Under the pieces are notes generated by a model that saw nothing but the letters and a program-made list of their open reading frames with translations, was not told the origin of the DNA and did no database searches. The translations under genes and the position numbers were made by a program. DNA of 64,000 bases from Collinsella ihumii (lineage in GTDB: Bacteria > Actinomycetota > Coriobacteriia > Coriobacteriales > Coriobacteriaceae), in NCBI RefSeq assembly GCF_900046475.1, contig NZ_FCOU01000005.1, forward strand, positions 124,001 to 188,000. Reading direction: 5' to 3'. Of this stretch, positions 1 through 64,000 are shown one piece after another (position 1 is the stretch's first letter; each line of letters opens with the position of its first letter).

Positions 1-233
1 GGCACGTCGGAGGTGTCGCGGATGGCACGGCACACGCGCTCGCCGGAGAGCTTGGGGAGCATGAGGTCGAGCACGATCAGATCGAACTGATGCTTCTCGA
101 ACTCCTCGACGGCAGACTGGCCGTCACCCACGCCGACAACCCAATACCCCTCGCGCTCGAGATAAGCGGCCACAGCATCACGAATTGCCTTCTCGTCTTC
201 GACTAGCAGAATCTTTCTTGCATCCGAAGCCAT
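1..233 (-). CDS. Response regulator, receiver domain (partial, cut by window start)
   Basis: The first 77 residues of a two-component response regulator are visible; the rest lies beyond the window. The start is the ATG at 233, preceded by an AGAAAGG ribosome site. The protein opens with the receiver-fold strand ILLVEDE (acidic pocket), then the phospho-acceptor region LIVLDLMLPKLSG with Asp in the usual place. This pattern is typical of OmpR/PhoB-type regulators, but the output domain is not visible, so the subfamily is an inference. It is divergent from the GNAT gene across about 160 bp. Its histidine kinase partner is not in the window. Confidence 0.9.
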   Translation of the reverse strand, partial: MASDARKILLVEDEKAIRDAVAAYLEREGYWVVGVGDGQSAVEEFEKHQFDLIVLDLMLPKLSGERVCRAIRDTSDV

Positions 234-393
234 TTCAGGCCCCTTTCTTCTCGCGTCCGGGACGTATTCGTTCATTCTAACGCACATTGTGCTCATTGCT
301 GATTATGTGCACGCCAACATGCCCGTCAAATGACGAGCGCCGGCGGTTGCAGTACATTATTCCCACTGAGCCGTATTTCTACCAGGAGACATC

Positions 394-960
394 ATGGCCT
401 ACCAAATTCGCACCGCAACCCCAGCGGACGCCGAGCGCCTGCTCTCGATCTACGCACCGTTTGTGACCGATACCGTCGTGTCCTTTGAGTTCGAAGTTCC
501 GAGCCTCGATGAGTTCCGACGCCGCATCGAGGCAACCGGCAAAGACTTCGCCTACCTCGTCGCCGAGGACGCCGAATCCGGCGACATCGCGGGATACGCC
601 TACTACTCTACGTTGAGGAGCCGCCCGGCATATCAGTGGGCAGCCGAGACATCCATCTACCTCAATCCGGCCCATCAGGGCCGCGGGCTGGGGTCCACCC
701 TGCTCCACAAGCTCGAGGAGCTCATGGCCGCGCAGGGCATAGCGCTCGCCGTCGCCTGCATCACATCCGAAAACACGGTGTCGATCGCGTTTCACGAACG
801 CCTGGACTACCGCATCTGCGGCACATTCGACAACTGCGCGTTCAAGCTCGGGCGCTGGCTTTCGGTCACGTGGATGGAAAAGCAGCTTCTCCCCTGCGAC
901 GCGGCGCCCCAGCCACGAGGCCCGCTCTCACCGAAAACCATCGCCTCGATCCTCGCATAG
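394..960 (+). CDS. GNAT N-acetyltransferase, phosphinothricin acetyltransferase-like
   Basis: A 188-residue single-domain acetyltransferase expected to transfer acetyl from acetyl-CoA to a small amine. The N-terminus (IRTATPADAERLLSIYAPFV, then a VSFEFEVPS segment) and the acetyl-CoA-binding loop HQGRGLGSTLL near residue 95 match the Pat/Bar/MddA branch of GNAT, whose members act on phosphinothricin, methionine sulfoximine or related amino acids. The later TSENTVSIAFHERLDYRICG segment also fits this branch. The ATG at 394 follows an AGGAG at 384-388. The true substrate cannot be read from sequence. The gene stands alone and converges on the lipoprotein gene, with a perfect palindrome between them. 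Confidence 0.85.
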   Translation: MAYQIRTATPADAERLLSIYAPFVTDTVVSFEFEVPSLDEFRRRIEATGKDFAYLVAEDAESGDIAGYAYYSTLRSRPAYQWAAETSIYLNPAHQGRGLGSTLLHKLEELMAAQGIALAVACITSENTVSIAFHERLDYRICGTFDNCAFKLGRWLSVTWMEKQLLPCDAAPQPRGPLSPKTIASILA

Positions 961-970
961 CGTCCGGTCA

Positions 971-1058
971 CCCGGATGGGTCCTTTGGGGACAGGTGCGT
1001 TTTTGTCGACGGCATGCCGTCGACAAAAACGCACCTGTCCCCAAAGGACCCATCCGGG
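971..1058. repeat. Perfect 88-bp palindrome between convergent genes
   Basis: Two 44-bp arms are exact reverse complements with no spacer, centred between 1014 and 1015. Each arm contains TTTGGGGACAGGTGCGTTTT, related to the GGGGACGGGTTCGTTCCA cores at 27.6 and 47.6 kb. It lies between the stop codons of two convergent genes, so it would form a very strong hairpin in either transcript and probably serves as a shared terminator. The sequence style resembles REP-type repeats mobilised by Y1 (IS200-like) transposases, but no such transposase is in the window. Confidence 0.9.
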
Positions 1059-1063
1059 CCGCG

Positions 1064-2275
1064 CTACAGCTGGAATACGCGGGCCACGACGCTTTCGGGA
1101 ATGCCCTGCGTATCCTTCGTGGTGGCATAGGTCACAAACAGGTCGCACGTCCCCTCGCTCGCAGGATAGTCCCCGTAGTCGAGCGAACGGTCCGGACAGG
1201 CCAAGACCGCGTAGGTCTGCGCGTCCGTGTCGATCATGCAGTGCGACGCGCGCGTCTTGATGAGATAGCGCGTGCCCTTGCCCGCCGGACATGCGGCCGG
1301 CTCGCGCGCGACATAGACGTAAGGGCCTCCCTCACGGCCGATGAACGTGCCCATGTTGCCGAGGATGCCGCTGCCCGAATAGCTCGCCTCGATGGCGAAG
1401 GCGAACGAATTCCCCATGTAGACCGCCTCGAAGGGGCGGACGCCCGCCGGCAGGACCAGCTGATCGATCTGACGGAAATTGGAATCGCTCAGGTCGACTG
1501 CCGTCATGCCGTAGTACGTTCCCTCGTCGGCGCGCACGCGCGGCGAGATCGTGAGCACGTTGTCGCAGACGCGCGGATGCGTGGCGAAGCGGCCGGGGGA
1601 CTCCCAGACCTCCTCGCTATCGGAATCGCCAACCGACCAACGGTAGCAGTGGCTCGCCTCAGTGGTCTTCGAACCGTTGGTGCTGGGCATCTTCTGCCAA
1701 TAGACCGTCGAGCCCACCGCCGTGAACATGGAGGGTTCCCAATCGGAATCGCCCTGGTCGAGCTGCTCGGGATCTCCGGTCAGCTGCCCGTCGGCAAATC
1801 CCGCCGCCAGCAGCACCCAGGTCAACGACGAGTAGTCGACCTCGAGCCATGCGAACACGCCCGATCCGCAGCGAACGTCGTGGAAGTTGTAGCGGCGGCC
1901 GCGCGTGGCGGAGCTCACCAGCGTGACCAGGTTTCCCGATGTCAGCGACAGCACGCCGACGGTGTTGGGAGAGGCTGCCGACTCAGGTGCCATCATCGCC
2001 GCCGACCAGACGCCGTCGCTATGGAACAGCAGCGTTCCGAGCGGCAGCTGCCACGTGGCGATGTTGTTGAACTCGCCCGAGATGTCCGAGTATTCGTCGA
2101 GCGCGTCGATGACCTGCGACTCGTCGTCGACGATCTGGGGCTCGCCGCTCTCGTCGGTATTGTCGTTACCCGAGCAGCCGCCCATGGACACGGCTGCGGC
2201 GGTGGCCGCAGTAGCAGCGGCGCCGCCTATGAGAAAGCGGCGCCTCGTGATTCCGTTCTTGCCGAACAGCTTCAT
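1064..2275 (-). CDS. Tat-exported lipoprotein of unknown function
   Basis: A 403-residue secreted protein. The chosen start (ATG at 2275, protein MKLFGKNGITRRRFLIGG) overlaps the stop codon of the upstream TSCPD gene as ATGA, implying translational coupling; longer in-frame starts would lack the N-terminal signal. The signal carries the twin-arginine motif TRRRFL, a hydrophobic stretch and a lipobox ending SMGGC, so it should be folded in the cytoplasm, exported by Tat and lipid-anchored. The mature part has repeated short segments with W and Y residues that look like a beta-propeller, but I do not recognise a named family. Its link to the redox operon upstream is positional only, since a terminator separates the cytochrome gene from this pair. 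Confidence 0.8.
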   Translation of the reverse strand: MKLFGKNGITRRRFLIGGAAATAATAAAVSMGGCSGNDNTDESGEPQIVDDESQVIDALDEYSDISGEFNNIATWQLPLGTLLFHSDGVWSAAMMAPESAASPNTVGVLSLTSGNLVTLVSSATRGRRYNFHDVRCGSGVFAWLEVDYSSLTWVLLAAGFADGQLTGDPEQLDQGDSDWEPSMFTAVGSTVYWQKMPSTNGSKTTEASHCYRWSVGDSDSEEVWESPGRFATHPRVCDNVLTISPRVRADEGTYYGMTAVDLSDSNFRQIDQLVLPAGVRPFEAVYMGNSFAFAIEASYSGSGILGNMGTFIGREGGPYVYVAREPAACPAGKGTRYLIKTRASHCMIDTDAQTYAVLACPDRSLDYGDYPASEGTCDLFVTYATTKDTQGIPESVVARVFQL

Positions 2276-2538
2276 GCACGAGCCTTTTCGGCCGCCTCCG
2301 TCAGGGCATGCGTGAGCTGGTCGGCACACGACGTGGGGCGAGGGCCGCACGTGTTGCCCTTCAGGATGTCGACGATCCTTGCGACCGGCTGGCCTGCCAC
2401 CAGCTTGGAGATCGCCTTGAGGTTGCCGTTGCAGCCGCCCTCGAACGACACGTGGTCGATGGTCGAACCGTCGTCGGTCAGGCTGACATGGATGGCACGG
2501 GAGCAGACGCCGTGCGGAGTGTAATCGTAGTTGATCAT
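2272..2538 (-). CDS. TSCPD-domain protein (TIGR03905 type)
   Basis: An 88-residue protein that is almost entirely a TSCPD domain. Visible hallmarks are GVCSRAI near the N-terminus, GGCNGN in the middle and the signature CGPRPTSCADQL near the C-terminus. The conserved cysteines suggest metal or Fe-S binding; the same domain occurs at the C-terminus of some vitamin B12-dependent ribonucleotide reductases. Free-standing copies like this one are common in anaerobes and their function is unknown. The stop overlaps the start of the downstream Tat lipoprotein gene by 4 bp. Confidence 0.85.
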   Translation of the reverse strand: MINYDYTPHGVCSRAIHVSLTDDGSTIDHVSFEGGCNGNLKAISKLVAGQPVARIVDILKGNTCGPRPTSCADQLTHALTEAAEKARA

Positions 2539-2642
2539 AGGTTATATCCCCTCTTCGTTCGTCTGCGCACCATTATATGGGCACGTCTCGAAGCGAAACC
2601 GGGAAAAGCGCCCGCAGCGCCATTTTCCCAGCCCCTGCACAG

Positions 2643-2670
2643 AAAAGGGACGGACCGTGCGGCCCGTCCC
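2643..2670 (-). terminator. Rho-independent terminator after the cytochrome gene
   Basis: The hairpin at 2647-2670 (GGGACGG arm, 10-nt loop, CCGTCCC arm) is followed on the minus strand by TTTT. It separates the AFOR/cytochrome operon from the TSCPD-lipoprotein pair. Confidence 0.7.
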
Positions 2671-2697
2671 TCAAAACATGCGTGTCGCTGCAGGCGG

Positions 2698-3378
2698 CTA
2701 CTCGCCGCGCTCCTGCTGAACCAGCATCGGGGTGGTCCAGCCATCCGGCACGCCGCCCGTCTTGCCATCGCCCAGCTCCATGACGACCCAGCCGTCAGGC
2801 ACGCCGCCTTCGCCTTCCCACGCACCGACCTGGTGGCAGCTCGCGCACGTGAAGACGCTCTGGTCGTGCATCAGGTGGCAGGAGTTGCACTGCTGCACGC
2901 CATGGTAGGTGCTGTGCGGGTCGAACGGGTAATCGGCCGTGGAGGACTCGGTCGCGCCCGGCATCACGCCGCCGCCCGTGTGGCAGCCGCTCTGCAGGCA
3001 GAAGTCATTCGAGAAGACGACCTTCTCGAACGGCTCGCTGTAGCTGCCGGCAAGCTGCGCCTGAGTCTGGTGCATGGACTGGGACAGCGTCTGCTCGTGG
3101 CAGCCCAGGCACTGGTTGTTCACGGCGGAAGCATGCTGGTAGGCAAGGCTCGTCGAGTCGTTCACGAACGAGTCGTAGTACTTGCCCATCGTACTGTGGC
3201 AGATGGTGTCGCAGAACTGCGGGGTCGCGCGCCACGCCCAACCGGCAACGCCCAGCACGGTCACGACGACGACCGCGGCGATGACGATGGGAAGGCGCTT
3301 GCCCTTCCAGCTCTTCTTTTTCTTGGGAGCCTGCTCGGGGGTCTCGGTCCCCGCGGTCTCCTTGATCTCGTCAGCCAT
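2698..3378 (-). CDS. Membrane-anchored multihaem cytochrome c (NapC/NrfH-like)
   Basis: A 226-residue protein with one N-terminal membrane helix (about residues 29-48) and a haem-rich extracytoplasmic domain. Five haem-attachment sites are visible: three standard CxxCH (C90-H94, C164-H168, C178-H182) plus two expanded ones, CDTICH (residues 56-61, CX3CH) and CLQSGCH (127-133, CX4CH). The first is followed by STM, like the CHxM that opens NapC/NrfH quinol dehydrogenases. A likely role is to pass electrons between the quinone pool and the ferredoxin/AFOR pair encoded just upstream. The C-terminus carries a duplicated GGVPDGW segment. It starts 25 bp after the AFOR stop codon, in one operon. Confidence 0.85.
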   Translation of the reverse strand: MADEIKETAGTETPEQAPKKKKSWKGKRLPIVIAAVVVVTVLGVAGWAWRATPQFCDTICHSTMGKYYDSFVNDSTSLAYQHASAVNNQCLGCHEQTLSQSMHQTQAQLAGSYSEPFEKVVFSNDFCLQSGCHTGGGVMPGATESSTADYPFDPHSTYHGVQQCNSCHLMHDQSVFTCASCHQVGAWEGEGGVPDGWVVMELGDGKTGGVPDGWTTPMLVQQERGE

Positions 3379-3403
3379 TTCTATCTCCTCTCGGGACCGA
3401 GCC

Positions 3404-5644
3404 CTACGCGTTCAGCGCCGGGTTGTCGCCGCAGTACTTCTCGAGCACATGGTCGTACGTGCGCGTGCGCTCGTCATAAGCGGCGCCGCCCTCGGTAAGC
3501 AGTCCGAGCTCCTCGAGCTCAGCCTCCTGATCGGTGAGGCCCAGATCCTCCAGGCACTCCTTCGTGGGGCAGCCGAGCTTCTCGTCCCAGCCGAAACGCT
3601 TGTAGAGCATGGTGAGGGCGCTATCCCAGTCCTCGCGCTCCATCTTATCGGTACCGGCGGTGAACGGCTCGATGTCCGGATCCTTGGTGAACGGCCAGTC
3701 GGTCATGACATCGTGGACGCCGCGGAAGTCGTTGCAGCCCATGTTGCCGTCCTTGTCGAGCATGCCGCGGGCGGTGTTGCAGCGCTGGAGCGTCATGACG
3801 CGCTCGCCGGCCTTGTACAGGTCGTCGATGGTGACCTCCTGACCGGTGACCGCGGTGTAGAACTGCGCCTCGAGATCGAGGTCGCCGCGGTAGCTGCGGT
3901 CCTTGTCGGGGGCCATGGCCATCGGCCACACCCAGTTGCACAGGGTCAGGCAGTCATGCAGGACGTCGGTGACGATGCTCCACCAGGCGAACTCGGCCTT
4001 GGCCTCGTTCATCGGGGTGTAGTTCTTGTCGGCGTCGACCGCGCCCTCGCCCCACATCTCGGCGCCCATCTCCTTCTTGAGGTCGATGGGCAGGCCGCAA
4101 CCCTGGAAGTTGACGGCGGAGTGGATCATGTCGTCGCGGTTGAAGACCATGTTGTACAGGCCGCCGACCTGGCCGAAGCACTCGATGGCGTGATGCACGG
4201 GCCAGCCGCGATAGTTGATCAGGCAGGAGCGGGAATCGTCATACCACTTGGCATCGTTCCACTTCTCCGTCCACACGAGCGGGCCGTGGCCCAGCCAGGC
4301 GATCGGCTTGTTCTCGGTGTCGTTGGAAGCGATGTCGGACAGGATCTTGATGAACGGCGTCGGGTCGCCCGCCATGATCTTGTCAAAGCCGTACTCGGCG
4401 AACTGGTCGCCCAGCTCGCGCTCGAGGATGCCGTCCACGTAGGTGTGGGCCAGGTCGCGATAGAGCTGCGCGTAGTTGCACCACAGGCCCAGATCGTCGA
4501 CGACAGCCTGGATGAGCAGGTTGTAGAGCACGGACTGCTCGGTGAGCGCGCCGTCCTCCGTGGTGGTGCCGGGCACCTTCATCATGCTCTGCATATAGGA
4601 GGAGAACGGGAAGTTCGGCACGCAGGTGTTACCCATGGACTCGTAGCCGGTCTTCTCGAGGATCTGCGGATGCTTCACCTGGGAATAGCAGCGCACGGGG
4701 CAGCCGTGACAGCCGGCCATCTTGACGGTGTACTTCTCGGCCTCGGGACCCAGGTCCTTGGTCGACTTCATGCAGCGGTAGCCCATGGTGTTGGGCTCGT
4801 GCGGCTTGGGCTCGCCGGTCTCGATGGCGCCGCCCTCGGCGGCAGCCCAGTACAGGCCCTTCTTGGCCGTCCAACGGGACCCCTTGTCGTAGTACTCGGC
4901 CCACGATTGCTGGGTGGAGGGCACGACGTGGTTGTTGTTGGAGCCGATGACCTGGTCGATCATGTAGTCGGACAGGTCGGCGACCATCTGCGGGTCGGCG
5001 ACGTTGACGCCCTTCGTGCCGCGCACGACGACCGCCTTGACGTTCTTGGCGCCGAGCACCGCGCCGAGGCCCGCGCCCGCGGAATGGCTGCGGGTGTTGA
5101 GCACGCAGGCGTAGGGAAGCAGGTTCTCGCCCGCAGGGCCGATGGCGGCCACGCACACGTCGACGCCGTGCTTCTTGCACAGCGCCTCGTTGGTCTCGCG
5201 GGTTCCCTTTCCCCACAGCGCGGAGGCGTCCTCGATCGAGATGTCGTCATCGTCGATCAGGATGTAGACGGGCTTGTCGGCCTTGCCCTCGATGATCAGG
5301 CCGTCGTGGCCTGAATACTTGAGCTTGGCGCCCAGCTGGCCGCCGCAGTGGCTGTCGACGACCAGGTGGTCGGTCGTGAAGGTGGACAGCGTGGCCCAGG
5401 TGGAGCGACCGCCCAGCGGCACGCCCGCGCCGGTCAGCGGACCGACGGCGAGGACGACCTTGTTCTCCTCGTCCATCCAGTCGACGCCTGCGGGCACCTC
5501 GTCATACATGATCTTGTTGGCGAAGCCCATACCGCCGATGTAGTCCTTCTGCATCGCCTCATCGGACTCTTCGGTGATCTCGCCAGTCGAAAGGTTGACA
5601 CGGGCGATCCAGCCCATCCAACCGTAAGAGACGTTATCAGCCAT
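3404..5644 (-). CDS. Aldehyde:ferredoxin oxidoreductase family, YdhV-type
   Basis: A 746-residue tungsten/molybdenum pterin enzyme of the AFOR family, which oxidises aldehydes or related substrates. The N-terminal domain has the family pattern (YIGGMGFANKIMYDEVP, GPLTGAGVPLGGRSTWATLS). The [4Fe-4S] cluster is bound by C312, C315 and C319 in CHGCPVRC, and C569 in DCLTLC is the expected fourth ligand. No signal peptide is present, yet the neighbouring ferredoxin has a Tat signal, so export as a complex with it is a reasonable inference. The arrangement recalls Escherichia coli ydhY-ydhV, whose AFOR is a molybdoenzyme of unknown physiological substrate. The stop-to-start gap to the ferredoxin gene is 16 bp. 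Confidence 0.93.
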   Translation of the reverse strand: MADNVSYGWMGWIARVNLSTGEITEESDEAMQKDYIGGMGFANKIMYDEVPAGVDWMDEENKVVLAVGPLTGAGVPLGGRSTWATLSTFTTDHLVVDSHCGGQLGAKLKYSGHDGLIIEGKADKPVYILIDDDDISIEDASALWGKGTRETNEALCKKHGVDVCVAAIGPAGENLLPYACVLNTRSHSAGAGLGAVLGAKNVKAVVVRGTKGVNVADPQMVADLSDYMIDQVIGSNNNHVVPSTQQSWAEYYDKGSRWTAKKGLYWAAAEGGAIETGEPKPHEPNTMGYRCMKSTKDLGPEAEKYTVKMAGCHGCPVRCYSQVKHPQILEKTGYESMGNTCVPNFPFSSYMQSMMKVPGTTTEDGALTEQSVLYNLLIQAVVDDLGLWCNYAQLYRDLAHTYVDGILERELGDQFAEYGFDKIMAGDPTPFIKILSDIASNDTENKPIAWLGHGPLVWTEKWNDAKWYDDSRSCLINYRGWPVHHAIECFGQVGGLYNMVFNRDDMIHSAVNFQGCGLPIDLKKEMGAEMWGEGAVDADKNYTPMNEAKAEFAWWSIVTDVLHDCLTLCNWVWPMAMAPDKDRSYRGDLDLEAQFYTAVTGQEVTIDDLYKAGERVMTLQRCNTARGMLDKDGNMGCNDFRGVHDVMTDWPFTKDPDIEPFTAGTDKMEREDWDSALTMLYKRFGWDEKLGCPTKECLEDLGLTDQEAELEELGLLTEGGAAYDERTRTYDHVLEKYCGDNPALNA

Positions 5645-5660
5645 TACGTTTCTCCTCTAC

Positions 5661-6383
5661 TTACGCGATCTTGCCGCCGGCAATGAAGTCCTGCTCCTCG
5701 CTGACGAGCGGAAGCGGGTTCTCCTGGCGGGTCGGACCGGACGAATGGTTGACGTCTTCCCACTCAACCAGTTGAAGGGCTCCGTTGGGGCACTGCTCGG
5801 CGCAGCGGCCGCACGCGATGCACTTGGCGGACTTGTTGGTCTCGGTGTTGATGACGGGCATGTGCCACGGGCAGGCCGCCACGCACGCGCCGCAGCCGAC
5901 GCACTTGTCGGTGTCGACCTCGCGCACGCCGTTGTCGTTGGTGATGATGGCACCGTGCGGGCACGCAGTCTGGCACAGCGCGGTGGTGCACATGTGGCAG
6001 GTGCGGATATTCCACTCCATGGAGTAGTAGATGCCGTCACCGCTGCCGAGCTCGCTGCCGTACTGGAACCCGTCGTTCACGTGGATACGGGCGGCGGCCG
6101 GCTGCGACTTGCCGTCGTTGAGCAGCGTACAGCTCATCTCGCAACGCTGGCAACCGGTGCACTTGGCGCGGTTGATCTTGAGTACATGGGACGGGGTCGC
6201 GTAATAGTCGACCTTTCCCTTCGAGCTCGTCGGGGCGGCTGCAGCGGTATCGGGCAGAAGCCCGAGTGCCGCCATGGCCGCGACGAACGCTCCCGACACC
6301 TTCACGAACCCGCGACGGGTGAAGAAGGAGTCGAGATGGTCCGCGCCGGAGCCCACATGCTCCAATGCGGTGTTCCCTTTCAT
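5661..6383 (-). CDS. Tat-exported four-cluster ferredoxin-like electron-transfer subunit
   Basis: A 240-residue protein with a twin-arginine signal (FTRRGFVKVSG, about residues 21-31, followed by a hydrophobic stretch ending near AAAAP). Four cysteine clusters follow: CTGCQRCEMSC, a CHMC-CQTAC pair, CVGCGACVAACPW and CIACGRCAEQCPNG, as in the DmsB/HybA/YdhY type of four-[4Fe-4S] subunits. It is probably the redox partner of the AFOR encoded directly downstream and feeds the membrane cytochrome. It is the first gene after a 440-bp gap and likely has its own promoter there. Confidence 0.9.
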   Translation of the reverse strand: MKGNTALEHVGSGADHLDSFFTRRGFVKVSGAFVAAMAALGLLPDTAAAAPTSSKGKVDYYATPSHVLKINRAKCTGCQRCEMSCTLLNDGKSQPAAARIHVNDGFQYGSELGSGDGIYYSMEWNIRTCHMCTTALCQTACPHGAIITNDNGVREVDTDKCVGCGACVAACPWHMPVINTETNKSAKCIACGRCAEQCPNGALQLVEWEDVNHSSGPTRQENPLPLVSEEQDFIAGGKIA

Positions 6384-6823
6384 AGTCCCCCCTTTACGAC
6401 CACAGGCCGAACGCGTAGGACGATCGACCCACTATTGAAACGTGTGCGGCGAAACACACCTTTCTCTTCGATGATATTGTGCCGTCAAGGCCTCACATTC
6501 CATACCCTGCTTGCGGGTAATTTGGTCAACTTGTCACCTCATGGTCCCCGTACCTGTCACCTGTTACAGGGTATAGGAGCGTCATCTCGGCATATTCGCA
6601 CGTCAATAGGGTGTGCGGAACGGGCTGTCAACGTTTTGCTCATGGGCGAGCTGCTGCGTCGTGAACCCTTCGTACCATCCAAAAACAGACGCGGCGGGGC
6701 GTGGCGGCAGTATGCGGAACGCTTCGGCAAACAACTGCACCACACCGCGCCAGAAGGGATGGATGGCGCGATCGTCTGCACCATCCACCCCCGTGGCACC
6801 AAACTCACCGGCTGGCGACGCTC
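6384..6823. promoter_or_regulatory. Gap upstream of the ferredoxin-AFOR-cytochrome operon
   Basis: No convincing gene is present in these 440 bp. Two direct repeats TGTCACCT lie at 6532-6539 and 6555-6562 (23-bp period, about two helical turns), and ATACCCTG (6502-6509) is mirrored by CAGGGTAT (6567-6574). These are candidate sites for the LuxR-type regulator or another activator of the operon. Open frames at 6603-6823 exist on both strands but have no ribosome site; they may be a decayed gene or chance. Confidence 0.35.
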
Positions 6824-7417
6824 CTATTCGATCTCGCCGCACGCTCTCATGTAGGCATCGACGCGAAGGTCGCGCAGCGAGCAGTTCTCGGTCATCAGGC
6901 AGTCGACCGACATGCTCTGACACGCGAACAATCGGTCCAGCTCCTCGGTCGATGAGCCCTTGACGCGCAGGTAGTAGTCGCCGATGACGGCCTTGACAGC
7001 GCAGGTCGCCAAGATCAACGTGTACAGCTTGGAGCTCGGCACGCCTCCGAGGCGCTCCCGAATCTCGTCCTTGGTGATACCGAGCGCCTCGGAAAACGTC
7101 TTGCCCGGAAGCATCTCCGCCAAAGCGGCGGCGCATCCGATGGCGGCAAGGCATCCGTGGCTCCTGAAACCGACTGCACCAAATGACTCAGTCTCAGGAT
7201 CGATCACGGCAAACAGCTGCATCTGCACCGTGCCGCGCTTCTCCTTGCCCACGCTGCAGAAGGCGTTCGCCTCGTCGGGAATGCCTCCGTTCGGCGTATC
7301 GGCGATCAAGTCGAGCAGCTTGTCCGAATACTCGGTGATCGGCGCATCGTTTTCGATCTGATACATATCTGGAGTACGCAGAAACGGCGTATCCTCCGTC
7401 AATCTCATCTTTGCCAT
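6824..7417 (-). CDS. NifU/IscU N-terminal-domain-like protein
   Basis: A 197-residue protein whose central part aligns by eye to the IscU/NifU scaffold fold: SHGCLAAIGCAAALAEML, GKTFSEALGITKDEI and LGGVPSSKLYTLILATCAVK. IscU assembles Fe-S clusters on three cysteines. Here the first two have counterparts (FCSVG and HGCLA), but the third, normally in a KIHCS-like segment, is a threonine (KLYTL) with a cysteine five residues later. The C-terminal tail adds four more cysteines. It may assist cofactor insertion into the Fe-S-rich proteins of this cluster; that is inference. The ATG at 7417 follows GAAGG. Confidence 0.6.
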   Translation of the reverse strand: MAKMRLTEDTPFLRTPDMYQIENDAPITEYSDKLLDLIADTPNGGIPDEANAFCSVGKEKRGTVQMQLFAVIDPETESFGAVGFRSHGCLAAIGCAAALAEMLPGKTFSEALGITKDEIRERLGGVPSSKLYTLILATCAVKAVIGDYYLRVKGSSTEELDRLFACQSMSVDCLMTENCSLRDLRVDAYMRACGEIE

Positions 7418-7469
7418 GAACCTTCCCCCTCATCTCCAGCATGGCGGTCCTGCATACAGCTGCAGGACG

Positions 7470-8267
7470 CTATGGATTCATGCCGCGCTCCACACCGTAC
7501 CATTCCGCCAGGGCCTTGCCCTGCGCGTCGGACAGGTACAGGTTGGAATAAAAGTACGCCTCTCCCCTGCTCGTGCGCGTCATGCAGATATCTGCGAACG
7601 CCCCGGACGACTTCACCTGCTCGTACACGTCGAGCGTCTTGGATACGGGCCATAGATACGGTACGTTCATGAAGATGTCCGCGGCGACCGGACGTGGGTA
7701 GACCCTCGACTCCGACCGAACCACGTCCACAAAGGTGGCGATATCGCTATCTTCCGCCGTCTGATAGAGCGCATGCGCGTAGCTATGCGACATGAGCGCC
7801 TTGGAATACAGGTAGATTCCCTTTTTACCATAGATGAGCACGATGTCCGACACGTCGAGGTCGGGCAGCTCCTCTTCATCCGTTATCTGCCGATCGCCCA
7901 GCTGCACCTTCAGCGGTCGAGGAGCTGTGAGCTTGCCGATCGCCGGGGCGTCATCGGCATGGTCGTGCTGCTCGATATACAGCAGCATCTGCTCCTCAAA
8001 CGCGCGGGCGTCCATGCCCTTCGGCTGGAACGCCATCTTCTTCCAACGGGACGAACGCGTGAGCTTCCCCTCGTACGACCGTTGGCGAATGTCGGCGAGG
8101 GCGTCGTCCATCGCGCATATCATCTCGTTGCGGGCGCGGCGCCTCTCTCGCTCCTCAACGGACAGCTCGCCATCATCTTGCCCCGCCTGCTGAAGGCATT
8201 CCTCGCAAGCAACACGCGACATGTCAGACGAACGCATCGAAATGGCCGCATCGGGCTTCTGCTCCAC
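7470..8267 (-). CDS. Hypothetical protein, possibly YdhW-like, of the AFOR cluster
   Basis: A 265-residue soluble protein with no signal peptide. The GTG start at 8267 has an AGGGGGAG ribosome site four bases upstream. Residues 1-90 are charged and include two cysteines in ACEEC. The C-terminal two thirds carry a compact, aromatic-rich domain (IVLIYGKKGIYLYSKALMSH, then SESRVYPRPVAADIF). Its position beside a YdhV-type AFOR and ferredoxin suggests it corresponds to YdhW, an accessory protein of unknown function in the E. coli ydh operon; I base this on context and a loose resemblance only. The 52-bp gap to the NifU-like gene indicates co-transcription. Confidence 0.45.
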   Translation of the reverse strand: MEQKPDAAISMRSSDMSRVACEECLQQAGQDDGELSVEERERRRARNEMICAMDDALADIRQRSYEGKLTRSSRWKKMAFQPKGMDARAFEEQMLLYIEQHDHADDAPAIGKLTAPRPLKVQLGDRQITDEEELPDLDVSDIVLIYGKKGIYLYSKALMSHSYAHALYQTAEDSDIATFVDVVRSESRVYPRPVAADIFMNVPYLWPVSKTLDVYEQVKSSGAFADICMTRTSRGEAYFYSNLYLSDAQGKALAEWYGVERGMNP

Positions 8268-8389
8268 ATTCTCCCCCTACAAATTGATATGACCAATCTG
8301 CATGCCAAGTGTAGTACAAGGTATACTCTAATATCGCTAAAACAGATGGTCTGAATGGCTCGGGCCATGCGATAAGGGGAGTGTGACGC
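8268..8389. promoter_or_regulatory. Divergent promoter region of the AFOR cluster and luxR-type gene
   Basis: This 122-bp divergent spacer is AT-richer than its surroundings and contains a TATACT hexamer near 8322-8327 that could serve the plus-strand regulator gene. Regulators in this arrangement often control the divergent operon. No clear operator dyad was found. Confidence 0.4.
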
Positions 8390-9946
8390 GTGGCGCAACA
8401 GGATACCGGCCAGGCAATGCCCCCGCTTTCGCTTGAAACCTATCGGGTATTGATTCCACCCATCTTGGGCCTCACCCTCGCCTCGACCACCACCGATATC
8501 GTGGTCCAGCAGGCGCATCGAACCACCGGAGTCTCAACCTTCAACGGCACGGCGATGATCATCGCCGCCCTTATCGCGGGCATGCTGTTCCTCTCGACCC
8601 TGGCGGTCAAACGCTTCACCAAGCGGTTCATCTCCCGCTTCATCTTCGTGAGCATCGTCGTCTCAGGACTCTGCTGCCTGGCGCTCGCCGTGCTCCATGC
8701 CTACGGCGTGCAGCTCTCCCTTACCGGCGCCGTTGCGCTGCAGGCGGGCGTTGCCGCAGGCGCCACGTTCATCAAGTTCTACTGGCTCCGCAAGCTTCGC
8801 GGGACATCCGCCCAGGCAGCCGTCATCGTCGTGTTCTGCGCGCTCGCCATCTCAGAGTTCATCACCTTCTCGTTGAGCTTCTCCGGCGAGCTCATGTGGT
8901 ATATCGCGGGAACCATCCTCACGTTTGCCCAGTTCAGCGTCGTACGCATCTCCCGCGAGCTTGGAGCGGCGGGAGATCCTTTCCCCGCCGTTTCGGAATC
9001 GTATTTCGGCACGAACGAGGACCGCTTCTCCAACCGTAGCTTTTTGGCCGTGGCGACACTGGGCATCTGGTTCATCTCGGTCCCCATGGGCATGGGCCTC
9101 GGTTTCTCATCGGGCGAAGCCATCTACATGAGCACCGTGCCCCGCTTCATGGTGCTGCTCTTCGTCATCATCGTGTCGGCCCTGTGGATTCGCAACGGCT
9201 TCGCGTCGCGCATGCGCGCCATCACTACGAGCATCTGGGTCGCCATGGAGGTCCTGCTTGCCCTGGGCGCCGTGTTCCTCTCCATCTGGCCCAACACCAT
9301 CTCGGTCGGCGCCTCGTTCATCATGGGCTCCTCGCTCGTGCTGCAGACCTTCGTCTGGTATCTCACCATCGCCTTCATCAGCTTCGGCTGGCGGGATCCG
9401 TTCTATTACTGCACGCTGTCGTGGGTGTCCATGACGCTGCTGTTCGTCGCCGGCATGCGCCTCGACGGCCTTATCACGCAGCTGTTCCCCAACAACACGC
9501 CGGTGCTCATCTCCATCATGAGCCTCTTCGTGCTCATCGGCGCCCAGGTGGTCTTCACCAAGCTCCTCTCCTCACCGAGCGAGCGAACGGAACGGCGCCA
9601 GACCGCGGGCGAGGCGATCACCGAAGAGGACATCAAGCGCGTGCCGCTGATGGGCGTGCTCGCCATCACTCCGCAGGAGCACCCCGCGATGGTGCAGCAG
9701 AAGCCGGATGTGCACATCGCGACCTCGGTTATGGAGATGGGGCAGCGCTTCGGCCTGACCGGCCGCGAGGTCGAGGTTCTCACGCTCTACGCGCTGGGCC
9801 ACACCCAAGCCCGTGTGAGCGAAGAGCTCAAGCTGTCCACCAACACGGTCCATACGCATATCAAGCGCGTCTACGAGAAGACGGACCTGCATTCGCGCCA
9901 AGAGATCTTGGACTACATCGCCGAGTACGGCAGCCCCCGCCCATAG
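8390..9946 (+). CDS. Membrane-domain LuxR-family transcriptional regulator
   Basis: A 518-residue protein with about a dozen hydrophobic helices over residues 15-390 and a C-terminal LuxR-type helix-turn-helix (FGLTGREVEVLTLYALGHTQ, then STNTVHTHIKRVYEKTDLH, about residues 445-510). Such fusions of a transporter-like membrane domain to a LuxR output are abundant in Coriobacteriia and are thought to sense membrane or extracellular cues. The start is the GTG at 8390 after AAGGGGAG. It is divergent from the redox cluster, which it probably regulates. No receiver domain is present, so phosphorylation control is not expected. Confidence 0.88.
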   Translation: MAQQDTGQAMPPLSLETYRVLIPPILGLTLASTTTDIVVQQAHRTTGVSTFNGTAMIIAALIAGMLFLSTLAVKRFTKRFISRFIFVSIVVSGLCCLALAVLHAYGVQLSLTGAVALQAGVAAGATFIKFYWLRKLRGTSAQAAVIVVFCALAISEFITFSLSFSGELMWYIAGTILTFAQFSVVRISRELGAAGDPFPAVSESYFGTNEDRFSNRSFLAVATLGIWFISVPMGMGLGFSSGEAIYMSTVPRFMVLLFVIIVSALWIRNGFASRMRAITTSIWVAMEVLLALGAVFLSIWPNTISVGASFIMGSSLVLQTFVWYLTIAFISFGWRDPFYYCTLSWVSMTLLFVAGMRLDGLITQLFPNNTPVLISIMSLFVLIGAQVVFTKLLSSPSERTERRQTAGEAITEEDIKRVPLMGVLAITPQEHPAMVQQKPDVHIATSVMEMGQRFGLTGREVEVLTLYALGHTQARVSEELKLSTNTVHTHIKRVYEKTDLHSRQEILDYIAEYGSPRP

Positions 9947-9956
9947 ACGGTTTCCG

Positions 9957-9997
9957 AAAAGCGAAACGGGTCCCATGGCACTGCCGTGGGACCCGTT
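9957..9997 (-). terminator. Terminator of purB
   Basis: An 11-bp stem (AACGGGTCCCA at 9965-9975 with TGGGACCCGTT at 9987-9997) lies between the convergent regulator and purB; on the minus strand it is followed within a few bases by TTTT. Confidence 0.7.
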
Positions 9998-10021
9998 GCT
10001 ACAGACGATATCGGCGTCTTG

Positions 10022-11365
10022 TTAGAACTCGAGCGACTCCAGACGGTCGAACACCACATCGACGCGCGTCAGGAACGAACGCGGATCGAAGATGCGGTCG
10101 AGCTCCTCGGAGGTCACCGTGCAGCGGGGATCCGCCTCAAGTTTCTCGCGGAACGTCGATCCCTGCTCGCACTGCTGGACCTCGCGCCACGTCGCCATAG
10201 CGTTCTCCTGCACGATAGCGTAGGCCTCCTCGCGCGTGATACCCGTCTCCACGAGGGCCAGCAGCACCTTCGAGGAATAGATCAGGCCGCGCGTCTTGTT
10301 CAGGTTCGCCATCATGCGGGCGGGATACAGAATCAGTCCATCGACGATGCGAGTCAGGCACTGGAACATGTGGTCGAGAGCGATGAAGCTATCGGCCTGG
10401 GCCACGCGCTCGGCGCTCGAATGCGAGATGTCGCGCTCGTGCCACAGGGCAACGTTATCGAATGCGACCTGCGCATTGGCCTTCACGATGCGGGAGAGGC
10501 CGCAGACCTTCTCGACCGTGATGGGGTTGCGCTTGTGGGGCATGGCGGAGCTGCCCTTCTGACCCTTGCGGAACGGCTCCTCGGCCTCGAGGGTATCGGT
10601 CTTCTGCAGATTGCGAATCTCGGTCGCAATGCGCTCGCAGGTCGCGGCGGTCGTCGCCAGAACGCCGGCGAGATACGCATGATGATCGCGCGAGATGACC
10701 TGCGTCGACAGCGGATCGTGCACGAGACCCAGATGCTCGCAGACATACTCTTCGACAAAGGGCTCGATCGAGGAGTAGGTTCCCACGGCGCCGGAGATCG
10801 CGCCGAACGCCACGGCCGCACGGGCCTCCTTCAGGCGATCGTAATCGCGCTTGAGCTCCCAAGCCCAGCTGCCGAACTTCATGCCGAAGGTCATCGGCTC
10901 CGCATGGATGCCGTGGGTGCGCCCGACGCACAGCGTGTCGCGCTCCTCGAACGCACGGCGCTTGCAGATCTCGCCGAGCTTCTTGCAGTCTTCGATCAGG
11001 ATGTCAGTGGCCTGAACGAGCTGGTAGCACAAGGCCGTGTCACCCAGATCGGAGCTCGTCATGCCAAAGTGCACCCAACGGCTCGGCTTGGGCTCTCCCT
11101 CGGGAACATCCCTGTCGATATACTCTCCCATGTTGGTGAGAAACGCGATGACATCGTGGTTGGTCACGGCCTCGATGGCGTCGACCTCTTCCTTGTTGAA
11201 GGCGGCGTGCTCGCGAATCCAAGCAGCCTCCTCCTTGGTGATCCCGATCTTGCCGAGCTCGGCCTGTGCCTCGCAGGCGAGCACCTCGATCTCCTGCCAG
11301 ATGGCGTACTTGTTCTCCAGCGAGAAGATATGGCCCATCTCCGGACGGGTATAGCGGTCGATCAT
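10022..11365 (-). CDS. purB: Adenylosuccinate lyase
   Basis: This 447-residue enzyme cleaves SAICAR and adenylosuccinate in purine synthesis, releasing fumarate. The protein begins MIDRYTRPEMGHIFSLENK from the ATG at 11365, which has an AGGAG six bases upstream; the longer in-frame reading to 11458 has no such support. The fumarase/aspartase-superfamily signature GSSAMPHKRNP, containing the mobile catalytic loop serine, is visible at about residue 270. HFGMTSSDLGDT and GRTHGIHAEPMTFG supply the other active-site segments. Length and motifs are normal. A TACAAT hexamer (minus strand, 11409-11414) may be its -10 box. Confidence 0.96.
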   Translation of the reverse strand: MIDRYTRPEMGHIFSLENKYAIWQEIEVLACEAQAELGKIGITKEEAAWIREHAAFNKEEVDAIEAVTNHDVIAFLTNMGEYIDRDVPEGEPKPSRWVHFGMTSSDLGDTALCYQLVQATDILIEDCKKLGEICKRRAFEERDTLCVGRTHGIHAEPMTFGMKFGSWAWELKRDYDRLKEARAAVAFGAISGAVGTYSSIEPFVEEYVCEHLGLVHDPLSTQVISRDHHAYLAGVLATTAATCERIATEIRNLQKTDTLEAEEPFRKGQKGSSAMPHKRNPITVEKVCGLSRIVKANAQVAFDNVALWHERDISHSSAERVAQADSFIALDHMFQCLTRIVDGLILYPARMMANLNKTRGLIYSSKVLLALVETGITREEAYAIVQENAMATWREVQQCEQGSTFREKLEADPRCTVTSEELDRIFDPRSFLTRVDVVFDRLESLEF

Positions 11366-11484
11366 GGCGGCTCCTTTTTGAATATTGGCACGCTGTTGGT
11401 ACCGCTCTATTGTACGCGGTGCGAGCGCTCTTTTCTCTTTGCCCTCGGGGGTGGGCACATTCGACAGATTTGCTCATGTGGAGC

Positions 11485-11524
11485 TTTTTGGGGACGTGAC
11501 CGTTTTAGGGACAGTCCCTAAAAA
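11485..11524. repeat. REP-like fragment with AGGGACAGTCCCT palindrome
   Basis: TTTTTGGGGACGTGACCG is followed by the palindrome TTTTAGGGAC-A-GTCCCTAAAA (11503-11523). The first part resembles the GGGGAC cores at 971, 27.6 and 47.6 kb; the second is the same core as the two palindromes between dnaN and recF. It lies directly downstream of the duplicated tRNA-Gly tail and upstream of purB. Confidence 0.75.
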
Positions 11525-11528
11525 TATC

Positions 11529-11766
11529 AAAAAGGCACCATTGCTGGTGCCTCTGTAAATCCTGGAGCGGGCAACGGGACTCGCGCGCACGCTGGCGCGA
11601 GCGCGCAGCTCCGAGGCGCTGCGCGCCTCGGACGCTCGCTGGGAAACGCTCACGCGTTTCCGCAGCCTCGCGACCCCGACGGGTTCGAGTCCCTGCAGCG
11701 GCGCTCACACGAAAAAGGCACCATTGCTGGTGCCTCTGCAAATCCTGGAGCGGGCAACGGGACTCG
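11529..11766 (-). repeat. Duplicated tRNA-Gly 3' end plus terminator flanking a 128-bp GC-rich insert
   Basis: A 55-bp direct repeat (11529-11583 and 11712-11766, one mismatch, 183-bp period) contains the last 21 nt of tRNA-Gly including CCA and the following terminator (GAGGCACC, loop, GGTGCCTTTTT). Between the copies is a 128-bp insert (11584-11711). Read in the tRNA direction it holds an antisense T-arm (GGGACTCGAACCCG), then hairpins GGAAACGC-GTGA-GCGTTTCC and CCGAGGCGC-GCA-GCGCCTCGG. The same architecture follows tRNA-Ala at 52.5 kb. Confidence 0.85.
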
Positions 11767-11820
11767 AACCCGCGAGTGTCAGCTTGGGAAGCTGATGCCT
11801 TACCACTTGGCGATGCCCGC
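11746..11820 (-). tRNA. tRNA-Gly (CCC)
   Basis: On the minus strand the gene reads GCGGGCA at the 5' end and TGCCCGC at the 3' end for a perfect acceptor stem, followed by T and an encoded CCA (75 nt in all). The anticodon loop is TTCCCAA, giving CCC. The T-loop is GGGTTCGAGTCCC. A promoter lies upstream and a strong terminator immediately downstream. Confidence 0.95.
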
Positions 11821-11828
11821 GTATGTCA

Positions 11829-11883
11829 GCGTCGCATCAAGCGACGCACGAAGTAGTATACCCTGCCTATTTTTGACGGGCAA
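11829..11883 (-). promoter_or_regulatory. tRNA-Gly promoter and leader hairpin
   Basis: On the minus strand TTGCCC (11883-11878) and TATACT (11860-11855) are separated by exactly 17 bp, a good sigma-70-type promoter about 35 bp before the tRNA. The leader can fold GCGTCGC-ATCAA-GCGACGC (11829-11847). Confidence 0.75.
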
Positions 11884-12012
11884 GAAGAAGAGGGCCGCAT
11901 GATTCCAATCCGCACGAAATCGGCTCACGCGACGCGCGGCAACGACAACTCGAGTCAAGAGAGAGGAGACGCTGCGACATAAGGGCTCCATTATAAATCG
12001 CTCTTGGGCCGT

Positions 12013-12666
12013 CTATTCGCCATGCGCTACGCAGACGATACGCATGGTGGCGTATTCCTTGACGATGCGTGCGTAGCGATCTAAGTCGTACCCGATGCGA
12101 TTGATCTCGGCGATATCGCGTGCATCCTTCTCGCGATCACTCATGATCTTGGATGCTCGTACCGCCTCGAGCGTCGCGCAGCCGATGGTTACGCCGGTGG
12201 GCAGGCGACGCAACTCGGTGCGGTCAGCCTCCATAGAGCAAGGAATTACCGCCTCAAGCAAGGCGTCAAAGCCGTCGGTTACCTCAAGCGCAGCATTGCG
12301 TTGGTGCAGCTCATCACTCTCAAAGAAATATGGGCAAAAGCTCACGAGCACTCCGTCGATCACGGAATGCACGCCGAAGTCTCCACGCTCCTCATTGCAG
12401 GGCAGATTGAGCGAATCGAGCCGAGGGTCATACAGACCCTCGCCGACAAGCCAGGTGCGCACATCGGGTATGTCGGCGATGCGAAGCGATATGTCCACGT
12501 CACCGTGAAGCCGCCTCGAATCACGTCCCGAAACAATCCAGGGGACAAGCCCGCCCTCAAGAAAGACCTTCCCGACGAGCGCGGGCGCGGTCAGAACGCG
12601 CATCGCCACGGAACGGGCCAGCGAAAACGGCACGAATTTGATAGCGGCAGTGTCAGCCTGAAGCAT
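12013..12666 (-). CDS. Nucleotidyltransferase-fold protein (aminoglycoside adenylyltransferase-like)
   Basis: A 217-residue protein starting at the ATG at 12666, which has AGAAGGA eight bases upstream. Residues about 35-62 contain GGLVPWIVSGRDSRRLHGDVD followed by ISL; the S-G-R and the later D-V-D spaced by an H-G resemble the Pol-beta-type nucleotidyltransferase signature of LinB/ANT-like resistance enzymes and toxin-antitoxin AbiEii relatives. The rest (conserved KIMSDREKDARDIAEI near residue 180) matches the helical segment that follows the catalytic core in that group. Whether it modifies an antibiotic, a tRNA or something else cannot be told. It is a single-gene unit. Confidence 0.6.
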   Translation of the reverse strand: MLQADTAAIKFVPFSLARSVAMRVLTAPALVGKVFLEGGLVPWIVSGRDSRRLHGDVDISLRIADIPDVRTWLVGEGLYDPRLDSLNLPCNEERGDFGVHSVIDGVLVSFCPYFFESDELHQRNAALEVTDGFDALLEAVIPCSMEADRTELRRLPTGVTIGCATLEAVRASKIMSDREKDARDIAEINRIGYDLDRYARIVKEYATMRIVCVAHGE

Positions 12667-13086
12667 GATTATCCTTCTTTCCATCTCATTTCGGGCCGCA
12701 CGGAACCATCCCGGCACTGCCGGGGCGAACGACCGGCGTCCCTATCAGACATATCGGCTAGAAGGAAGTCGTCATGCACGCCTCCTTAAGAAGGATATTG
12801 CCTTCATTATACGCTTCGCGCTGCAGAGCCATCACGATCCGGAGCAACATGCAGGCTGAGCATAACGCTGACAGTCCCAGCTCGTTTTATGAATGCGTGG
12901 AGACGGTCTGACGTTCATTCTTCGCCTTGCAGCCCGAATCTCGAAACCCCGCCCGACAAGCGCTGCAGATTTAGCGCGGAATCGGCTTGCTGTAAGAACC
13001 CTGTCGGACCGTGTGCAGATACCACGGGATATTCGCCCCCGTCCGGTTTCTACGATCGAATCCCATGTGTGTGAAGGAGGTCGGTC
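12667..13086. other. 420-bp divergent gap before the adhesin locus
   Basis: No gene is supported. The segment carries the ribosome site of the adhesin gene (AAGGAGG, ending at 13080) and a minor inverted repeat (GAAGGATATTGCCTTC near 12792). No clear promoter or operator was identified. Confidence 0.4.
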
Positions 13087-16000
13087 ATGAGACTGGTGTC
13101 AGGGGATGATTATCGTTCGTTAAGTCGTTCATATCTGAGAACGTATGGAAGATTGCAATTCAATTCATCACGGCGCGAACGGTCGTTTATCAAGAGAATT
13201 ATCTTGGACAGGATTTCCTCCGTAGTCATATGCGCGCTCTGTCTTGTCGCTTGGCTGCTCTATCTTGTCTTCGCATCTCCCCAGCCTGCCGCCGCGGATC
13301 CGATCACGGTGAAGGTCTCGCAGCTCGTCACCAACCCACACTCAAAGGGCGGAACGGGACACTTCATCCGTGTTGAAGGACCGACCTCCTCGGTCGCCTA
13401 CTGCGCCCAAGGCTGGCTCATCACTCCTCCCGAGGGCCAAAACCTCGAGCGCTACGGATCACTTGAGATTCCCGAGCTCGACTACGTGATGTACCACGGC
13501 TACGACGGAACCATGGTCACCTCCGTCTACGGCCTCGATGAGCAGCGCTCGGAGATGGCGACCATGGCAGCCGTATGGCTTGCCATCGGAGACAAGCGCG
13601 GCGACATCCTCAATTTCATCCCCAACGTGGATGAGCCCTTCCATGGCAACAAGATGTATCTCGAGCGCTGGCAGAGCATCGAAGACGAGTCGATCAAGCA
13701 GGCCGCATACGACCTGTACCAGGAAGCACTCGACTACGCCGAGGACGGCGGTGGCGGCATCGAAGAAGGCTGCGCCACGTTCTGGAGCAATCGCAACGCA
13801 TACGAAGCCGATGGCACATTCAGCTACCAAGGGGTCATCACGGCCGACAAAGAGCTGCTCGTCACCTTCTGCAAAGTGTCTGATGATGAAGCCGTGACCG
13901 ATAACAACGAGGCATACAGCCTTGCCGGCGCGGAATACAGCATCTACCTTGCCGAAAGCGACGACCTCGTCGCTTCGTTCGCGACCGATGATGAGGGTCG
14001 GGCAACATGCCGTCTTAAACCGGACACCTCGTATTACGCCGTCGAGACCAAAGCGCCTGCCGGATACGAGCTCAACGAGGAGCGCATCGAGTTCGTCACC
14101 GAACAGGATGCCATCGAGATCGTCCTGACCGACTCTCCCCAACGGCTCCAGCTCACCGTCAAGAAGGTGGACGCAGCGACCGGAAACGACGCGCAGCCGA
14201 CGTTAAGCCTGGAGGGTGCAGAGTTCTCCATCACCGACGCACAGGGCAACACAAGAACGAGCACCATCGATGGCACAGGGACGGCGACGATTGAAAACCT
14301 CCCCCTCGGACCCGTCTATGTCCAGGAGACGAAGGCTCCCACGGGCTACGTACTCGACGAGACGGTTCATGAAGTCATCCTTGGCGATGCGGAAGGTGAC
14401 GATGAGCTCGCGCTTACCCGGGAACTTATCGTTGAGAACACGCCCGTTGCCTTCGACATCGCGATTGAGAAGACGCTAAATGGCGAGGCTGCCGATGAAT
14501 CAGCCAAGGGCATCGCATTCGATATCATCTCGAACACGACCGATGAGGTTGTCGGGACGATCGTGACCGACGAGACGGGCCACGCGGATACAACCGACAC
14601 ATGGTTTGGAGCTGGCACTCGTCCCGACAACGCGTCCGGTGCGATTCCCTACGACGCTGCGGGATACACCGTCCGCGAGGACCCGGATACGACACCCGAT
14701 GGATTTGAGGCCGCAGAACCGTGGAACATCACGGCGGATCAGATCGTCGATGGGGTCAGCCTGTCATTCGATGTCGACAACGCCGTCGTCGCATCGCAGC
14801 TCACCATCGTGAAGGTAGACAAGGCGACGGGACAGCCCATACCCCTCGCGGGCTTTACCTTTAGCATACTCGACGCCCAGGGCAACCAGCTTTCGGCAGA
14901 CTCCTGGTTCCCAACCGCACCGGAGCAGGAAACGTTCACCACAGACGAGACAGGCACCGTCGCCATTCCCCAGAAGCTGCGCCGTGGGACGTACTGCGTC
15001 AAGGAAACGCAAGCGCCCGAGCCGTATCTTCTTGCCGACGAATTGATTCCCTTTGAAGTCGAAGCCTCATCCGATGAGCCAGCCGTGGTCGTTGAGATCG
15101 CCGATGCCGCGGCGACCGGACAGGGCAAGATCGTCAAGACCGGTAGTCAAAATGAATCTCCTTTAGCAGGAGCCGCGTTCGATGTCGTCGCGCAACTGGA
15201 TGTTGTCGCACCCGATGGTACGGTGCAGGTTCGGACCGGCGAGATCGTCGACCAGGTGATCACCGATGAAGACGGCATCGCGACCACCAAAGAGCTTCCC
15301 TTGGGTTCCGGCGAGGCGACCTATGCGTTTATCGAAACCGCAGCACCCGATGGTTATGTCGTCAATCCGGATCCCGTCCCCTTCACGCTTTCATATCAGG
15401 ACCCGGAAACCGAGGTCGTGACCACCGAGGTCACCTGCACCAACGACCCCACAACGGTCACCATCACCAAGGTGTCTGCAGGCGACCAGGAGCCTGTCGC
15501 CGAGGCGACCTTTGCCCTGACGCGCATCGACGAGCAGGCCGAATCGCCTTCAGCAGGAGAAGCGGAGGAGACACCCGACATAGGTGCTGAGGAGCCCGAT
15601 GGCGATACCGGCGTCAACGACGATGACGGCACCGATAGCGGCAGCGATGCCGAGGGCGACACCGACATCGTCGAAGACCGATCTTCAGACGAAGCGACGG
15701 CGGATGATGCCGAGGACGCGCAGGATGCCGCCGAAGACATGGAGTCAGGCAACCCTGATCCCGACGAGCCTGCGGATGACTCGATAGTCGAGGAGCCCGG
15801 CAGCACCTATACGACCGATGCGGACGGCACGATCGCCATCACCTGCCTCGCCCCCGGAACCTATCGTCTTCAAGAGCTCGAAGCTCCCGCAGGCTATCTC
15901 GTCGATGACGCACCGCGCGAATTCACGGTCGACCAGGACGGCTTGATCGACGGCTCCTCGATGTTGAGCCTTACGTTCGAGAACGACTACACCAAGGTCG

Positions 16001-17112
16001 ACATCTCTAAACGCAGCTCAGTTGACGAGTCATGCTTGGCGGGAGCCCACCTTACGCTCATCGATGCCGAGGGCAAGGAGGTCGACTCCTGGGAAACGAG
16101 CGACACGCCGCATCGTATCGAAAAGATCGCCCCCGGAACGTATCAGCTTGCGGAAACCGAAGCACCCGACGGATACGACACGGCAGGTGCCATGGAGATC
16201 GTCATCGAGAAAACGGCGGAGGTCCAGGCATTCACCCTGTATAACGACCCGGTGGAAATCGCCGCTCTCGTGGACAAGCAACGCGTGAACAGCGAGGGGT
16301 CTTCGGGAGACCGAGAAACGTTTTCTTATGTGATTGATGCCAAGAACGACAGCTCGTCATGGGTCGACGAGTGCACGGTCACCGATACGCTCGATAGCGC
16401 CCTCCAGGGTCTGGTCGAGTTGACGAGCGTCACCACGCCGATCGTGCAAGGCGATCACGACGGCCTTCTCAACGTGTGGTACTACCTCGCCGACTCCGAT
16501 GCGCAGCCCGAGACGAGCGATGCGAACGCGACTACCGCCGACGACGAGGGCAACCCCCGACTTGAAGAGGAGCAGCAAGAGCTCATCACCGGCGACGACC
16601 AGCGCGTCCTCGACTACAACGGCTGGCATCTATGGGCAGAGGGCGTAAGCACCTCCGAGGCGACCACGCTTGATGTTGCCGACCTCAACCTCGCCACCGG
16701 CAGCCTCATCACCGCCGTGCGGTTTGAATTCGGACGCGTTGAAGAGGACTTCACGACAAGGGCCGACCTCGATGCCTCCAGCCTCCTCAAAGATGAGCAA
16801 GACACTGTCGAACCCGAGGAAATAGGCTCCGAGGACCTCTCCCCCATGCGCATCGAGATGCGCGCGAGCGCAACGTACGTCTCGGGAGACGCCGTCGTCA
16901 ACTCCGTCCAGATCGACGAGTACCGCAACGGAGGCGGAAACGGTCTCGAGGCTCATGACACAGACCTCGTCCGGTACGAGGGTGAACCGGAGTTTCGCCC
17001 GCTCGATCAAACGGGCTTCCACATCATCGGCGGGACGCTCTTGGGCACCGGCGCCATCTGCGCCTTCGGGGCTTGGGCGGGTCTCGGCAAACGGACGCGA
17101 ACCATTCGCTAG
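13087..17112 (+). CDS. Large SpaA/Cna-B-type surface adhesin with degenerate thioester domain
   Basis: A 1341-residue cell-wall protein. A membrane/signal segment lies at about residues 38-65. Residues 70-260 resemble a thioester domain: C106 in VAYCAQGW matches the thioester cysteine, but the usual T-Q-x-A-V-W is TMAAVW, so the glutamine is M160. Repeated SpaA/Cna-B domains follow, each with a lysine strand (VKKVDAATG, IVKVDKATG) and an E-x-x-A-P-x-G-Y strand (ETKAPAGYEL, ETKAPTGYVL, ETAAPDGYVV, ELEAPAGYLV, ETEAPDGYDT). One domain is split by a strongly acidic insertion of about 90 residues. The C-terminus has a sortase-like motif LDQTG, a membrane helix and a basic tail. It opens an operon ending in a sortase. 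AAGGAGG precedes the ATG. Confidence 0.85.
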   Translation: MRLVSGDDYRSLSRSYLRTYGRLQFNSSRRERSFIKRIILDRISSVVICALCLVAWLLYLVFASPQPAAADPITVKVSQLVTNPHSKGGTGHFIRVEGPTSSVAYCAQGWLITPPEGQNLERYGSLEIPELDYVMYHGYDGTMVTSVYGLDEQRSEMATMAAVWLAIGDKRGDILNFIPNVDEPFHGNKMYLERWQSIEDESIKQAAYDLYQEALDYAEDGGGGIEEGCATFWSNRNAYEADGTFSYQGVITADKELLVTFCKVSDDEAVTDNNEAYSLAGAEYSIYLAESDDLVASFATDDEGRATCRLKPDTSYYAVETKAPAGYELNEERIEFVTEQDAIEIVLTDSPQRLQLTVKKVDAATGNDAQPTLSLEGAEFSITDAQGNTRTSTIDGTGTATIENLPLGPVYVQETKAPTGYVLDETVHEVILGDAEGDDELALTRELIVENTPVAFDIAIEKTLNGEAADESAKGIAFDIISNTTDEVVGTIVTDETGHADTTDTWFGAGTRPDNASGAIPYDAAGYTVREDPDTTPDGFEAAEPWNITADQIVDGVSLSFDVDNAVVASQLTIVKVDKATGQPIPLAGFTFSILDAQGNQLSADSWFPTAPEQETFTTDETGTVAIPQKLRRGTYCVKETQAPEPYLLADELIPFEVEASSDEPAVVVEIADAAATGQGKIVKTGSQNESPLAGAAFDVVAQLDVVAPDGTVQVRTGEIVDQVITDEDGIATTKELPLGSGEATYAFIETAAPDGYVVNPDPVPFTLSYQDPETEVVTTEVTCTNDPTTVTITKVSAGDQEPVAEATFALTRIDEQAESPSAGEAEETPDIGAEEPDGDTGVNDDDGTDSGSDAEGDTDIVEDRSSDEATADDAEDAQDAAEDMESGNPDPDEPADDSIVEEPGSTYTTDADGTIAITCLAPGTYRLQELEAPAGYLVDDAPREFTVDQDGLIDGSSMLSLTFENDYTKVDISKRSSVDESCLAGAHLTLIDAEGKEVDSWETSDTPHRIEKIAPGTYQLAETEAPDGYDTAGAMEIVIEKTAEVQAFTLYNDPVEIAALVDKQRVNSEGSSGDRETFSYVIDAKNDSSSWVDECTVTDTLDSALQGLVELTSVTTPIVQGDHDGLLNVWYYLADSDAQPETSDANATTADDEGNPRLEEEQQELITGDDQRVLDYNGWHLWAEGVSTSEATTLDVADLNLATGSLITAVRFEFGRVEEDFTTRADLDASSLLKDEQDTVEPEEIGSEDLSPMRIEMRASATYVSGDAVVNSVQIDEYRNGGGNGLEAHDTDLVRYEGEPEFRPLDQTGFHIIGGTLLGTGAICAFGAWAGLGKRTRTIR

Positions 17113-17126
17113 AAAGGATAATCATC

Positions 17127-17645
17127 ATGACAGACACCGCTGCGGCCACATGTGAGGACAGGCGCAGAAAGATCGGCCGGATAGGGCAGATCGTCGCCCT
17201 GATCATCCTGCTGCTTTGCATCTTGTTCTTGGGTTGGAAGGTCCTTCAGTTCGGAAAGGCCGACGAGGGAGCCATCGTCACCCAGTACGAAGGCATGACG
17301 CGTGAGGAGATCCAAGCCGAGCTCGACCGGACGGTGCGCGAGAACATGATGACCGTCTCGGTTGCACCGACCGCGCTCCTCGATGAGAACGGCGATGTTG
17401 CCGTCAACGTCATCAATGAGGAAAGCAATCGATTCCCCCAGCGGTTTTCGCTTATCCAAGATGGCGAGGTCGTGTATCGGTCCGGAACGATCGACCCGGG
17501 AAAGACCGTCAGCTCGTGTCATCCGGACCATATCTCCGCCGGTCCAGCTGTCATCGAAATCCAAGCGCTCGACCCGGAATCCAGCGAAGACCACGGCAGC
17601 CCGACCCGCGTCGACATCTCGATCGTTGAAGCCGACGAATCATAG
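17127..17645 (+). CDS. Single-pass membrane protein of the sortase locus, unknown function
   Basis: A 172-residue protein with an N-terminal cytoplasmic basic stretch, one membrane helix (about residues 20-42) and an extracellular domain of about 125 residues. The outer part has alternating strand-like segments (MTVSVAPTALLDENGDVAVN, PAVIEIQALD), suggestive of a small beta-sandwich. No sortase motif or known family is recognised. It starts 14 bp after the adhesin stop, with AGAAAGGA upstream, so it should be co-transcribed and translated with the adhesin; a minor surface component or assembly factor is plausible. Confidence 0.7.
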   Translation: MTDTAAATCEDRRRKIGRIGQIVALIILLLCILFLGWKVLQFGKADEGAIVTQYEGMTREEIQAELDRTVRENMMTVSVAPTALLDENGDVAVNVINEESNRFPQRFSLIQDGEVVYRSGTIDPGKTVSSCHPDHISAGPAVIEIQALDPESSEDHGSPTRVDISIVEADES

Positions 17646-17693
17646 GCACCCAGTGGCATGAGGGATATGCCACGCGAATAGAAAGGATCGACC

Positions 17694-18290
17694 ATGAGTG
17701 CACGAACCACACGTACCCGGAACCGTCTTGGGACCCTGGCTTGCTCAGTCGGTGTCGCCTGCATGCTCGCCTCGCCCACGATCGCCTTGGCGCAGGACAA
17801 GGTCGTCACCGGCACCAGCGGAACCACCGATGTAACGGTCCAAACGTCCAACGAGAACATCAAGTTTTCCATCCCGACCATCATTCCGTTTGCCGCGGCG
17901 GGCGACGGCGAGCTTGTGGGACCGACGGCCAGCGAGACGCTGATCAAGAACCTCTCGGTCTTTGGCATCCATGTCACCAACATGTCGGTCGAGGAGGAGG
18001 CTCCTTGGGTTTTGGCCCCGGATGCCGAAACAGCTGGGCGAGACAACTCGGTGGACTTCCAGGTGGGGCCGTCATTGAACGTGCGCGATGCGTTCAACGC
18101 TTCTCAGGAAGGTGGCATTGACCTATCAGATAACGAAAACTGGGACATGGACTATGCAGGAGGGGAATCGGACTCCATCCAACTTGAGACATATGGAAAC
18201 ATCTCCCACGCGACCGTCGACCTTTCCGGTGACGGCGCCAAGATAGCCACGATCAGCTGGACTGTTGCCCCTGGCCAGCATGTCTCGTAA
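17694..18290 (+). CDS. Secreted protein of the sortase locus, unknown function
   Basis: A 198-residue protein with a typical Sec signal peptide (basic N-terminus, hydrophobic core near LACSVGVACMLA, cleavage likely after IALAQ). The mature part has the segments TTDVTVQTSNENIKFSIPT and ATISWTVAPGQH, resembling the beta-rich proteins often co-encoded with WxL or pilin systems. It has no C-terminal anchor of its own. Its last 11 bp overlap the start of the next gene, which does carry an LPQTG anchor and shares the STDVTV motif, suggesting the two products may have been one protein or act together. Confidence 0.7.
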   Translation: MSARTTRTRNRLGTLACSVGVACMLASPTIALAQDKVVTGTSGTTDVTVQTSNENIKFSIPTIIPFAAAGDGELVGPTASETLIKNLSVFGIHVTNMSVEEEAPWVLAPDAETAGRDNSVDFQVGPSLNVRDAFNASQEGGIDLSDNENWDMDYAGGESDSIQLETYGNISHATVDLSGDGAKIATISWTVAPGQHVS

Positions 18291-18567
18291 GCGCAACGCC
18301 CCGGCACTTGCCGCACTCGGCCTTGCCGGGGCGCTTGCCTTCGCAAGCCCTTTGCAGTCCCGAGCCGCGACCGCCGACACACCCTCTTCGGCTGGAGGCT
18401 CAACCGACGTCACCGTGATTGCCGCCGAGCAGCCTGAACCCGACACCGAAAAGCCGGAGGGCCTCCCGCAAACGGGCGTCTCGAACTCATCAGGCTTCAT
18501 CGCGGCCGTCGCTTTGGGTTCGGCAACGGCAGTCGCCCTCTTGCGCCCGCGACCCCGTCTTCGTTAG
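18280..18567 (+). CDS. Small LPXTG-anchored surface protein
   Basis: A 95-residue protein with an N-terminal signal (RKRNAPALAALGLAGALAFA), a short mature region (STDVTVIAAEQPEPDTEKPE) and a complete sortase signal: LPQTG, a hydrophobic helix and the tail RPRPRLR. It is almost only an anchor. The ATG at 18280 overlaps the upstream stop; an in-frame TTG at 18265 is less likely. A short anchored peptide after a non-anchored secreted protein suggests it caps or tethers a polymer, which is inference. Confidence 0.7.
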   Translation: MSRKRNAPALAALGLAGALAFASPLQSRAATADTPSSAGGSTDVTVIAAEQPEPDTEKPEGLPQTGVSNSSGFIAAVALGSATAVALLRPRPRLR

Positions 18568-18593
18568 CCGTCGTCATCAAAGGAGGATTGGTC

Positions 18594-20075
18594 ATGATCG
18601 ATCGTTTGCGACAACTCGCGTGTATTGTCTGTCTCGCACTGCTTGCGGCAGCAGCCATGGCGCCGCGTGGCGCCCTCGCATCCGATCTGACGATCCTTGC
18701 CGAGCGCATGGGCGACACAGTGGTCGAACTTCCCCTCCGCGCAACATCACGTATGAGGACAGCGGACGAGCAGGATCAGACCGGGGTTTGGATTTATTTT
18801 GGCGGCTCCACGTCTGGACGCATCACGCAGGTCAACGACTACTTTATCGAAAGCGAACCCAATGACGATGGAACCGTCAACGTTATCGTGCGGACCACGC
18901 TCACCAGCGTCGACTCGAACTTCGCGTACTGGACCACCACCAAGACGATCTACTGCGACGGTGAAGAGGTCGCCTATATCGGACCCGACTACGAGCAGGC
19001 AGGTCCCGGTGAATCCATTTCCCAAGAAGCTCGATTCAGCGTCTCCGGCGGCGGGGTGCATCACATCACCAGCATCGAAGAGGAGTTCAGGGAGGGGACG
19101 GAGACCGCGGCCGGCTGGGATTTCGAGGTCAACGTCCCCTTTGTCATCACCGCCACAGCCGCCACCGGCGGATCCATCGAGCCGGGCGGCTCATCTTTTG
19201 CTTATGAGGGAACATCGAAGCTATACCGCATCGCAGCGGACTCCGGGTATCGCATTTCCAACGTTATCGTGGACGATCTATCGGTCGGAGCCCGACCCGA
19301 TTACCGTTTCACCTCGATTGGCAGCAATCACACCATCGAGGCTCGATTCGTAAAGACCTGGCGCGTCACGGTCGTCGACAGCATCAACGGATCGATCATC
19401 GACCGCCAAACCGTCGATGACGGCGACGATGCGGAAGTTCCCTCCATCCCGAAGCACGAGGGATATCGCTTCGACCGTTGGAGCTCCAGCTTCGACGACA
19501 TCGATGCCGACACGACGATCACCGCGCGCTATATTCGCGTGCACGACGTGGTGTTCTACGATCGCGACGGACGCGAGCTGTCGAGGCAATCCGTCGACCA
19601 TGGATCGGCGGCGACGGATCCCGGCATTCCTCCTCTTGACGGATATACGGCCTCCGGTTGGGACACCTCGTTCATCAGCGTGACGAAGGACCTTTCCATC
19701 CACCCCGTCTACGAGCCGATCATCTCCGTGAGAGTCCCCACGCTCGTCGCATGCACAATCATGCCCGACGGAAGCGTGGTCGAGCCAACGGGTTACCGTA
19801 TAGAAAACCAATCGGTGGTGCCCGTCACGGCATCGGACATGGCAACTGAGTACCTCGCCGATGACGTATCCGTTGAGATGGCCGACGATTCGGGCTGCAT
19901 CTACCGAACCGGAAAGATGGTTGGGCGTCTCGACATCGCTGAGGGATCCTCACAATGTTTCACGTGGCACATAGGAGATCTCGATCCTCGGGAAAACGCA
20001 AATCTTATCGGTCAGGCCGTGAAGGAACCGACGACCGTCTGCCGCGTTACGTTTACGTTTGAGGAGGCGGCGTAG
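18594..20075 (+). CDS. Secreted protein with InlB/MucBP-like repeats
   Basis: A 493-residue exported protein starting at the ATG at 18594, eight bases after AGGAGG. A signal peptide ends near GALAS. Residues 25-175 form a unique beta-rich domain. Residues about 180-380 hold repeats of the bacterial InlB B-repeat (Flg_new) type: GGSIEPGGSSFAYEG, HEGYRFDRWSSSFDDIDADT and LDGYTASGWDTSFISVTKDL, each with a G-Y-x-x-x-x-W core. No LPXTG motif or C-terminal membrane helix is present, so it may be linked by the sortase through an unrecognised signal or held non-covalently. The stop is immediately followed by the sortase start. Confidence 0.75.
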   Translation: MIDRLRQLACIVCLALLAAAAMAPRGALASDLTILAERMGDTVVELPLRATSRMRTADEQDQTGVWIYFGGSTSGRITQVNDYFIESEPNDDGTVNVIVRTTLTSVDSNFAYWTTTKTIYCDGEEVAYIGPDYEQAGPGESISQEARFSVSGGGVHHITSIEEEFREGTETAAGWDFEVNVPFVITATAATGGSIEPGGSSFAYEGTSKLYRIAADSGYRISNVIVDDLSVGARPDYRFTSIGSNHTIEARFVKTWRVTVVDSINGSIIDRQTVDDGDDAEVPSIPKHEGYRFDRWSSSFDDIDADTTITARYIRVHDVVFYDRDGRELSRQSVDHGSAATDPGIPPLDGYTASGWDTSFISVTKDLSIHPVYEPIISVRVPTLVACTIMPDGSVVEPTGYRIENQSVVPVTASDMATEYLADDVSVEMADDSGCIYRTGKMVGRLDIAEGSSQCFTWHIGDLDPRENANLIGQAVKEPTTVCRVTFTFEEAA

Positions 20076-20846
20076 ATGGATCTTGATATCGCGCGGCGCG
20101 CGTTGCGAGGCATCGCCGGCGCAATCTGCCTCGTCAGCACCATGTCGCTCGCAATCTCCTGTGCGCAGGAGCAGTCCTCAGATATGGTGTACGACGCTTT
20201 GGAGCGCAGCGCTTTGGCGGCCCCGGTATCGAACGAAAACACCGCTGAGGGCGATTCGACCACGACGCTGGCCGACGTGCTATCGATCAACTCTGAAATC
20301 GCCGGCTGGCTCACGGTCGAGAACACGTCGATCTCGTATCCCGTCGTTTTACCGGAAGCCGAGACGCCTCGGGACTGGTACCTCGATCACGACGTCCAAG
20401 GGTATTGGAATCCGCTTGGATGCCCCTATATCGACAACCGAAGCGGCACCGATAAGCACCATCTGCTCGTGTACGGCCATCATGTGCACAACTCGGACGC
20501 GATGTTCAGCAGCATTGCTGCAGCGTATCAGGAAGATATCTTCGAGGCGATAGGATCCGCCACGTGGAGCACTCCCGACGGGGAAACGGAGACGTTCTAT
20601 CCGTGCATGGCCCTCAACGTTGAGTCCTCATACGACACCATCCAACGCTTTTCATTTGCAGACCAAGTTGACCTGCAGATATGGATCGGCTCTCTTTCGA
20701 AAGACGCCCAGGCCAAGGCTCGCATGTGGGCCAAACAGATGACGGATGCGACTCGCGTGCTGACGCTGGTCACCTGTTCAAGCGAGCAGCCTGGGCAGAC
20801 GTGGCGCACGCTCGTCGTCTTCACCGACGTCGAGGGAAGAGATTAG
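20076..20846 (+). CDS. Class B-type sortase
   Basis: A 256-residue membrane-anchored transpeptidase. An N-terminal hydrophobic segment (about residues 14-28) is followed by the sortase barrel. The catalytic triad is visible: H135 in VYGHHVHN, C234 in LVTCSSEQ and R244 in TWRTLVVF. The WLTVENTSISYPVV segment and the helix between H and C fit class B. It is the last gene of the surface locus and is the obvious enzyme for the LPQTG and LDQTG proteins encoded upstream. Its stop codon overlaps that of a small convergent gene. Confidence 0.9.
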   Translation: MDLDIARRALRGIAGAICLVSTMSLAISCAQEQSSDMVYDALERSALAAPVSNENTAEGDSTTTLADVLSINSEIAGWLTVENTSISYPVVLPEAETPRDWYLDHDVQGYWNPLGCPYIDNRSGTDKHHLLVYGHHVHNSDAMFSSIAAAYQEDIFEAIGSATWSTPDGETETFYPCMALNVESSYDTIQRFSFADQVDLQIWIGSLSKDAQAKARMWAKQMTDATRVLTLVTCSSEQPGQTWRTLVVFTDVEGRD

Positions 20847-20998
20847 TTGCCGGACTCCTGGAGCACTTCCTCGGTATGGACGGCCTCAGGTGTGGAGCCG
20901 ACGACACCGACCGCATAGGCCAAGCCGAAACCGAGGGCCAACGCCACCACGGCACCGATGAGGTAGGCAATCCAATGGCGTTTGATAAACGAGAACAC
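20843..20998 (-). CDS. Small single-pass membrane protein (51 aa)
   Basis: A 51-codon frame on the minus strand that is easy to miss. It starts with GTG at 20998, six bases after GAGGAGG, and encodes FSFIKRHWIAYLIGAVVALA followed by more hydrophobic residues and a short acidic tail ending EVLQESGN. One membrane helix with basic residues on the N-terminal side is predicted. Its TAA (20845-20843) overlaps the TAG of the convergent sortase gene. Strong ribosome site, codon use and membrane topology support a real gene; no function is known. Confidence 0.7.
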   Translation of the reverse strand: MFSFIKRHWIAYLIGAVVALALGFGLAYAVGVVGSTPEAVHTEEVLQESGN

Positions 20999-21142
20999 GT
21001 GACCTCCTCAAGATGTATCGGTCCTTTGTATGCTAGCAGCATTTTACGCAGCCGCGGCCGGGAGTTCCTCCTCGACACGATTCTGCGTCAATTATCGGGT
21101 ATACGAGGTGACATGTACCCATGCACCAGAAAGGACACCCAT

Positions 21143-21385
21143 ATGACCAGCGAAACGTACGAGCTTTACATCATGCCGTCTTGCCCGTACTGCCACAAGG
21201 TACTCAACTTCCTGTCAAAGCACGGTATCGAGATGCCGATACGCGACATCACCGCCGACCCCCAAGCGGCGGAAACACTCGTGCGCGTCGGCGGGAAGCG
21301 ACAGGTGCCCTGCCTGTTTATCGACGGAAAGCCGTTGTACGAGTCATCGGATATCGTCGACTATCTCGCTGAACGCCTTGCTTAA
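21143..21385 (+). CDS. Glutaredoxin-like protein
   Basis: An 80-residue thioredoxin-fold protein with the dithiol motif CPYC (residues 14-17) in MPSCPYCHKVLNFL, then RQVPCLFIDGKPLYESSDIV containing the cis-proline loop (VPCL) and glutathione-site-like residues. It should reduce disulfides or mixed disulfides in the cytoplasm. The ATG at 21143 follows AGAAAGGA. The usual length is 80-100 residues, so it is complete. It is followed by a strong bidirectional terminator. Confidence 0.9.
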   Translation: MTSETYELYIMPSCPYCHKVLNFLSKHGIEMPIRDITADPQAAETLVRVGGKRQVPCLFIDGKPLYESSDIVDYLAERLA

Positions 21386-21389
21386 GCCA

Positions 21390-21421
21390 AAAGAAAGGGC
21401 CCGGATACGGGCCCTTTCTTT
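21390..21421. terminator. Bidirectional terminator between glutaredoxin and M28-like genes
   Basis: A 13-bp perfect stem AAAGAAAGGGCCC / GGGCCCTTTCTTT with a 6-nt loop serves both convergent genes, with T-rich flanks on each strand. Confidence 0.9.
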
Positions 21422-21430
21422 CATATTGGA

Positions 21431-24400
21431 CTAGGAGCGGCGAATGACCTCGGTGACGACATCCGCTGCCAGCGCGATGTTGGAGGCATCGATGTTCAAC
21501 GGGATGTCCTCCTGGCTGTGCGAGCAAGCGAAGCTCGCGCCGTCAACACCGGCGATGGTCAGCGAGCGCAGGCTGCGCTCCATCGCGGCGTGCGCGTCGG
21601 TATCGACATAAGGCATATCGACCGCGCCGATCTCATGATGGAAATCGGCGGAGACGCGCGAGACCAGGCGCATGATGCGCTTGTCGCCCTTGAGCACGCG
21701 GCGCTCGCCCTCCGTCGAGAGCATCGCGAGCCTGCCGGCGCCGATGCACTCGAGGTTGATCAGGAACACGCCGCGCAGCTTGTCGCGATGGGACTCGAGG
21801 AACTCGCGGATTCCGGCGTTGCCGTGCTCGGATGCACCGGTCGCGACGAACCAGATGTCGTGACCGAGCAGCTCGTCATCGCCGAGCGAGGCGACCGCTT
21901 CGCGCAGATCGTCCTCGGTCAGCAGCTCGTTGCCCGTGGCACCGCCCTTCCAGCCGTCGTCGTTATCGAGCCAGTCGTTCAGGTTCTCCTCACGACGCTT
22001 CTTACGACCAAACAAGCCACGACGCTTCTTCTTATGCGCATCCGGTGCCGGTGCCGAGATGGTGTCGAACGTTCCGGACGCGGGGGCGGAAGAGGCGGGG
22101 CGGTCGTTGGAGCTCACTACGGTGAACTGGGCCGTCGAACCCATGGCGGGCCGGCTGGTGCCCGTCGCCCCAACCGCGGCGAACGGATCGGAACCACCCG
22201 CGGAGGGATCGGGGAGATCCAGCAGCGCAGATCGATTCGTCATGGTGCGGCGCGTCGGTGCGGCAGGGGCAGAAGGAGCGGGGTTCGCGATATCCGGGAC
22301 GTTGATGGAACGCTGACGACGGGCAGGATGATGCTCGATCTCCGCCATCAGAGAGTCCACCGTCTCGGTAGGCTTGACAGGGGCTGCCTGAGGAGCGGCG
22401 GGGGCGGCAGAAGACATGTCGAACAGCTGGGTCGCACCCGTAAGGGGCTTTTCCGGCTCTCCCGCTTCCGCGACAGGCGTCACCTCGGGAACCTTGAGCT
22501 CGCGCTCGGCGAGATGCGGCTGATCCTCCGCCTCCATCACGGGATCGGCCGCTGCCGCGGAATCGATGTCGGCGATCTCGGGCATATCGAACATCACGTC
22601 ATCTGAATCCTCAGCCGTCTTCTCCAGCACGCTCTGGAAGAGCGCGAGGCTGTCGGAGCTGAAGTCATCGGCCGGAGCCTTGGTGTCGGGATCATACGCG
22701 GCGGTCTGGTCGAGCGGATCGACGGCATCGGGATTGAACTCGGCGGTCTGATCAAGAGGCTCGACCGCACCCATATCGAAGGAGACCGTCTCGTCGAGAT
22801 TGACGGGCTGAGCCTCTACCTCGAACGAGCCGGAATCGTCGGTGGACTCATCCTCCTGCGCATCGGTCACGCTCTCGATAACGTCCTGCTCGGGCTCGTC
22901 TTCGTCGACCTCCTCGTAGATGGCCTCCATGACGCCGAGGTCACCCTCGAAGTCGAACTCGCTGAAGTCCGTGATCTCATCGGGGTCGTCGGACACGAAG
23001 GCGTCGAAAGCGCCCTCCTCGACGTCCTCGGACTCACCCTCCGCGGCGGTCGGTTCATCGTCCTCGGAGACGATATCGTCCTCGGCTTCATCCGCGTCAA
23101 GGGTGGCGGACTCGACATCGTCCGCGCCTTCGGACACGGCGTCGTCGATGATCATGGTGTCAGCAAGAGGCTGGGCCTCGAAGACCGTCGTGGCACCGGG
23201 GTCTTCGAGCGCCTCGTCATCAGAATCGATCTCCTGGGAGTCCTCGATCTCGATCGACTCATCGTAAGGAAGCTCGTCGGTCTCGATATCCTCTTCGACG
23301 GACTCCTCGGAATCGACGTATTCGATCGCGTCGTCTTCCGCTACCTCTTCGGCCTCCTCGTACTCCAGAGCGTTGTCCTCATCGAATGCGGCCTCGTCCT
23401 CGACATCATCCGAATCCTCTTCGGCCTCTTCGACAACGTCGAGCTGCTCGTACTCGGCCGCTTCGTCCTCATCGTATTCGGCCTCGCTGTCAGCCTCCTC
23501 GTCAAAGGCATCCTGCTCGTAGCCGCCGTCGGCATATTCGTCCTCATCGGCCGCAAGCACGAAGTCGCCGTTCTCGTCCTCCACCTCATAGGAAGCCATA
23601 ACTGGCTCGTCGAGCTCATCGATCTGGTACTCGTCGAGGAACTCGGGGTCGATCTCCTCGAAATCGTCCTCGTCTTCCCCTGCGTCCTCGAAGCCCTCCT
23701 CGGGCATCTCCTCATACTCGGCCGCAAAGGCGTAGGCCTGTGTCTCCTCGACCGCCTCGTCCTCTTCACCGGTATATCCGTTGTAAGCGAAGGGATCATC
23801 CATGACCGGATATGCCTCGGGCTCGGCGGGCGCGGGCTCAGAGACCTCGTTGACGACCGGCACGTCCATCGGCTCGTCGTATTGAGCATACTGGGGCTCA
23901 TCGGATGCGGGCTGCTGGGGCATGGAGACGGTCGCCGACGCATCGATGCGGTCAAAGCGCTGCTCCACCGGCGCGGGCTCGACCTCAGGAACGATATGAG
24001 GGACCTGATCGACGGTCCTCGCCTCGGGCTCCCGCTTCTCGGCGGGCAGCTGTTCGACCTGCTGCGGAGCGGGTTCCGGAGCGCGGCGGAAGTTCAGAAC
24101 CGCCTTGGGCTTCGGCATGGGAAGCGCGCCCTGCTCGTATTCGATTGCACAGGACTCGGCCACCATGCCGAGCGAACGGATGACGTCGACGCCGTAGCGC
24201 AGGCAGCCAGCGGAGTTGACGGGAAGCTCGTCGGCCTCCTCCTCTTCGGGCTCCTCCTCGACGGGAGCGGGCGCCTCGGAGACGGGCGCCTCCTGGATAG
24301 CCGGCTCGCTCTGGACGGCGGGCTCGCCATCGATGACCTCAAAGACCGTCGTCGCCCCGGCATCCTCGACAGGCTCTTCGACATCGAGCGCGGGCATCTG

Positions 24401-25372
24401 AACGGTCTCTCCTGCGAAAGCGGCCACCTCGCCCTGCTCGTCGGCCGCAACGGGAGCATCCGCTGCGGGAGCGAGCTCATCGGCGGCGTACGCAGCCCCC
24501 TCTTCGAAGGCAGGGGCGTTGTGCTCTTCCTCGTCGGCGACCTCGGGCATCGGATGCTCCACACCCTCGGGCATGAGCTCGGCGTACATGCGCTGCTGCT
24601 CGGCCATGTAATCGCTGAACGGCACGTCGTCGGGGAACTCGCGCGAGCCGCGATAGGGCGACACCGAGTCCATGATGCCCAGCAGGGCGGCGAGCGACGA
24701 CTTGTTGCACACGGAGCCGGACGTATACGGCAGCACGTAGCGGTTGCACAGAATGGCAACGGCGTTGAGCAGCGGGATCAGCGCCACGAGGATGGCGAGC
24801 ACCCACAGCACGATCTTGGCCGCATCGGGAAGCGGGAACAGGCGCAGCACCACGACGATGGCGGGAACCAGGACCGCGAACGGAAGCAGCTTGACCAGCA
24901 GCGGGCGGTATGCGGAGAAGGGAGGCTGCGCCAGGAAGTCTGCGCGCGGAGAATCATAGTGGGCGACCACGACCACGGGGCGGTTGCGCGGCGAGGCGAG
25001 CGGGCCGGCAGCCTTGTGGTAGGCGATGACGTTTTGGGACAGGCCGCCAGAACCAAGCTGGGGGAACGTGATGCGACCGAAGCGCTCGAGCAGGTACAGC
25101 GCCGCGCACAGGATCGTCACCAACGTACCGAGCACGCCCAAAAAGCCCCCGACCCCCATGAGGACCGTGGAGATGAACAGCAGCAGGCAGAGAATGGCCC
25201 GCACGAGTTTGGGTGACGAGGTGGAGGTGAACTCTTGGACCTCCGGCTCGAAGCCGTGCCGCGAGAAGATGCGCGAGATCTCCTCGGCAGCAAGGCGCTC
25301 CTCCTCGCTGCATGCGGGGGTGATGCCGATGTTCTGAAGCAGGTGGTTCAGATATTTTTGGGTATTCGCCAT
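21431..25372 (-). CDS. M28-peptidase-like membrane protein with giant acidic insertion
   Basis: A 1313-residue protein. Residues 1-245 contain an N-terminal M28-like segment (VVVVAHYDSPRADF with H138 and D140) interrupted by membrane helices at about 57-95 and 155-208. Residues about 260-1100 are a low-complexity, E/D/A-rich insertion with recurrent T-x-x-F/M/Y motifs and a basic patch (KKKRRGLFGRKKRRE). The second half of the M28 fold follows (WFVATGASEHGNAGIREFLE, then YVDTDAHAAM and CSHSQEDIPLNIDASN). The bridging Asp of M28 (GADDNASG) aligns to Cys in GSVCNKSS, and the catalytic Glu of GAEEHG is Ser, so activity is doubtful. It stands alone. Confidence 0.75.
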   Translation of the reverse strand: MANTQKYLNHLLQNIGITPACSEEERLAAEEISRIFSRHGFEPEVQEFTSTSSPKLVRAILCLLLFISTVLMGVGGFLGVLGTLVTILCAALYLLERFGRITFPQLGSGGLSQNVIAYHKAAGPLASPRNRPVVVVAHYDSPRADFLAQPPFSAYRPLLVKLLPFAVLVPAIVVVLRLFPLPDAAKIVLWVLAILVALIPLLNAVAILCNRYVLPYTSGSVCNKSSLAALLGIMDSVSPYRGSREFPDDVPFSDYMAEQQRMYAELMPEGVEHPMPEVADEEEHNAPAFEEGAAYAADELAPAADAPVAADEQGEVAAFAGETVQMPALDVEEPVEDAGATTVFEVIDGEPAVQSEPAIQEAPVSEAPAPVEEEPEEEEADELPVNSAGCLRYGVDVIRSLGMVAESCAIEYEQGALPMPKPKAVLNFRRAPEPAPQQVEQLPAEKREPEARTVDQVPHIVPEVEPAPVEQRFDRIDASATVSMPQQPASDEPQYAQYDEPMDVPVVNEVSEPAPAEPEAYPVMDDPFAYNGYTGEEDEAVEETQAYAFAAEYEEMPEEGFEDAGEDEDDFEEIDPEFLDEYQIDELDEPVMASYEVEDENGDFVLAADEDEYADGGYEQDAFDEEADSEAEYDEDEAAEYEQLDVVEEAEEDSDDVEDEAAFDEDNALEYEEAEEVAEDDAIEYVDSEESVEEDIETDELPYDESIEIEDSQEIDSDDEALEDPGATTVFEAQPLADTMIIDDAVSEGADDVESATLDADEAEDDIVSEDDEPTAAEGESEDVEEGAFDAFVSDDPDEITDFSEFDFEGDLGVMEAIYEEVDEDEPEQDVIESVTDAQEDESTDDSGSFEVEAQPVNLDETVSFDMGAVEPLDQTAEFNPDAVDPLDQTAAYDPDTKAPADDFSSDSLALFQSVLEKTAEDSDDVMFDMPEIADIDSAAAADPVMEAEDQPHLAERELKVPEVTPVAEAGEPEKPLTGATQLFDMSSAAPAAPQAAPVKPTETVDSLMAEIEHHPARRQRSINVPDIANPAPSAPAAPTRRTMTNRSALLDLPDPSAGGSDPFAAVGATGTSRPAMGSTAQFTVVSSNDRPASSAPASGTFDTISAPAPDAHKKKRRGLFGRKKRREENLNDWLDNDDGWKGGATGNELLTEDDLREAVASLGDDELLGHDIWFVATGASEHGNAGIREFLESHRDKLRGVFLINLECIGAGRLAMLSTEGERRVLKGDKRIMRLVSRVSADFHHEIGAVDMPYVDTDAHAAMERSLRSLTIAGVDGASFACSHSQEDIPLNIDASNIALAADVVTEVIRRS

Positions 25373-25655
25373 GTGGGCTCCACATCGATTGTCCTTATAT
25401 GCAGACGATGCGCATAATGCAACATCATCCGTATGTAGTCGAAAGTATACCCTGAACTTAAACTACCTGCAGCTTTACATCCCTCTTACCGACAAAAGGG
25501 GTGCGTTTACCCGGCTATCTCCATATCGACTAAAATGGTTGGCCAAAGGAAGCGCCGTATGCGGCCGGTTTCTTTCCACCTGCATACGGCAGTCGCAAGG
25601 CGACGTCTCGCATCCTTTCCGATCACCGTATCTGCAGCAGAAGGGCGTGCGCACG

Positions 25656-26711
25656 ATGGACATCGACAGCTTCACCGAATCGCTCCAGCAAGAAGACCTC
25701 AACGAGACCGCGCTGCGCGTCCTCAACCTTCTGTTCATCCTCAACGCGTCCGCCACTCCCCTATCCACCGAGCAGATTCTCCAGGACTCGGATCTTGGAT
25801 ACGGTTCGGCGAACCGCGCATCGGATCTCAAGAAGTTCAAACGCGACCGCGAGAAGCTCGCCGAACACGGTGTCTCGATCGTGGAGGTGAGGCCCGCCGG
25901 CGCGAAGCAGACCGAGGAGAGCCTCTGGACCATCGACCGCGCCAACACGTACGCCACGCTCGGCATCATCACGCAGAAGGATGCGGACACCCTGCTGAGA
26001 GCCGTCGACGAATGCCTCGCGCGTAAGGAGATTCCCTACCGCAGGGCCCTGATCAACATCAGGCACCGCCTCCACGCACTGACCCATCCCCTCAAGCAGA
26101 GCGATTCGGATGGTGCAGACGGCCGTGATGTAGACGCGCACGCGGCGATCGGAACCGCACCAAGCGACCGCATCGCCGACGCACTTTGGAGCGCATACAC
26201 CTTGAAGCGCAAGGTTCGATTTGCCTATCGCGACGCGCGCGGGCGCGACACGTCGAGGACCATGGCGATCTGGGGCATCTTCACCCAGCACGGTCACAGC
26301 TACTACGTCGGGCTCGACGAGCAGAGCGGGGGCGTTCGAACGTTTCGCGGCGACCGCATCACGCGTGTGTGGCGTCCGTCGGGCAACTACACCATTCCGC
26401 GCTGGTTCAACATCCACGACTACCTGTTTATGCCATTCGATATGGCAGGCGGCATGACCACAGCCGTGAGCTTCAGGTTTCCCGACGGTATCGGACAGGC
26501 GGAGATCGAGTCGCTCACCAAAGGGCGCGGTGCACTCGAGCGGCGGCCGGATACGGGCGCATGGATTTGGACGGTCAAGGTCAGCGACATGCGCGCTGCG
26601 GCGCAGTTCGCCCTGGCACACGCGCAGATGGGCATGCGCCCGCAGAGTCCAAAGCAGTTGGTCGACGCATGGAACACGATGATTGACAAGGCGGTCGAAT
26701 CGCATGGCTAA
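25656..26711 (+). CDS. pafB: WYL-domain transcriptional regulator, PafB-like
   Basis: A 351-residue regulator starting at the ATG at 25656 (MDIDSFTESLQQEDLNETAL), after GAAGGG; longer in-frame readings have no ribosome site. An N-terminal winged helix (about residues 18-75, FKRDREKLAEHGVSIVE at its end) is followed by a helical bridge and a WYL domain (RKVRFAYRDARGRDTSRTM, then YYVGLDEQSGGVRTFRGDRI). PafB pairs with PafC in Actinobacteria as a DNA-damage activator that binds ssDNA through WYL domains. The 8-bp overlap with a second WYL gene makes this assignment likely. Confidence 0.75.
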   Translation: MDIDSFTESLQQEDLNETALRVLNLLFILNASATPLSTEQILQDSDLGYGSANRASDLKKFKRDREKLAEHGVSIVEVRPAGAKQTEESLWTIDRANTYATLGIITQKDADTLLRAVDECLARKEIPYRRALINIRHRLHALTHPLKQSDSDGADGRDVDAHAAIGTAPSDRIADALWSAYTLKRKVRFAYRDARGRDTSRTMAIWGIFTQHGHSYYVGLDEQSGGVRTFRGDRITRVWRPSGNYTIPRWFNIHDYLFMPFDMAGGMTTAVSFRFPDGIGQAEIESLTKGRGALERRPDTGAWIWTVKVSDMRAAAQFALAHAQMGMRPQSPKQLVDAWNTMIDKAVESHG

Positions 26712-27624
26712 CACACCGAATATCACCACCGAGCGCATGATCGCCCTGGGCATCCGCCTGCTCGAGGCGCTCACGGCCGCACCCCAACAAACCCTCGACA
26801 TCAACGACGCCGCATGCGCACTCGGCGTCCCCGCGCAGGATATCCCGTCGATCGTCAGCACGCTCGGCGCGCTCTCCGACCGATCGAGCGGTGCCCGAGC
26901 GGCCCTCTCCCTCGAGGGAAACACGATTCGCCTTGTTGGGGATTCCGCCCTCATCATGCCGCTCAGGCTGAGCGTCGAAGAGGGCATGGTGCTCTCGCAC
27001 GTGCTCGATGTACTGAATATCGACGATGCGACGCGCGAACGCGTCCAGCGCTCCCTCATGCCGCTCGATGAGACCCCCTCGACCGAAGGACTTGCAGAGC
27101 CGTCGCGCTACGGCCAATGGTTCACACGGATCGGCGAGGCACTCGAGGATGGTGTTCGCTGCACGATGGCCTACCGTTCGCTCACACAAGAGAGCCCGAC
27201 CGAGCGTCTGGTCGACCCGATTGCCCTGCAAGAAGAAGCCGATGCGGTATATCTGATTGCCTGGGACATCAATAAAGACGCAGAGCGGCGCTATCGTCTT
27301 GACCGTATTGACCGTTTTGAGTTTACCGACGACTCGGTGTCTCCGCATGACGCTGTCCACCGTTCAACAGCTGAGAGCTTACGGACCACGGGCAACCGAG
27401 CGCGCCTGAAGATGGAAGACGGCTACCTCGCGCAGCTCGATTGGGCCGGCATCGGGGAGGTCGTCTCGGACGGAAAGGGCACTTCTTTGTGCACTGTCTT
27501 CTATTCCTCCGAACCATGGCTGTTCGACCAGATCCTCGCAGCGGGAGGCGCATGCACCATCGTCGAGCCGCAGGGCGTACGCGACCGGTTCGTCGCCTAC
27601 GCCCGCAGCCTGCTCATAGCATAA
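26704..27624 (+). CDS. pafC: WYL-domain transcriptional regulator, PafC-like
   Basis: A 306-residue partner of the upstream PafB-like protein; its ATG overlaps the upstream stop codon by 8 bp (ATGGCTAA). The N-terminal segment (ALGIRLLEALTAAP... to LRLSVEEGMVLSHVLDVLNI) fits the winged-helix and bridge, and the WYL part reads CTMAYRSLTQESPTERLVDP and VYLIAWDINKDAERRYRLDR. In mycobacteria the PafBC heterodimer activates most LexA-independent DNA-repair genes. The gene ends in a REP-like element shared with the convergent dinG gene. Confidence 0.75.
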   Translation: MANTPNITTERMIALGIRLLEALTAAPQQTLDINDAACALGVPAQDIPSIVSTLGALSDRSSGARAALSLEGNTIRLVGDSALIMPLRLSVEEGMVLSHVLDVLNIDDATRERVQRSLMPLDETPSTEGLAEPSRYGQWFTRIGEALEDGVRCTMAYRSLTQESPTERLVDPIALQEEADAVYLIAWDINKDAERRYRLDRIDRFEFTDDSVSPHDAVHRSTAESLRTTGNRARLKMEDGYLAQLDWAGIGEVVSDGKGTSLCTVFYSSEPWLFDQILAAGGACTIVEPQGVRDRFVAYARSLLIA

Positions 27625-27665
27625 TGGGTCATTTGGGGACGGGTTCGTTCCAACCCATTGTGACC
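27623..27665. repeat. REP-like element with GGGGACGGGTTCGTTCCA core
   Basis: AATGGGT (27623-27629) pairs with ACCCATT (27653-27659) around an 18-bp core that is identical to the arms of the 47.6-kb element; GGTCA/TGACC offers an alternative pairing. It fills the space between convergent pafC and dinG and may terminate both. Confidence 0.8.
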
Positions 27666-27687
27666 GTTCAGGTATCGGTCATATCTT

Positions 27688-30588
27688 CTAGCGCTCGTGC
27701 GCGCGCCTCCACAGCTCAAGATAGCGCCCGACCTGGTTGCTCTCGATACGCTGATACCCCGAGGTCGGCAACGAGTTGAGGAACTTCTTGCCATAGCCCT
27801 TGGTCACCAGGCGAGAATCAGCGAGCACCAGCACGCCGACATCGGATGACGAGCGAATCAGGCGACCGGCAGCCTGCTTGACCTCGAGAACCGCTTCGGG
27901 CAGCGCATACTGCGCCCATGCCCGCTCCTCGCGCAAGCCGCGCTCGCACGCAAGCGGGTCGGTCGGGCTCGAGAACGGCAGCTTCGGGATCACCACGCAG
28001 CGCAGCGTGTCCCCGGATGCATCGAAGCCCTCCCAAAAGGCTTTAAGCGCAAACAACGACGAGGACTTCTCGGAAATGAAGTGATCGCGCAGCTGACGTG
28101 CCGAGGCACTGCGCTGCTGGCAGGCGAGCTCGAGGCCGACGGCGGCCAGCTTGGGCTCGACGCGAGCATAGAGATCCTCCATGTCGCGACGGTTGGTGAA
28201 CAGCGTGAGCGCCGAGCCGCCCATTGCGATATGGACATCGACGAGCAGCTGCTCGAGCGTCCCCAGATACGCATCACGGTTGCGCGGGTCCGGTACGTCA
28301 CCCGCCACCACCACCGTCATGTTCTCATCGAAGTCGTAACTCGAATCGAGATGCAGCGCCCGCGAGGAACCCTGCGGGAGACGATCGAGACCGACCGCGC
28401 GCTCAAAGTGGTTGAAAGCTCCTGCGATGGAGATCGTAGCAGACGTGAAGATCGCCGTGTGGACCTCGGGAAGCCAACGCTCGGCCAGCATCTCGCCGAC
28501 ATCGAGCAACTCCGCGGTCAGCGACTCGCCACCGGCGCGCAGGCGACGATTCACCTGAAGCGAATAGACGTAGCGGTCGTTTTCACCCTTTACGATGAGG
28601 TCAAGGCCGTCGAGCATCTCCTTCAACCGGCGCGCCCCGTCGGCCACATCGACCACAAGGTCGGGCTTGTCCTCGGCAACGGTCTCCACCAGCGACGACA
28701 CGTTGCGCTGGGCCTCTTCGAGCGCATCGACGGCTGTCAGGGCGATAGGCAGGAAGTGCTGCCAACCGTCGCTTTCGCGCATATCCGGACCGATCCAGAT
28801 GTTCGCGGCGTCATACCCGTCCGACCTTCCGCAGCGCGCGAGGTCGCGGACCCCGTCGAACACCTCGGCCATGGCAAGCGAGGCGCGCTGCACCGTCGCC
28901 ACCGCCTTGGCCGACAGTCCCATATACAGCGTCATGGCGTCTGACCCGGCGAGGTTGCGGATCAACTGCCCCAAGGCGCCCGAGCGCTCGCCGCCCAGAC
29001 GTTCAAATATGGAACGAGACTCATCCGCCGACACGGTCACTGCCCACTGCCGACGCGCCTCACGCTCGATGGAATGCGCCTCATCGACAACCCAATGCCT
29101 GATCGGGGGCAATATCTTGCCGTCCGCCGCAACGTTGCGGAACAGCAGCGAGTGATTGGTCACGACGACATCCACGCGCGCCGCACGCCGGCGAGCGCCG
29201 TGTACAAGGCACTTGTCAGGGAAAAACGGGCAGAGCCTGCGGGCGCACTCGCGTGAAGGGGTCGTCAGGTCCGCGCGGTTGACGCTGCGCCATCGGATCC
29301 CAAGGCCGTCGAGATCCCCTGTCGGCGACTGGCAGACGTATGCGTAGATGACCGCAACGGCCGTCAGCGTGTCAGCAGGGTCACGCGTCGTCTTGATCTC
29401 CGCATCGGAGCGGCTCAGGCGCTCGAGCTTGCGCAGGCAGGGGTAGTGATCGTACCCCTTGAGCGCGCAGAACGTCAGGCCGCCCTCGATCTCGCGCGCC
29501 AGGCGCGGCAGCTCATGATAGATGAGCTGGTCGGCAAGGTTGTTCGATTTGGTGGCGACGCCTACCGTCACGCGGTTGCGACGAGCCGCCTCGGCGAGCG
29601 GCACGAGGTAGGCGATGGATTTGCCGACGCCCGTTCCCGCCTCGATCACGCGATGCGTGCTGGTCGCGAGGGCATCGCGCACCTCGCACGCCATCTGCAC
29701 CTGCTCGGCGCGGGGCTCGTACTCGGGATACATCCGGTTGACCAGGCCGCCCGGCGCATAGTGCGCGCGAATCTCCTCGGAGGTCGGCATCGAGAGAAAC
29801 GGCAGGTTATCGGCATCGATGCGCTCCTCGGGAGCCTGCGCGCGAAGAACCTCGGTGCGGGCGGCGGCGAGCGAGAAGATCGCATCGGGATCCTCCCCCG
29901 CCAAGAACGAGAAGATGGGGCGATAGCTCCACGGAACGTCGGGGTGCATATCCGCCAGGCGGCGCATCAACCCCCGCGGCAGGTCGCTCAGCGCCACCAG
30001 CAGAATGCGCCAGACGCCGCACAGCGCCTCGACATCATCGATCGCCCGGTGCGAGACGGCACTGCACCCGAACAATTCGGCCAAATTCGACAGCTTGTGC
30101 GAAGACAGGCGCGGAAGCGCGATGCGCGACAGGGCAAGAGAATCGATCCACACGTCGCTGACGCGAACGCCTCCCTTGACCGCCTCGATGAACGAGCGGT
30201 CGAACGCGGCGTTATGCGCGATAACGGGGCAACCGCCGACAAAATCCTCGAGCAGGGCGACCGCCTCCTCAGGAGACGGCGCGTGAGCGACATCGGCATC
30301 CGTAATGCCCGTCAAACGGACGATCTCGTCGGGAATCGGAACGCCCGGATGCACGAAGGTGTCGAACTTGTCGACGATTTCCCGACCCCTCAGACGGGCT
30401 GCGGCGATCTCGATAAGCCGGTTGTCCTGCACCGAAAGACCCGTGGTCTCGGTATCGAGGACGATCACGTCCTCCTCGATCAGGCCGAACGAACGCGTCT
30501 GCGCGCGCTCGGCCAGCGTTTCGTAATTCTGCACGATGAACTCGGGGGTTCCCGCCATCACCGCGTTCCGTATGGTCAAATCCGGCAT
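27688..30588 (-). CDS. dinG: DinG-family helicase with N-terminal DnaQ-like exonuclease
   Basis: A 966-residue fusion. Residues 35-200 are a DEDDh 3'-5' exonuclease with ExoI DTETTG, ExoII HNAAFD and ExoIII HRAIDD. The helicase part follows, with Walker A IEAGTGVGKS at about residue 318, a cysteine-rich Fe-S segment (CALKGYDHYPC, then CARRLCPFFPDKC) and the box VVDEAHSIE. The C-terminal motifs include FWEGFDASGD and AAGRLIRSSSD. This is the DnaQ-DinG arrangement known from Firmicutes and Actinobacteria, used in resolving damaged or structured DNA. It follows ddl by 9 bp, with AGGGG before the ATG. Confidence 0.93.
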   Translation of the reverse strand: MPDLTIRNAVMAGTPEFIVQNYETLAERAQTRSFGLIEEDVIVLDTETTGLSVQDNRLIEIAAARLRGREIVDKFDTFVHPGVPIPDEIVRLTGITDADVAHAPSPEEAVALLEDFVGGCPVIAHNAAFDRSFIEAVKGGVRVSDVWIDSLALSRIALPRLSSHKLSNLAELFGCSAVSHRAIDDVEALCGVWRILLVALSDLPRGLMRRLADMHPDVPWSYRPIFSFLAGEDPDAIFSLAAARTEVLRAQAPEERIDADNLPFLSMPTSEEIRAHYAPGGLVNRMYPEYEPRAEQVQMACEVRDALATSTHRVIEAGTGVGKSIAYLVPLAEAARRNRVTVGVATKSNNLADQLIYHELPRLAREIEGGLTFCALKGYDHYPCLRKLERLSRSDAEIKTTRDPADTLTAVAVIYAYVCQSPTGDLDGLGIRWRSVNRADLTTPSRECARRLCPFFPDKCLVHGARRRAARVDVVVTNHSLLFRNVAADGKILPPIRHWVVDEAHSIEREARRQWAVTVSADESRSIFERLGGERSGALGQLIRNLAGSDAMTLYMGLSAKAVATVQRASLAMAEVFDGVRDLARCGRSDGYDAANIWIGPDMRESDGWQHFLPIALTAVDALEEAQRNVSSLVETVAEDKPDLVVDVADGARRLKEMLDGLDLIVKGENDRYVYSLQVNRRLRAGGESLTAELLDVGEMLAERWLPEVHTAIFTSATISIAGAFNHFERAVGLDRLPQGSSRALHLDSSYDFDENMTVVVAGDVPDPRNRDAYLGTLEQLLVDVHIAMGGSALTLFTNRRDMEDLYARVEPKLAAVGLELACQQRSASARQLRDHFISEKSSSLFALKAFWEGFDASGDTLRCVVIPKLPFSSPTDPLACERGLREERAWAQYALPEAVLEVKQAAGRLIRSSSDVGVLVLADSRLVTKGYGKKFLNSLPTSGYQRIESNQVGRYLELWRRAHER

Positions 30589-30597
30589 CCGATGCCC

Positions 30598-31560
30598 CTA
30601 CTTGCGCTCATGGCGAGCGATCGCCATGTCGACCAGCTCGGCGCACACGTCGGAGAACGCACGGCCCTCATGACGCACCTCGTCAGGGAACAGCGAGGTT
30701 TCCGTCATGCCAGGGATCGTGTTCGTCTCAAGAATCACCGGACCGTCCTTCGTCACGATGAAGTCGGTGCGGGAGAACCCGAAGCACCCCAGCGCGCGAT
30801 GCGCGCGGCAGGCGAGCTCCTGCGCCTGCGCGTACACGTCCTCGGGGAGACGGGCGGGAATGCGGTGAATGCTGTCCGAGACCACGTACTTCACGGAGAG
30901 ATCGTAGAAATCGACCTCATCGGGGCAGCAGATCTCCACGATCGGCAGTGCGCGCAAGGAGTCGTCATCGCCAAAAACACCGACGGTGATCTCCGTACCC
31001 GTCAAGCATGATTCGACAAGGACCTTGCTGCTGTATTCAAATGCCCGCTCAATCGCCTTAGGCAGCTCCTGCGCATCGGATACCTTGGTCACGCCATAGC
31101 TCGATCCGTTGATCGCAGGCTTGACAAACAGGTCGTGTCCGAGCGATGCGACGATCGCATCCGGGTCGATCTTCTCGCCGCGGCGGATGGCGACACCGTC
31201 CGCCACCGGAATACCCGCGCGCTCATAGAGGGCCTTGGAAAGGTCCTTGTCGACACCGCACGCGCTGGCAAGCGCATCTGAACCGGTGTACGGCATGTCC
31301 AGGTACTCCATCAGGTGCTGAATCATGCCGTCCTCGCCACCAGCGCCATGCAGGGCGATGAACGCAGCGTCGTAGCCACCCGCGCGGATATCATCCAGAA
31401 AGCCCTTGTCGGCAGGATCAAGCAGATCAACGGTGCCAAAGCCCGCCTCACGAAGGGCTGCGGCCGCATTCTTTCCCGAGGAGAACGAGATCTCGCGCTC
31501 CGATGACATTCCACCCGCCAGTACGGCGATGCGCATAGCGCTTCGTTGATCGCTTCCCAT
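30598..31560 (-). CDS. ddl: D-alanine--D-alanine ligase
   Basis: A 320-residue ATP-grasp enzyme making D-Ala-D-Ala for peptidoglycan. The start at 31560 (protein MGSDQRSAMRIAVLAGGMSS) has GGAG eight bases upstream. Motifs: AGGMSSEREISFSSG, ALHGAGGEDG, FVKPAINGSSYGVTKV for the ATP site and ILETNTIPGMTETSLFP for the metal/D-Ala site. In the Ddl omega-loop region the sequence is VDFYDLSVKYV, where a Tyr/Lys pair as in D-Ala-specific ligases is seen (YDLSVKY), so the depsipeptide-forming (vancomycin-resistance) type is not indicated. Co-directional with dinG, 9 bp apart. Confidence 0.95.
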   Translation of the reverse strand: MGSDQRSAMRIAVLAGGMSSEREISFSSGKNAAAALREAGFGTVDLLDPADKGFLDDIRAGGYDAAFIALHGAGGEDGMIQHLMEYLDMPYTGSDALASACGVDKDLSKALYERAGIPVADGVAIRRGEKIDPDAIVASLGHDLFVKPAINGSSYGVTKVSDAQELPKAIERAFEYSSKVLVESCLTGTEITVGVFGDDDSLRALPIVEICCPDEVDFYDLSVKYVVSDSIHRIPARLPEDVYAQAQELACRAHRALGCFGFSRTDFIVTKDGPVILETNTIPGMTETSLFPDEVRHEGRAFSDVCAELVDMAIARHERK

Positions 31561-31696
31561 GGTTTGCACTCCTTTATCGCGGGCAGGCCCGTCATGATGT
31601 TGTTTGTCCAATGCGGGCCGTTCATTCAATACGAACCCGCGCAATTACCTTATTGTATAGGTAAGTTGTTACCCATGATTCCTTGAAAGGTCCTGT

Positions 31697-32740
31697 ATGG
31701 AACGTTCAAATCGCATGCGCGACATCCGCTCTCTGACGGCCGACGAAATCGCCGAGCTCGTCCAGGAGCTCGGCCAGCCCGCGTTTCGAGCAAAGCAGAT
31801 CTGCGAATGGGTCTTCACCAAGCACGTCTCTTCGTTTGAGGAGATGACCAATATCCCCAAAAAGCTGCGCGAACAGCTCTCTGAGCACTTCTCCTTCCGC
31901 CTTCCCGAGGAGCTTGTCAAGCAGGTCTCGCACGACGGGTCCCGCAAGTATCTCCTTGAGTTCAGCGACGGCACGTCGGTCGAGACCGTCGGCATGCCCA
32001 GCAAAAACAAGCTTGCTGTCTGCGTCTCGACTCAGGCGGGCTGCGCCATGGGTTGCGCGTTCTGCGCGACGGGCTTCAATGGCCTTACACGCTCACTCAG
32101 CGCACAGGAGATCGTCGATCAAGTTCGCCACGTCGCCATGGATTTTGATGAGCGCGTCACCAGCGTCGTCTTCATGGGGCAGGGCGAGCCGTTTGCAAAC
32201 TTCGATGCGACCGTCGAGGCGCTCCGCATGCTCAACGATCCGGATGGCTACGCCATCGGCGCCCGCCATCTGACCGTTTCCACCTGCGGCGTCATTCCCG
32301 GTATCAAGCGTTTTTCGGAGCTCCCCGAGCAGTTCACGCTCGCCATCTCGCTCCATTCCGCTGTTCAAAGCACCCGCAACAAGCTGATGCCCGGCGTCAA
32401 GAAGTACACGCTCCCCCGCCTGCACGAGGCGATTCAAGCGTATGTCGAGAAGACCGGACGCCGCCCGACCTACGAGTTCGCCATGATCGACGGCATCAAC
32501 GACACCAATCCCGAGATGGAAGCCCTGATCGATTTCTGCCGCGGCACACTTTGCCACGTCAACCTCATTCAGCTCAACGACACCCCGGGGTCGCTCCTCA
32601 AGCCCTCCCCCATGAAGAAGGTCGAAACGCTTCAGAAGCGCCTGCAGATGCATGGTGTCGAGGCAACTATCCGCAACTCGCGCGGCAATGACATCGATGC
32701 CGCCTGTGGCCAGCTCAAGCAGCGCCTGATTCAACCCTAG
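31697..32740 (+). CDS. rlmN: 23S rRNA (A2503-C2)/tRNA methyltransferase RlmN
   Basis: A 347-residue radical-SAM enzyme that methylates C2 of A2503 in 23S rRNA and A37 in some tRNAs. The radical-SAM cluster motif is CAMGCAFC (CX3CX2C) at about residue 117. The two mechanistic cysteines of the family have counterparts: one early (AVCVSTQ) and one late (IDAACGQL). GQGEPFANFD and the ISLHSA strand are further RlmN hallmarks. The ATG at 31697 follows AAAGG. It is a single-gene unit that ends in a strong terminator. Confidence 0.96.
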   Translation: MERSNRMRDIRSLTADEIAELVQELGQPAFRAKQICEWVFTKHVSSFEEMTNIPKKLREQLSEHFSFRLPEELVKQVSHDGSRKYLLEFSDGTSVETVGMPSKNKLAVCVSTQAGCAMGCAFCATGFNGLTRSLSAQEIVDQVRHVAMDFDERVTSVVFMGQGEPFANFDATVEALRMLNDPDGYAIGARHLTVSTCGVIPGIKRFSELPEQFTLAISLHSAVQSTRNKLMPGVKKYTLPRLHEAIQAYVEKTGRRPTYEFAMIDGINDTNPEMEALIDFCRGTLCHVNLIQLNDTPGSLLKPSPMKKVETLQKRLQMHGVEATIRNSRGNDIDAACGQLKQRLIQP

Positions 32741-32756
32741 TGAACCATTGATCGAT

Positions 32757-32772
32757 TGTTTCACATGAAACC
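32757..32772. promoter_or_regulatory. parS-like site (one mismatch)
   Basis: TGTTTCACATGAAACC differs from the ParB-binding consensus TGTTTCACGTGAAACA at the central CG and the last base. It sits right before the rlmN terminator and 2 kb from the parS cluster. Confidence 0.5.
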
Positions 32773-32773
32773 T

Positions 32774-32815
32774 AAGGCGCCGGATAACAATGTTGTTATC
32801 CGGCGCCTTTTCTAT
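32774..32815 (+). terminator. Terminator of rlmN, usable from both strands
   Basis: A 17-bp perfect stem (AAGGCGCCGGATAACAA / TTGTTATCCGGCGCCTT, 32774-32809) is followed by a T-rich tract on the plus strand. The convergent gene at 32835 may share it. Confidence 0.9.
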
Positions 32816-32834
32816 TATATGATTTCTATTTTAC

Positions 32835-33089
32835 TTAATAACCAATGCTTTCCCACTGGTTTTTAACCCAGTCTTGATTGATCTTGGGGTTTTTGGTCAT
32901 TTGCGCGGTTCTCACAGCAACATCTTCCGTCATGTCGCCAACTTTCTTTTTGGATGTTTGATATACATCCTTTGCACCTCGCGTGAGCCTTCCGCGCAGC
33001 TCACTATCTGTTGCAAGCTTATACCCGACAAAGGCGCCTGCTGCGACGGCGGCCCCGGCTATGATTGCGGAAATAATCCTACTCTTCAT
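32835..33089 (-). CDS. Small YtxH-like membrane protein
   Basis: An 84-residue protein starting MKSRIISAIIAG from the ATG at 33089, which has GGGAGC eight bases upstream and overlaps the parB stop by 11 bp. One N-terminal membrane helix (AAVAAGAFVGYKLA) with GxxxG-like spacing is followed by an amphipathic, lysine-rich region (LTRGAKDVYQTSKKKVGDM), the pattern of YtxH-type proteins. Function unknown. Translational coupling to parB suggests co-expression with the partition operon. Confidence 0.7.
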   Translation of the reverse strand: MKSRIISAIIAGAAVAAGAFVGYKLATDSELRGRLTRGAKDVYQTSKKKVGDMTEDVAVRTAQMTKNPKINQDWVKNQWESIGY

Positions 33090-33972
33090 CGTCCAGCTCC
33101 CTACTTGTCGCATCATTCATCACATGCTGCAAGATTTGAGCGAGCTCTTCTTCGTCCTTGAACTCAATCTCGATCTTATTCTTTCCTCGCGCGGCCTTCA
33201 CTTTCACATTGGTATTAAAGACCTGACGAAGCACACGTGCTGCCTTCTTGAACGATTGAGGTGTGACAGGACGAGGGGGCTTTGGCGTTTCACCGACAGA
33301 AAACAACGGTGCAAGGTTTTCTGTCGCTCGAACGGAAAGGCCTTCAGCAACAACCTTCTCCGCCAGCTTGATACGCTGCTCTTCAAACGGAACCGCAAGA
33401 ATCGCACGAGCATGGCCGGCGGTCAGCTTGCCCTCAAATAACAGATCCTGGACACGCTGGGGCAGATCCAGCAAGCGCAGGGAATTGGTAATTGTCGAGC
33501 GTGACTTTGAGACCGCTTTGGAAAGAGCCTCCTGGGTCATGCCGCTCGCTTTGATGAGCTGACGGTATCCCTTGGCTTCTTCAATCGGATTGAGATCAGA
33601 GCGCTGCAGGTTCTCTATGAGGGCGAGCTGGAGCATCTCTTGGTCATCCACATCTTTGATGACCACAGGGACCTCCTCAAGACCCGCTATCTTAGAAGCT
33701 TGATAGCGGCGCTCTCCTGCGATGATCTCGTAGCCACTATCATCCTTGCGAACAAGAAGCGGTTGAAGCACGCCGTGGGCACGAATGGATTCGCTGAGCT
33801 CTTCAAGCTCAGTTTCATTGAAGTGAGTGCGAGGCTGATTGGGATTCGGGTGAATCTCGCTTATTGACACCATATTGGTAGCGTCATTATTTGATGCAGC
33901 CGCCTCGGTCTGAGCCTCTTGGATCAATGAACCCAACCCGCGGCCAAGCGCCTTCTTCTTTGGACTAGGCAC
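33079..33972 (-). CDS. parB: Chromosome partitioning protein ParB (CTPase)
   Basis: A 297-residue ParB that loads at parS, uses CTP to clamp and slide, and organises the origin. The N-terminal SPKKKALGRGLGSLI motif stimulates ParA. The CTP-binding motifs are visible: GERRYQASKIAG (GERR box) and the ENLQRSDLNPIEEAKGY stretch. A helix-turn-helix for parS follows (GMTQEALSKAVSKSRSTITN), and the C-terminal dimerisation domain ends the protein. The GTG start at 33972 overlaps the parA stop by 8 bp. Four parS-like sites lie within 3 kb. Confidence 0.95.
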   Translation of the reverse strand: MPSPKKKALGRGLGSLIQEAQTEAAASNNDATNMVSISEIHPNPNQPRTHFNETELEELSESIRAHGVLQPLLVRKDDSGYEIIAGERRYQASKIAGLEEVPVVIKDVDDQEMLQLALIENLQRSDLNPIEEAKGYRQLIKASGMTQEALSKAVSKSRSTITNSLRLLDLPQRVQDLLFEGKLTAGHARAILAVPFEEQRIKLAEKVVAEGLSVRATENLAPLFSVGETPKPPRPVTPQSFKKAARVLRQVFNTNVKVKAARGKNKIEIEFKDEEELAQILQHVMNDATSRELDDEE

Positions 33973-34765
33973 GTGCGATCACCTCCCGTGCAAGTTCCCG
34001 ATATGCCTGCGCACCCTTATTGGTGGGCGCATAGGTTACCACCGGCATGCCGAACGAGGGAGCCTCAGAGACCTTGACCGAACGGGGGATGCACGTCTCG
34101 AAGGCCTTATCCCCGAAGTATCCCTTGACTTCGTCTACAACCTGATTCGAGAGTGATGTTCTCGAATCATACATGGTGAGGAGCACGCCAAACGTCTCAA
34201 GCTTCTTATTGATGCGCCCCTTGACCATGCGCATCGACTCCAACAGCTTTGTAACGCCCTCAAGGGCATAGTACTCGCACTGGATTGGTATGAGCACGCT
34301 ATCCGCTGCCGTCAGCGCGTTGATGGTCAACAGGCCAAGCGAGGGCGGGCAATCGATAAAGATGAAATCGAATTCATCGATAATCGGCTCCAGTAGATCC
34401 TTGAGACGTGATTCACGAGCCATAGTGGAAACGAGCTCAATCTCCGCACCTGCAAGCTGAATGGTCGCGGGTACGACAAACACCTTCTCGCAATCCGTGC
34501 CCTGGATAATTTGCTCTGCGGGAACGTCATGGAGCAACGCGTCATACACACAACTCTCAAGCTGTTCCTTCTCGATACCGAACCCGCTTGTTGTATTGCC
34601 CTGGGGATCGAAATCAACGACGAGGACTTTATATCCCTCTTCACTGAGGGCCGCAGCCAAATTAACCGCGGTGGTCGACTTACCTACACCACCTTTTTGG
34701 TTGATGATGGCAATAACCCTCGTATTCATCTCCGTTTTTGAACGCTCGACATCTCTAAAGCCCAC
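33965..34765 (-). CDS. parA: Chromosome partitioning ATPase ParA/Soj
   Basis: A deviant-Walker ATPase of 266 residues. The P-loop is KGGVGKST with the deviant lysine, then VLVVDFDPQGN (Walker A') and FIDCPPSLG (Walker B). I chose the GTG at 34765 because AGGAGG stands five bases before it; the internal ATG at 34729 (MNTRVIAIINQ) is the classical start but its GGAG touches the start codon. ParA drives separation of ParB-bound origins and may affect DnaA. Three exact or near-exact parS sites lie just upstream. Confidence 0.95.
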   Translation of the reverse strand: MGFRDVERSKTEMNTRVIAIINQKGGVGKSTTAVNLAAALSEEGYKVLVVDFDPQGNTTSGFGIEKEQLESCVYDALLHDVPAEQIIQGTDCEKVFVVPATIQLAGAEIELVSTMARESRLKDLLEPIIDEFDFIFIDCPPSLGLLTINALTAADSVLIPIQCEYYALEGVTKLLESMRMVKGRINKKLETFGVLLTMYDSRTSLSNQVVDEVKGYFGDKAFETCIPRSVKVSEAPSFGMPVVTYAPTNKGAQAYRELAREVIARA

Positions 34766-34809
34766 GTCACCCTCCTGCACCACCGACAGTCATTTCCAGG
34801 TGAACACTA

Positions 34810-34825
34810 TGTTTCACGTGAAACG
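34810..34825. promoter_or_regulatory. parS: parS site
   Basis: TGTTTCACGTGAAACG matches the ParB consensus except for the last base. It is the closest of three sites to parA, so ParB binding may also regulate parAB. Confidence 0.9.
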
Positions 34826-34838
34826 TATCCCTATCAAG

Positions 34839-34854
34839 GGTTTCACGTGAAACA
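34839..34854. promoter_or_regulatory. parS: parS site
   Basis: GGTTTCACGTGAAACA has the perfect 14-bp core and differs from the consensus only at the first base. Confidence 0.9.
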
Positions 34855-34875
34855 CGCTGAATCACTCGTTCATTA

Positions 34876-34891
34876 TGTTTCACGTGAAACC
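34876..34891. promoter_or_regulatory. parS: parS site
   Basis: TGTTTCACGTGAAACC has the perfect 14-bp core and differs only at the last base; third member of the cluster. Confidence 0.9.
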
Positions 34892-36002
34892 AACTTGCAA
34901 GGTTCAATGCCCTCCCCTGCCCTCTATACATGCTTTCAAGAGAATCGATTGGAGAAGACGGACTAACATCCATTGCACTAGGTTGACGAATGGCTTATAA
35001 AAGGGGAGCCAGAATCATTCCTTGGCGCCCAGACATCCGTACGCCAGTCTCGATATACGAATTCTACAAAGGTGTAGGACGCGTTTCTGCCGAATATTCG
35101 ACATCATGAGGTTGTAACAGCTGGGAATTGGTCTGTTGTAGACAAAGAGCGGCAGCGGATGGTTATGTCGCCCTTGAGGGCTTGATCCGTAACTGAGCGA
35201 ACAATCGGCAAGTCGCATCCCCACCCGCCTACCTCTTGAAACTAAAGCAATCGTGCTATCTGCGTTCTGCCATTACAAAGGTTGCGGTGATCAAGGCCAC
35301 GTATACGATCAAACTGAGTTGACTCGCCGTGTATTTGATTTCGCCCAGACTGTCTCAATGTTTCAACTTATTCATTGTCCCAACAGAATGCACTAACGCA
35401 TCCAATACGATGCGTCGCATGAAATAGACTGTGATCGCCTTACATTCCGGTTTCGTAAGCTGCTATCTAGGTCTGAAAATGAATACCCTTACAGCCTGCT
35501 AATAATAAAGGACTTCAAATGCGTACAGCTAGGGCAAACATACATCGCATCAGAGGTCCGCACCATTTGCCTTAAGCGTATGATCCCTGCGGCTCGTTAA
35601 AACGAGTCACTCATGAAGTGGTGCAGGTATCGTTATTGCACGCAAACGTATCTGCATGATGAACATGACACAACTGAAAAGTATCGAGACACGGCGTTCC
35701 TGCGCATGATCAGGATTCTTCTTAGTCGAGAGCCCAACGCAGTGTGCCGAGCGCATTGAGCTTCTTACGCAACGACCGCCCACTCCCATTCGTCAGGTAC
35801 GCGCACAGTAAAGTGGATATCCACACACTCCTCGACGAACTGTTGAGCCGGTGCAGCCGCAATGCAACCTGATGATTCCCGCATGCAATGTAATCTGGCT
35901 ACCTACACCTCTCTATATATAAAGGAGTCGGCGGCGTTGCCCCACCTGACTTCACGTAACACGCTACATCCTGACGAGTGAGATGGCGCATACTGACAAC
36001 AC
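34892..36002. other. Gene-free region between parS cluster and rsmG
   Basis: About 1.1 kb with no credible gene: no frame has both a ribosome site and coding-like composition, and GC content is visibly lower than in flanking genes. It is bracketed by parS sites (34.8 kb and 36.0 kb). It may be a loading or spreading zone for ParB, or hold unrecognised RNA. I saw no tRNA, tmRNA or SRP RNA in it. Confidence 0.5.
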
Positions 36003-36040
36003 CATGAAAAGACCCCGATGTTTCACGTGGAACATCGGGG
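36003..36040 (-). terminator. rsmG terminator containing a parS site
   Basis: A near-perfect 28-bp palindrome CCCCGATGTT-TCACGTGG-AACATCGGGG (36013-36040) is followed on the minus strand by TCTTTTC. Its centre coincides exactly with a parS-like site TGTTTCACGTGGAACA (36019-36034). It would act as an RNA terminator and a ParB site at once. Confidence 0.8.
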
Positions 36041-36053
36041 CCTAGCATCGAGC

Positions 36054-36824
36054 TTATTGACCGAGGGGGCGCTTCCTCGCCTCCCCTACCGAACGGGGCA
36101 GCTTTATCGTCGGCTTGGAAACCTGAACGAACGAATACAGCTCACGATGACCAAAGCCATCGGGCAGGTCGAAAGACTCATGGGCCTGCAACTCCATACC
36201 ACAGAGCTTTGCAGCACTGCGCCCCTGAGCAAGCTCTTCAGAATCAGGATTGCCCTTTGAAATCAAAAGCTGTCCGTTGTGTTTAAGGAAGGGCGACGCA
36301 TACTCGATCAGAATAGGAAGCGGAGCCACAGCCCTTGCAACGACGAGATCGAATGCCTTCTTATTCTCAGCAGCATACGATTCGAGTCGATCGTGTACAC
36401 CGGTAATGCGATCTATCACCAGCTGCTCCAGACAGGCATTCACTGCCTTGATCTTCTTTCCAACAGAATCGAGAAGCACGCCAGGCAGACCGGTTACAAC
36501 ATGAAGCGGCACTCCGGGAAATCCTGCGCCGGTGCCCATATCAAGAAAGCGCGTGACCGTTGCGTCGATCAGGGGAACCAGCGATAGCGAATCAAGTATA
36601 TGGAGAACAAGAGCCTCGTTGATATCCGTGATGCGCGTAAGGTTGATGTACTGGTTTATCTGCTCAACATAAAGCAGATGCTCGACACACAGACGCGCCT
36701 GGCTGGACGTCAGATCAACATGACACGACGAAGCGAGGTCGATCAGACCATTTGCCAGGCGATTGATATCCGACTCCGAAGTCTCTAGAGGCGTAAGGAT
36801 GATCGGACGGTCCGAGGAAGCCAT
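36054..36824 (-). CDS. rsmG: 16S rRNA (G527-N7) methyltransferase
   Basis: A 256-residue Rossmann-fold methyltransferase that modifies G527 in 16S rRNA; loss gives low-level streptomycin resistance in many bacteria. The N-terminal helix INQYINLTRITD, SAM motif FLDMGTGAGFPGVPL, and VVARAVAPLPILIEY are characteristic. The ATG at 36824 follows AAGGGA. It belongs to the conserved rpmH-parB block, though a terminator separates it from jag. Confidence 0.95.
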   Translation of the reverse strand: MASSDRPIILTPLETSESDINRLANGLIDLASSCHVDLTSSQARLCVEHLLYVEQINQYINLTRITDINEALVLHILDSLSLVPLIDATVTRFLDMGTGAGFPGVPLHVVTGLPGVLLDSVGKKIKAVNACLEQLVIDRITGVHDRLESYAAENKKAFDLVVARAVAPLPILIEYASPFLKHNGQLLISKGNPDSEELAQGRSAAKLCGMELQAHESFDLPDGFGHRELYSFVQVSKPTIKLPRSVGEARKRPLGQ

Positions 36825-36883
36825 GATGCAATCCCTTCATATGGCAGAGAGATGACAGGAATACGTGAATCGAGAACTTATGG

Positions 36884-36915
36884 CAAAAAGAAAGGGCGCA
36901 CCCGAAGGCACGCCC
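36884..36915 (-). terminator. Terminator after jag/khpB
   Basis: On the minus strand GGGCGTGCC-TTCG-GGTGCGCCC (36915-36894) forms a 9-bp stem with two G-T pairs and a UUCG tetraloop, followed by TTTCTTTTT. Confidence 0.85.
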
Positions 36916-36939
36916 CTAGCATAGCGGAATCGAGGAATC

Positions 36940-37494
36940 CTAGAGCACCGTGATGACAACGCGACGCTCGGGATCCGCGCCCTCAGAGTGCGTATCAACA
37001 CGATTGTTGTCACGTAGGGCGATGTGAACCAGGCGGCGCTCATAGGCGCTCATGGGCGGAAGCGACACCGTGGAGTGCTGTCGAACCGCACGAGCGGCCG
37101 CGGAGCGAGCCATGGAGATCACCTTGTCGTGGCGACGGCTCTTATATCCTTCGACATCGACGGCAACCGGATAACGGAACCCGAGCTTCCGACTCACCAA
37201 CAGGGAGAACAACGTCTGCAGCGACTCGAGCGTGCGACCATGGCGACCGATCAACACGGCAAGATCGGGGGCGGTCACATCGAGAATCAGCTCTCCCTCG
37301 TCGCCATCGTACTCGTCGATGGGAGAATCCTGAGCATCAAAGTAGAACAGGATGTCACGGAGCACGGAAACCGCAACGTCGGCAACGGTGTCGAGCTCCT
37401 CATTAGAAAGCCCCTCACCGGCCTTGTAATGGGCGGCAATCTCGGCGTACTCCTCGACCGCGCCCTCGGTCACCTCTTCAAGCTCTTCAGACAT
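36940..37494 (-). CDS. khpB: RNA-binding protein KhpB/Jag (KH and R3H domains)
   Basis: A 184-residue protein. The start at 37494 (MSEELEEVTEGAV) is preferred because GGAG lies six bases upstream; the ATG at 37506 would place that GGAG inside the gene. The KH domain shows the GRHG loop (AVLIGRHGRTLESLQTLFSL). The R3H domain is near the C-terminus (SAYERRLVHIALRDN). The typical Jag-N domain is reduced to a short acidic region. KhpB works with KhpA on small RNAs, cell division and elongation. It sits directly after yidC, the usual partner. Confidence 0.92.
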   Translation of the reverse strand: MSEELEEVTEGAVEEYAEIAAHYKAGEGLSNEELDTVADVAVSVLRDILFYFDAQDSPIDEYDGDEGELILDVTAPDLAVLIGRHGRTLESLQTLFSLLVSRKLGFRYPVAVDVEGYKSRRHDKVISMARSAAARAVRQHSTVSLPPMSAYERRLVHIALRDNNRVDTHSEGADPERRVVITVL

Positions 37495-37536
37495 GGCATA
37501 CTCCATTAGTTAGGTACCTAAATTAACTCAATCCAC

Positions 37537-38307
37537 TTACTTCTTCTTGTGGGGGCGCTGCTTGCGCTCACGACGAACGACATTGACCTCGATCGGAGCG
37601 TTCTTCATGCGCTCCTCCTCCTCGGCCTTAGCCTTTTCGATAACCTTCTGGGTGACGAACAGCTGCTGAGCAACCTGCCACGCAGAGGAGACGTCGTAGT
37701 ACAGAAGAACACCGGCGGGAAGGCCCCATCCGATCCACAGCATCATGACGGCCATGACGACAGCCATCATGCGCATGCTCGAAGCCTGCTGGCCGGTCTG
37801 GTTGCGCGACATCCACAGCTGCGGGATGAGCGTCAGCACGGCGAACAGCGCAAGCGCGATCAGATACGGCGCGGCGGGGCCAAAGCCCTGGCTGATCGTG
37901 CCGGCCGCGGAGGCCTGCAGGTCGGGAAGGATGCCGTAGAACGAGAAGTTCTCACCGGAGAAGTACTGCGGAAGGTTGTTGAGCAGCGTGAGCAGCGCGA
38001 ACAGAATGGGCATCTGGATCAGCAGCGGCAGGCAGCTGCCGAAGGGATTGAATTTGTTCTCGGAATAGAACTTCTGCATCTCCTCGGCCTGGCGCTGAGG
38101 GTCGTCAGCGTACCTCTCCTGCAGCTCCTGGAGCTTAGGCTGGAGCACCTGCATGCGAGCCGTCGATTTGGACGACTTGAGCATCAGCGGGGTCAAGAGC
38201 AGACGCACGATGATCACGAGAATGATGATGGACAGGCCCCAGTCCACCGCAAAGCTCTGGATAAGCTTCAGGATTTGGAAGAGGATGTTAACGATCCAGT
38301 CCCACAT
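37537..38307 (-). CDS. yidC: Membrane protein insertase YidC/OxaA
   Basis: A 256-residue insertase of the Gram-positive type without a large periplasmic domain. Five membrane segments can be drawn, beginning with DWGLSIIILVIIVRLLLTPL, which contains the conserved hydrophilic-groove arginine (VRLL). The cytoplasmic loop with a charged coiled coil (LQELQERYADDPQRQAEEMQ) and the PLLIQMPILFAL helix are family marks. The C-terminal tail is strongly basic (RRERKQRPHKKK) and contacts ribosomes in relatives. The gene lies in the conserved rnpA-yidD-yidC-jag order. Confidence 0.95.
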   Translation of the reverse strand: MWDWIVNILFQILKLIQSFAVDWGLSIIILVIIVRLLLTPLMLKSSKSTARMQVLQPKLQELQERYADDPQRQAEEMQKFYSENKFNPFGSCLPLLIQMPILFALLTLLNNLPQYFSGENFSFYGILPDLQASAAGTISQGFGPAAPYLIALALFAVLTLIPQLWMSRNQTGQQASSMRMMAVVMAVMMLWIGWGLPAGVLLYYDVSSAWQVAQQLFVTQKVIEKAKAEEEERMKNAPIEVNVVRRERKQRPHKKK

Positions 38308-38333
38308 GTATAAACCTCCGTCTGTAAAGCGCC

Positions 38334-38576
38334 TTACGGCACGGGATCATAACCGCCGTCGCGCCAGGGATTGCAGCGCAGGATGCGCCGGAACCCCAGC
38401 CAACAGCCCTTGAGAACGCCGTATTTCGAGATGGCCTCGACGGCGTACTGCGAACAGGTCGGGATGTAGATGCACGAGTCGGGAAGCAAAGGCGAGATGA
38501 ATCGTTGGTAAAAACGCACCGCAGCGACGGCACAGCGTCGCGGCAGGTGCGCAAGACCACAAACCTTATTGTTCAT
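38334..38576 (-). CDS. yidD: Membrane protein insertion efficiency factor YidD
   Basis: An 80-residue YidD with the family core [28 protein letters not shown] and [17 protein letters not shown]. Its ATG overlaps the end of rnpA by 11 bp. It is thought to help YidC-dependent insertion at the inner face of the membrane. Confidence 0.95.
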
Positions 38577-38898
38577 CGATACCCGCTCGCGAGCACAGGG
38601 ACCTGAGCGCGGCCTGCATCTCTTGCGGTGAGGACGTCTTGGTCTTCGGCGTAGCGAACAAGATCACATCAAACCCCGCGCGCGGAAACGCACAAGCGCG
38701 TGCAGCCTCACGCAGCACGCGCTTGGAACGATTGCGCACGACCGCGCAACCAAGTCGCTTTGCTGCGACGAAGGCGACCCGCCCGGGATCGCCTTCGTCC
38801 AGAGTGTTGCACGCTATCATGCGCATCAGGGGATGGCGATAGGACCTCCCCTGGTGAAAGACGCGCTCGAAGTCTTGCTTAGACTTGATCGTCCTCAT
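38566..38898 (-). CDS. rnpA: Ribonuclease P protein component
   Basis: A 110-residue RNase P protein. The RNR signature is [13 protein letters not shown] (about residues 55-68), preceded by [15 protein letters not shown]. The N-terminus ([18 protein letters not shown]) is standard. It lies 15 bp after rpmH in the universal order. Confidence 0.96.
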
Positions 38899-38913
38899 GC
38901 GAGACGCATACGG

Positions 38914-39057
38914 TTATTTATCGCTAACGGTAAGGCGCTTGCGGCCCTTGGCGCGACGACGGGCGAGCACGGCACGGCCGCCCTTGGTTGCCATACGGGC
39001 GCGGAAGCCGTGAGTCTTGGCGCGCTTACGCTTATTGGGCTGATAGGTACGCTTCAT
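38914..39057 (-). CDS. rpmH: 50S ribosomal protein L34
   Basis: A 47-residue basic protein ([20 protein letters not shown]... ending LTVSDK). The start is the ATG at 39057; a longer in-frame extension is not conserved in L34. It is the first gene left of the origin. Confidence 0.97.
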
Positions 39058-39199
39058 GGTTGATTTCCTCCTGCTGCATTTTGCGTGCGATTTGCACGTT
39101 TTAGACACGTGAGCTTAGAGATTGTAGGGAATACGGCGCTCCGATGTCAATGAAAGACCACGAAAAGCTTGCAATACCTCATGCTTTGCGCACGAAGCG

Positions 39200-39345
39200 C
39201 CCACAGCACGCAGTCAACAAGTGCATCCTTTCACGTCTTTTCAGCGACTTTTCAACAGGTCACGTTGAAGATGTTGATAACTTTTCGCGACTTTTCTTCA
39301 GTTTTCAACAGTTTTAGAAAACTTGTTGAAAGCCCTGCACAAGGT
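39200..39345. promoter_or_regulatory. oriC: Origin region, left cluster of DnaA-box-like sites
   Basis: Between rpmH and the GHKL gene four box-like 9-mers are visible: TTTTCAACA (39249-39257, plus), TTATCAACA (39280-39272, minus), TTTTCAACA (39302-39310, plus) and CTTTCAACA (39332-39324, minus). All share TCAACA where E. coli has TCCACA. The GC content drops sharply here. With the 42.4-kb cluster it probably forms a bipartite origin around dnaA. Confidence 0.7.
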
Positions 39346-39399
39346 GTGCAAGCTGATATGCTAGACGGGCAGCTCAAACGAACTAGAATGCGGTGCACC

Positions 39400-40605
39400 A
39401 TGTCTGACGACTTCTACCCTTTTGTTGACTCCGGTGACCCGGCGCCGGACAACGCCCATATAACCGGTATACGTGCATCGGGCGCAGACCCTGTCGACGC
39501 AGACGGCACGGCACCGTCTGCCGAGCAGGCGACCTATGCCACGCGCATCGCCGTATACGACGACATGCTCTCCACCCCGCGCGTCATCGTCATCGCGCCC
39601 AAAGACGTGCGCTCCTATCTTGAAGAGATCACCAACACGGTCTACCGCTGCATGCGCGAGCAAGGCGGCGGCATCTCGTTGATGGTCATCCGCGAGATCG
39701 TCGAGAACTTCATCCACGCCAACTTCGTGGAACCTATCATCTCGATCCTCGACGACGGCAACACGATCCGCTTTGCGGACCAAGGTCCGGGCATCGAGGA
39801 CAAGGAGCGGGCGTTCGAGTTCGGCGTGACGAGCGCCGACCGCGACCAAAAGCGCTACATACGAGGGACGGGGGCCGGCTTTCCCATGGTCCAACAGTAT
39901 CTAGAGAACGCCGGAGGAGCGGTCTCCATCGAGGACAACCTGCACCAGGGCACCGTGGTGACCGTCTCCATCGACCCTGCGCGCGTCATGGAGATCGAGC
40001 ATGCCGCCGAGCGCGGCGGGGCAGTGCGCGGCGCACAGCCGCTGCAGGCCATGCCCCGGCAGCAGATGCCGGGCGCGCCGGGGATCGCGAACCCCATGGC
40101 ACCGAATGCGGGGGCGCCCCTGTCCTACCAGGCAGGATATACGCCGTACCCGCAGGGATACGGCTTCGGCGCGCCGGGCACCCAGGCGCCGGGCGCGTAC
40201 CCGGCGCCCCAAGGATATGCGGCCTATCAGCCGCAAGGGTATCCGCCCGCCGCATATCAGCAACCCTACCAGGCGCCCTGGCCGCAACAGCCCGCACCCC
40301 CCACCCAAGGCTGGGCCCCGCAGGCGGGCATGGGTGCGGGCGGATGGCCGCAGGAGGTCCCGCATGCAGGCGAGCCGTACGTTTCCGAACGCGGAGCGCT
40401 CGCCCTGAGCTTCCTCGCGCAGCACGGAAGCGGCGGGCCGACCGATCTTGCCGGCGCGTTCGGCTCGTCGGCGCCGACCTGGTCGCGCGAGCTTGAGACG
40501 CTGGCGCAGGTCGGACTCGTCATCAAGCGCGGCCAAAAGCGCTTCTTAACCGAGATGGGCCAGCTCTGGGCCCAAAACCATCAGCAGAACCAGCAGAACG
40601 CGTAA
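39400..40605 (+). CDS. GHKL-ATPase and winged-helix protein adjacent to dnaA
   Basis: A 401-residue protein starting MSDDFYPFVDSGD; an ATG at 39388 is equally possible and neither has a good ribosome site. Residues about 60-210 form a GHKL (histidine-kinase-like) ATPase: N-box IREIVENFIHANF, G1 DQGPGIED, G2 GTGAGFPMVQQYL. No dimerisation/phospho-histidine region is present, so it is closer to anti-sigma or MutL-type ATPases. A Q/P/G/Y-rich linker follows. The C-terminal 70 residues look like a winged helix (ALSFLAQHGSGGPTDLAGAF, LAQVGLVIKRGQKRFL). It is 10 bp from dnaA and spans the origin, so a link to initiation is plausible. Confidence 0.75.
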   Translation: MSDDFYPFVDSGDPAPDNAHITGIRASGADPVDADGTAPSAEQATYATRIAVYDDMLSTPRVIVIAPKDVRSYLEEITNTVYRCMREQGGGISLMVIREIVENFIHANFVEPIISILDDGNTIRFADQGPGIEDKERAFEFGVTSADRDQKRYIRGTGAGFPMVQQYLENAGGAVSIEDNLHQGTVVTVSIDPARVMEIEHAAERGGAVRGAQPLQAMPRQQMPGAPGIANPMAPNAGAPLSYQAGYTPYPQGYGFGAPGTQAPGAYPAPQGYAAYQPQGYPPAAYQQPYQAPWPQQPAPPTQGWAPQAGMGAGGWPQEVPHAGEPYVSERGALALSFLAQHGSGGPTDLAGAFGSSAPTWSRELETLAQVGLVIKRGQKRFLTEMGQLWAQNHQQNQQNA

Positions 40606-40615
40606 GGGGTGAACC

Positions 40616-42337
40616 ATGGATAACGATGCACGACTGCTTCTCGACGACGTCATCGCCTGCTGCCAGCGCGACGGGCTCGACGCACGGCTCGTCAACATGC
40701 TCGCCGGCGCACAGGCGACCGATCTGAATGAAGACGCCCTGACCATCGAGGCCCCCAGTCGATTCGCCTATTCCTATCTCGTCAAGCAGCGGGCGACCAT
40801 CGAGCGCTATCTCGAGGAGATCGCCTTCGCCCCCTTGGCGCTCATGGTCACCGCGCCGCAGGCCCCCGCGGCAGCTCGCCCGACAGCGGAAGCGGCGGAG
40901 CAGGCTGGCAGCCCCTCCACGCCGGCCGCAGCCGCCCCCGGCACCGCGTCCGTCGCGGCGGAAGCGGCCGCGACGGCGGAGGCCTCCTATGCAGCAGCAG
41001 CTGCACCCTCCCCCGCCATCGACCCCGTTCCGCCGCAGTTCCACGGCGGCCCAGCCCTGGCGCGGGCGGACGAGGGCGACCGACGGGTCAGCATCAACAA
41101 CACGCTGTCGCCCGAGCAGTTCAAGAGCATGATGGCCGCCATGAAACAGGGCGGGAACACGGCACCGGCACCTCGCATGCCCGAGGCCGCCGCCCCCACC
41201 ATCGAAGAGCAGCAGCACCCGGCGGCATCGTCCGGCATCAGCGCCAAGTACACGTTCGAGAACTTCGTCCTCGGCGACGAGAACCGGCACGCCTACCAGT
41301 CGGCCGCGCGCTTCGCGGCGTTCGCCGACGAGCCCGGCCAGTGCACGAGCCTGTTCATCTACGGCAACTCCGGCCTGGGCAAGACGCACCTGCTGTTCGC
41401 GATCCAAAACTACATCGCGACCGAGAAGCCCTGGATGCGCGTGAAGTACGCCAACAGCCAGGCCTATATCGACGACTACATGCGCGACCTGGGCGCCCAG
41501 CGCGGGCCCGGCGAGCCGATCATGCGCGAATACCGCAACGCCGACGTCCTCATCATCGACGACATCCAGAACATCATCGGCCGCCAGGCGTCCATCGAGT
41601 TCTTCTTCCAGCTCGTCGACGAGTTCATCCGCGAGAGCAAGAAGATCGTCATCGCCAGCGACCGCGCGCCCAAGAAGCTCGGCATGGACGAGCGCCTTAC
41701 GAGCCGCTTCAATTCCGGCATGCTGTGCCTGGTCTCAGAGCCGACCTTCGAGACCAAGTACCGCATCCTCAAGTACTACTACGAGCACACGCTGCGCGCC
41801 GAGCGCCCCGTCTCCCGAGACGGCGCGGGCGCGTCCATCCTGGACGGCATCGCGCTGGAGGAGGGCACGCTCACCGACGATCACCTGCGGCACATGGCGG
41901 AGATCTCGGGCAACAACATCCGCGAGCTCGAAAGCTTCTGCGAGCGGTGCTCGGGTTTGAGCTACGAGAAGGAGCGCGCGGGATCCGAGCTCACCGCCGC
42001 AGATATCGACGCCGTGGCCGACGAGTACTTCGACACAGCGCGCAAGGTGGTCAAGCCGGCGACCATCCAGGCGGTCGTGGAGGAGTTCTATCACGTCAGC
42101 CATGCCGACCTCATCGGCCGCAAGCAGACCAAAGACATCGCGTTTCCGCGCCATGTCGCCATCTTCCTCATCCACCAGATGTGCGACCTGTCGCTGCCGG
42201 CCATCGGTTCGCTGTTCGGCCGCAACCACGCGACCGTCGTGCACAGCCTGAACGTCATCGAAAAGAAGCGCGGGGAGGAGGCGGCTTTCTCCGAACAGCT
42301 CCAGCAGCTCTCGAACATCGTTCTGATCAAGTCCTGA
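40616..42337 (+). CDS. dnaA: Chromosomal replication initiator DnaA
   Basis: A 573-residue initiator. Domain I is at residues 1-85; domain II is a long A/P-rich linker of about 130 residues. The AAA+ domain has Walker A YGNSGLGKTHLL, Walker B VLIIDDIQN, sensor I IVIASDRAP and box VII RLTSRFNSGM. Domain IV ends in FGRNHATVVHSL: the usual GRDHTTV is changed, with N537 at the position of E. coli D433 and A539 at T435, both base-contacting residues. The ATG follows AAGGGG. The local boxes read TTWTCAACA, which fits altered recognition. Confidence 0.96.
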   Translation: MDNDARLLLDDVIACCQRDGLDARLVNMLAGAQATDLNEDALTIEAPSRFAYSYLVKQRATIERYLEEIAFAPLALMVTAPQAPAAARPTAEAAEQAGSPSTPAAAAPGTASVAAEAAATAEASYAAAAAPSPAIDPVPPQFHGGPALARADEGDRRVSINNTLSPEQFKSMMAAMKQGGNTAPAPRMPEAAAPTIEEQQHPAASSGISAKYTFENFVLGDENRHAYQSAARFAAFADEPGQCTSLFIYGNSGLGKTHLLFAIQNYIATEKPWMRVKYANSQAYIDDYMRDLGAQRGPGEPIMREYRNADVLIIDDIQNIIGRQASIEFFFQLVDEFIRESKKIVIASDRAPKKLGMDERLTSRFNSGMLCLVSEPTFETKYRILKYYYEHTLRAERPVSRDGAGASILDGIALEEGTLTDDHLRHMAEISGNNIRELESFCERCSGLSYEKERAGSELTAADIDAVADEYFDTARKVVKPATIQAVVEEFYHVSHADLIGRKQTKDIAFPRHVAIFLIHQMCDLSLPAIGSLFGRNHATVVHSLNVIEKKRGEEAAFSEQLQQLSNIVLIKS

Positions 42338-42578
42338 CAGGCTGTTGAAAAGTGCGTGAAAGGTTTGAGAAAACTTGTCGAAAGACCGTGCGATACTGTG
42401 GATGAATTCGCGGCGCACAGGCGCGTGTCGAAAACAGCCTCAGTTCTCGACACGCGCAGATTGAAAACTTTTCTGCACCGACCTGAGCAAACGCGGGTTA
42501 TCAACAGGTTCGACGGGCTTATTACTACTATTTGGTATAGGTATATATAGATAGATATAAAACGGAAGGGACGAGCAC
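42338..42578. promoter_or_regulatory. oriC: Origin region between dnaA and dnaN
   Basis: Box-like sites: TTTTCAACA (42351-42343, minus), TCATCCACA (42405-42397, minus) and TTATCAACA (42498-42506, plus). An 11-bp perfect stem GCGCGTGTCGA / TCGACACGCGC (42421-42457) stands between them. The tract 42520-42562 is almost pure A/T and is the best candidate for the unwinding element; it also leads into dnaN. Confidence 0.75.
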
Positions 42579-43682
42579 ATGAGATTCACCGTCAGCCAGC
42601 CTGCACTTGCGGAGGCACTCGGAATAGTCATGAAGGGCGTAGCGAGCGCAAGCACGCTCCCCATCCTCTCGGGTGTCTTGATTCGCGCCACCGACGGGGT
42701 GCTTGAGTTCCAAACGTCGAACTACACCATCTCGATCCGTCACCGCATCGCGGCGCGCGTCGAGGAGGAGGGGGACACGGTCATCCCGTGCAAGATGCTC
42801 TCGAACATCACCAAGACGCTGCCCGATGCGCCGGTCTCCTTTGAGATCTCGGATCGCCAGGTGCGCATCACGTGTGAGAAGAGCTCGTTCAAGCTGAACA
42901 CGCTCGACCCAACCGATTTCCCCGAGTTCCCGACCATCGCGCTCGAGCGCTCCGTCGAGCTTCCGTGCGACATCCTCTCCGAGATGGTGTCGCGCGTGTG
43001 GCGCGTGACGTCGACCGACAAGAACCGCCCGGTGCTGAACGGCGTGTTCATGACGGTCGAGAACAACACCGTGCGCCTCGTGGCGACCGACTCCTACCGT
43101 CTGGCCGTGTGCGACACCCAGGTCGAGACGTCTTCGCTCGAGGGGAGCTTCGAGCTGAACGTTCCCGCCGAGGCCTTCAACGACGCGTTGAACATCATGG
43201 GCAGCCAGCCCACCATCATGGTCGGCTCGACCGACACGCAGGTCGTGTTCGCCGCCGGCAACACCACGTACGTGTCGCGTCGCATCGAGGGCAACTACCC
43301 CAACTACAAGGCCCTGCTGCCGCCGACCTGCGCGACGACCGTCAAGATCAACGTCGAGGCGTTCTCCGCGGCCCTGAAGCGCGTGGCCGTCGTGGCGCAG
43401 GCGAACTCCGCGGTGAAGTTCGAGATCTCTGCTGAGGCGGGCACGATGGGGCTGTCGGCCATTTCCAACGATCAGGACCAGGCCGCCGAGACGGTGGACG
43501 TCGAGGTCGAGGGCGCTTCGGGCGTCATCGCGTTCAACTACCACTACATCTTCGGCTGCCTGAACGTGCTGAACCGCGAGAAGGAGATTACCCTCGAGCT
43601 GCAAAGCTACAGCCAGGCGGGCATCTTCAAGGCCTACGACAAGATCAATTACCTCTACCTGGTCATGCCGGTGCGCATCTAG
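42579..43682 (+). CDS. dnaN: DNA polymerase III beta sliding clamp
   Basis: A 367-residue clamp with the three-domain repeat. MRFTVSQPALAEALGIVMKG opens domain I; the C-terminus YLVMPVRI is the standard end that binds partner peptides. FPEFPTI, TDSYRLAVCDT and NYPNYKALLP are typical clamp motifs. It follows dnaA and starts after GAAGGGA. Confidence 0.97.
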   Translation: MRFTVSQPALAEALGIVMKGVASASTLPILSGVLIRATDGVLEFQTSNYTISIRHRIAARVEEEGDTVIPCKMLSNITKTLPDAPVSFEISDRQVRITCEKSSFKLNTLDPTDFPEFPTIALERSVELPCDILSEMVSRVWRVTSTDKNRPVLNGVFMTVENNTVRLVATDSYRLAVCDTQVETSSLEGSFELNVPAEAFNDALNIMGSQPTIMVGSTDTQVVFAAGNTTYVSRRIEGNYPNYKALLPPTCATTVKINVEAFSAALKRVAVVAQANSAVKFEISAEAGTMGLSAISNDQDQAAETVDVEVEGASGVIAFNYHYIFGCLNVLNREKEITLELQSYSQAGIFKAYDKINYLYLVMPVRI

Positions 43683-43690
43683 CTGCCTTT

Positions 43691-43777
43691 CCCCTGATGA
43701 ATTTTTAGGGACTGTCCCTAAAAATTCATCAGGGGGCTGGTGCGGCTGAATTTTTAGGGACAGTCCCTAAAAATTCA
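43691..43777. repeat. Two tandem palindromes with AGGGAC/GTCCCT core
   Basis: The first palindrome has 22-bp perfect arms around a single T (43691-43735); the second has 15-bp arms around a single A (43747-43777). Both contain TTTTTAGGGAC and its complement, the core also seen at 11503-11523. They separate dnaN from the recF ribosome site. Confidence 0.9.
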
Positions 43778-43801
43778 TCAGGGGAAAGGAGGTGACCCCG
43801 G

Positions 43802-44908
43802 GTGGGCATCTACGCGCGGACGTTGACGGTTCACAACTATCGCAGTTACGAGCTGTATGAGCTGGAGCTCGACGAGGGTGTCACCGTCCTTGTGGGACCC
43901 AATGCCGCGGGCAAGACCAATCTGGTGGAGGCGCTGCAGCTGCTGACGGCGGGGCAATCGTTTCGCCGCCCCTCCCCTTCCGACCTCGTGCGCGACGGCG
44001 CCCCGGGCACGAAGATCGAGCTGCGCCTGGAAGGCGACGGCCGCGTTCTCGACATGGGCATGACCGTCGAGCGCGGACGGCGCGCGTTTTCCAAGAACGG
44101 CAAGAAGGTGACGGCGTCGGGCGTGCGGGGCGTGCTGCCGAGCGTGCTGTTCTGCCCGGATCACCTCGATATGATCAAGCGCTCGGCATCTGTGCGCCGG
44201 GCTGCGCTCGATGACTTCGGTGTGCAGCTGAACGAGAGCTACGCGCAGCTCGTCGGCGCCTATGAGCGCACTCTCGAGCAGCGCAACAACCTACTCAAGG
44301 ACCGCTTCGCCTCGCACGATCTGCTCGGTGCGTGGGACGATGCGCTCATCACCGCCGGCGCGTCGGTGCTGGTGCATCGCTTGGCCCTGCTCGAGCGCGT
44401 GCGCGAGCGCCTGGTCGACGTCTACGCCAGGATCGCTCCACGTGAAACGGTCGATGTCCGGTACCGCGCCTCCATCGGCGATATACCTGCGGCCTCGGCC
44501 CGCGACCGCGACGCGGTCGCCTCCTGTTTCGCCGCGGCGCTCGCCGAGACGCGCGAGGACGAGGTCCGGCGCGGGCTCACGCTCGTCGGACCGCACCGCG
44601 ACGAGATCGTCTTTCTCGTCGACGGCCGCGAGGCGCGCTCCTTTGCCAGCCAGGGCCAGCAGCGCAGCCTCGTCCTCGCGTGGAAGATCGCGGAGGTCGA
44701 GGTCACCTACGACATTCTGGGCCGCTATCCGATCCTGCTGCTCGACGACGTCATGAGCGAGCTCGACGCCGCGCGCCGTGAATCGATCATGCGGTTCGTC
44801 GAGGGTGAGATCCAGACGGTCATCACCACGACGAACCTGGGTTATTTTTCCGATGGCATCTTGGATGCCTCGAAGGTGGTGGGCATCGGTGAAGAGAAGC
44901 GAGCGTAA
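43802..44908 (+). CDS. recF: DNA replication and repair protein RecF
   Basis: A 368-residue ABC-type ATPase that loads RecA at gaps. Motifs: Walker A GPNAAGKTNLVEAL, signature SFASQGQQRSLVLAWKIA, Walker B PILLLDDVMSELD. The GTG start at 43802 has AAGGAGG upstream, just after the palindromes. The last 20 bp overlap the next gene. Confidence 0.96.
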   Translation: MGIYARTLTVHNYRSYELYELELDEGVTVLVGPNAAGKTNLVEALQLLTAGQSFRRPSPSDLVRDGAPGTKIELRLEGDGRVLDMGMTVERGRRAFSKNGKKVTASGVRGVLPSVLFCPDHLDMIKRSASVRRAALDDFGVQLNESYAQLVGAYERTLEQRNNLLKDRFASHDLLGAWDDALITAGASVLVHRLALLERVRERLVDVYARIAPRETVDVRYRASIGDIPAASARDRDAVASCFAAALAETREDEVRRGLTLVGPHRDEIVFLVDGREARSFASQGQQRSLVLAWKIAEVEVTYDILGRYPILLLDDVMSELDAARRESIMRFVEGEIQTVITTTNLGYFSDGILDASKVVGIGEEKRA

Positions 44909-45440
44909 GGGCGAGACGCACAGCCTGGCCGATTTCATCCCCCTCGAGCGCCGCCGCATCCTCGACGGGGCATCCGAGACCAAGCTCGCGCAGATGCGCG
45001 CCGCGGAGGCGACGCACGACGTCTACCATGCGTGGAACCAGGTGTGCGCGGGGACCCGGGAGGGCGAGCACGTGACGGGCCTGCACTATGTGCCCGAATC
45101 GAACGAGCTCATCGTCTACGCCGACGGCTCGACATGGGTGGGCGAGCTCACCATGATGCGCGAGATCATCCGCGCGCGCATGTACCGGCTCGGGGTCGAT
45201 ATCGCCGGTATCAAGGTCAAGCTTTCGCGCGAGGGCTACGCGCGTCCCAAGGCGGGCGCTCCCCGCACGCATGCCCAGAGCCCCTCCCCTGCTTCCCATC
45301 GCGCCGTGGCGCGCCACCCGTTGACGGCGGAGGAGGACGCGCGTCTTGACGATAGGGTCTCCGGCATCGCCGACGAACGCCTGAGGGATGCGCTCAAACG
45401 GGCTATAAAGGCCAGTTTTGAATGCGAAGACTCCCGATAG
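44889..45440 (+). CDS. dciA: DciA-family (DUF721) replicative-helicase loader
   Basis: A 183-residue protein. The GTG at 44889 lies inside the recF 3' end. The DUF721 core is residues about 30-110: AEATHDVYHAWNQVCAGTRE, HVTGLHYVPESNELIVYADG and WVGELTMMREIIRARMYRLG. DciA proteins load DnaB in bacteria lacking DnaC/DnaI; the position between recF and gyrB is the usual one in Actinobacteria. The start is less certain than the family. Confidence 0.85.
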   Translation: MKRSERKGETHSLADFIPLERRRILDGASETKLAQMRAAEATHDVYHAWNQVCAGTREGEHVTGLHYVPESNELIVYADGSTWVGELTMMREIIRARMYRLGVDIAGIKVKLSREGYARPKAGAPRTHAQSPSPASHRAVARHPLTAEEDARLDDRVSGIADERLRDALKRAIKASFECEDSR

Positions 45441-45488
45441 GCCAAAACGGGCGCAAATCGCGTCTGGTGGTCTTGTAGGGGTATTTGA

Positions 45489-47591
<2,103 letters not shown>

Positions 47592-47607
47592 CGCGCTGAG
47601 TCGGCTG

Positions 47608-47715
47608 GGGGGTTGGTTGGGGACGGGTTCGTTCCAGCCCAGCCCCTGATGGGGGAACTCTGACTGCCTACACACTGGGGATGGGCTGGAACGAACCCGT
47701 CCCCAACCAACCCCC
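47608..47715. repeat. REPIN-like inverted repeat between gyrB and gyrA
   Basis: Two 34-bp perfect inverted arms (47608-47641 and 47682-47715) are separated by 40 bp. Each arm contains TTGGGGACGGGTTCGTTCCA, also found once at 27.6 kb. A pair of inverted REP units around a short spacer is the REPIN architecture. Confidence 0.9.
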
Positions 47716-47784
47716 AACCCACGGCCGACTGCGACTGAGTCAGACCGAACCAGACCAGACCACGACTAAACCAGGAGGTAGCAC

Positions 47785-50565
47785 GTGGCAGATGATATGA
47801 ACAACACGCCCGGCGCCGGCGGCGAGGGTACCGAGGGCCTGCCCGAGGACCTCAAGCGCCTGCTGGCCCGCGCCGAGACGCAGAACGACGACGGCGAGAC
47901 GGTCGGCTACGACCCAGACGCCGTCGACGAGGACGAGGAAGACGATGACCAGGAGCTCGAGGAGAGCTTCGGCACCGTAGACCGCGGCGAGGATGCCGGC
48001 GAGGACATCAACGGCGGATCGCTCCAGATCTCCGAGTTCGGACACGAGATGAAGCAGTCCTTCATCGAGTACTCGATGTCGGTCATCACGGCGCGTGCCC
48101 TGCCCGATGTGCGCGATGGCTTGAAGCCGGTGCACCGCCGCATCCTCTACGCCATGAACGAGTCGGGCATCTACCCCAACCGTCCGCATAAGAAGTCGGC
48201 CTGGACGGTCGGCGAGGTTATCGGCAAGTACCACCCCCACGGCGACGTTGCGGTGTACGACACCATGGTCCGCCTGGCGCAGTGGTTCTCCATGCGCACG
48301 CCCCTGATCGACGGCCACGGCAACTTCGGCAACATCGACGGCGACGGCGCGGCGGCCATGCGTTACACGGAAAGCCGTCTGGCCAAGCCGGCCATGGAGC
48401 TCCTGCGCGACCTTCAGAAGGATACGGTCGACTGGCAGCCGAACTACGACGAGTCGCTCGCCGAGCCCCAGGTGCTTCCGGCGCGCTTCCCCAACCTGCT
48501 CGTCAACGGCTCTTCGGGCATCGCGGTCGGCATGGCCACGAACATCCCCCCGCACAACCTCGCCGAGGCCGTCGAGGCGACCTGCATGCTCATCGACAAC
48601 CCGGACGCCACGACGGAAGAGCTCATGACCGTCATGCCCGGTCCCGACTTCCCCACCGGTGCCCGCATCATGGGGTCGGACGGTATCCGCCAGGCATATG
48701 AGACGGGCCGCGGCTCCATCACCGTGCGCGCCAAGGCACATGTCGAGTCCACCAAGACCGGCCGCAACCGCCTTGTGTTCACCGAGATCCCCTATCAGGT
48801 GAACAAGGGCAACCTGCAGGAGAAGATCGCCCAGCTCGTCAACGAGAAGCGCATCGAGGGCATCTCCGACATGCGCGACGAGTCGACGCAGAAGGGCATC
48901 CGCCTGGTCATCGAGCTCAAGAAGGGCGTGATCCCGCAGGTCGTCCTGAACAACCTGTATAAGTACACCTCGCTGCAGAACACGTTCGGCGTGAACAACC
49001 TCGCACTCGTGAACGGTGTTCCCAAATGCCTGTCCCTGCGCGACATGCTGCGTTGCTACATCGACCACCAGGTCGACGTCGTCACCCGCCGCACGCGCTT
49101 CGACCTCAAGAAGGCCCAGGCTCGCGCCCATATCCTCGAGGGCTACCTGCTGGCGCTCGACCACATCGACGAGGTCATCTCCATCATCCGCTCCTCGCGC
49201 ACCGACTCCGAGGCGAGCGCCCGCCTGATCGAGCGGTTCGGCTTCAGCCCCGAGCAGACCACGGCCATCCTCGAGATGAAGCTGCGCCGTCTGACCGGTT
49301 TGGAGCGCGACAAGATCCAGGAGGAGCTGGACGGCCTGCGCCGCGCCATCGCCTACTACGAGGACCTCTTGGCGCACGAGGAGAAGGTCCTCGGCGTGAT
49401 CAAGGAGGAGATGCGCGAAATCTCGCGCAAGTACGGCGACAAGCGCCGCACCGAGATCTGCGCCGCCGAGCGTGACCTGGACGTCGAGGACCTCATCGCC
49501 GACGAGGACATGGTCGTCACCATCACGCACACGGGCTACGTCAAGCGCATCCCCGTGGCAGCCTACCGCGCGCAGAAGCGCGGCGGCAAGGGCGTGACGG
49601 GCGCGAACCTCAAAGAGGATGACGTCATCGACGAGATGTTCATCGCGAGCACGCATGAATACGTGCTGTTCTTCTCAAACCGCGGCAAGGTGTACCGCCT
49701 GAAGGTCCATGAGCTTCCGGTCGGCACGCGCCAGGCGCGCGGCACCGCGATCGTGAACCTGCTGCCGTTCGAGGAGGGCGAGAAGATCGCGAGCGTCATC
49801 TCCTGCCGCGAGTTCCCCGACAACGAGTACCTCATGTTCGCCACTGCGAGCGGCATGGTCAAGAAGACCGTGATGAGCGCCTATGACCGCAGCCGCCGCG
49901 ACGGCATCATCGCCATCAACCTCAAGAACGGCGACCACCTGCTCGACGTGCGCCGCGTTCGCGAGGGCGACAAGGTCATCCTCGCCACCACGGCCGGCAA
50001 GGCGATCATGTTCTCCGAGGAGCAGGTGCGCGCCACGGGTCGCGACACGAGCGGTGTGCGCGGCATCACGATGAAGGGCGAGACCACGGTGCTCGGCATG
50101 GAGATCTCCAACGGCCGTGGCGATCTGTTCGTCATCACGGAGCGCGGCTTCGGCAAGCGCACGCCGATTGCCGACTACCCCGAGCAGAACCGTGGCGGTC
50201 AGGGCGTCTACACCATCCAGATGACCGACAAGAAGGGCAATCTGGCTGCCATGAAGACGGTCGGCCCGCAGCACGAGCTGTTCATCATCACCGAGGGCGC
50301 GACGGTTATCCGCGTGAAGACCGAGGAGATTTCCAAGACCGGTCGCGCCACGCAGGGCGTCAAGATGATGACGGTGGCCGACGGCGACCGCGTGTGCGCC
50401 GTGGCGCGCATGACGAGCGCTAAGAAGAAGCCTAAGGCCCCTGCGGTGGCCGAGGGGCAGGAATCGCTTGATCTGGCCGCTGCGGGCGCTCTGGAGGCGC
50501 CGAGCGACGATCATGTCGATATCGGAAGCGGCGACGAGGCGCTCGAGGATCTGATGGACGAGTAG
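47785..50565 (+). CDS. gyrA: DNA gyrase subunit A with acidic N-terminal extension
   Basis: A 926-residue gyrase A starting with GTG at 47785 after AGGAGGT. Residues 1-85 are a strongly acidic extension ([14 protein letters not shown]) before the conserved [19 protein letters not shown]. The active Tyr is in RYTESRL. The quinolone pocket reads HGDVAVYDT, so V155 stands where E. coli has S83. The GyrA-box for DNA wrapping is QKRGGKGV. The C-terminus ends in a short acidic tail. The catalytic gene is in the standard gyrB-gyrA order. Confidence 0.96.
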
Positions 50566-50596
50566 CATCGGCGCCATCGCATAGCGTCTGTGACAG

Positions 50597-50633
50597 GGCG
50601 GACTGGAGGAGTTACTTCTCCGGTCCGCCTTTT
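50597..50633 (+). terminator. Terminator of gyrA
   Basis: GGCGGAC (50597-50603) and GTCCGCC (50623-50629) close a hairpin extended by GGAG/CTCC, followed by TTTT. Confidence 0.85.
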
Positions 50634-50869
50634 GCGTTGATGCTGCCGTTCGTGGGTGTCGGGCGCGCGCCATCCATGTCGCCGCGACTGAGTCATGCTG
50701 CGCCATATATGGTGTAAAGCCGTGTTTCCGCAGGTCAGAACTGCGTCAAGAACATTTGACGGTGCGGTGGGCCGCTTGCCGGCACGATGTCGGGATCCTT
50801 TGATGGTACGATGCCCCCAGTCATGGGAGCCTTCGAGGTGAAGGGGTCCGACGAGGAAAACGAGGGAGC

Positions 50870-51487
50870 ATGGAGATCGGGAACCGCATCAAGTCGCTGC
50901 GCGCGCGTGCGGGTATGTCGCAAGAAGATCTTGCGGGGCGCATCTACGTTTCGCGCCAGACGATCAGTTCGTGGGAGAACGATAAGACCTACCCCGACGT
51001 GCAGAGCCTGCTGCTCCTCTCCGAAATCTTCGACGTGACCGTTGACAGCCTGATCAAGGAGGACGTGATGACCATGACGAAGACGATTGATTCAGACGTG
51101 CGCGCCATGAAGCAGATGGCTTGGGTGATGGTGGTGTTCTTGCTGCTCATGATTGCCGCCATGGCGTGGCTGGTGGTGCAGACGGTCGTGTGGGACTGGG
51201 ATCTTGCGTATGCGGTGCCGACCTTCGTGCTCGCGCTGGTGCTGTGGTGCGTCGCGCTGTGCGCCGCCGTGCAGGTTGAGCGAATCAAAAAGAGCCATGA
51301 TCTGGTCACGTATCGCGAGATCCTGTCGTATTGGTGCGGTGAGCCAGTTGACCGCGATACCGAAAAGAGCCGTCGCGAGCGCCTGATTCCCGTATGGATG
51401 AAAACGATCCGTTTTGTCGGGATGATGGTGCTTGCGGCAGCCATTGGCTACGGCTTCGCGATGCTCGTGGACCGTCTGGTCGGGTGA
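50870..51487 (+). CDS. Xre-family regulator with membrane helices
   Basis: A 205-residue protein: an N-terminal Xre/Cro helix-turn-helix (residues 1-60, MSQEDLAGRIYVSRQTISSW), then hydrophobic segments at about 83-105, 115-135 and 178-200. This class of membrane-tethered Xre protein often controls its own gene or a nearby transporter, but none is adjacent. The ATG follows GGGAG. It converges on the bifunctional-nuclease gene. Confidence 0.8.
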   Translation: MEIGNRIKSLRARAGMSQEDLAGRIYVSRQTISSWENDKTYPDVQSLLLLSEIFDVTVDSLIKEDVMTMTKTIDSDVRAMKQMAWVMVVFLLLMIAAMAWLVVQTVVWDWDLAYAVPTFVLALVLWCVALCAAVQVERIKKSHDLVTYREILSYWCGEPVDRDTEKSRRERLIPVWMKTIRFVGMMVLAAAIGYGFAMLVDRLVG

Positions 51488-51541
51488 GTGGCTGTTTGGC
51501 GAACAGGCTGCGTCTCGATGGCGCCGTGATCCGCGTAAGTC

Positions 51542-51576
51542 AAGGCCCTGACTGAGTCTGACTCAGTCAGGGCCTT
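51542..51576. terminator. Bidirectional terminator containing GACTGAGTC
   Basis: A 16-bp perfect stem AAGGCCCTGACTGAGT / ACTCAGTCAGGGCCTT with a 3-nt loop lies between convergent genes. It includes GACTGAGTC (51550-51558) and its near-mirror GACTCAGTC. Confidence 0.85.
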
Positions 51577-51599
51577 GCTTCAGCGTTTGGGACGCGTGA

Positions 51600-52100
51600 T
51601 TAGAAGTCGTCCGGAGAGACGGAGCGCGCGAACTTGTCGAAGCGTTCGAGCTCCTCTTCCTCGTTCTCCTCGGTGCGGTACGAGATGTTTCCGGCGCGGT
51701 TCATGACGTCGTCTTCGACGTAGATCGGAGCGTTGGTGCGAACCGCAAGGGCGAGCGCGTCGCTCGGCCGAGCATCGATATGGCGCTCTTCCCCGTCGGC
51801 GTTCTCAAGAACCACCGATGCGTAGAAGATGGGTGCGTCGACACGGTCGATCTCCACACGCTCAAGCTTACCCCCCAGGGATTTGATGACGTCGACCATG
51901 AGATCATGGGTGATAGGCCGAGAGCCCTCTGTTCCATCGACGCCGCGTCCGACCGCAGCGGCCTCGTACGAACCTGTCTGAATAGAGAGCGCGCGCAGCG
52001 GGGCATCTGATGCACCCTCGGCACCGCGCTCGCGGAGCACGATGATGGATGGTACGGGGCCAGCGGCCATAATAATAGTTTCGATATCAACACGAATCAT
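51600..52100 (-). CDS. Bifunctional nuclease-domain (BFN/DUF151) protein
   Basis: A 166-residue protein starting MIRVDIETIIMAAG from the ATG at 52100, seven bases after GGAGGT. The BFN fold is recognisable from PITHDLMVDVIKSLGGKLER and RHIDARPSDALALAVRTNAPIYV split by a short strand, the two conserved blocks of DUF151. Some plant and Thermotoga members have nuclease activity; the role in Actinobacteria is unknown. The C-terminal acidic tail is extra. Confidence 0.88.
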   Translation of the reverse strand: MIRVDIETIIMAAGPVPSIIVLRERGAEGASDAPLRALSIQTGSYEAAAVGRGVDGTEGSRPITHDLMVDVIKSLGGKLERVEIDRVDAPIFYASVVLENADGEERHIDARPSDALALAVRTNAPIYVEDDVMNRAGNISYRTEENEEEELERFDKFARSVSPDDF

Positions 52101-52231
52101 TATGGCACCTCCAATAATGCTGTTCTCTGACGTACATGGTATGAACTGGATAGTAATACTACCCAAAACAGTGACGTTGTGTGCGTATACCTCCCCTTTT
52201 CACATGCTCGGAAATTTTTTCAAAAAAGTTG

Positions 52232-52261
52232 TTGACGGACGAACCCCAAGCGCGCTAATAT
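52232..52261 (+). promoter_or_regulatory. Promoter of the tRNA-Ile/tRNA-Ala unit
   Basis: TTGACG (52232-52237) and TAATAT (52256-52261) are 18 bp apart, a strong promoter about 15 bp upstream of tRNA-Ile. Confidence 0.8.
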
Positions 52262-52275
52262 TCTTTTCGCGCGAT

Positions 52276-52352
52276 GGACCTGTAGCTCAGTTGGTTAGAG
52301 CGTCCGGCTGATAACCGGGAGGTCACAAGTTCGAATCTTGTCAGGTCCACCA
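52276..52352 (+). tRNA. tRNA-Ile (GAT)
   Basis: A full 77-nt gene with acceptor GGACCTG/CAGGTCC, encoded CCA, D-arm GCTCAGTTGGTTAGAGC and anticodon loop CTGATAA (GAT). Confidence 0.95.
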
Positions 52353-52363
52353 CTTTCTTTCGC

Positions 52364-52408
52364 AATAAACACCCCAGCGAGAGCCGAGTCGCCGCTGGGG
52401 TGTTTATT
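52364..52408 (+). terminator. Strong hairpin between tRNA-Ile and tRNA-Ala
   Basis: A 16-bp perfect stem (AATAAACACCCCAGCG with CGCTGGGGTGTTTATT) around a 13-nt loop. It could stop or slow transcription after tRNA-Ile, or guide processing, since no separate promoter is seen for tRNA-Ala in the 8 bp that follow. Confidence 0.7.
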
Positions 52409-52416
52409 ACTTAAGT

Positions 52417-52492
52417 GGGGGTTTAGCTCAGCTGGGAGAGCGCGGGCTTTGCAAGCCTGAGGTCAGGGGTTCGATCCCCCTAACCTCCACCA
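52417..52492 (+). tRNA. tRNA-Ala (TGC)
   Basis: A 76-nt gene with acceptor GGGGGTT/AACCTCC that includes the G3-U70 identity pair of alanine tRNA, anticodon loop TTTGCAA (TGC), and encoded CCA. The 3' end is duplicated downstream. Confidence 0.96.
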
Positions 52493-52717
52493 CGATCATG
52501 ATGACCTCGCCACGGCGAGGTTTTTTCATATCTGGGGGCCGTGCATGGGGATCGAACCCCGTTCGGGGCCGGATCCCGAGTAAACGCGCGCGCGTTTGCC
52601 GGGGGCCGACGCAAGGCGCGCAAGCGCCGCAGCGCTGAGCGGTTGCGCAGCAATCGCGGATCCCCCTAACCTCCACCACGATCACGATGACCTCGCCACG
52701 GCGAGGTTTTTTCATAT
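52473..52717 (+). repeat. Duplicated tRNA-Ala 3' end plus terminator flanking a 127-bp GC-rich insert
   Basis: A 59-bp direct repeat (52473-52531 and 52659-52717, one mismatch, 186-bp period) contains the last 20 nt of tRNA-Ala with CCA and the terminator CCTCGCCACGGCGAGGTTTTTT. The 127-bp insert carries an antisense T-arm (GGGGATCGAACCCCG), then TAAACGCGCGCGCGTTTG and GGCGCGCAAGCGCC hairpins, the same order as the insert after tRNA-Gly. Confidence 0.85.
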
Positions 52718-52773
52718 TTGAGGGCCCCATGGCGTGCGTTCCCAAAGGCGACTGGCGATACTAGACGGGTCTA

Positions 52774-52810
52774 CAGAAAAATGGGGCTCTGAGATCGCGT
52801 CTAGAGCCCC
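52774..52810 (-). terminator. Terminator of the HTH/coiled-coil gene
   Basis: GGGGCTCT (52783-52790) and AGAGCCCC (52803-52810) form a stem; on the minus strand it is followed by ATTTTT. Confidence 0.8.
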
Positions 52811-52819
52811 TAAAATGAC

Positions 52820-53329
52820 CTACTGGCTGTCCATGTCCGAACCAGGGCCTAATAGGCCCTTAAATCCCGTTAGACGCTCCCATACTCCAGCGCTTGCCAT
52901 CAAAACGACCTGATCGTGCGCTCTGCGGGTTTCGGTCTGGGCCTCCTTGGCCGCATCTTGGGCATTATCGAGGGCGCAGGTCAGCTCTTTGATCTGGTTG
53001 TCTTTGATGGCGAGCTGGGCGTTAAGGTTGTCTATCTGGGCCTTAAGGTCGTCGATGCGCTCACGGTACACCGATACGATGGCTTCCACATCGATATGCG
53101 GCTGATTTGAGGACTCGGTCTCCCCCTCCCCCGCCGCTTGCTTCGCCTCGACGTTCTTGGTCAGAAAGTCTGCCAGCATGGAAGCACCTTCGGCATCGAT
53201 GATCAGTGCCCCTCGCGCTCCGTCGGGGTTGGCGTGACCTGACTCTCTGAGCCCGAGCTCCTTCACGGCGCGCATGACGGTTGATTTTCCACGGCCCGTG
53301 GCTTCCGCAATCTCTTTAATGGTTGGCAC
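52820..53329 (-). CDS. HTH and coiled-coil DNA-binding protein (KfrA-like layout)
   Basis: A 169-residue protein with GTG start at 53329 after AGGAA. The N-terminus is a helix-turn-helix (TIKEIAEATGRGKSTVMRAV). Residues about 85-145 form a long coiled coil (IVSVYRERIDDLKAQIDNLN and on). This layout is like plasmid KfrA or Noc-type proteins that bind DNA at many sites. It stands next to a 1.4-kb gene-free tract rich in short dyads, which may be its target. No close family name can be given. Confidence 0.7.
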   Translation of the reverse strand: MPTIKEIAEATGRGKSTVMRAVKELGLRESGHANPDGARGALIIDAEGASMLADFLTKNVEAKQAAGEGETESSNQPHIDVEAIVSVYRERIDDLKAQIDNLNAQLAIKDNQIKELTCALDNAQDAAKEAQTETRRAHDQVVLMASAGVWERLTGFKGLLGPGSDMDSQ

Positions 53330-54712
53330 GATTCGTTCCTAACTACTCCCCTATTCAAACATGACTGAGTCATGCCGTCATCAATGCATCGATTCATTAT
53401 AGCGTGAGATTCGATAGAGAATCGAATTCCCCGACTTGGGTGAAGCGATGTGAATCGATCCGACCATCGGTCGCACATTCGATTCATCAAGTGAGTCGTA
53501 CATTGCGCCGCGGTCCGCGCCACATTGTTTGGTCCGGGCTGATGTCTGCGTTAGGGGAGCGCACCTTACATCGTTTCGCCAGATCGCCCCGAAGACTGAG
53601 TTGCTCTGCCCCTTGCCTACTTCGCCTGGATCGGAGGAATGGGCTGGGCGAGCGATCGGGTACGTTTACGATCGGTCCAAGACGCACTGACGGTGAATCG
53701 TTGGTTCGATTGGAGAAATGACAAACCATAAGCATATGGATAGCATCGGCATGAATCTGGTTAGACGGGTCACAAGCAGTTTCATTTGAAGACGCAGAGA
53801 GAATCGGACGGCGGAGCATAGAGCCGGTGTGATTCATCAGACAGGTAAGATCGCTCCGAACGGGTCGAAGCGATGCGATGCCTGATTGGCTGACAGCCGG
53901 AATATCGGATGACCTGATTCGGTTGACGATCGAATAACGCATCTGTCGCATGGTGTGTTGGCGGTTCGGTCATTGTGGTCGTATCGCATTAGTGCGCATG
54001 ACGGTTGCTCAGACGAGGTATTCGGTCAAACGCGTCAAACCGCTATCGCGAATCGTTGCATGGTCTCATAGGGAAGGGAATGCAGATTCAGTCATATGAG
54101 TGAATCGCGATGAGGCGGTCGCGATGGGTCAATACAGACGATGACGAATGCTGGTGCAACACGTTCAACGAGTCGGCTCATTCAAGGGAATACCAAGATG
54201 CTACCGTTTGCGCGCCGCATGGAATCGAGTCAGGTGAGGTGCAAGGTGACAATCGATTCAAAGACTGAGTCCGCGAATCGATTGATGCAGCGTGGTTGAA
54301 TGAGTTGCGATATCGAACCGGTAACGAGATCATTGCTAACTTGCCTGGTAGAACTACAAAAAGGAATATATTATTTTGAGAATTCACCGCGCGAGCAAAT
54401 GCTTCACAAGGTCTTGCAAAAGAAGAAGTGGTTCGATGGGAATCGATTGATGGTTCTCACTCTGGAGCGGATACGGTGTGGTGTAGGCGTGGGTCGATAT
54501 TCAACGTCGAGGCCACCTGTCCGATATGGCGCAGACGGCTGTAGGGGAGACGGGGGAAGGCATTGCGCCCACCGGACAAATCGGCCGTCGAGCGGTATAA
54601 AGTCAAAAACTTTACCTAGATGGGGTACGATTCGAGTGGGTCCGTGCATAAGCCAGCCCCCTCGGTCCCCGAGGTCATTAAACCGTTTACATGGCAAGGA
54701 AAGGTATAGGCT
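53330..54712. other. Gene-free region rich in AATCGAT/GACTGAGTC dyads
   Basis: No credible gene in 1.38 kb. It carries about ten AATCGAT/ATCGATT variants and several inverted repeats: CATGACTGAGTCATG (53360-53374), ATTCGAT-N5-ATCGAAT (53409-53427), TGAATCGA-N20-TCGATTCA (53451-53486), and CAATCGATTC-N15-GAATCGATTG (54250-54284) centred exactly on a GACTGAGTC. Lower GC content than around it. The pgm promoter must be at its right end. Confidence 0.65.
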
Positions 54713-56407
54713 ATGGCAGACGTACATGAGCTTCTCGACACATGGATCGCCAACGTCAAGGACGAAGAGCTGCTGGCTGAGCTGAAGCAGATGAAAGAGT
54801 CCGGCGACGAGAATGCGATCACCGATGCGTTTTTCCAGGACCTGGCGTTTGGTACCGCCGGTCTGCGCGGCACGCTGGGCGCCGGCACGAACCGCATGAA
54901 CATCTATACGGTCGGTCGCGCCACGCAGGGCTTTGCCGACTACCTTGTCAAGAATTTCGAGAACCCGACGGTCGCCATCGCTCGCGACAGCCGTAATAAC
55001 GGCGAGCTGTTCGTGAAGACCACGGCGGCCATTCTCGCCGCCAACGGCGTCACCGCCTACGTGTATCCGCGCATCTCGCCGGTCCCCACGCTGTCCTGGG
55101 CCACGCGCTATCTTGAGTGCTCGGGTGGCATCTGCATGACCGCGAGCCACAATCCCGCCCCGTATAACGGCTACAAGGCCTACGGTCCCGACGGATGCCA
55201 GATCACGTCGGAGGCCGCCGATGCCATTTCCGCAGCTATGGAGGCCACCAATCCGTTCACGGACGTCAAGACCATGGACTTTGACGAGGCGGTCGAAAAG
55301 GGGCTCGTGAAGTGGATCGACGACTCGGTGCTCGATGCCTACTACGACGCCGTGGTGGACAAGTCCGTCTGCAACCTGACCGAGGAGCAGTCCAAGAACA
55401 CTCCGCTCAAGCTCGTGTACACCCCGCTGAACGGCACCGGTCTGATTCCTGTGACCACGGTCCTCAACAAGGTCGGTATCACCGATATCACCGTCGTGCC
55501 CGAGCAGAAGGATCCCGACGGCAACTTCCCGACCTGCCCGTATCCCAACCCCGAGATCCGCGAGGCCATGCAGAAGGGTATCGATCTGTGCCGCGAGGTT
55601 CAGCCCGACCTGCTGCTTGCCACCGACCCCGACGCCGATCGCGTTGGCGTCGCTTGCGCGGATGGCGACGATTATACGCTGCTGACCGGCAACGAGATGG
55701 GCGTTTTGCTGCTCGACTACATCTGCAAGATGCGTGCCGCGCGCGGCGAGGACCTCAAGGATAAGGTGGCGGTGACCACTATCGTGTCCTCCGCCATGGT
55801 CGACGCGCTGGCCGAGGAGTACGGCTTTGAGCTGCGCCGCTGCCTCACCGGCTTCAAGTACATCGGCGACATCATCACCGGCCTGTCCGACGCGGGCCAG
55901 GTTGATCGCTTCATCTTCGGCTTCGAGGAGAGCTACGGCTACCTGTCGGGCGATCACGTGCGCGACAAGGACGCGGTCAACGCCTCCATGCTCATCTGCC
56001 AGATGGCCCAGTACTACAAGCTGCAGGGCAAGAACCTGGTTCAAGCGATGCGCGATCTGTACGAGAAGTACGGGTACTACCACAACAAGACGATCTCTTT
56101 GGGCTATCCGGGTGCCGACGGTGCGGCCAAGATGGCCGGCATCATGGCCGACCTGCGCGAGAATCCCCCTGCGGAGATTGCGGGCTCCAAGGTCGAGGGC
56201 GTTGTCGATTACAAGGAGGGCGTGAACGGCCTGCCGAGCGCGAATGTCATCGAGTTCGATCTCGAGGGCGGGGACAAGGCCATCGTTCGTCCTTCCGGCA
56301 CCGAGCCCAAGATCAAGCTCTACATCTTCGCCAAGGGCGCCGACGCCGCGGCTGCCGATGCGCAGATCGATGCCATCGAGGCGGCCGGTCGCGAGCTGCT
56401 TTCCTAA
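54713..56407 (+). CDS. Phosphoglucomutase/phosphomannomutase family
   Basis: A 564-residue alpha-D-phosphohexomutase, probably a phosphoglucomutase of the PgcA type that interconverts glucose 1- and 6-phosphate. The phospho-serine loop is TASHNP (S145), the metal loop DPDADRVG, the sugar loop GFEESYGYL and the phosphate loop RPSGTEPKIK. The ATG at 54713 follows AGGAAAGG. A terminator follows. Confidence 0.95.
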   Translation: MADVHELLDTWIANVKDEELLAELKQMKESGDENAITDAFFQDLAFGTAGLRGTLGAGTNRMNIYTVGRATQGFADYLVKNFENPTVAIARDSRNNGELFVKTTAAILAANGVTAYVYPRISPVPTLSWATRYLECSGGICMTASHNPAPYNGYKAYGPDGCQITSEAADAISAAMEATNPFTDVKTMDFDEAVEKGLVKWIDDSVLDAYYDAVVDKSVCNLTEEQSKNTPLKLVYTPLNGTGLIPVTTVLNKVGITDITVVPEQKDPDGNFPTCPYPNPEIREAMQKGIDLCREVQPDLLLATDPDADRVGVACADGDDYTLLTGNEMGVLLLDYICKMRAARGEDLKDKVAVTTIVSSAMVDALAEEYGFELRRCLTGFKYIGDIITGLSDAGQVDRFIFGFEESYGYLSGDHVRDKDAVNASMLICQMAQYYKLQGKNLVQAMRDLYEKYGYYHNKTISLGYPGADGAAKMAGIMADLRENPPAEIAGSKVEGVVDYKEGVNGLPSANVIEFDLEGGDKAIVRPSGTEPKIKLYIFAKGADAAAADAQIDAIEAAGRELLS

Positions 56408-56430
56408 TAGGTTGTCATCATATGCCGATA

Positions 56431-56461
56431 AAAGCGGGGCGCTATCAGCGTCCCGCTTTTT
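56431..56461 (+). terminator. Terminator of the phosphoglucomutase gene
   Basis: AAAGCGGG-GCGCT and AGCGTCCCGCTTT pair across a 3-nt loop, followed by a T run to 56461; the flanks also suit the opposite strand. Confidence 0.85.
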
Positions 56462-56510
56462 GTATCGAGGTCAGAAGCGACGGTTGGGAGTATGGAGGTG
56501 GGGGAGGGGA

Positions 56511-57746
56511 CTACAGCGTGCCCGAGATGCGTCGGGCTCGTTCGATGCAGCGCGTCACGCGCTCGCAGAGCGTGTCGATGTCCTCGTCCCGGATATCATC
56601 GGCGAGCGACAGGCGAAGCGATCCATGGGACCACCGACGGTCCGTTATCCCAATCGCGCTTATGACGTGGGATGGTTCGGTTGAGCCCGTTGAGCATGCG
56701 GAGCCCGTCGCTGCCGCAACGCCGGAACGGTCCAGCAGGACAACGAGCAGCTCGCCGTCCACGTCGTGAATGGCAAACGACGCGATGGAGGGCAGGCGCC
56801 TGACCGGATCTCCCGTGTAGTAGATGTCAGGGACGGCGTCCTGGAGCTTGGAGACCAACCGGTCGCGCAAAGAGGTGATTCGACCCATGCGCTCGACAAG
56901 TCCGTCGCGGCACTCCTCGAGTGCTGCTGCCATGCCGACGATGCCGGCCAGGTTTTCGGTGCCCGACCGCTCGCCGCGCTCCTGGCCCCCGCCTTCAATG
57001 AGTGCCGGAATGGAGAAGCCATCCTTGAGATAGAGGGCTCCGATGCCGCGCGGGCCATGGAATTTGTGAGCCGAGAGCGAGAGCGCGTCAATTCCGAGCC
57101 CGTGCACATCGACGGGGATGTGGCCTACGGCTTGAACGGCATCGGTGTGAAAGGAGGCGCCGTATTCATGGGCGATGCGGGCCAACTCGGGGACATCCTC
57201 GATGGTTCCGATCTCGTTGTTCGCGAGCATGATCGAAACAAGAGCACATCCCGGAGCCTCGCAGCCCGCCCGCCGCGCTTCTGTCCGCGCCGCTTCAAGG
57301 GCGATTCTCAAATCGTCAGGGCGCACATGTCCCTGTCTGTCGACGGGTAGCACGGTTGTGCGCGCACCGAAGCGCTCCATCGCTCGACATGCATGCAAAA
57401 CGGCATGATGCTCGATTGAGCTGGTAATGAGGCACGCGGGCGCCTCGGTCCCGTATCGGTCTCGATATCTGAGGGTCGCGCCCTGAATGGCCCACATATC
57501 GGATTCGGATCCGCCGCTCGTGAAATAGATTTCTTCTGCCGCGGCTCCAAGTTGCCGCGCGATGCGCGCCCGGGCCTCGCCGAGGGCGCAAGCCGCTTCC
57601 TTGGCAATGCGATGTATCCCGCCGGGGTTGCCGAAGCTCGTGGTCAGATAGGGCATCATCTCGTCAAGGGCCCGCTTGGACAGGGGTGTCGTTGCGGCGT
57701 TGTCAGCGTAGATATAGGGGAGTTGTCCGCCTGTCGTCTCTGTCAT
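56511..57746 (-). CDS. Cysteine desulfurase (IscS/NifS-type)
   Basis: A 411-residue PLP enzyme that takes sulfur from cysteine for Fe-S clusters or tRNA thiolation. YADNAATTPLSKRAL opens it; the histidine EHHAVL and the lysine K228 in LSAHKFHGPRG hold PLP; the catalytic loop is ATGSACSTGSTEPSHV with C351. The loop length fits the group II/NifS-like side. It is 9 bp from the upstream membrane-protein gene in one unit. No IscU is adjacent. Confidence 0.94.
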   Translation of the reverse strand: MTETTGGQLPYIYADNAATTPLSKRALDEMMPYLTTSFGNPGGIHRIAKEAACALGEARARIARQLGAAAEEIYFTSGGSESDMWAIQGATLRYRDRYGTEAPACLITSSIEHHAVLHACRAMERFGARTTVLPVDRQGHVRPDDLRIALEAARTEARRAGCEAPGCALVSIMLANNEIGTIEDVPELARIAHEYGASFHTDAVQAVGHIPVDVHGLGIDALSLSAHKFHGPRGIGALYLKDGFSIPALIEGGGQERGERSGTENLAGIVGMAAALEECRDGLVERMGRITSLRDRLVSKLQDAVPDIYYTGDPVRRLPSIASFAIHDVDGELLVVLLDRSGVAAATGSACSTGSTEPSHVISAIGITDRRWSHGSLRLSLADDIRDEDIDTLCERVTRCIERARRISGTL

Positions 57747-57755
57747 ATCGACCCG

Positions 57756-58220
57756 CTATCGAAGGAAGAAGAACCACACAACGGCGAGGATCGCGGCGAG
57801 CAGCGCGATGATGCCGATGATGAGGTGCGCGCGGCGCTGCTTGCGCTCACGTCGCGAGGTGAAGATGGATTTTCCCGGCTTCGGCGTCTCGAGGTAGCGC
57901 TCGTAGTGAAGTTTGCGGGGACCCTTGGGGCCGGTCTTCTCCTTAAGCTGACGGGGGAGTGCCGAGTCCGACCGCGCCGCTCCGTGCGTTGCGGGCAGAT
58001 AGTCGGCATCGTTGCTGGCTGTTCCCATGTGCACCCTGCGCGAACGCGCCTCCTCAAGCGTTTGGTAGCGTTGGCGCGTGACGTATTCGGGCTCTACGTC
58101 GTCGATCGGCTCCTGCGTGATATGGCGCACCGCGCGATGGAAAACGGGCTGCGGGGCCTCGGCACCAGCATGATCGTTCTGATGCGATGGGATGGGAATA
58201 TTGCCCGTGTGTTCGTCCAT
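57756..58220 (-). CDS. Tail-anchored membrane protein, unknown function
   Basis: A 154-residue protein, charged and probably disordered for the first 125 residues, ending in one membrane helix (AHLIIGIIALLAAILAVVWF) after a basic RRERKQRR stretch. It would be anchored by its C-terminus. No known domain is seen. Co-directional with the cysteine desulfurase, 9 bp apart. Confidence 0.7.
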   Translation of the reverse strand: MDEHTGNIPIPSHQNDHAGAEAPQPVFHRAVRHITQEPIDDVEPEYVTRQRYQTLEEARSRRVHMGTASNDADYLPATHGAARSDSALPRQLKEKTGPKGPRKLHYERYLETPKPGKSIFTSRRERKQRRAHLIIGIIALLAAILAVVWFFFLR

Positions 58221-58329
58221 GGTGAGCCTTCAAACCGTTGGTGATGCTGTCCATATTGTACGGGTGAGCTGCGGCCGCGGTTCCACATTTAAGAATATCC
58301 TCAGATGCGCAACACGGTTCCTTTGCTAA

Positions 58330-58364
58330 ATCTTAGTCAGTATGACTTAGATTTGATTATACTG
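58330..58364 (+). promoter_or_regulatory. Probable heat-shock operator and promoter of hsp20
   Basis: An inverted repeat AATCTTAGTCA-GTA-TGACTTAGATT (one mismatch) ends five bases before TATACT (58359-58364), a likely -10 box. It does not match CIRCE, nor the exact HspR HAIR element, though the spacing is operator-like. The rest of 58221-58484 has no gene. Confidence 0.5.
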
Positions 58365-58484
58365 TGACGCTTAAAAAATCTGTGTTGGCATGAATAGCTT
58401 GCCGGGTCACGGGAATAAACAAGAGCGACAAAAGAAGTCCTCGCCCCAAAGAGGGGTGCGGCTCATCACTAAGGAGTGATTGAT

Positions 58485-58913
58485 ATGGCAAGCATGGTTC
58501 CCTATCGTTCGGTTTTCGGTCTTCGTCCTACGACTTCGCTGTTCGATGCGTTCGATGACATGATGGATCTCGCCTCCACGCCGCTGGCGAGCAAGGCGTT
58601 CCCCATCGATGTCGAGGATACGGGCGACGGTTATGAGGTCAAGGCGTATCTGACAGGTGTCAACAAGGACGATATCGACGTCGAGCTCAACGAGGGTCGT
58701 CTTTCCATCTCCGTGAAGGTTGAGGATAAGGAAGAGGACAAGGGCAAGAATTACCTGCAGAAGGAGTTCACGTCCTACAGCGCGACGCGCGGCGTGTATC
58801 TGAAGGACGCCTCATGCGAGGGGCTGTCCGCCCGCTATGCAGACGGCATCCTGACCGTGACTGTCCCCAAGATCGTCGAGAAGAGCAACGTCACCAAGAT
58901 CGCCATCGACTAG
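58485..58913 (+). CDS. Small heat-shock protein Hsp20/alpha-crystallin
   Basis: A 142-residue holdase chaperone starting MASMVPYRSVFG at the ATG at 58485, nine bases after AAGGAG. The alpha-crystallin domain spans about residues 42-135: FPIDVEDTGDGYEVKAYLTG and the RLSISVKVE strand, then YADGILTVTVPK at the end. There is no clear I-x-I/V C-terminal motif beyond VTKIAID. It stands alone between its operator and a strong terminator. Confidence 0.94.
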   Translation: MASMVPYRSVFGLRPTTSLFDAFDDMMDLASTPLASKAFPIDVEDTGDGYEVKAYLTGVNKDDIDVELNEGRLSISVKVEDKEEDKGKNYLQKEFTSYSATRGVYLKDASCEGLSARYADGILTVTVPKIVEKSNVTKIAID

Positions 58914-58957
58914 CGCAGCAAGCATCTGGCTGCACGCGCCCGCACATTTGACTCGGC

Positions 58958-58991
58958 AAAGGCTCGGAGCTTTACGGCTCCGAGCCTTTTT
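58958..58991. terminator. Bidirectional terminator after hsp20
   Basis: A 10-bp stem GGCTCGGAGC / GCTCCGAGCC is flanked by AAA and TTTTT, serving convergent hsp20 and the hydrolase gene. Confidence 0.9.
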
Positions 58992-59018
58992 GCGGTCGAT
59001 GCATCGTAAAACGGATCG

Positions 59019-59855
59019 TCAAAGGATCGAGATGGGCCTGTTCTGGCCCGCGGCGCAGATGTGCAGGTCGGAATAGTCGCCGCCGCGCGCCAAGGTCGCC
59101 GAAGATCCCAGCTCGTTGTCGAGATCGGCGCCCAGCGCCTCGGCAAACGATCGCACGGCAAGGCTCGGGCGGTTGTTCTCCTGCGAGATGTGCATGGCGA
59201 CGAGATGCTCGGTGCGCGCGCCGATGAGTTCCGCGGCGGCAGTCGAGGCCTGCTCGTTCGAGAGGTGGCCGGCTGCGGACATAATGCGATCCTGCAGGTA
59301 CCGCGGATACGAGCCGCAGCGGAGCATGGGCACGTCGTGGTTGCTCTCGAGGGCGAGGATGCGCGTATCCGCCAGCGCGTCGCGCGCCTCGTCGGTGAGC
59401 ACGCCGGTGTCCGTGGCGTATCCGATCGAGTCCCCAGAGCACTCGAAGCGAAAGCCCACGGGGTTCACCACGTCGTGAGACGTGGGGAAGGTCTGAACGC
59501 TCACGCCGGCAACGTCAAAGCGCAGCCCCGGGACGAACTCACAGAAGGGGAGGGTGTCGAGATAGGTGCGCGCCTCCGGTGTCCCCACGCTCGCGTAGAG
59601 CTCGATATCGAATGCCCGGCACCATACGCTGATGCCGCTGACATGGTCAGTGTGCTCGTGGGTGAGCAGCAGCGCCCGCACGTCGTGTTCGGAAAGACCG
59701 AGTTCGTGCATGCGCTTGAGCACCTCGCGGCGTGAAAACCCGTCGTCGATCATGATGAGCCCCTGCGGACCCTCGACAAGGGCGCAGTTGCCCTTAGATC
59801 CGCTTCCCAAGATGTGAAGGTGCAGCGCACCGTATCTGCTGCCGTTCGATTCCAC
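59019..59855 (-). CDS. Metallo-beta-lactamase-fold hydrolase, WalJ/YycJ-like
   Basis: A 278-residue MBL-fold protein. The GTG at 59855, six bases after GGAG, is preferred. The N-terminus LHILGSGSKGNCALVEG is the YycJ type, and the metal motif is LTHEHTDH with further ligands in FPTSHDVV and ALESNHD. YycJ relatives act on DNA 5' ends or flaps and in mismatch repair. The late AMHISQENNRPSLAVR supplies the last histidine. It is divergent from tilS across 43 bp. Confidence 0.88.
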   Translation of the reverse strand: MESNGSRYGALHLHILGSGSKGNCALVEGPQGLIMIDDGFSRREVLKRMHELGLSEHDVRALLLTHEHTDHVSGISVWCRAFDIELYASVGTPEARTYLDTLPFCEFVPGLRFDVAGVSVQTFPTSHDVVNPVGFRFECSGDSIGYATDTGVLTDEARDALADTRILALESNHDVPMLRCGSYPRYLQDRIMSAAGHLSNEQASTAAAELIGARTEHLVAMHISQENNRPSLAVRSFAEALGADLDNELGSSATLARGGDYSDLHICAAGQNRPISIL

Positions 59856-59898
59856 GACTTCTCCAATGGCTACAATGTATGCGTTCCAAGGAGGTTTC

Positions 59899-61479
59899 AT
59901 GCCCACCGTCGCACAGCACTTTGCCCGGCTTCACCCAACATCGTCTCAGCGCCTGAGCGGGGCCGCACCAGAGCAGGCCTCTCCTGTGGTGCTCATGGTA
60001 TCAGGCGGCGCGGACTCAACCGCCCTTCTGGTCATGGCCTGCACATCAAAGCTCGATTTGCGCGACGGCCGCGGTCTGGCGCGTATCGCGCGCGAGCGCA
60101 TCCACGTGCTCCACATCAACCATCACCTGCGGGGTGTCGCCTCCGATGAAGACGAGCGGTTCGTGCGCGACCTGTGCGCGCATTTCGGCGTTCCCGTCTG
60201 CGTGGAACACGCATCGTTTTCCGATCTCGGTGGCCAAAATCTCGAGGCGGCCGCTCGCGAGGCGCGCTATGCGGCGGCTCGCCGCTACGTGCGCGAGCTG
60301 TGCGCCCAGACGAACACCCCGCGCACGTCCGCGCGCATCGTGACAGCTCATACGGCCTCAGACCGCACCGAGACGTTTTTCATGAACGCCATCAAGGGCT
60401 CGGGGCCTGCAGGGTTGTCGAGCATTCCTCGCCGACGCAACATCATCGTTCGCCCTCTGATCGACATGACGCATGGGGAGCTGTGCCGCTATCTCGAGGT
60501 CGCGGGCATGACGTGGCGCGAGGACGAGACCAACAAGGACACGTCGTACCTGCGCAACTTCGTGCGGCACCGCGTGGTGCCGCTGGCGTCGGAGCGCAAC
60601 GCGAATCTCGAGCGGACGATCGGCGCCACGTGCGACATCCTGGGCGAGGAGGACGCGTTCATGTCCCAGCTCGCGGCGCGTTCGCTGCGCGCGTGCGTCC
60701 GCCGCGAGCAGGAGGGGCTCATCGTCATCGATGCAGACCGTCTGGCATCGGCCGAGATCGCCATCGCGCGCCGCATGATTCGGCTCGCCTATCGTTTCGT
60801 GGCGCCCGAGGAGCGACTCGAGATGCGCCACGTCGAGGCGGTGCTCTCGTGCGTCGCCGCGGGCGCCGGTTCGCTCTCGCTTCCGGGAAGCGTCGATGCG
60901 CGCATGGAATTCGGCACGCTCGCCCTGCGCACCGCAGCCGCCCGCGAGAGCATCGTCGCCGGATGGGTGCCGGTTCCGGGCACCATGCCGCTGGCAAGCC
61001 AGGCGGTGCTCGAGACGAGTGTCGTCGAGGTGCCCCATGGAGCGGATCCGGTGGCGTTCGCGCGCGAGCTGTCCGAGGCGTCCGACGTATTGCAAACCGG
61101 GAGGACCGTATGCGTGGATGCCGCGGCGCTCGGCTATGCAGAGCGCGACCTGACCCGTCTGCTCGAGGCCTCGCCGGCCCTTCCAGCTGAGGTTTTAAAC
61201 GCGCACCTGTGGGTGGATGCCCCTGCCCCCGGTGATATCATGTGTCCGCTGGGCATGCACGGTCGCTCGAAGAAGGTCTCTGACATCCTCGGCGCGGCGC
61301 ATGTTCCGGTGGCAGAGCGCGCGAGCGTCCCCGTCGTGAGGACATCTCCGGGCGGAGCCATTGTGTGGGTTGGTGGTATTCGCCTTGATGAGCGGTTCAA
61401 GTGCACGGCCGCAAGCAAGCTCTTGATAAAATTAGTCATTCGCGCCATCGCTGAGACCGGTGCGCGTATGGATGGGTAG
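59899..61479 (+). CDS. tilS: tRNA(Ile)-lysidine synthase
   Basis: A 526-residue enzyme that adds lysine to C34 of tRNA-Ile(CAU) so that it reads AUA. Start: ATG at 59899 (MPTVAQHFARLHPT) after AAGGAGG; the upstream in-frame ATG at 59866 has no such site. The P-loop is VSGGADSTALL; HINHHLRG and LSSIPRRRNIIVRPLIDMTH are further family motifs. It is longer than E. coli TilS, with a large C-terminal part. It precedes hpt and ftsH in the conserved order. Confidence 0.95.
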   Translation: MPTVAQHFARLHPTSSQRLSGAAPEQASPVVLMVSGGADSTALLVMACTSKLDLRDGRGLARIARERIHVLHINHHLRGVASDEDERFVRDLCAHFGVPVCVEHASFSDLGGQNLEAAAREARYAAARRYVRELCAQTNTPRTSARIVTAHTASDRTETFFMNAIKGSGPAGLSSIPRRRNIIVRPLIDMTHGELCRYLEVAGMTWREDETNKDTSYLRNFVRHRVVPLASERNANLERTIGATCDILGEEDAFMSQLAARSLRACVRREQEGLIVIDADRLASAEIAIARRMIRLAYRFVAPEERLEMRHVEAVLSCVAAGAGSLSLPGSVDARMEFGTLALRTAAARESIVAGWVPVPGTMPLASQAVLETSVVEVPHGADPVAFARELSEASDVLQTGRTVCVDAAALGYAERDLTRLLEASPALPAEVLNAHLWVDAPAPGDIMCPLGMHGRSKKVSDILGAAHVPVAERASVPVVRTSPGGAIVWVGGIRLDERFKCTAASKLLIKLVIRAIAETGARMDG

Positions 61480-61517
61480 GGTGTATCCAGCGGATACACG
61501 CAACAGAAAGGTCTGCC

Positions 61518-62066
61518 ATGGAATCGCTGCATCCCGACGTCGATCGTCTTTTGCTCAGCCAGGAGGAGATCGCTGATATCGTCAAGCGCATGGGCGCGGA
61601 GATCACCCGCGATTACCAGGGGAAGGACCTGGTTCTCATTGCGGTTCTGCGCGGCGCCGTGGTCTTCATGGGCGATCTGATGCGCGCTGTCGAGTGCCCG
61701 CTCGCCATCGACTTCATGGCGGTGTCGAGCTATGGAGACGGTGCCAAGTCGTCGGGCATCGTGCGCATCGTCAAAGATCTCGATATCGATATCAAGGGGC
61801 GCGACGTGCTGATCGTCGAGGACATCCTCGACTCCGGGCTCACGCTGCGCTACCTGATGAAGAACCTGTCGAGCCGTCATCCCGCCTCGCTGGAAGTCGC
61901 TGCCTTCCTGCTAAGGGACATCGAGGGCAAGCAGGCTGCTATCGAACCCAAGTACATCGGTGCCCGCTGCCCCGAAGGCTTCCTGGTCGGCTACGGCCTG
62001 GACTTTGCCGAGCGGTACCGCAACCTGCCCTATGTGGGCGTACTCAAACCGGAGGTTTATTCGTAG
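61518..62066 (+). CDS. hpt: Hypoxanthine phosphoribosyltransferase
   Basis: A 182-residue salvage enzyme turning hypoxanthine or guanine into IMP or GMP with PRPP. The PRPP loop is VLIVEDILDSGLTL; the mobile loop has SSYGDGAKSSG; the base-binding end is VGYGLDFAERYRNLPYVG. AGAAAGG precedes the ATG at 61518. Its stop codon abuts the start of ftsH. Confidence 0.96.
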   Translation: MESLHPDVDRLLLSQEEIADIVKRMGAEITRDYQGKDLVLIAVLRGAVVFMGDLMRAVECPLAIDFMAVSSYGDGAKSSGIVRIVKDLDIDIKGRDVLIVEDILDSGLTLRYLMKNLSSRHPASLEVAAFLLRDIEGKQAAIEPKYIGARCPEGFLVGYGLDFAERYRNLPYVGVLKPEVYS

Positions 62067-64000
62067 ATGACGTTTTGGAACGATACCGCCGAGAACAACG
62101 GGGTCGTCGTCATGGCCGATGGCGGCGATGACGACAAGAATCGTCGCGACGACGACGGCCTGTTCGGCTCGCTCGACGATCTCCGCAAAAGCGGTCGCAC
62201 GCCGGGCGGTAACCACAGGCCCCCCTCGCGCATCGGCTGGCTGTACTTTCTGCTCGCCTGCATGCTGGTTGCATACCTGTTCATGAACATGGGCGGCTTC
62301 TTCAACCGCTCGACGGGCGCGGTGCAGCTCACCACCAGCGATTTTGTGACGGCGGTCAAGGAAGGGCGCGTCGACACGGCCACCTACACGGTCGCCGATG
62401 GAAGCGTGTCGGGCGCGTTTTGGCAAGACGCCTCCGACGTCGGTCAGGATTCCGAGCTGGTACCGTATACCGCCACGTATGTGGGCTCCGATACGCTGAA
62501 CGAGCTCATGGCCGAATACGGTGGGGAAGACGGCGTCGAGTACGATGTCGACACGTCCGATCCCAATTTCCTGGCGAACCTTATTGTCAACGTGCTGCCC
62601 ACCATCCTGCTCGTCTTCGTCATGTTCTACTTCATGAGGCAGATGCTCGGCGCCAACAACAAGGCCATGCAGTTCGGCAAGACCAACGCCAAGACCAACG
62701 AGTCCACACGCCCCAAGGTCAAGTTCGGTGATGTCGCCGGTATCGATGAAGCGGTCGAGGAGCTCAAGGAGGTTCGCGACTTCCTGGCCGACCCCGAGCG
62801 CTTCCGCAAGCTGGGCGCCAAGATTCCGCGTGGCGTGCTGCTGGTGGGCCCTCCGGGTACCGGTAAGACGCTGCTTGCCAAGGCGGTCGCCGGAGAGGCC
62901 GGCGTGCCGTTCTTCTCCATTTCCGGTTCCGACTTCGTCGAGATGTTCGTCGGCGTGGGAGCCTCGCGCGTGCGCGACCTGTTCAAGGAGGCGAAAAGCC
63001 AGGCCCCGTCGATCATCTTCATCGACGAGATTGACGCGGTCGGTCGCCAGCGCGGCGCCGGCTTGGGCGGAGGCCATGATGAGCGCGAGCAGACGCTGAA
63101 CCAGCTGCTGGTCGAGATGGACGGCTTCGAGGATTCCGAGAGCGTTATCCTGATTGCCGCCACGAACCGCCCCGACATCCTCGATCCCGCCCTGCTGCGT
63201 CCCGGCCGTTTCGATCGCCAGATCACCGTCGACCGTCCCGACGTCAAGGGCCGAGAGCAGATCCTGCGCGTGCATGCGGCCAACAAGCCGCTTGCCGATG
63301 ACGTGCGCTTCGACAAGCTCGCCAAGCTCACCGTCGGATTCACCGGCGCTGACCTGGCGAACCTTCTGAACGAGTCTGCGCTTCTTGCTGCGCGCCGTCA
63401 CCGCTCGACGATTTCGATGGCCGAGGTCGAGGAGTCGATGGAGCGCGTGATCGCCGGTCCGGAGCGCAAGGCGCGCGTCATGAGCGTGACCGAGCGCACC
63501 ACGATCGCCTATCACGAGAGCGGCCACGCGTTGGTGGGCCATGTTCTGGAGCACTCCGATCCGGTCCACAAGATCACGATCATCCCGCGCGGCCAGGCGC
63601 TTGGCTATACCATGCAGCTTCCGACCGAGGACCACTACCTCAAGACCAAAAACGAGATGCTCGACGAACTCGCGGTCTTCCTGGGCGGTCGCGTGGCCGA
63701 AGAGATCATGTGCGAGGACATCACGAGCGGTGCCTCCAACGACCTCGAGCGCGCGACGAAGATGGCGCGCGAGATGGTGACTCGCCTGGGTATGAGCGAG
63801 GAGCTCGGTACGCAGGTGTTCGGCGAGGCTCAGCATCAGGTCTTCTTGGGTCGCGACTACGCAGATCACCAGGATTATTCCGAGGAGACGGCTCGTCGCA
63901 TCGATACCGAGGTCCAGCGTATCATGCGCGAGGCCCACGAGCGCGCCTACAAGATCCTGAACGAGCGCCGCGAGCAGCTTGAGCTTATGAAGCGCGTGCT
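62067..64000 (+). CDS. ftsH: ATP-dependent zinc metalloprotease FtsH (partial, cut by window end)
   Basis: The first 644 residues are visible. An N-terminal hydrophilic extension of about 50 residues precedes the first membrane helix ([18 protein letters not shown]); the second helix is near residue 175 ([15 protein letters not shown]). The AAA domain shows Walker [14 protein letters not shown], the pore [13 protein letters not shown], Walker [14 protein letters not shown] and the [19 protein letters not shown]. The zinc site is HESGH. It degrades membrane and regulatory proteins. GGAGG precedes the ATG; only the C-terminus is missing. Confidence 0.96.

Follow-up and report, generated by a model that had tools for sequence, protein, structure and literature searches.

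Elements of RtT-like anatomy behind tRNA and tmRNA genes of Collinsella and related bacteria

Behind the gene for tRNA-Gly(ccc) of Collinsella ihumii, the 3' end of the tRNA and its terminator are found a second time. This arrangement raises the questions of what is located between the two copies, whether other tRNA genes are followed by such a unit, and how the unit is kept matched to its host gene. The locus is part of a window of 64,000 nt, the whole stretch of DNA that was analysed. As a previous sequence-only reading had stated, the repeat comprises 55 nt, at 11529-11583 and 11712-11766, with a spacing of 183, one mismatch and an insert of 128 bp. The antisense T-arm described in the same reading is also present, as an inverted repeat, CGGGTTCGAGTCCC/GGGACTCGAACCCG, at 11680-11693 and 11759-11772. 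The features of this unit, and of a second one in the window, are as follows; R1 and R2 are covariance models described below.

11746-11820, minus strand: tRNA-Gly(ccc), host of the element (ARAGORN; Rfam RF00005, 63.5 bits)
11746-11766, minus strand: last 21 nt of tRNA-Gly, from the T-loop to CCA
11712-11737, minus strand: terminator 1 (hairpin and T run), between tRNA-Gly and the element (by eye; part of the 55-nt repeat)
11694-11711, minus strand: spacer from terminator 1 to the left arm (by eye)
11680-11693, minus strand: left arm, reverse complement of the host T-arm (GGGACTCGAACCCG) (inverted repeat, fold, model R1)
within 11680-11693, minus strand: first part of the left arm, 5' strand of the closing helix P1
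11584-11679, minus strand: core, consisting of the rest of P2, then P3, P4 and P5 (fold z -4.85; R1, R2)
11563-11583, minus strand: second copy of the last 21 nt of tRNA-Gly (direct repeat; 22 of 24 tail positions match), containing the right arm with the 3' strand of P1, the acceptor strand and CCA
11529-11554, minus strand: terminator 2, copy of terminator 1 (direct repeat; terminator scan)
52417-52492, plus strand: tRNA-Ala(tgc), second host in the window (ARAGORN)
52547-52664, plus strand: Ala element with left arm (52547-52560), core and start of the right arm (R1, R2)
52659-52726, plus strand: copy of the tRNA-Ala tail with terminator and about 14 nt further (direct repeat, 96%)

Tail copies in the C. 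ihumii genome

The predicted fold of 11570-11698 has an energy of -85.4 kcal/mol (z -4.85), and none of 200 shuffled sequences folded equally well. Instead of the two strong hairpins assumed in the earlier reading, four inner helices and a closing stem were found in the Gly insert. Model R1 matches 11576-11694 with 92.2 bits and R2 gives 85.9 bits, the Gly sequence being part of both training sets. Overlapping reading frames of the Gly unit reach only 78 aa and do not indicate a coding role. A simple terminator scan called terminator 2 and missed terminator 1; due to the way in which the scan counts T, this result was given no weight. The next gene downstream of tRNA-Gly(ccc), at 10022-11458 on the minus strand, is presumably adenylosuccinate lyase-like, judged from the protein by eye, and the reading frame at 13087-17112 (1341 aa) encodes what we take to resemble a surface protein anchored in the wall, with domain repeats and a membrane segment at the C-terminus. 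Other short palindromes or repeats between genes, TAGGGACAGTCCCTA for example, adjoin units in the window (11508-11522) and downstream in L002, L004, L031, and L113.

Behind tRNA-Ala(tgc) the parallel repeat has 68 nt, at 52473-52540 and 52659-52726, which are 96% identical with a spacing of 186. To see how common such copies are, the last 24 nt of each of the 52 tRNA genes in the genome were compared with the 900 nt downstream of the same gene. In 12 cases the tail recurred between +130 and +200 with no fewer than 19 positions matching, while only 9 out of 2536 cross tests, in which a tail was compared with a tRNA of another amino acid, reached this number. The hosts are the genes for Ala(cgc), one of two Ala(ggc), Ala(tgc), Gln(ttg), Glu(ttc), Gly(ccc), Leu(cag), Leu(taa), Lys(ctt), Ser(gct), Thr(tgt), and Val(tac). 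The remaining strong tail matches, at other distances, are plain tandem tRNA genes. Two further observations were made in this genome. A terminator-like motif (AAACAGCAGGTCAGACACGG...) follows the second tail of Gln(ttg), that of Thr(tgt), and Gly(tcc), and may have been left by an island. A short way upstream of tRNA-Ala(cgc), at 1279-1440 of locus L103 (contig C13 of the genome), a 6S RNA-like sequence scored 34.5 bits, below the gathering threshold of 46.4.

Conserved structure, distribution and match to the host

Eighteen units of one subfamily were aligned (A1) and model R1 was built from this alignment. R1 was run over 128 sources, 83 and 75 matches were aligned as A2 and A3, respectively, and R2 was built from A2. 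The order within a unit is host tRNA with its tail, terminator 1, left arm, core, tail copy, and terminator 2, and a truncated next unit often follows. In A1, helix P1 closes the left arm with the tail copy, and the inner helices are P2, often with a GNRA loop, P3, P4, and P5; several of the inner stems are interrupted by GA-rich internal loops. In this alignment 97.3% of the cells pair, and further pair types show no excess (13 versus 13.0 in shuffles). In A2, 96.7% of the cells are paired compared to at most 44.3% with slid partners, both sides changed in 39 of 40 pairs, and the covariation score is 0.402 (0.126 shuffled); in A3, the respective values are 96.3%, at most 45.0%, 38 of 40 and 0.430 (0.127 shuffled). 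Fitting A2 and A3 to the model biases these figures toward the structure, but the slid controls are nevertheless far lower. Pairing of the P1 arms amounts to 94.0% of the cells in A2 and 92.9% in A3. On the tRNA-sense strand, GU and UG together occur 151 times versus 62 times for AC and CA, besides 132 other mismatches (A2 and A3 combined). This excess indicates that the tRNA-sense strand is likely the folded one.

The claim that the design behind tRNA-Gly is repeated behind tRNA-Ala was borne out by R1: built without the Ala insert, the model gave 62.3 bits (E 1.6e-9) for the Ala element, and R2, which included it in training, gave 79.1 bits. The Gly and Ala inserts thus share structure, and the searches with R1 and R2 revealed the arrangement in other genomes as well, in agreement with the family of tRNA-tail elements that had been suggested. 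In L007, L008, L013, L016, L017, and L018, second and third units of 130-134 nt are present behind tRNA-Gly(ccc) of relatives, in which the right part (P5 and tail) is as in unit 1, and the left halves are different and variable. Judging from their sequences, these units represent a second, modular kind of tail unit.

R1 matches were obtained in 39 of 43 Collinsella genomes, including 36 of the 40 good ones, and R2 added one more (G001). In the order, R1 matches are present in 44 of 197 genomes and 7 of 89 genera, and in the phylum, searched with strict filters, in 12 of 396 genomes, all of them belonging to family f1. R2 was applied to 40 chosen genomes, eight of f1 without R1 match and 32 of other families. 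Matches were detected in five of these, G001 and G185 of f1, G096 of f5 (E 2.2e-9), and G082 (E 2.9e-6) and G036 (E 5.3e-4) of f6, and the element thereby spans three families of the order. The other 35 chosen genomes, among them 27 of the 32 from other families, gave no R2 match. Nine R2 matches were found in the chosen genomes, eight of them with upstream DNA, and all eight, six in f5 and f6, lie 25-57 nt behind a tRNA gene. A typed-pattern scan for one subfamily detected 21 stretches in Collinsella and Ca. Limicola, with C. tanakaei ET10 and ET30 and Ca. C. stercoripullorum among the carriers.

The loci studied were drawn from among the matches listed in the searches, including those of the genus, the order and Glu(ttc). 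In these loci, 146 distinct matches were obtained; 115 of these begin 50-68 nt behind a tRNA gene (median 54), and 22 are located 71-500 nt behind one, mostly as later tandem units. One of the 22, in L189, is found 126 nt behind a tRNA gene without a preceding unit. For three matches at contig edges upstream sequence is missing, and six have no called tRNA. Two of these six have genes for tmRNA as hosts, in L174 with a tail copy and in L206, where the tail copy is lost (Rfam 146.7 and 142 bits, respectively). Two others follow a 3' fragment of tRNA-Lys, one comes after a tRNA-Ser tail with which an island ends, and the sixth is a weak antisense overlap (E 0.023). For the model-fetched subset (L121-L218) with 104 distinct matches, 76 are at a distance of up to 70 nt, 18 at 71-500 nt, seven have no called tRNA, and three are at edges. 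Not a single clear case of insertion at an unrelated place was found among the 146 distinct matches, of which the three at contig edges could not be judged. Comparisons with the host gene were carried out for 133 units, a set without duplicates, matches shorter than 90 nt, hostless matches, and one host without T motif (L134). These units are distributed over 22 tRNA kinds, with none for the tRNAs of Asn, Asp, Cys, His, Ile, Met, Pro, Trp, and Tyr, be it through gene order, a preference for certain T-arms or sampling.

In the 133 units, the right tail is clearly specific for its host. Mean identity to the host is 0.93 compared to 0.58 for other tails, and in 109 units no other tail among 38 is better than that of the host. 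The left arm fits the host T-arm at 13.4 of 15 positions and other T-arms at 11.4. None of 24 T-arms beats that of the host in 88 units, but some other T-arm fits better in 45. Only a short part of the left arm is specific for the host, and it matches by pairing, including G-U, rather than as an exact inverted copy. Identity between copy and host was determined in 93 first units with host-encoded CCA and copies at least 75% alike, compared without gaps. It is 0.97-1.00 from the T-stem to the acceptor, 0.92-0.97 for the discriminator and CCA, and 0.80, 0.67 and then 0.58-0.75 past the CCA. In 108 units with copies at least 70% alike, 13 changes were counted in 756 cells of the acceptor strand of the copy, five of them retaining a pair with the 5' strand of the tRNA, and 30 changes in 432 cells of the discriminator and CCA. 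The filters behind these sets of units, and behind the fold comparison below, favour intact units. The tail copy is absent in six of 114 first units. From these comparisons the tail copy is constrained, whether through RNA function or through the danger of a damaged copy at unit loss. A need for CCA in the copy was rejected, since hosts without genomic CCA, for example Ala(cgc) and Phe, have copies without CCA. The 22 nt upstream of the left arm were also considered as a host-specific mimic of the acceptor stem, but the energies for the own and other hosts were -6.36 and -5.97 kcal/mol, respectively, and only 12 of 96 tests placed the own host in the best 10%, so that the mimic was rejected.

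Comparison with RtT and other known systems

The repeats of the E. coli tyrT operon, long a curiosity with one small RNA, had been named as the nearest parallel, and rightly so. In E. coli K-12, the tyrT/tyrV tail repeats are tandem 178-bp units behind a tRNA, and the tyrV tail recurs with 19 of 19 matches at +159, +337, and +515. The left arm of these units, GGGGAAGGAT, is complementary to ATCCTTCCCC of the tail copy, an inverted-tail arm like that of the Collinsella units, and the CCA of the first tail copy is also where the annotated rttR ends. In both systems a unit with a structured core is situated behind a tRNA and closes with a copy of its tail. Differences are found in the inner helices, which are arranged otherwise in the Rfam RtT model (RF00391), in the hosts, being 22 tRNA kinds and tmRNA in Collinsella and relatives, and in the terminator preceding the Collinsella units that were read, as none was seen by eye between E. 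coli tyrV and rtT. In searches with the models, the two did not match each other. The Rfam RtT model produced four matches of 133-138 bits in the E. coli region, but, with limits of E 10 for the Gly element and E 0.1 for six loci with other units, none in these. Conversely, the best R1 match in the E. coli region (1.8 kb) had 8.6 bits (E 0.23), and R2 gave none up to E 1. RtT-like DNA is contained in 4695 of 5426 E. coli genomes. The Collinsella elements are RtT-like in anatomy as far as can be judged from sequence, and membership in RF00391 is not supported.

According to passages of PMC4986893, RtT RNAs upstream of the genes for Asn- and Lys-tRNAs of Actinobacillus gave Northern signals; the release of RtT RNA from tRNA transcripts is cited there, and Bosl and Kersten 1991 is mentioned. 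An excerpt of PMC2864571 presents the Collinsella-1 RNA motif (RF01700) as a structured RNA candidate of Actinobacteria and the human gut. This motif was absent from the window at the gathering threshold, from the Gly element up to E 10 and from the six loci up to E 0.1. Rfam searches of the window, the Gly element and the six loci at gathering and relaxed thresholds did not bring any family near its cut-off for the elements. Besides tRNA and antisense tRNA, the best hit on the Gly element was MH_s15 with 21.3 bits versus a cut-off of 123 (E 0.0018), which was taken as chance. No description of these elements in Collinsella or Coriobacteriia was found in a literature search of weak coverage, with most subscription papers outside it.

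REP/BIME-type repeats and MITEs are likewise short, non-coding, repeated and hairpin-forming. Unlike them, the Collinsella elements show tight linkage to tRNA or tmRNA tails, a host-specific right arm, and a four-helix junction. With islands integrated at tRNA genes and flanked by att direct repeats they share the duplicated tRNA 3' end, but the units have only about 180-200 bp, no room for an integrase, and a conserved RNA structure.

Origin and possible role of the units

The reading that we prefer, at a probability of roughly one half, is that of an RtT-like family of structured RNAs tied to tRNA and tmRNA tails, which is inherited with the tRNA, changes in unit number and exchanges its cores. 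Polymerase reading through the tRNA terminator would make the element RNA, which would be cut free in tRNA processing and receive its 3' end from the tail copy, like E. coli rttR. Units would pass on with their tRNA, tandem copies would be gained and lost by recombination between the direct repeats, and recombination may also exchange cores between loci. The arms would stay with the host tail, or selection for pairing would pull them back to it. One guess is that the element RNA could act as a sink or a signal coupled to the output of tRNA. Several observations speak against this reading. Since terminator 1 precedes the element, most transcription should end before it. The conservation of the copy could be due only to the damaged tail that unit loss would otherwise give the tRNA. 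For the acceptor strand of the copy, no host-specific partner is present directly upstream, which makes an RNA reason for keeping this strand less evident. The better fit of other T-arms to a third of the left arms, the Collinsella and chosen genomes without match (4 of 43 with R1; 35 of 40 with R2), and the lost tail copy of the tmRNA element in L206 also count against it.

The extent and number of units vary. In 114 first units, the homology of the first tail and terminator to the second copy breaks off close to the terminator in 22, directly ahead of the left arm in 15, within the left arm or P2 in 29, and in the core in 18; in 24, according to a chosen cut, it extends to a full second unit. 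Behind Glu(ttc), compared in 21 close species with G006 left out, one unit is present in 14 species, including G039 with a broken tail, two in G012 and G014, and none in G017. In G009, G023, and G041, tRNA and element are separated, with about 37 kb between them in G009 and 42 kb in G041. In G017, the tail, terminator and left arm are joined to the flank that is found after the unit in G018. Many hosts carry a unit in one species and none in another; Lys(ttt), Thr(cgt), Arg(ccg), and Phe, for example, are empty in C. ihumii (G000) and filled in relatives. Lys(ttt) shows this contrast between G000 and G013, a picture that unit loss as in G017 would also leave. G021 lacks the Thr(cgt) core.

In places, cores from different loci of a genome are very similar. 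In G016, those of Arg(cct) and Gly(ccc) are 95.8% alike and the arms are different. Overall, however, mean core identities lie close together, with 0.760 between genomes for one host, 0.752 between hosts within a genome, and 0.732 when both differ. The nearest core of the 133 was from another genome and host in 55 cases, from another genome and the same host in 45, from the same genome and another host in 18, and from the same genome and host in 15. On a tree of 114 cores at least 67 changes of host label are needed compared to 89.5 after shuffling, and 80 changes of genome label compared to 94.0; with few columns and 62 of 111 inner branches open, the tree was used only for such counts against shuffles. 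From these data, core history appears to be part vertical inheritance and part exchange between loci. In L040 (G022), the left arm of tRNA-Ala(cgc) is joined to the core, tail and terminator of tRNA-Leu(cag), which may be recombination between units or an assembly misjoin. In L278 (G082, another family), the tail copy behind Ser(cga) matches the Ser(gct) tail of C. ihumii and not that of its host, which suggests transfer between loci.

The units could alternatively stem from a non-autonomous mobile element targeting T-loops, for which an enzyme supplied in trans would insert the core into or behind the tRNA tail and duplicate tail and terminator. We regard this as the strongest competitor, though an unlikely one. 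It would fit the patchy presence with hosts empty in G000 and filled in relatives, the identity of tail-terminator copies in several cases, the almost identical cores with different arms in G016, the frequent host changes over 22 host kinds, and the tail copy of L278. On the other hand, apart from the antisense overlap and the three matches at edges, all 146 matches are at tails of tRNAs, tmRNAs or their fragments. Host labels cluster on the core tree, which argues for much vertical inheritance, and the left arm is matched through pairing including G-U, not as an exact inverted copy. In addition, the Gly element of the window has no match in phage or plasmid records. The mobility suggested in the sequence-only reading would agree with patchy presence, changing unit numbers, and almost identical cores bearing unlike arms, but recombination among units already in place would agree with them too. 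Neither mobility nor the template switching at the T-loop that was suggested there as well could be demonstrated.

A second alternative dispenses with RNA function. If units are frequently lost, a defective copy would damage the tRNA, and second-order selection on the DNA repeats could keep the copy intact for this reason only, with the core being a leftover hairpin array. The Glu(ttc) junction in G017 is what such losses would produce, and it is the T-stem and acceptor that are kept most strictly, CCA, which can be rebuilt by an enzyme, being looser. Compensatory changes in nearly all core pairs and the excess of GU over AC on one strand are left unexplained, and we consider this alternative improbable.

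The element might also yield an alternative tRNA, if a read-through transcript refolds so that the T-arm is replaced by a large structured branch. The left arm would invade the host T-arm, the 5' acceptor strand would pair with the tail copy, and the unit would act as if inserted in the T-loop. If true, this swapped fold would account for the retained acceptor strand in the copy. According to predicted energies, it is lower in all of 90 first units whose copies are at least 80% alike and form six or more acceptor pairs, on average 10.9 kcal/mol below the fold with the own tail; the free optimum contains the swapped acceptor in 81 and the own acceptor in none. For E. coli tyrV-rtT, -95.0 and -83.1 were predicted for the swapped and own fold, respectively. 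With left arm and core shuffled in 27 of 30 units drawn, the swapped fold was still favoured in 26, by a mean of 4.9 kcal/mol. Nearly half of the effect is thus built into the test, and folding energy was rejected as proof. Furthermore, pairing with the 5' strand survives only 5 of the 13 acceptor changes in the copy, and a transcript that folds while it is being made should prefer the normal tRNA. Such a refolded tRNA appears highly doubtful.

Even less probable is that the tail copies are attachment-site decoys or scars of islands integrating in tRNA 3' ends. Some att cores are about 18 nt in size, comparable to the conserved block here, and islands at tRNA-Gly (L222 4562-5980, G010) and before a Ser tail (L223 12103-13233, G054) carry genes with a tyrosine recombinase motif and separate the element from its tRNA. 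These genes, called by a loose motif and by eye in six stretches, are situated upstream of the first tail; no convincing recombinase was found at a tail copy in the six stretches. In L219 and L220, one long frame each with the loose motif was discarded as its sequence is unlike a recombinase. The 128 bp between the repeats leave no room for a recombinase gene, and a core structure conserved across three families is not expected of a scar. Chance or assembly artefacts can practically be dismissed. GC-rich hairpins are common and L040 is perhaps a misjoin, but 12 of 52 own tails stand against 9 of 2536 cross tests and the same architecture is found in dozens of assemblies.

If the preferred reading of an RtT-like RNA family is true, about one in four tRNA genes of a gut bacterium, and in some cases tmRNA, bears the RtT design with a core unrelated to that of RtT. 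The tRNA transcripts of distant bacteria may then carry a whole class of tail-closed RNAs, which annotation has missed because the tail resembles tRNA and the remainder resembles filler. The many natural hosts and unit numbers would make the effect of the element RNA on tRNA supply testable, and likewise the way in which a non-coding element keeps its arms matched to the host gene.
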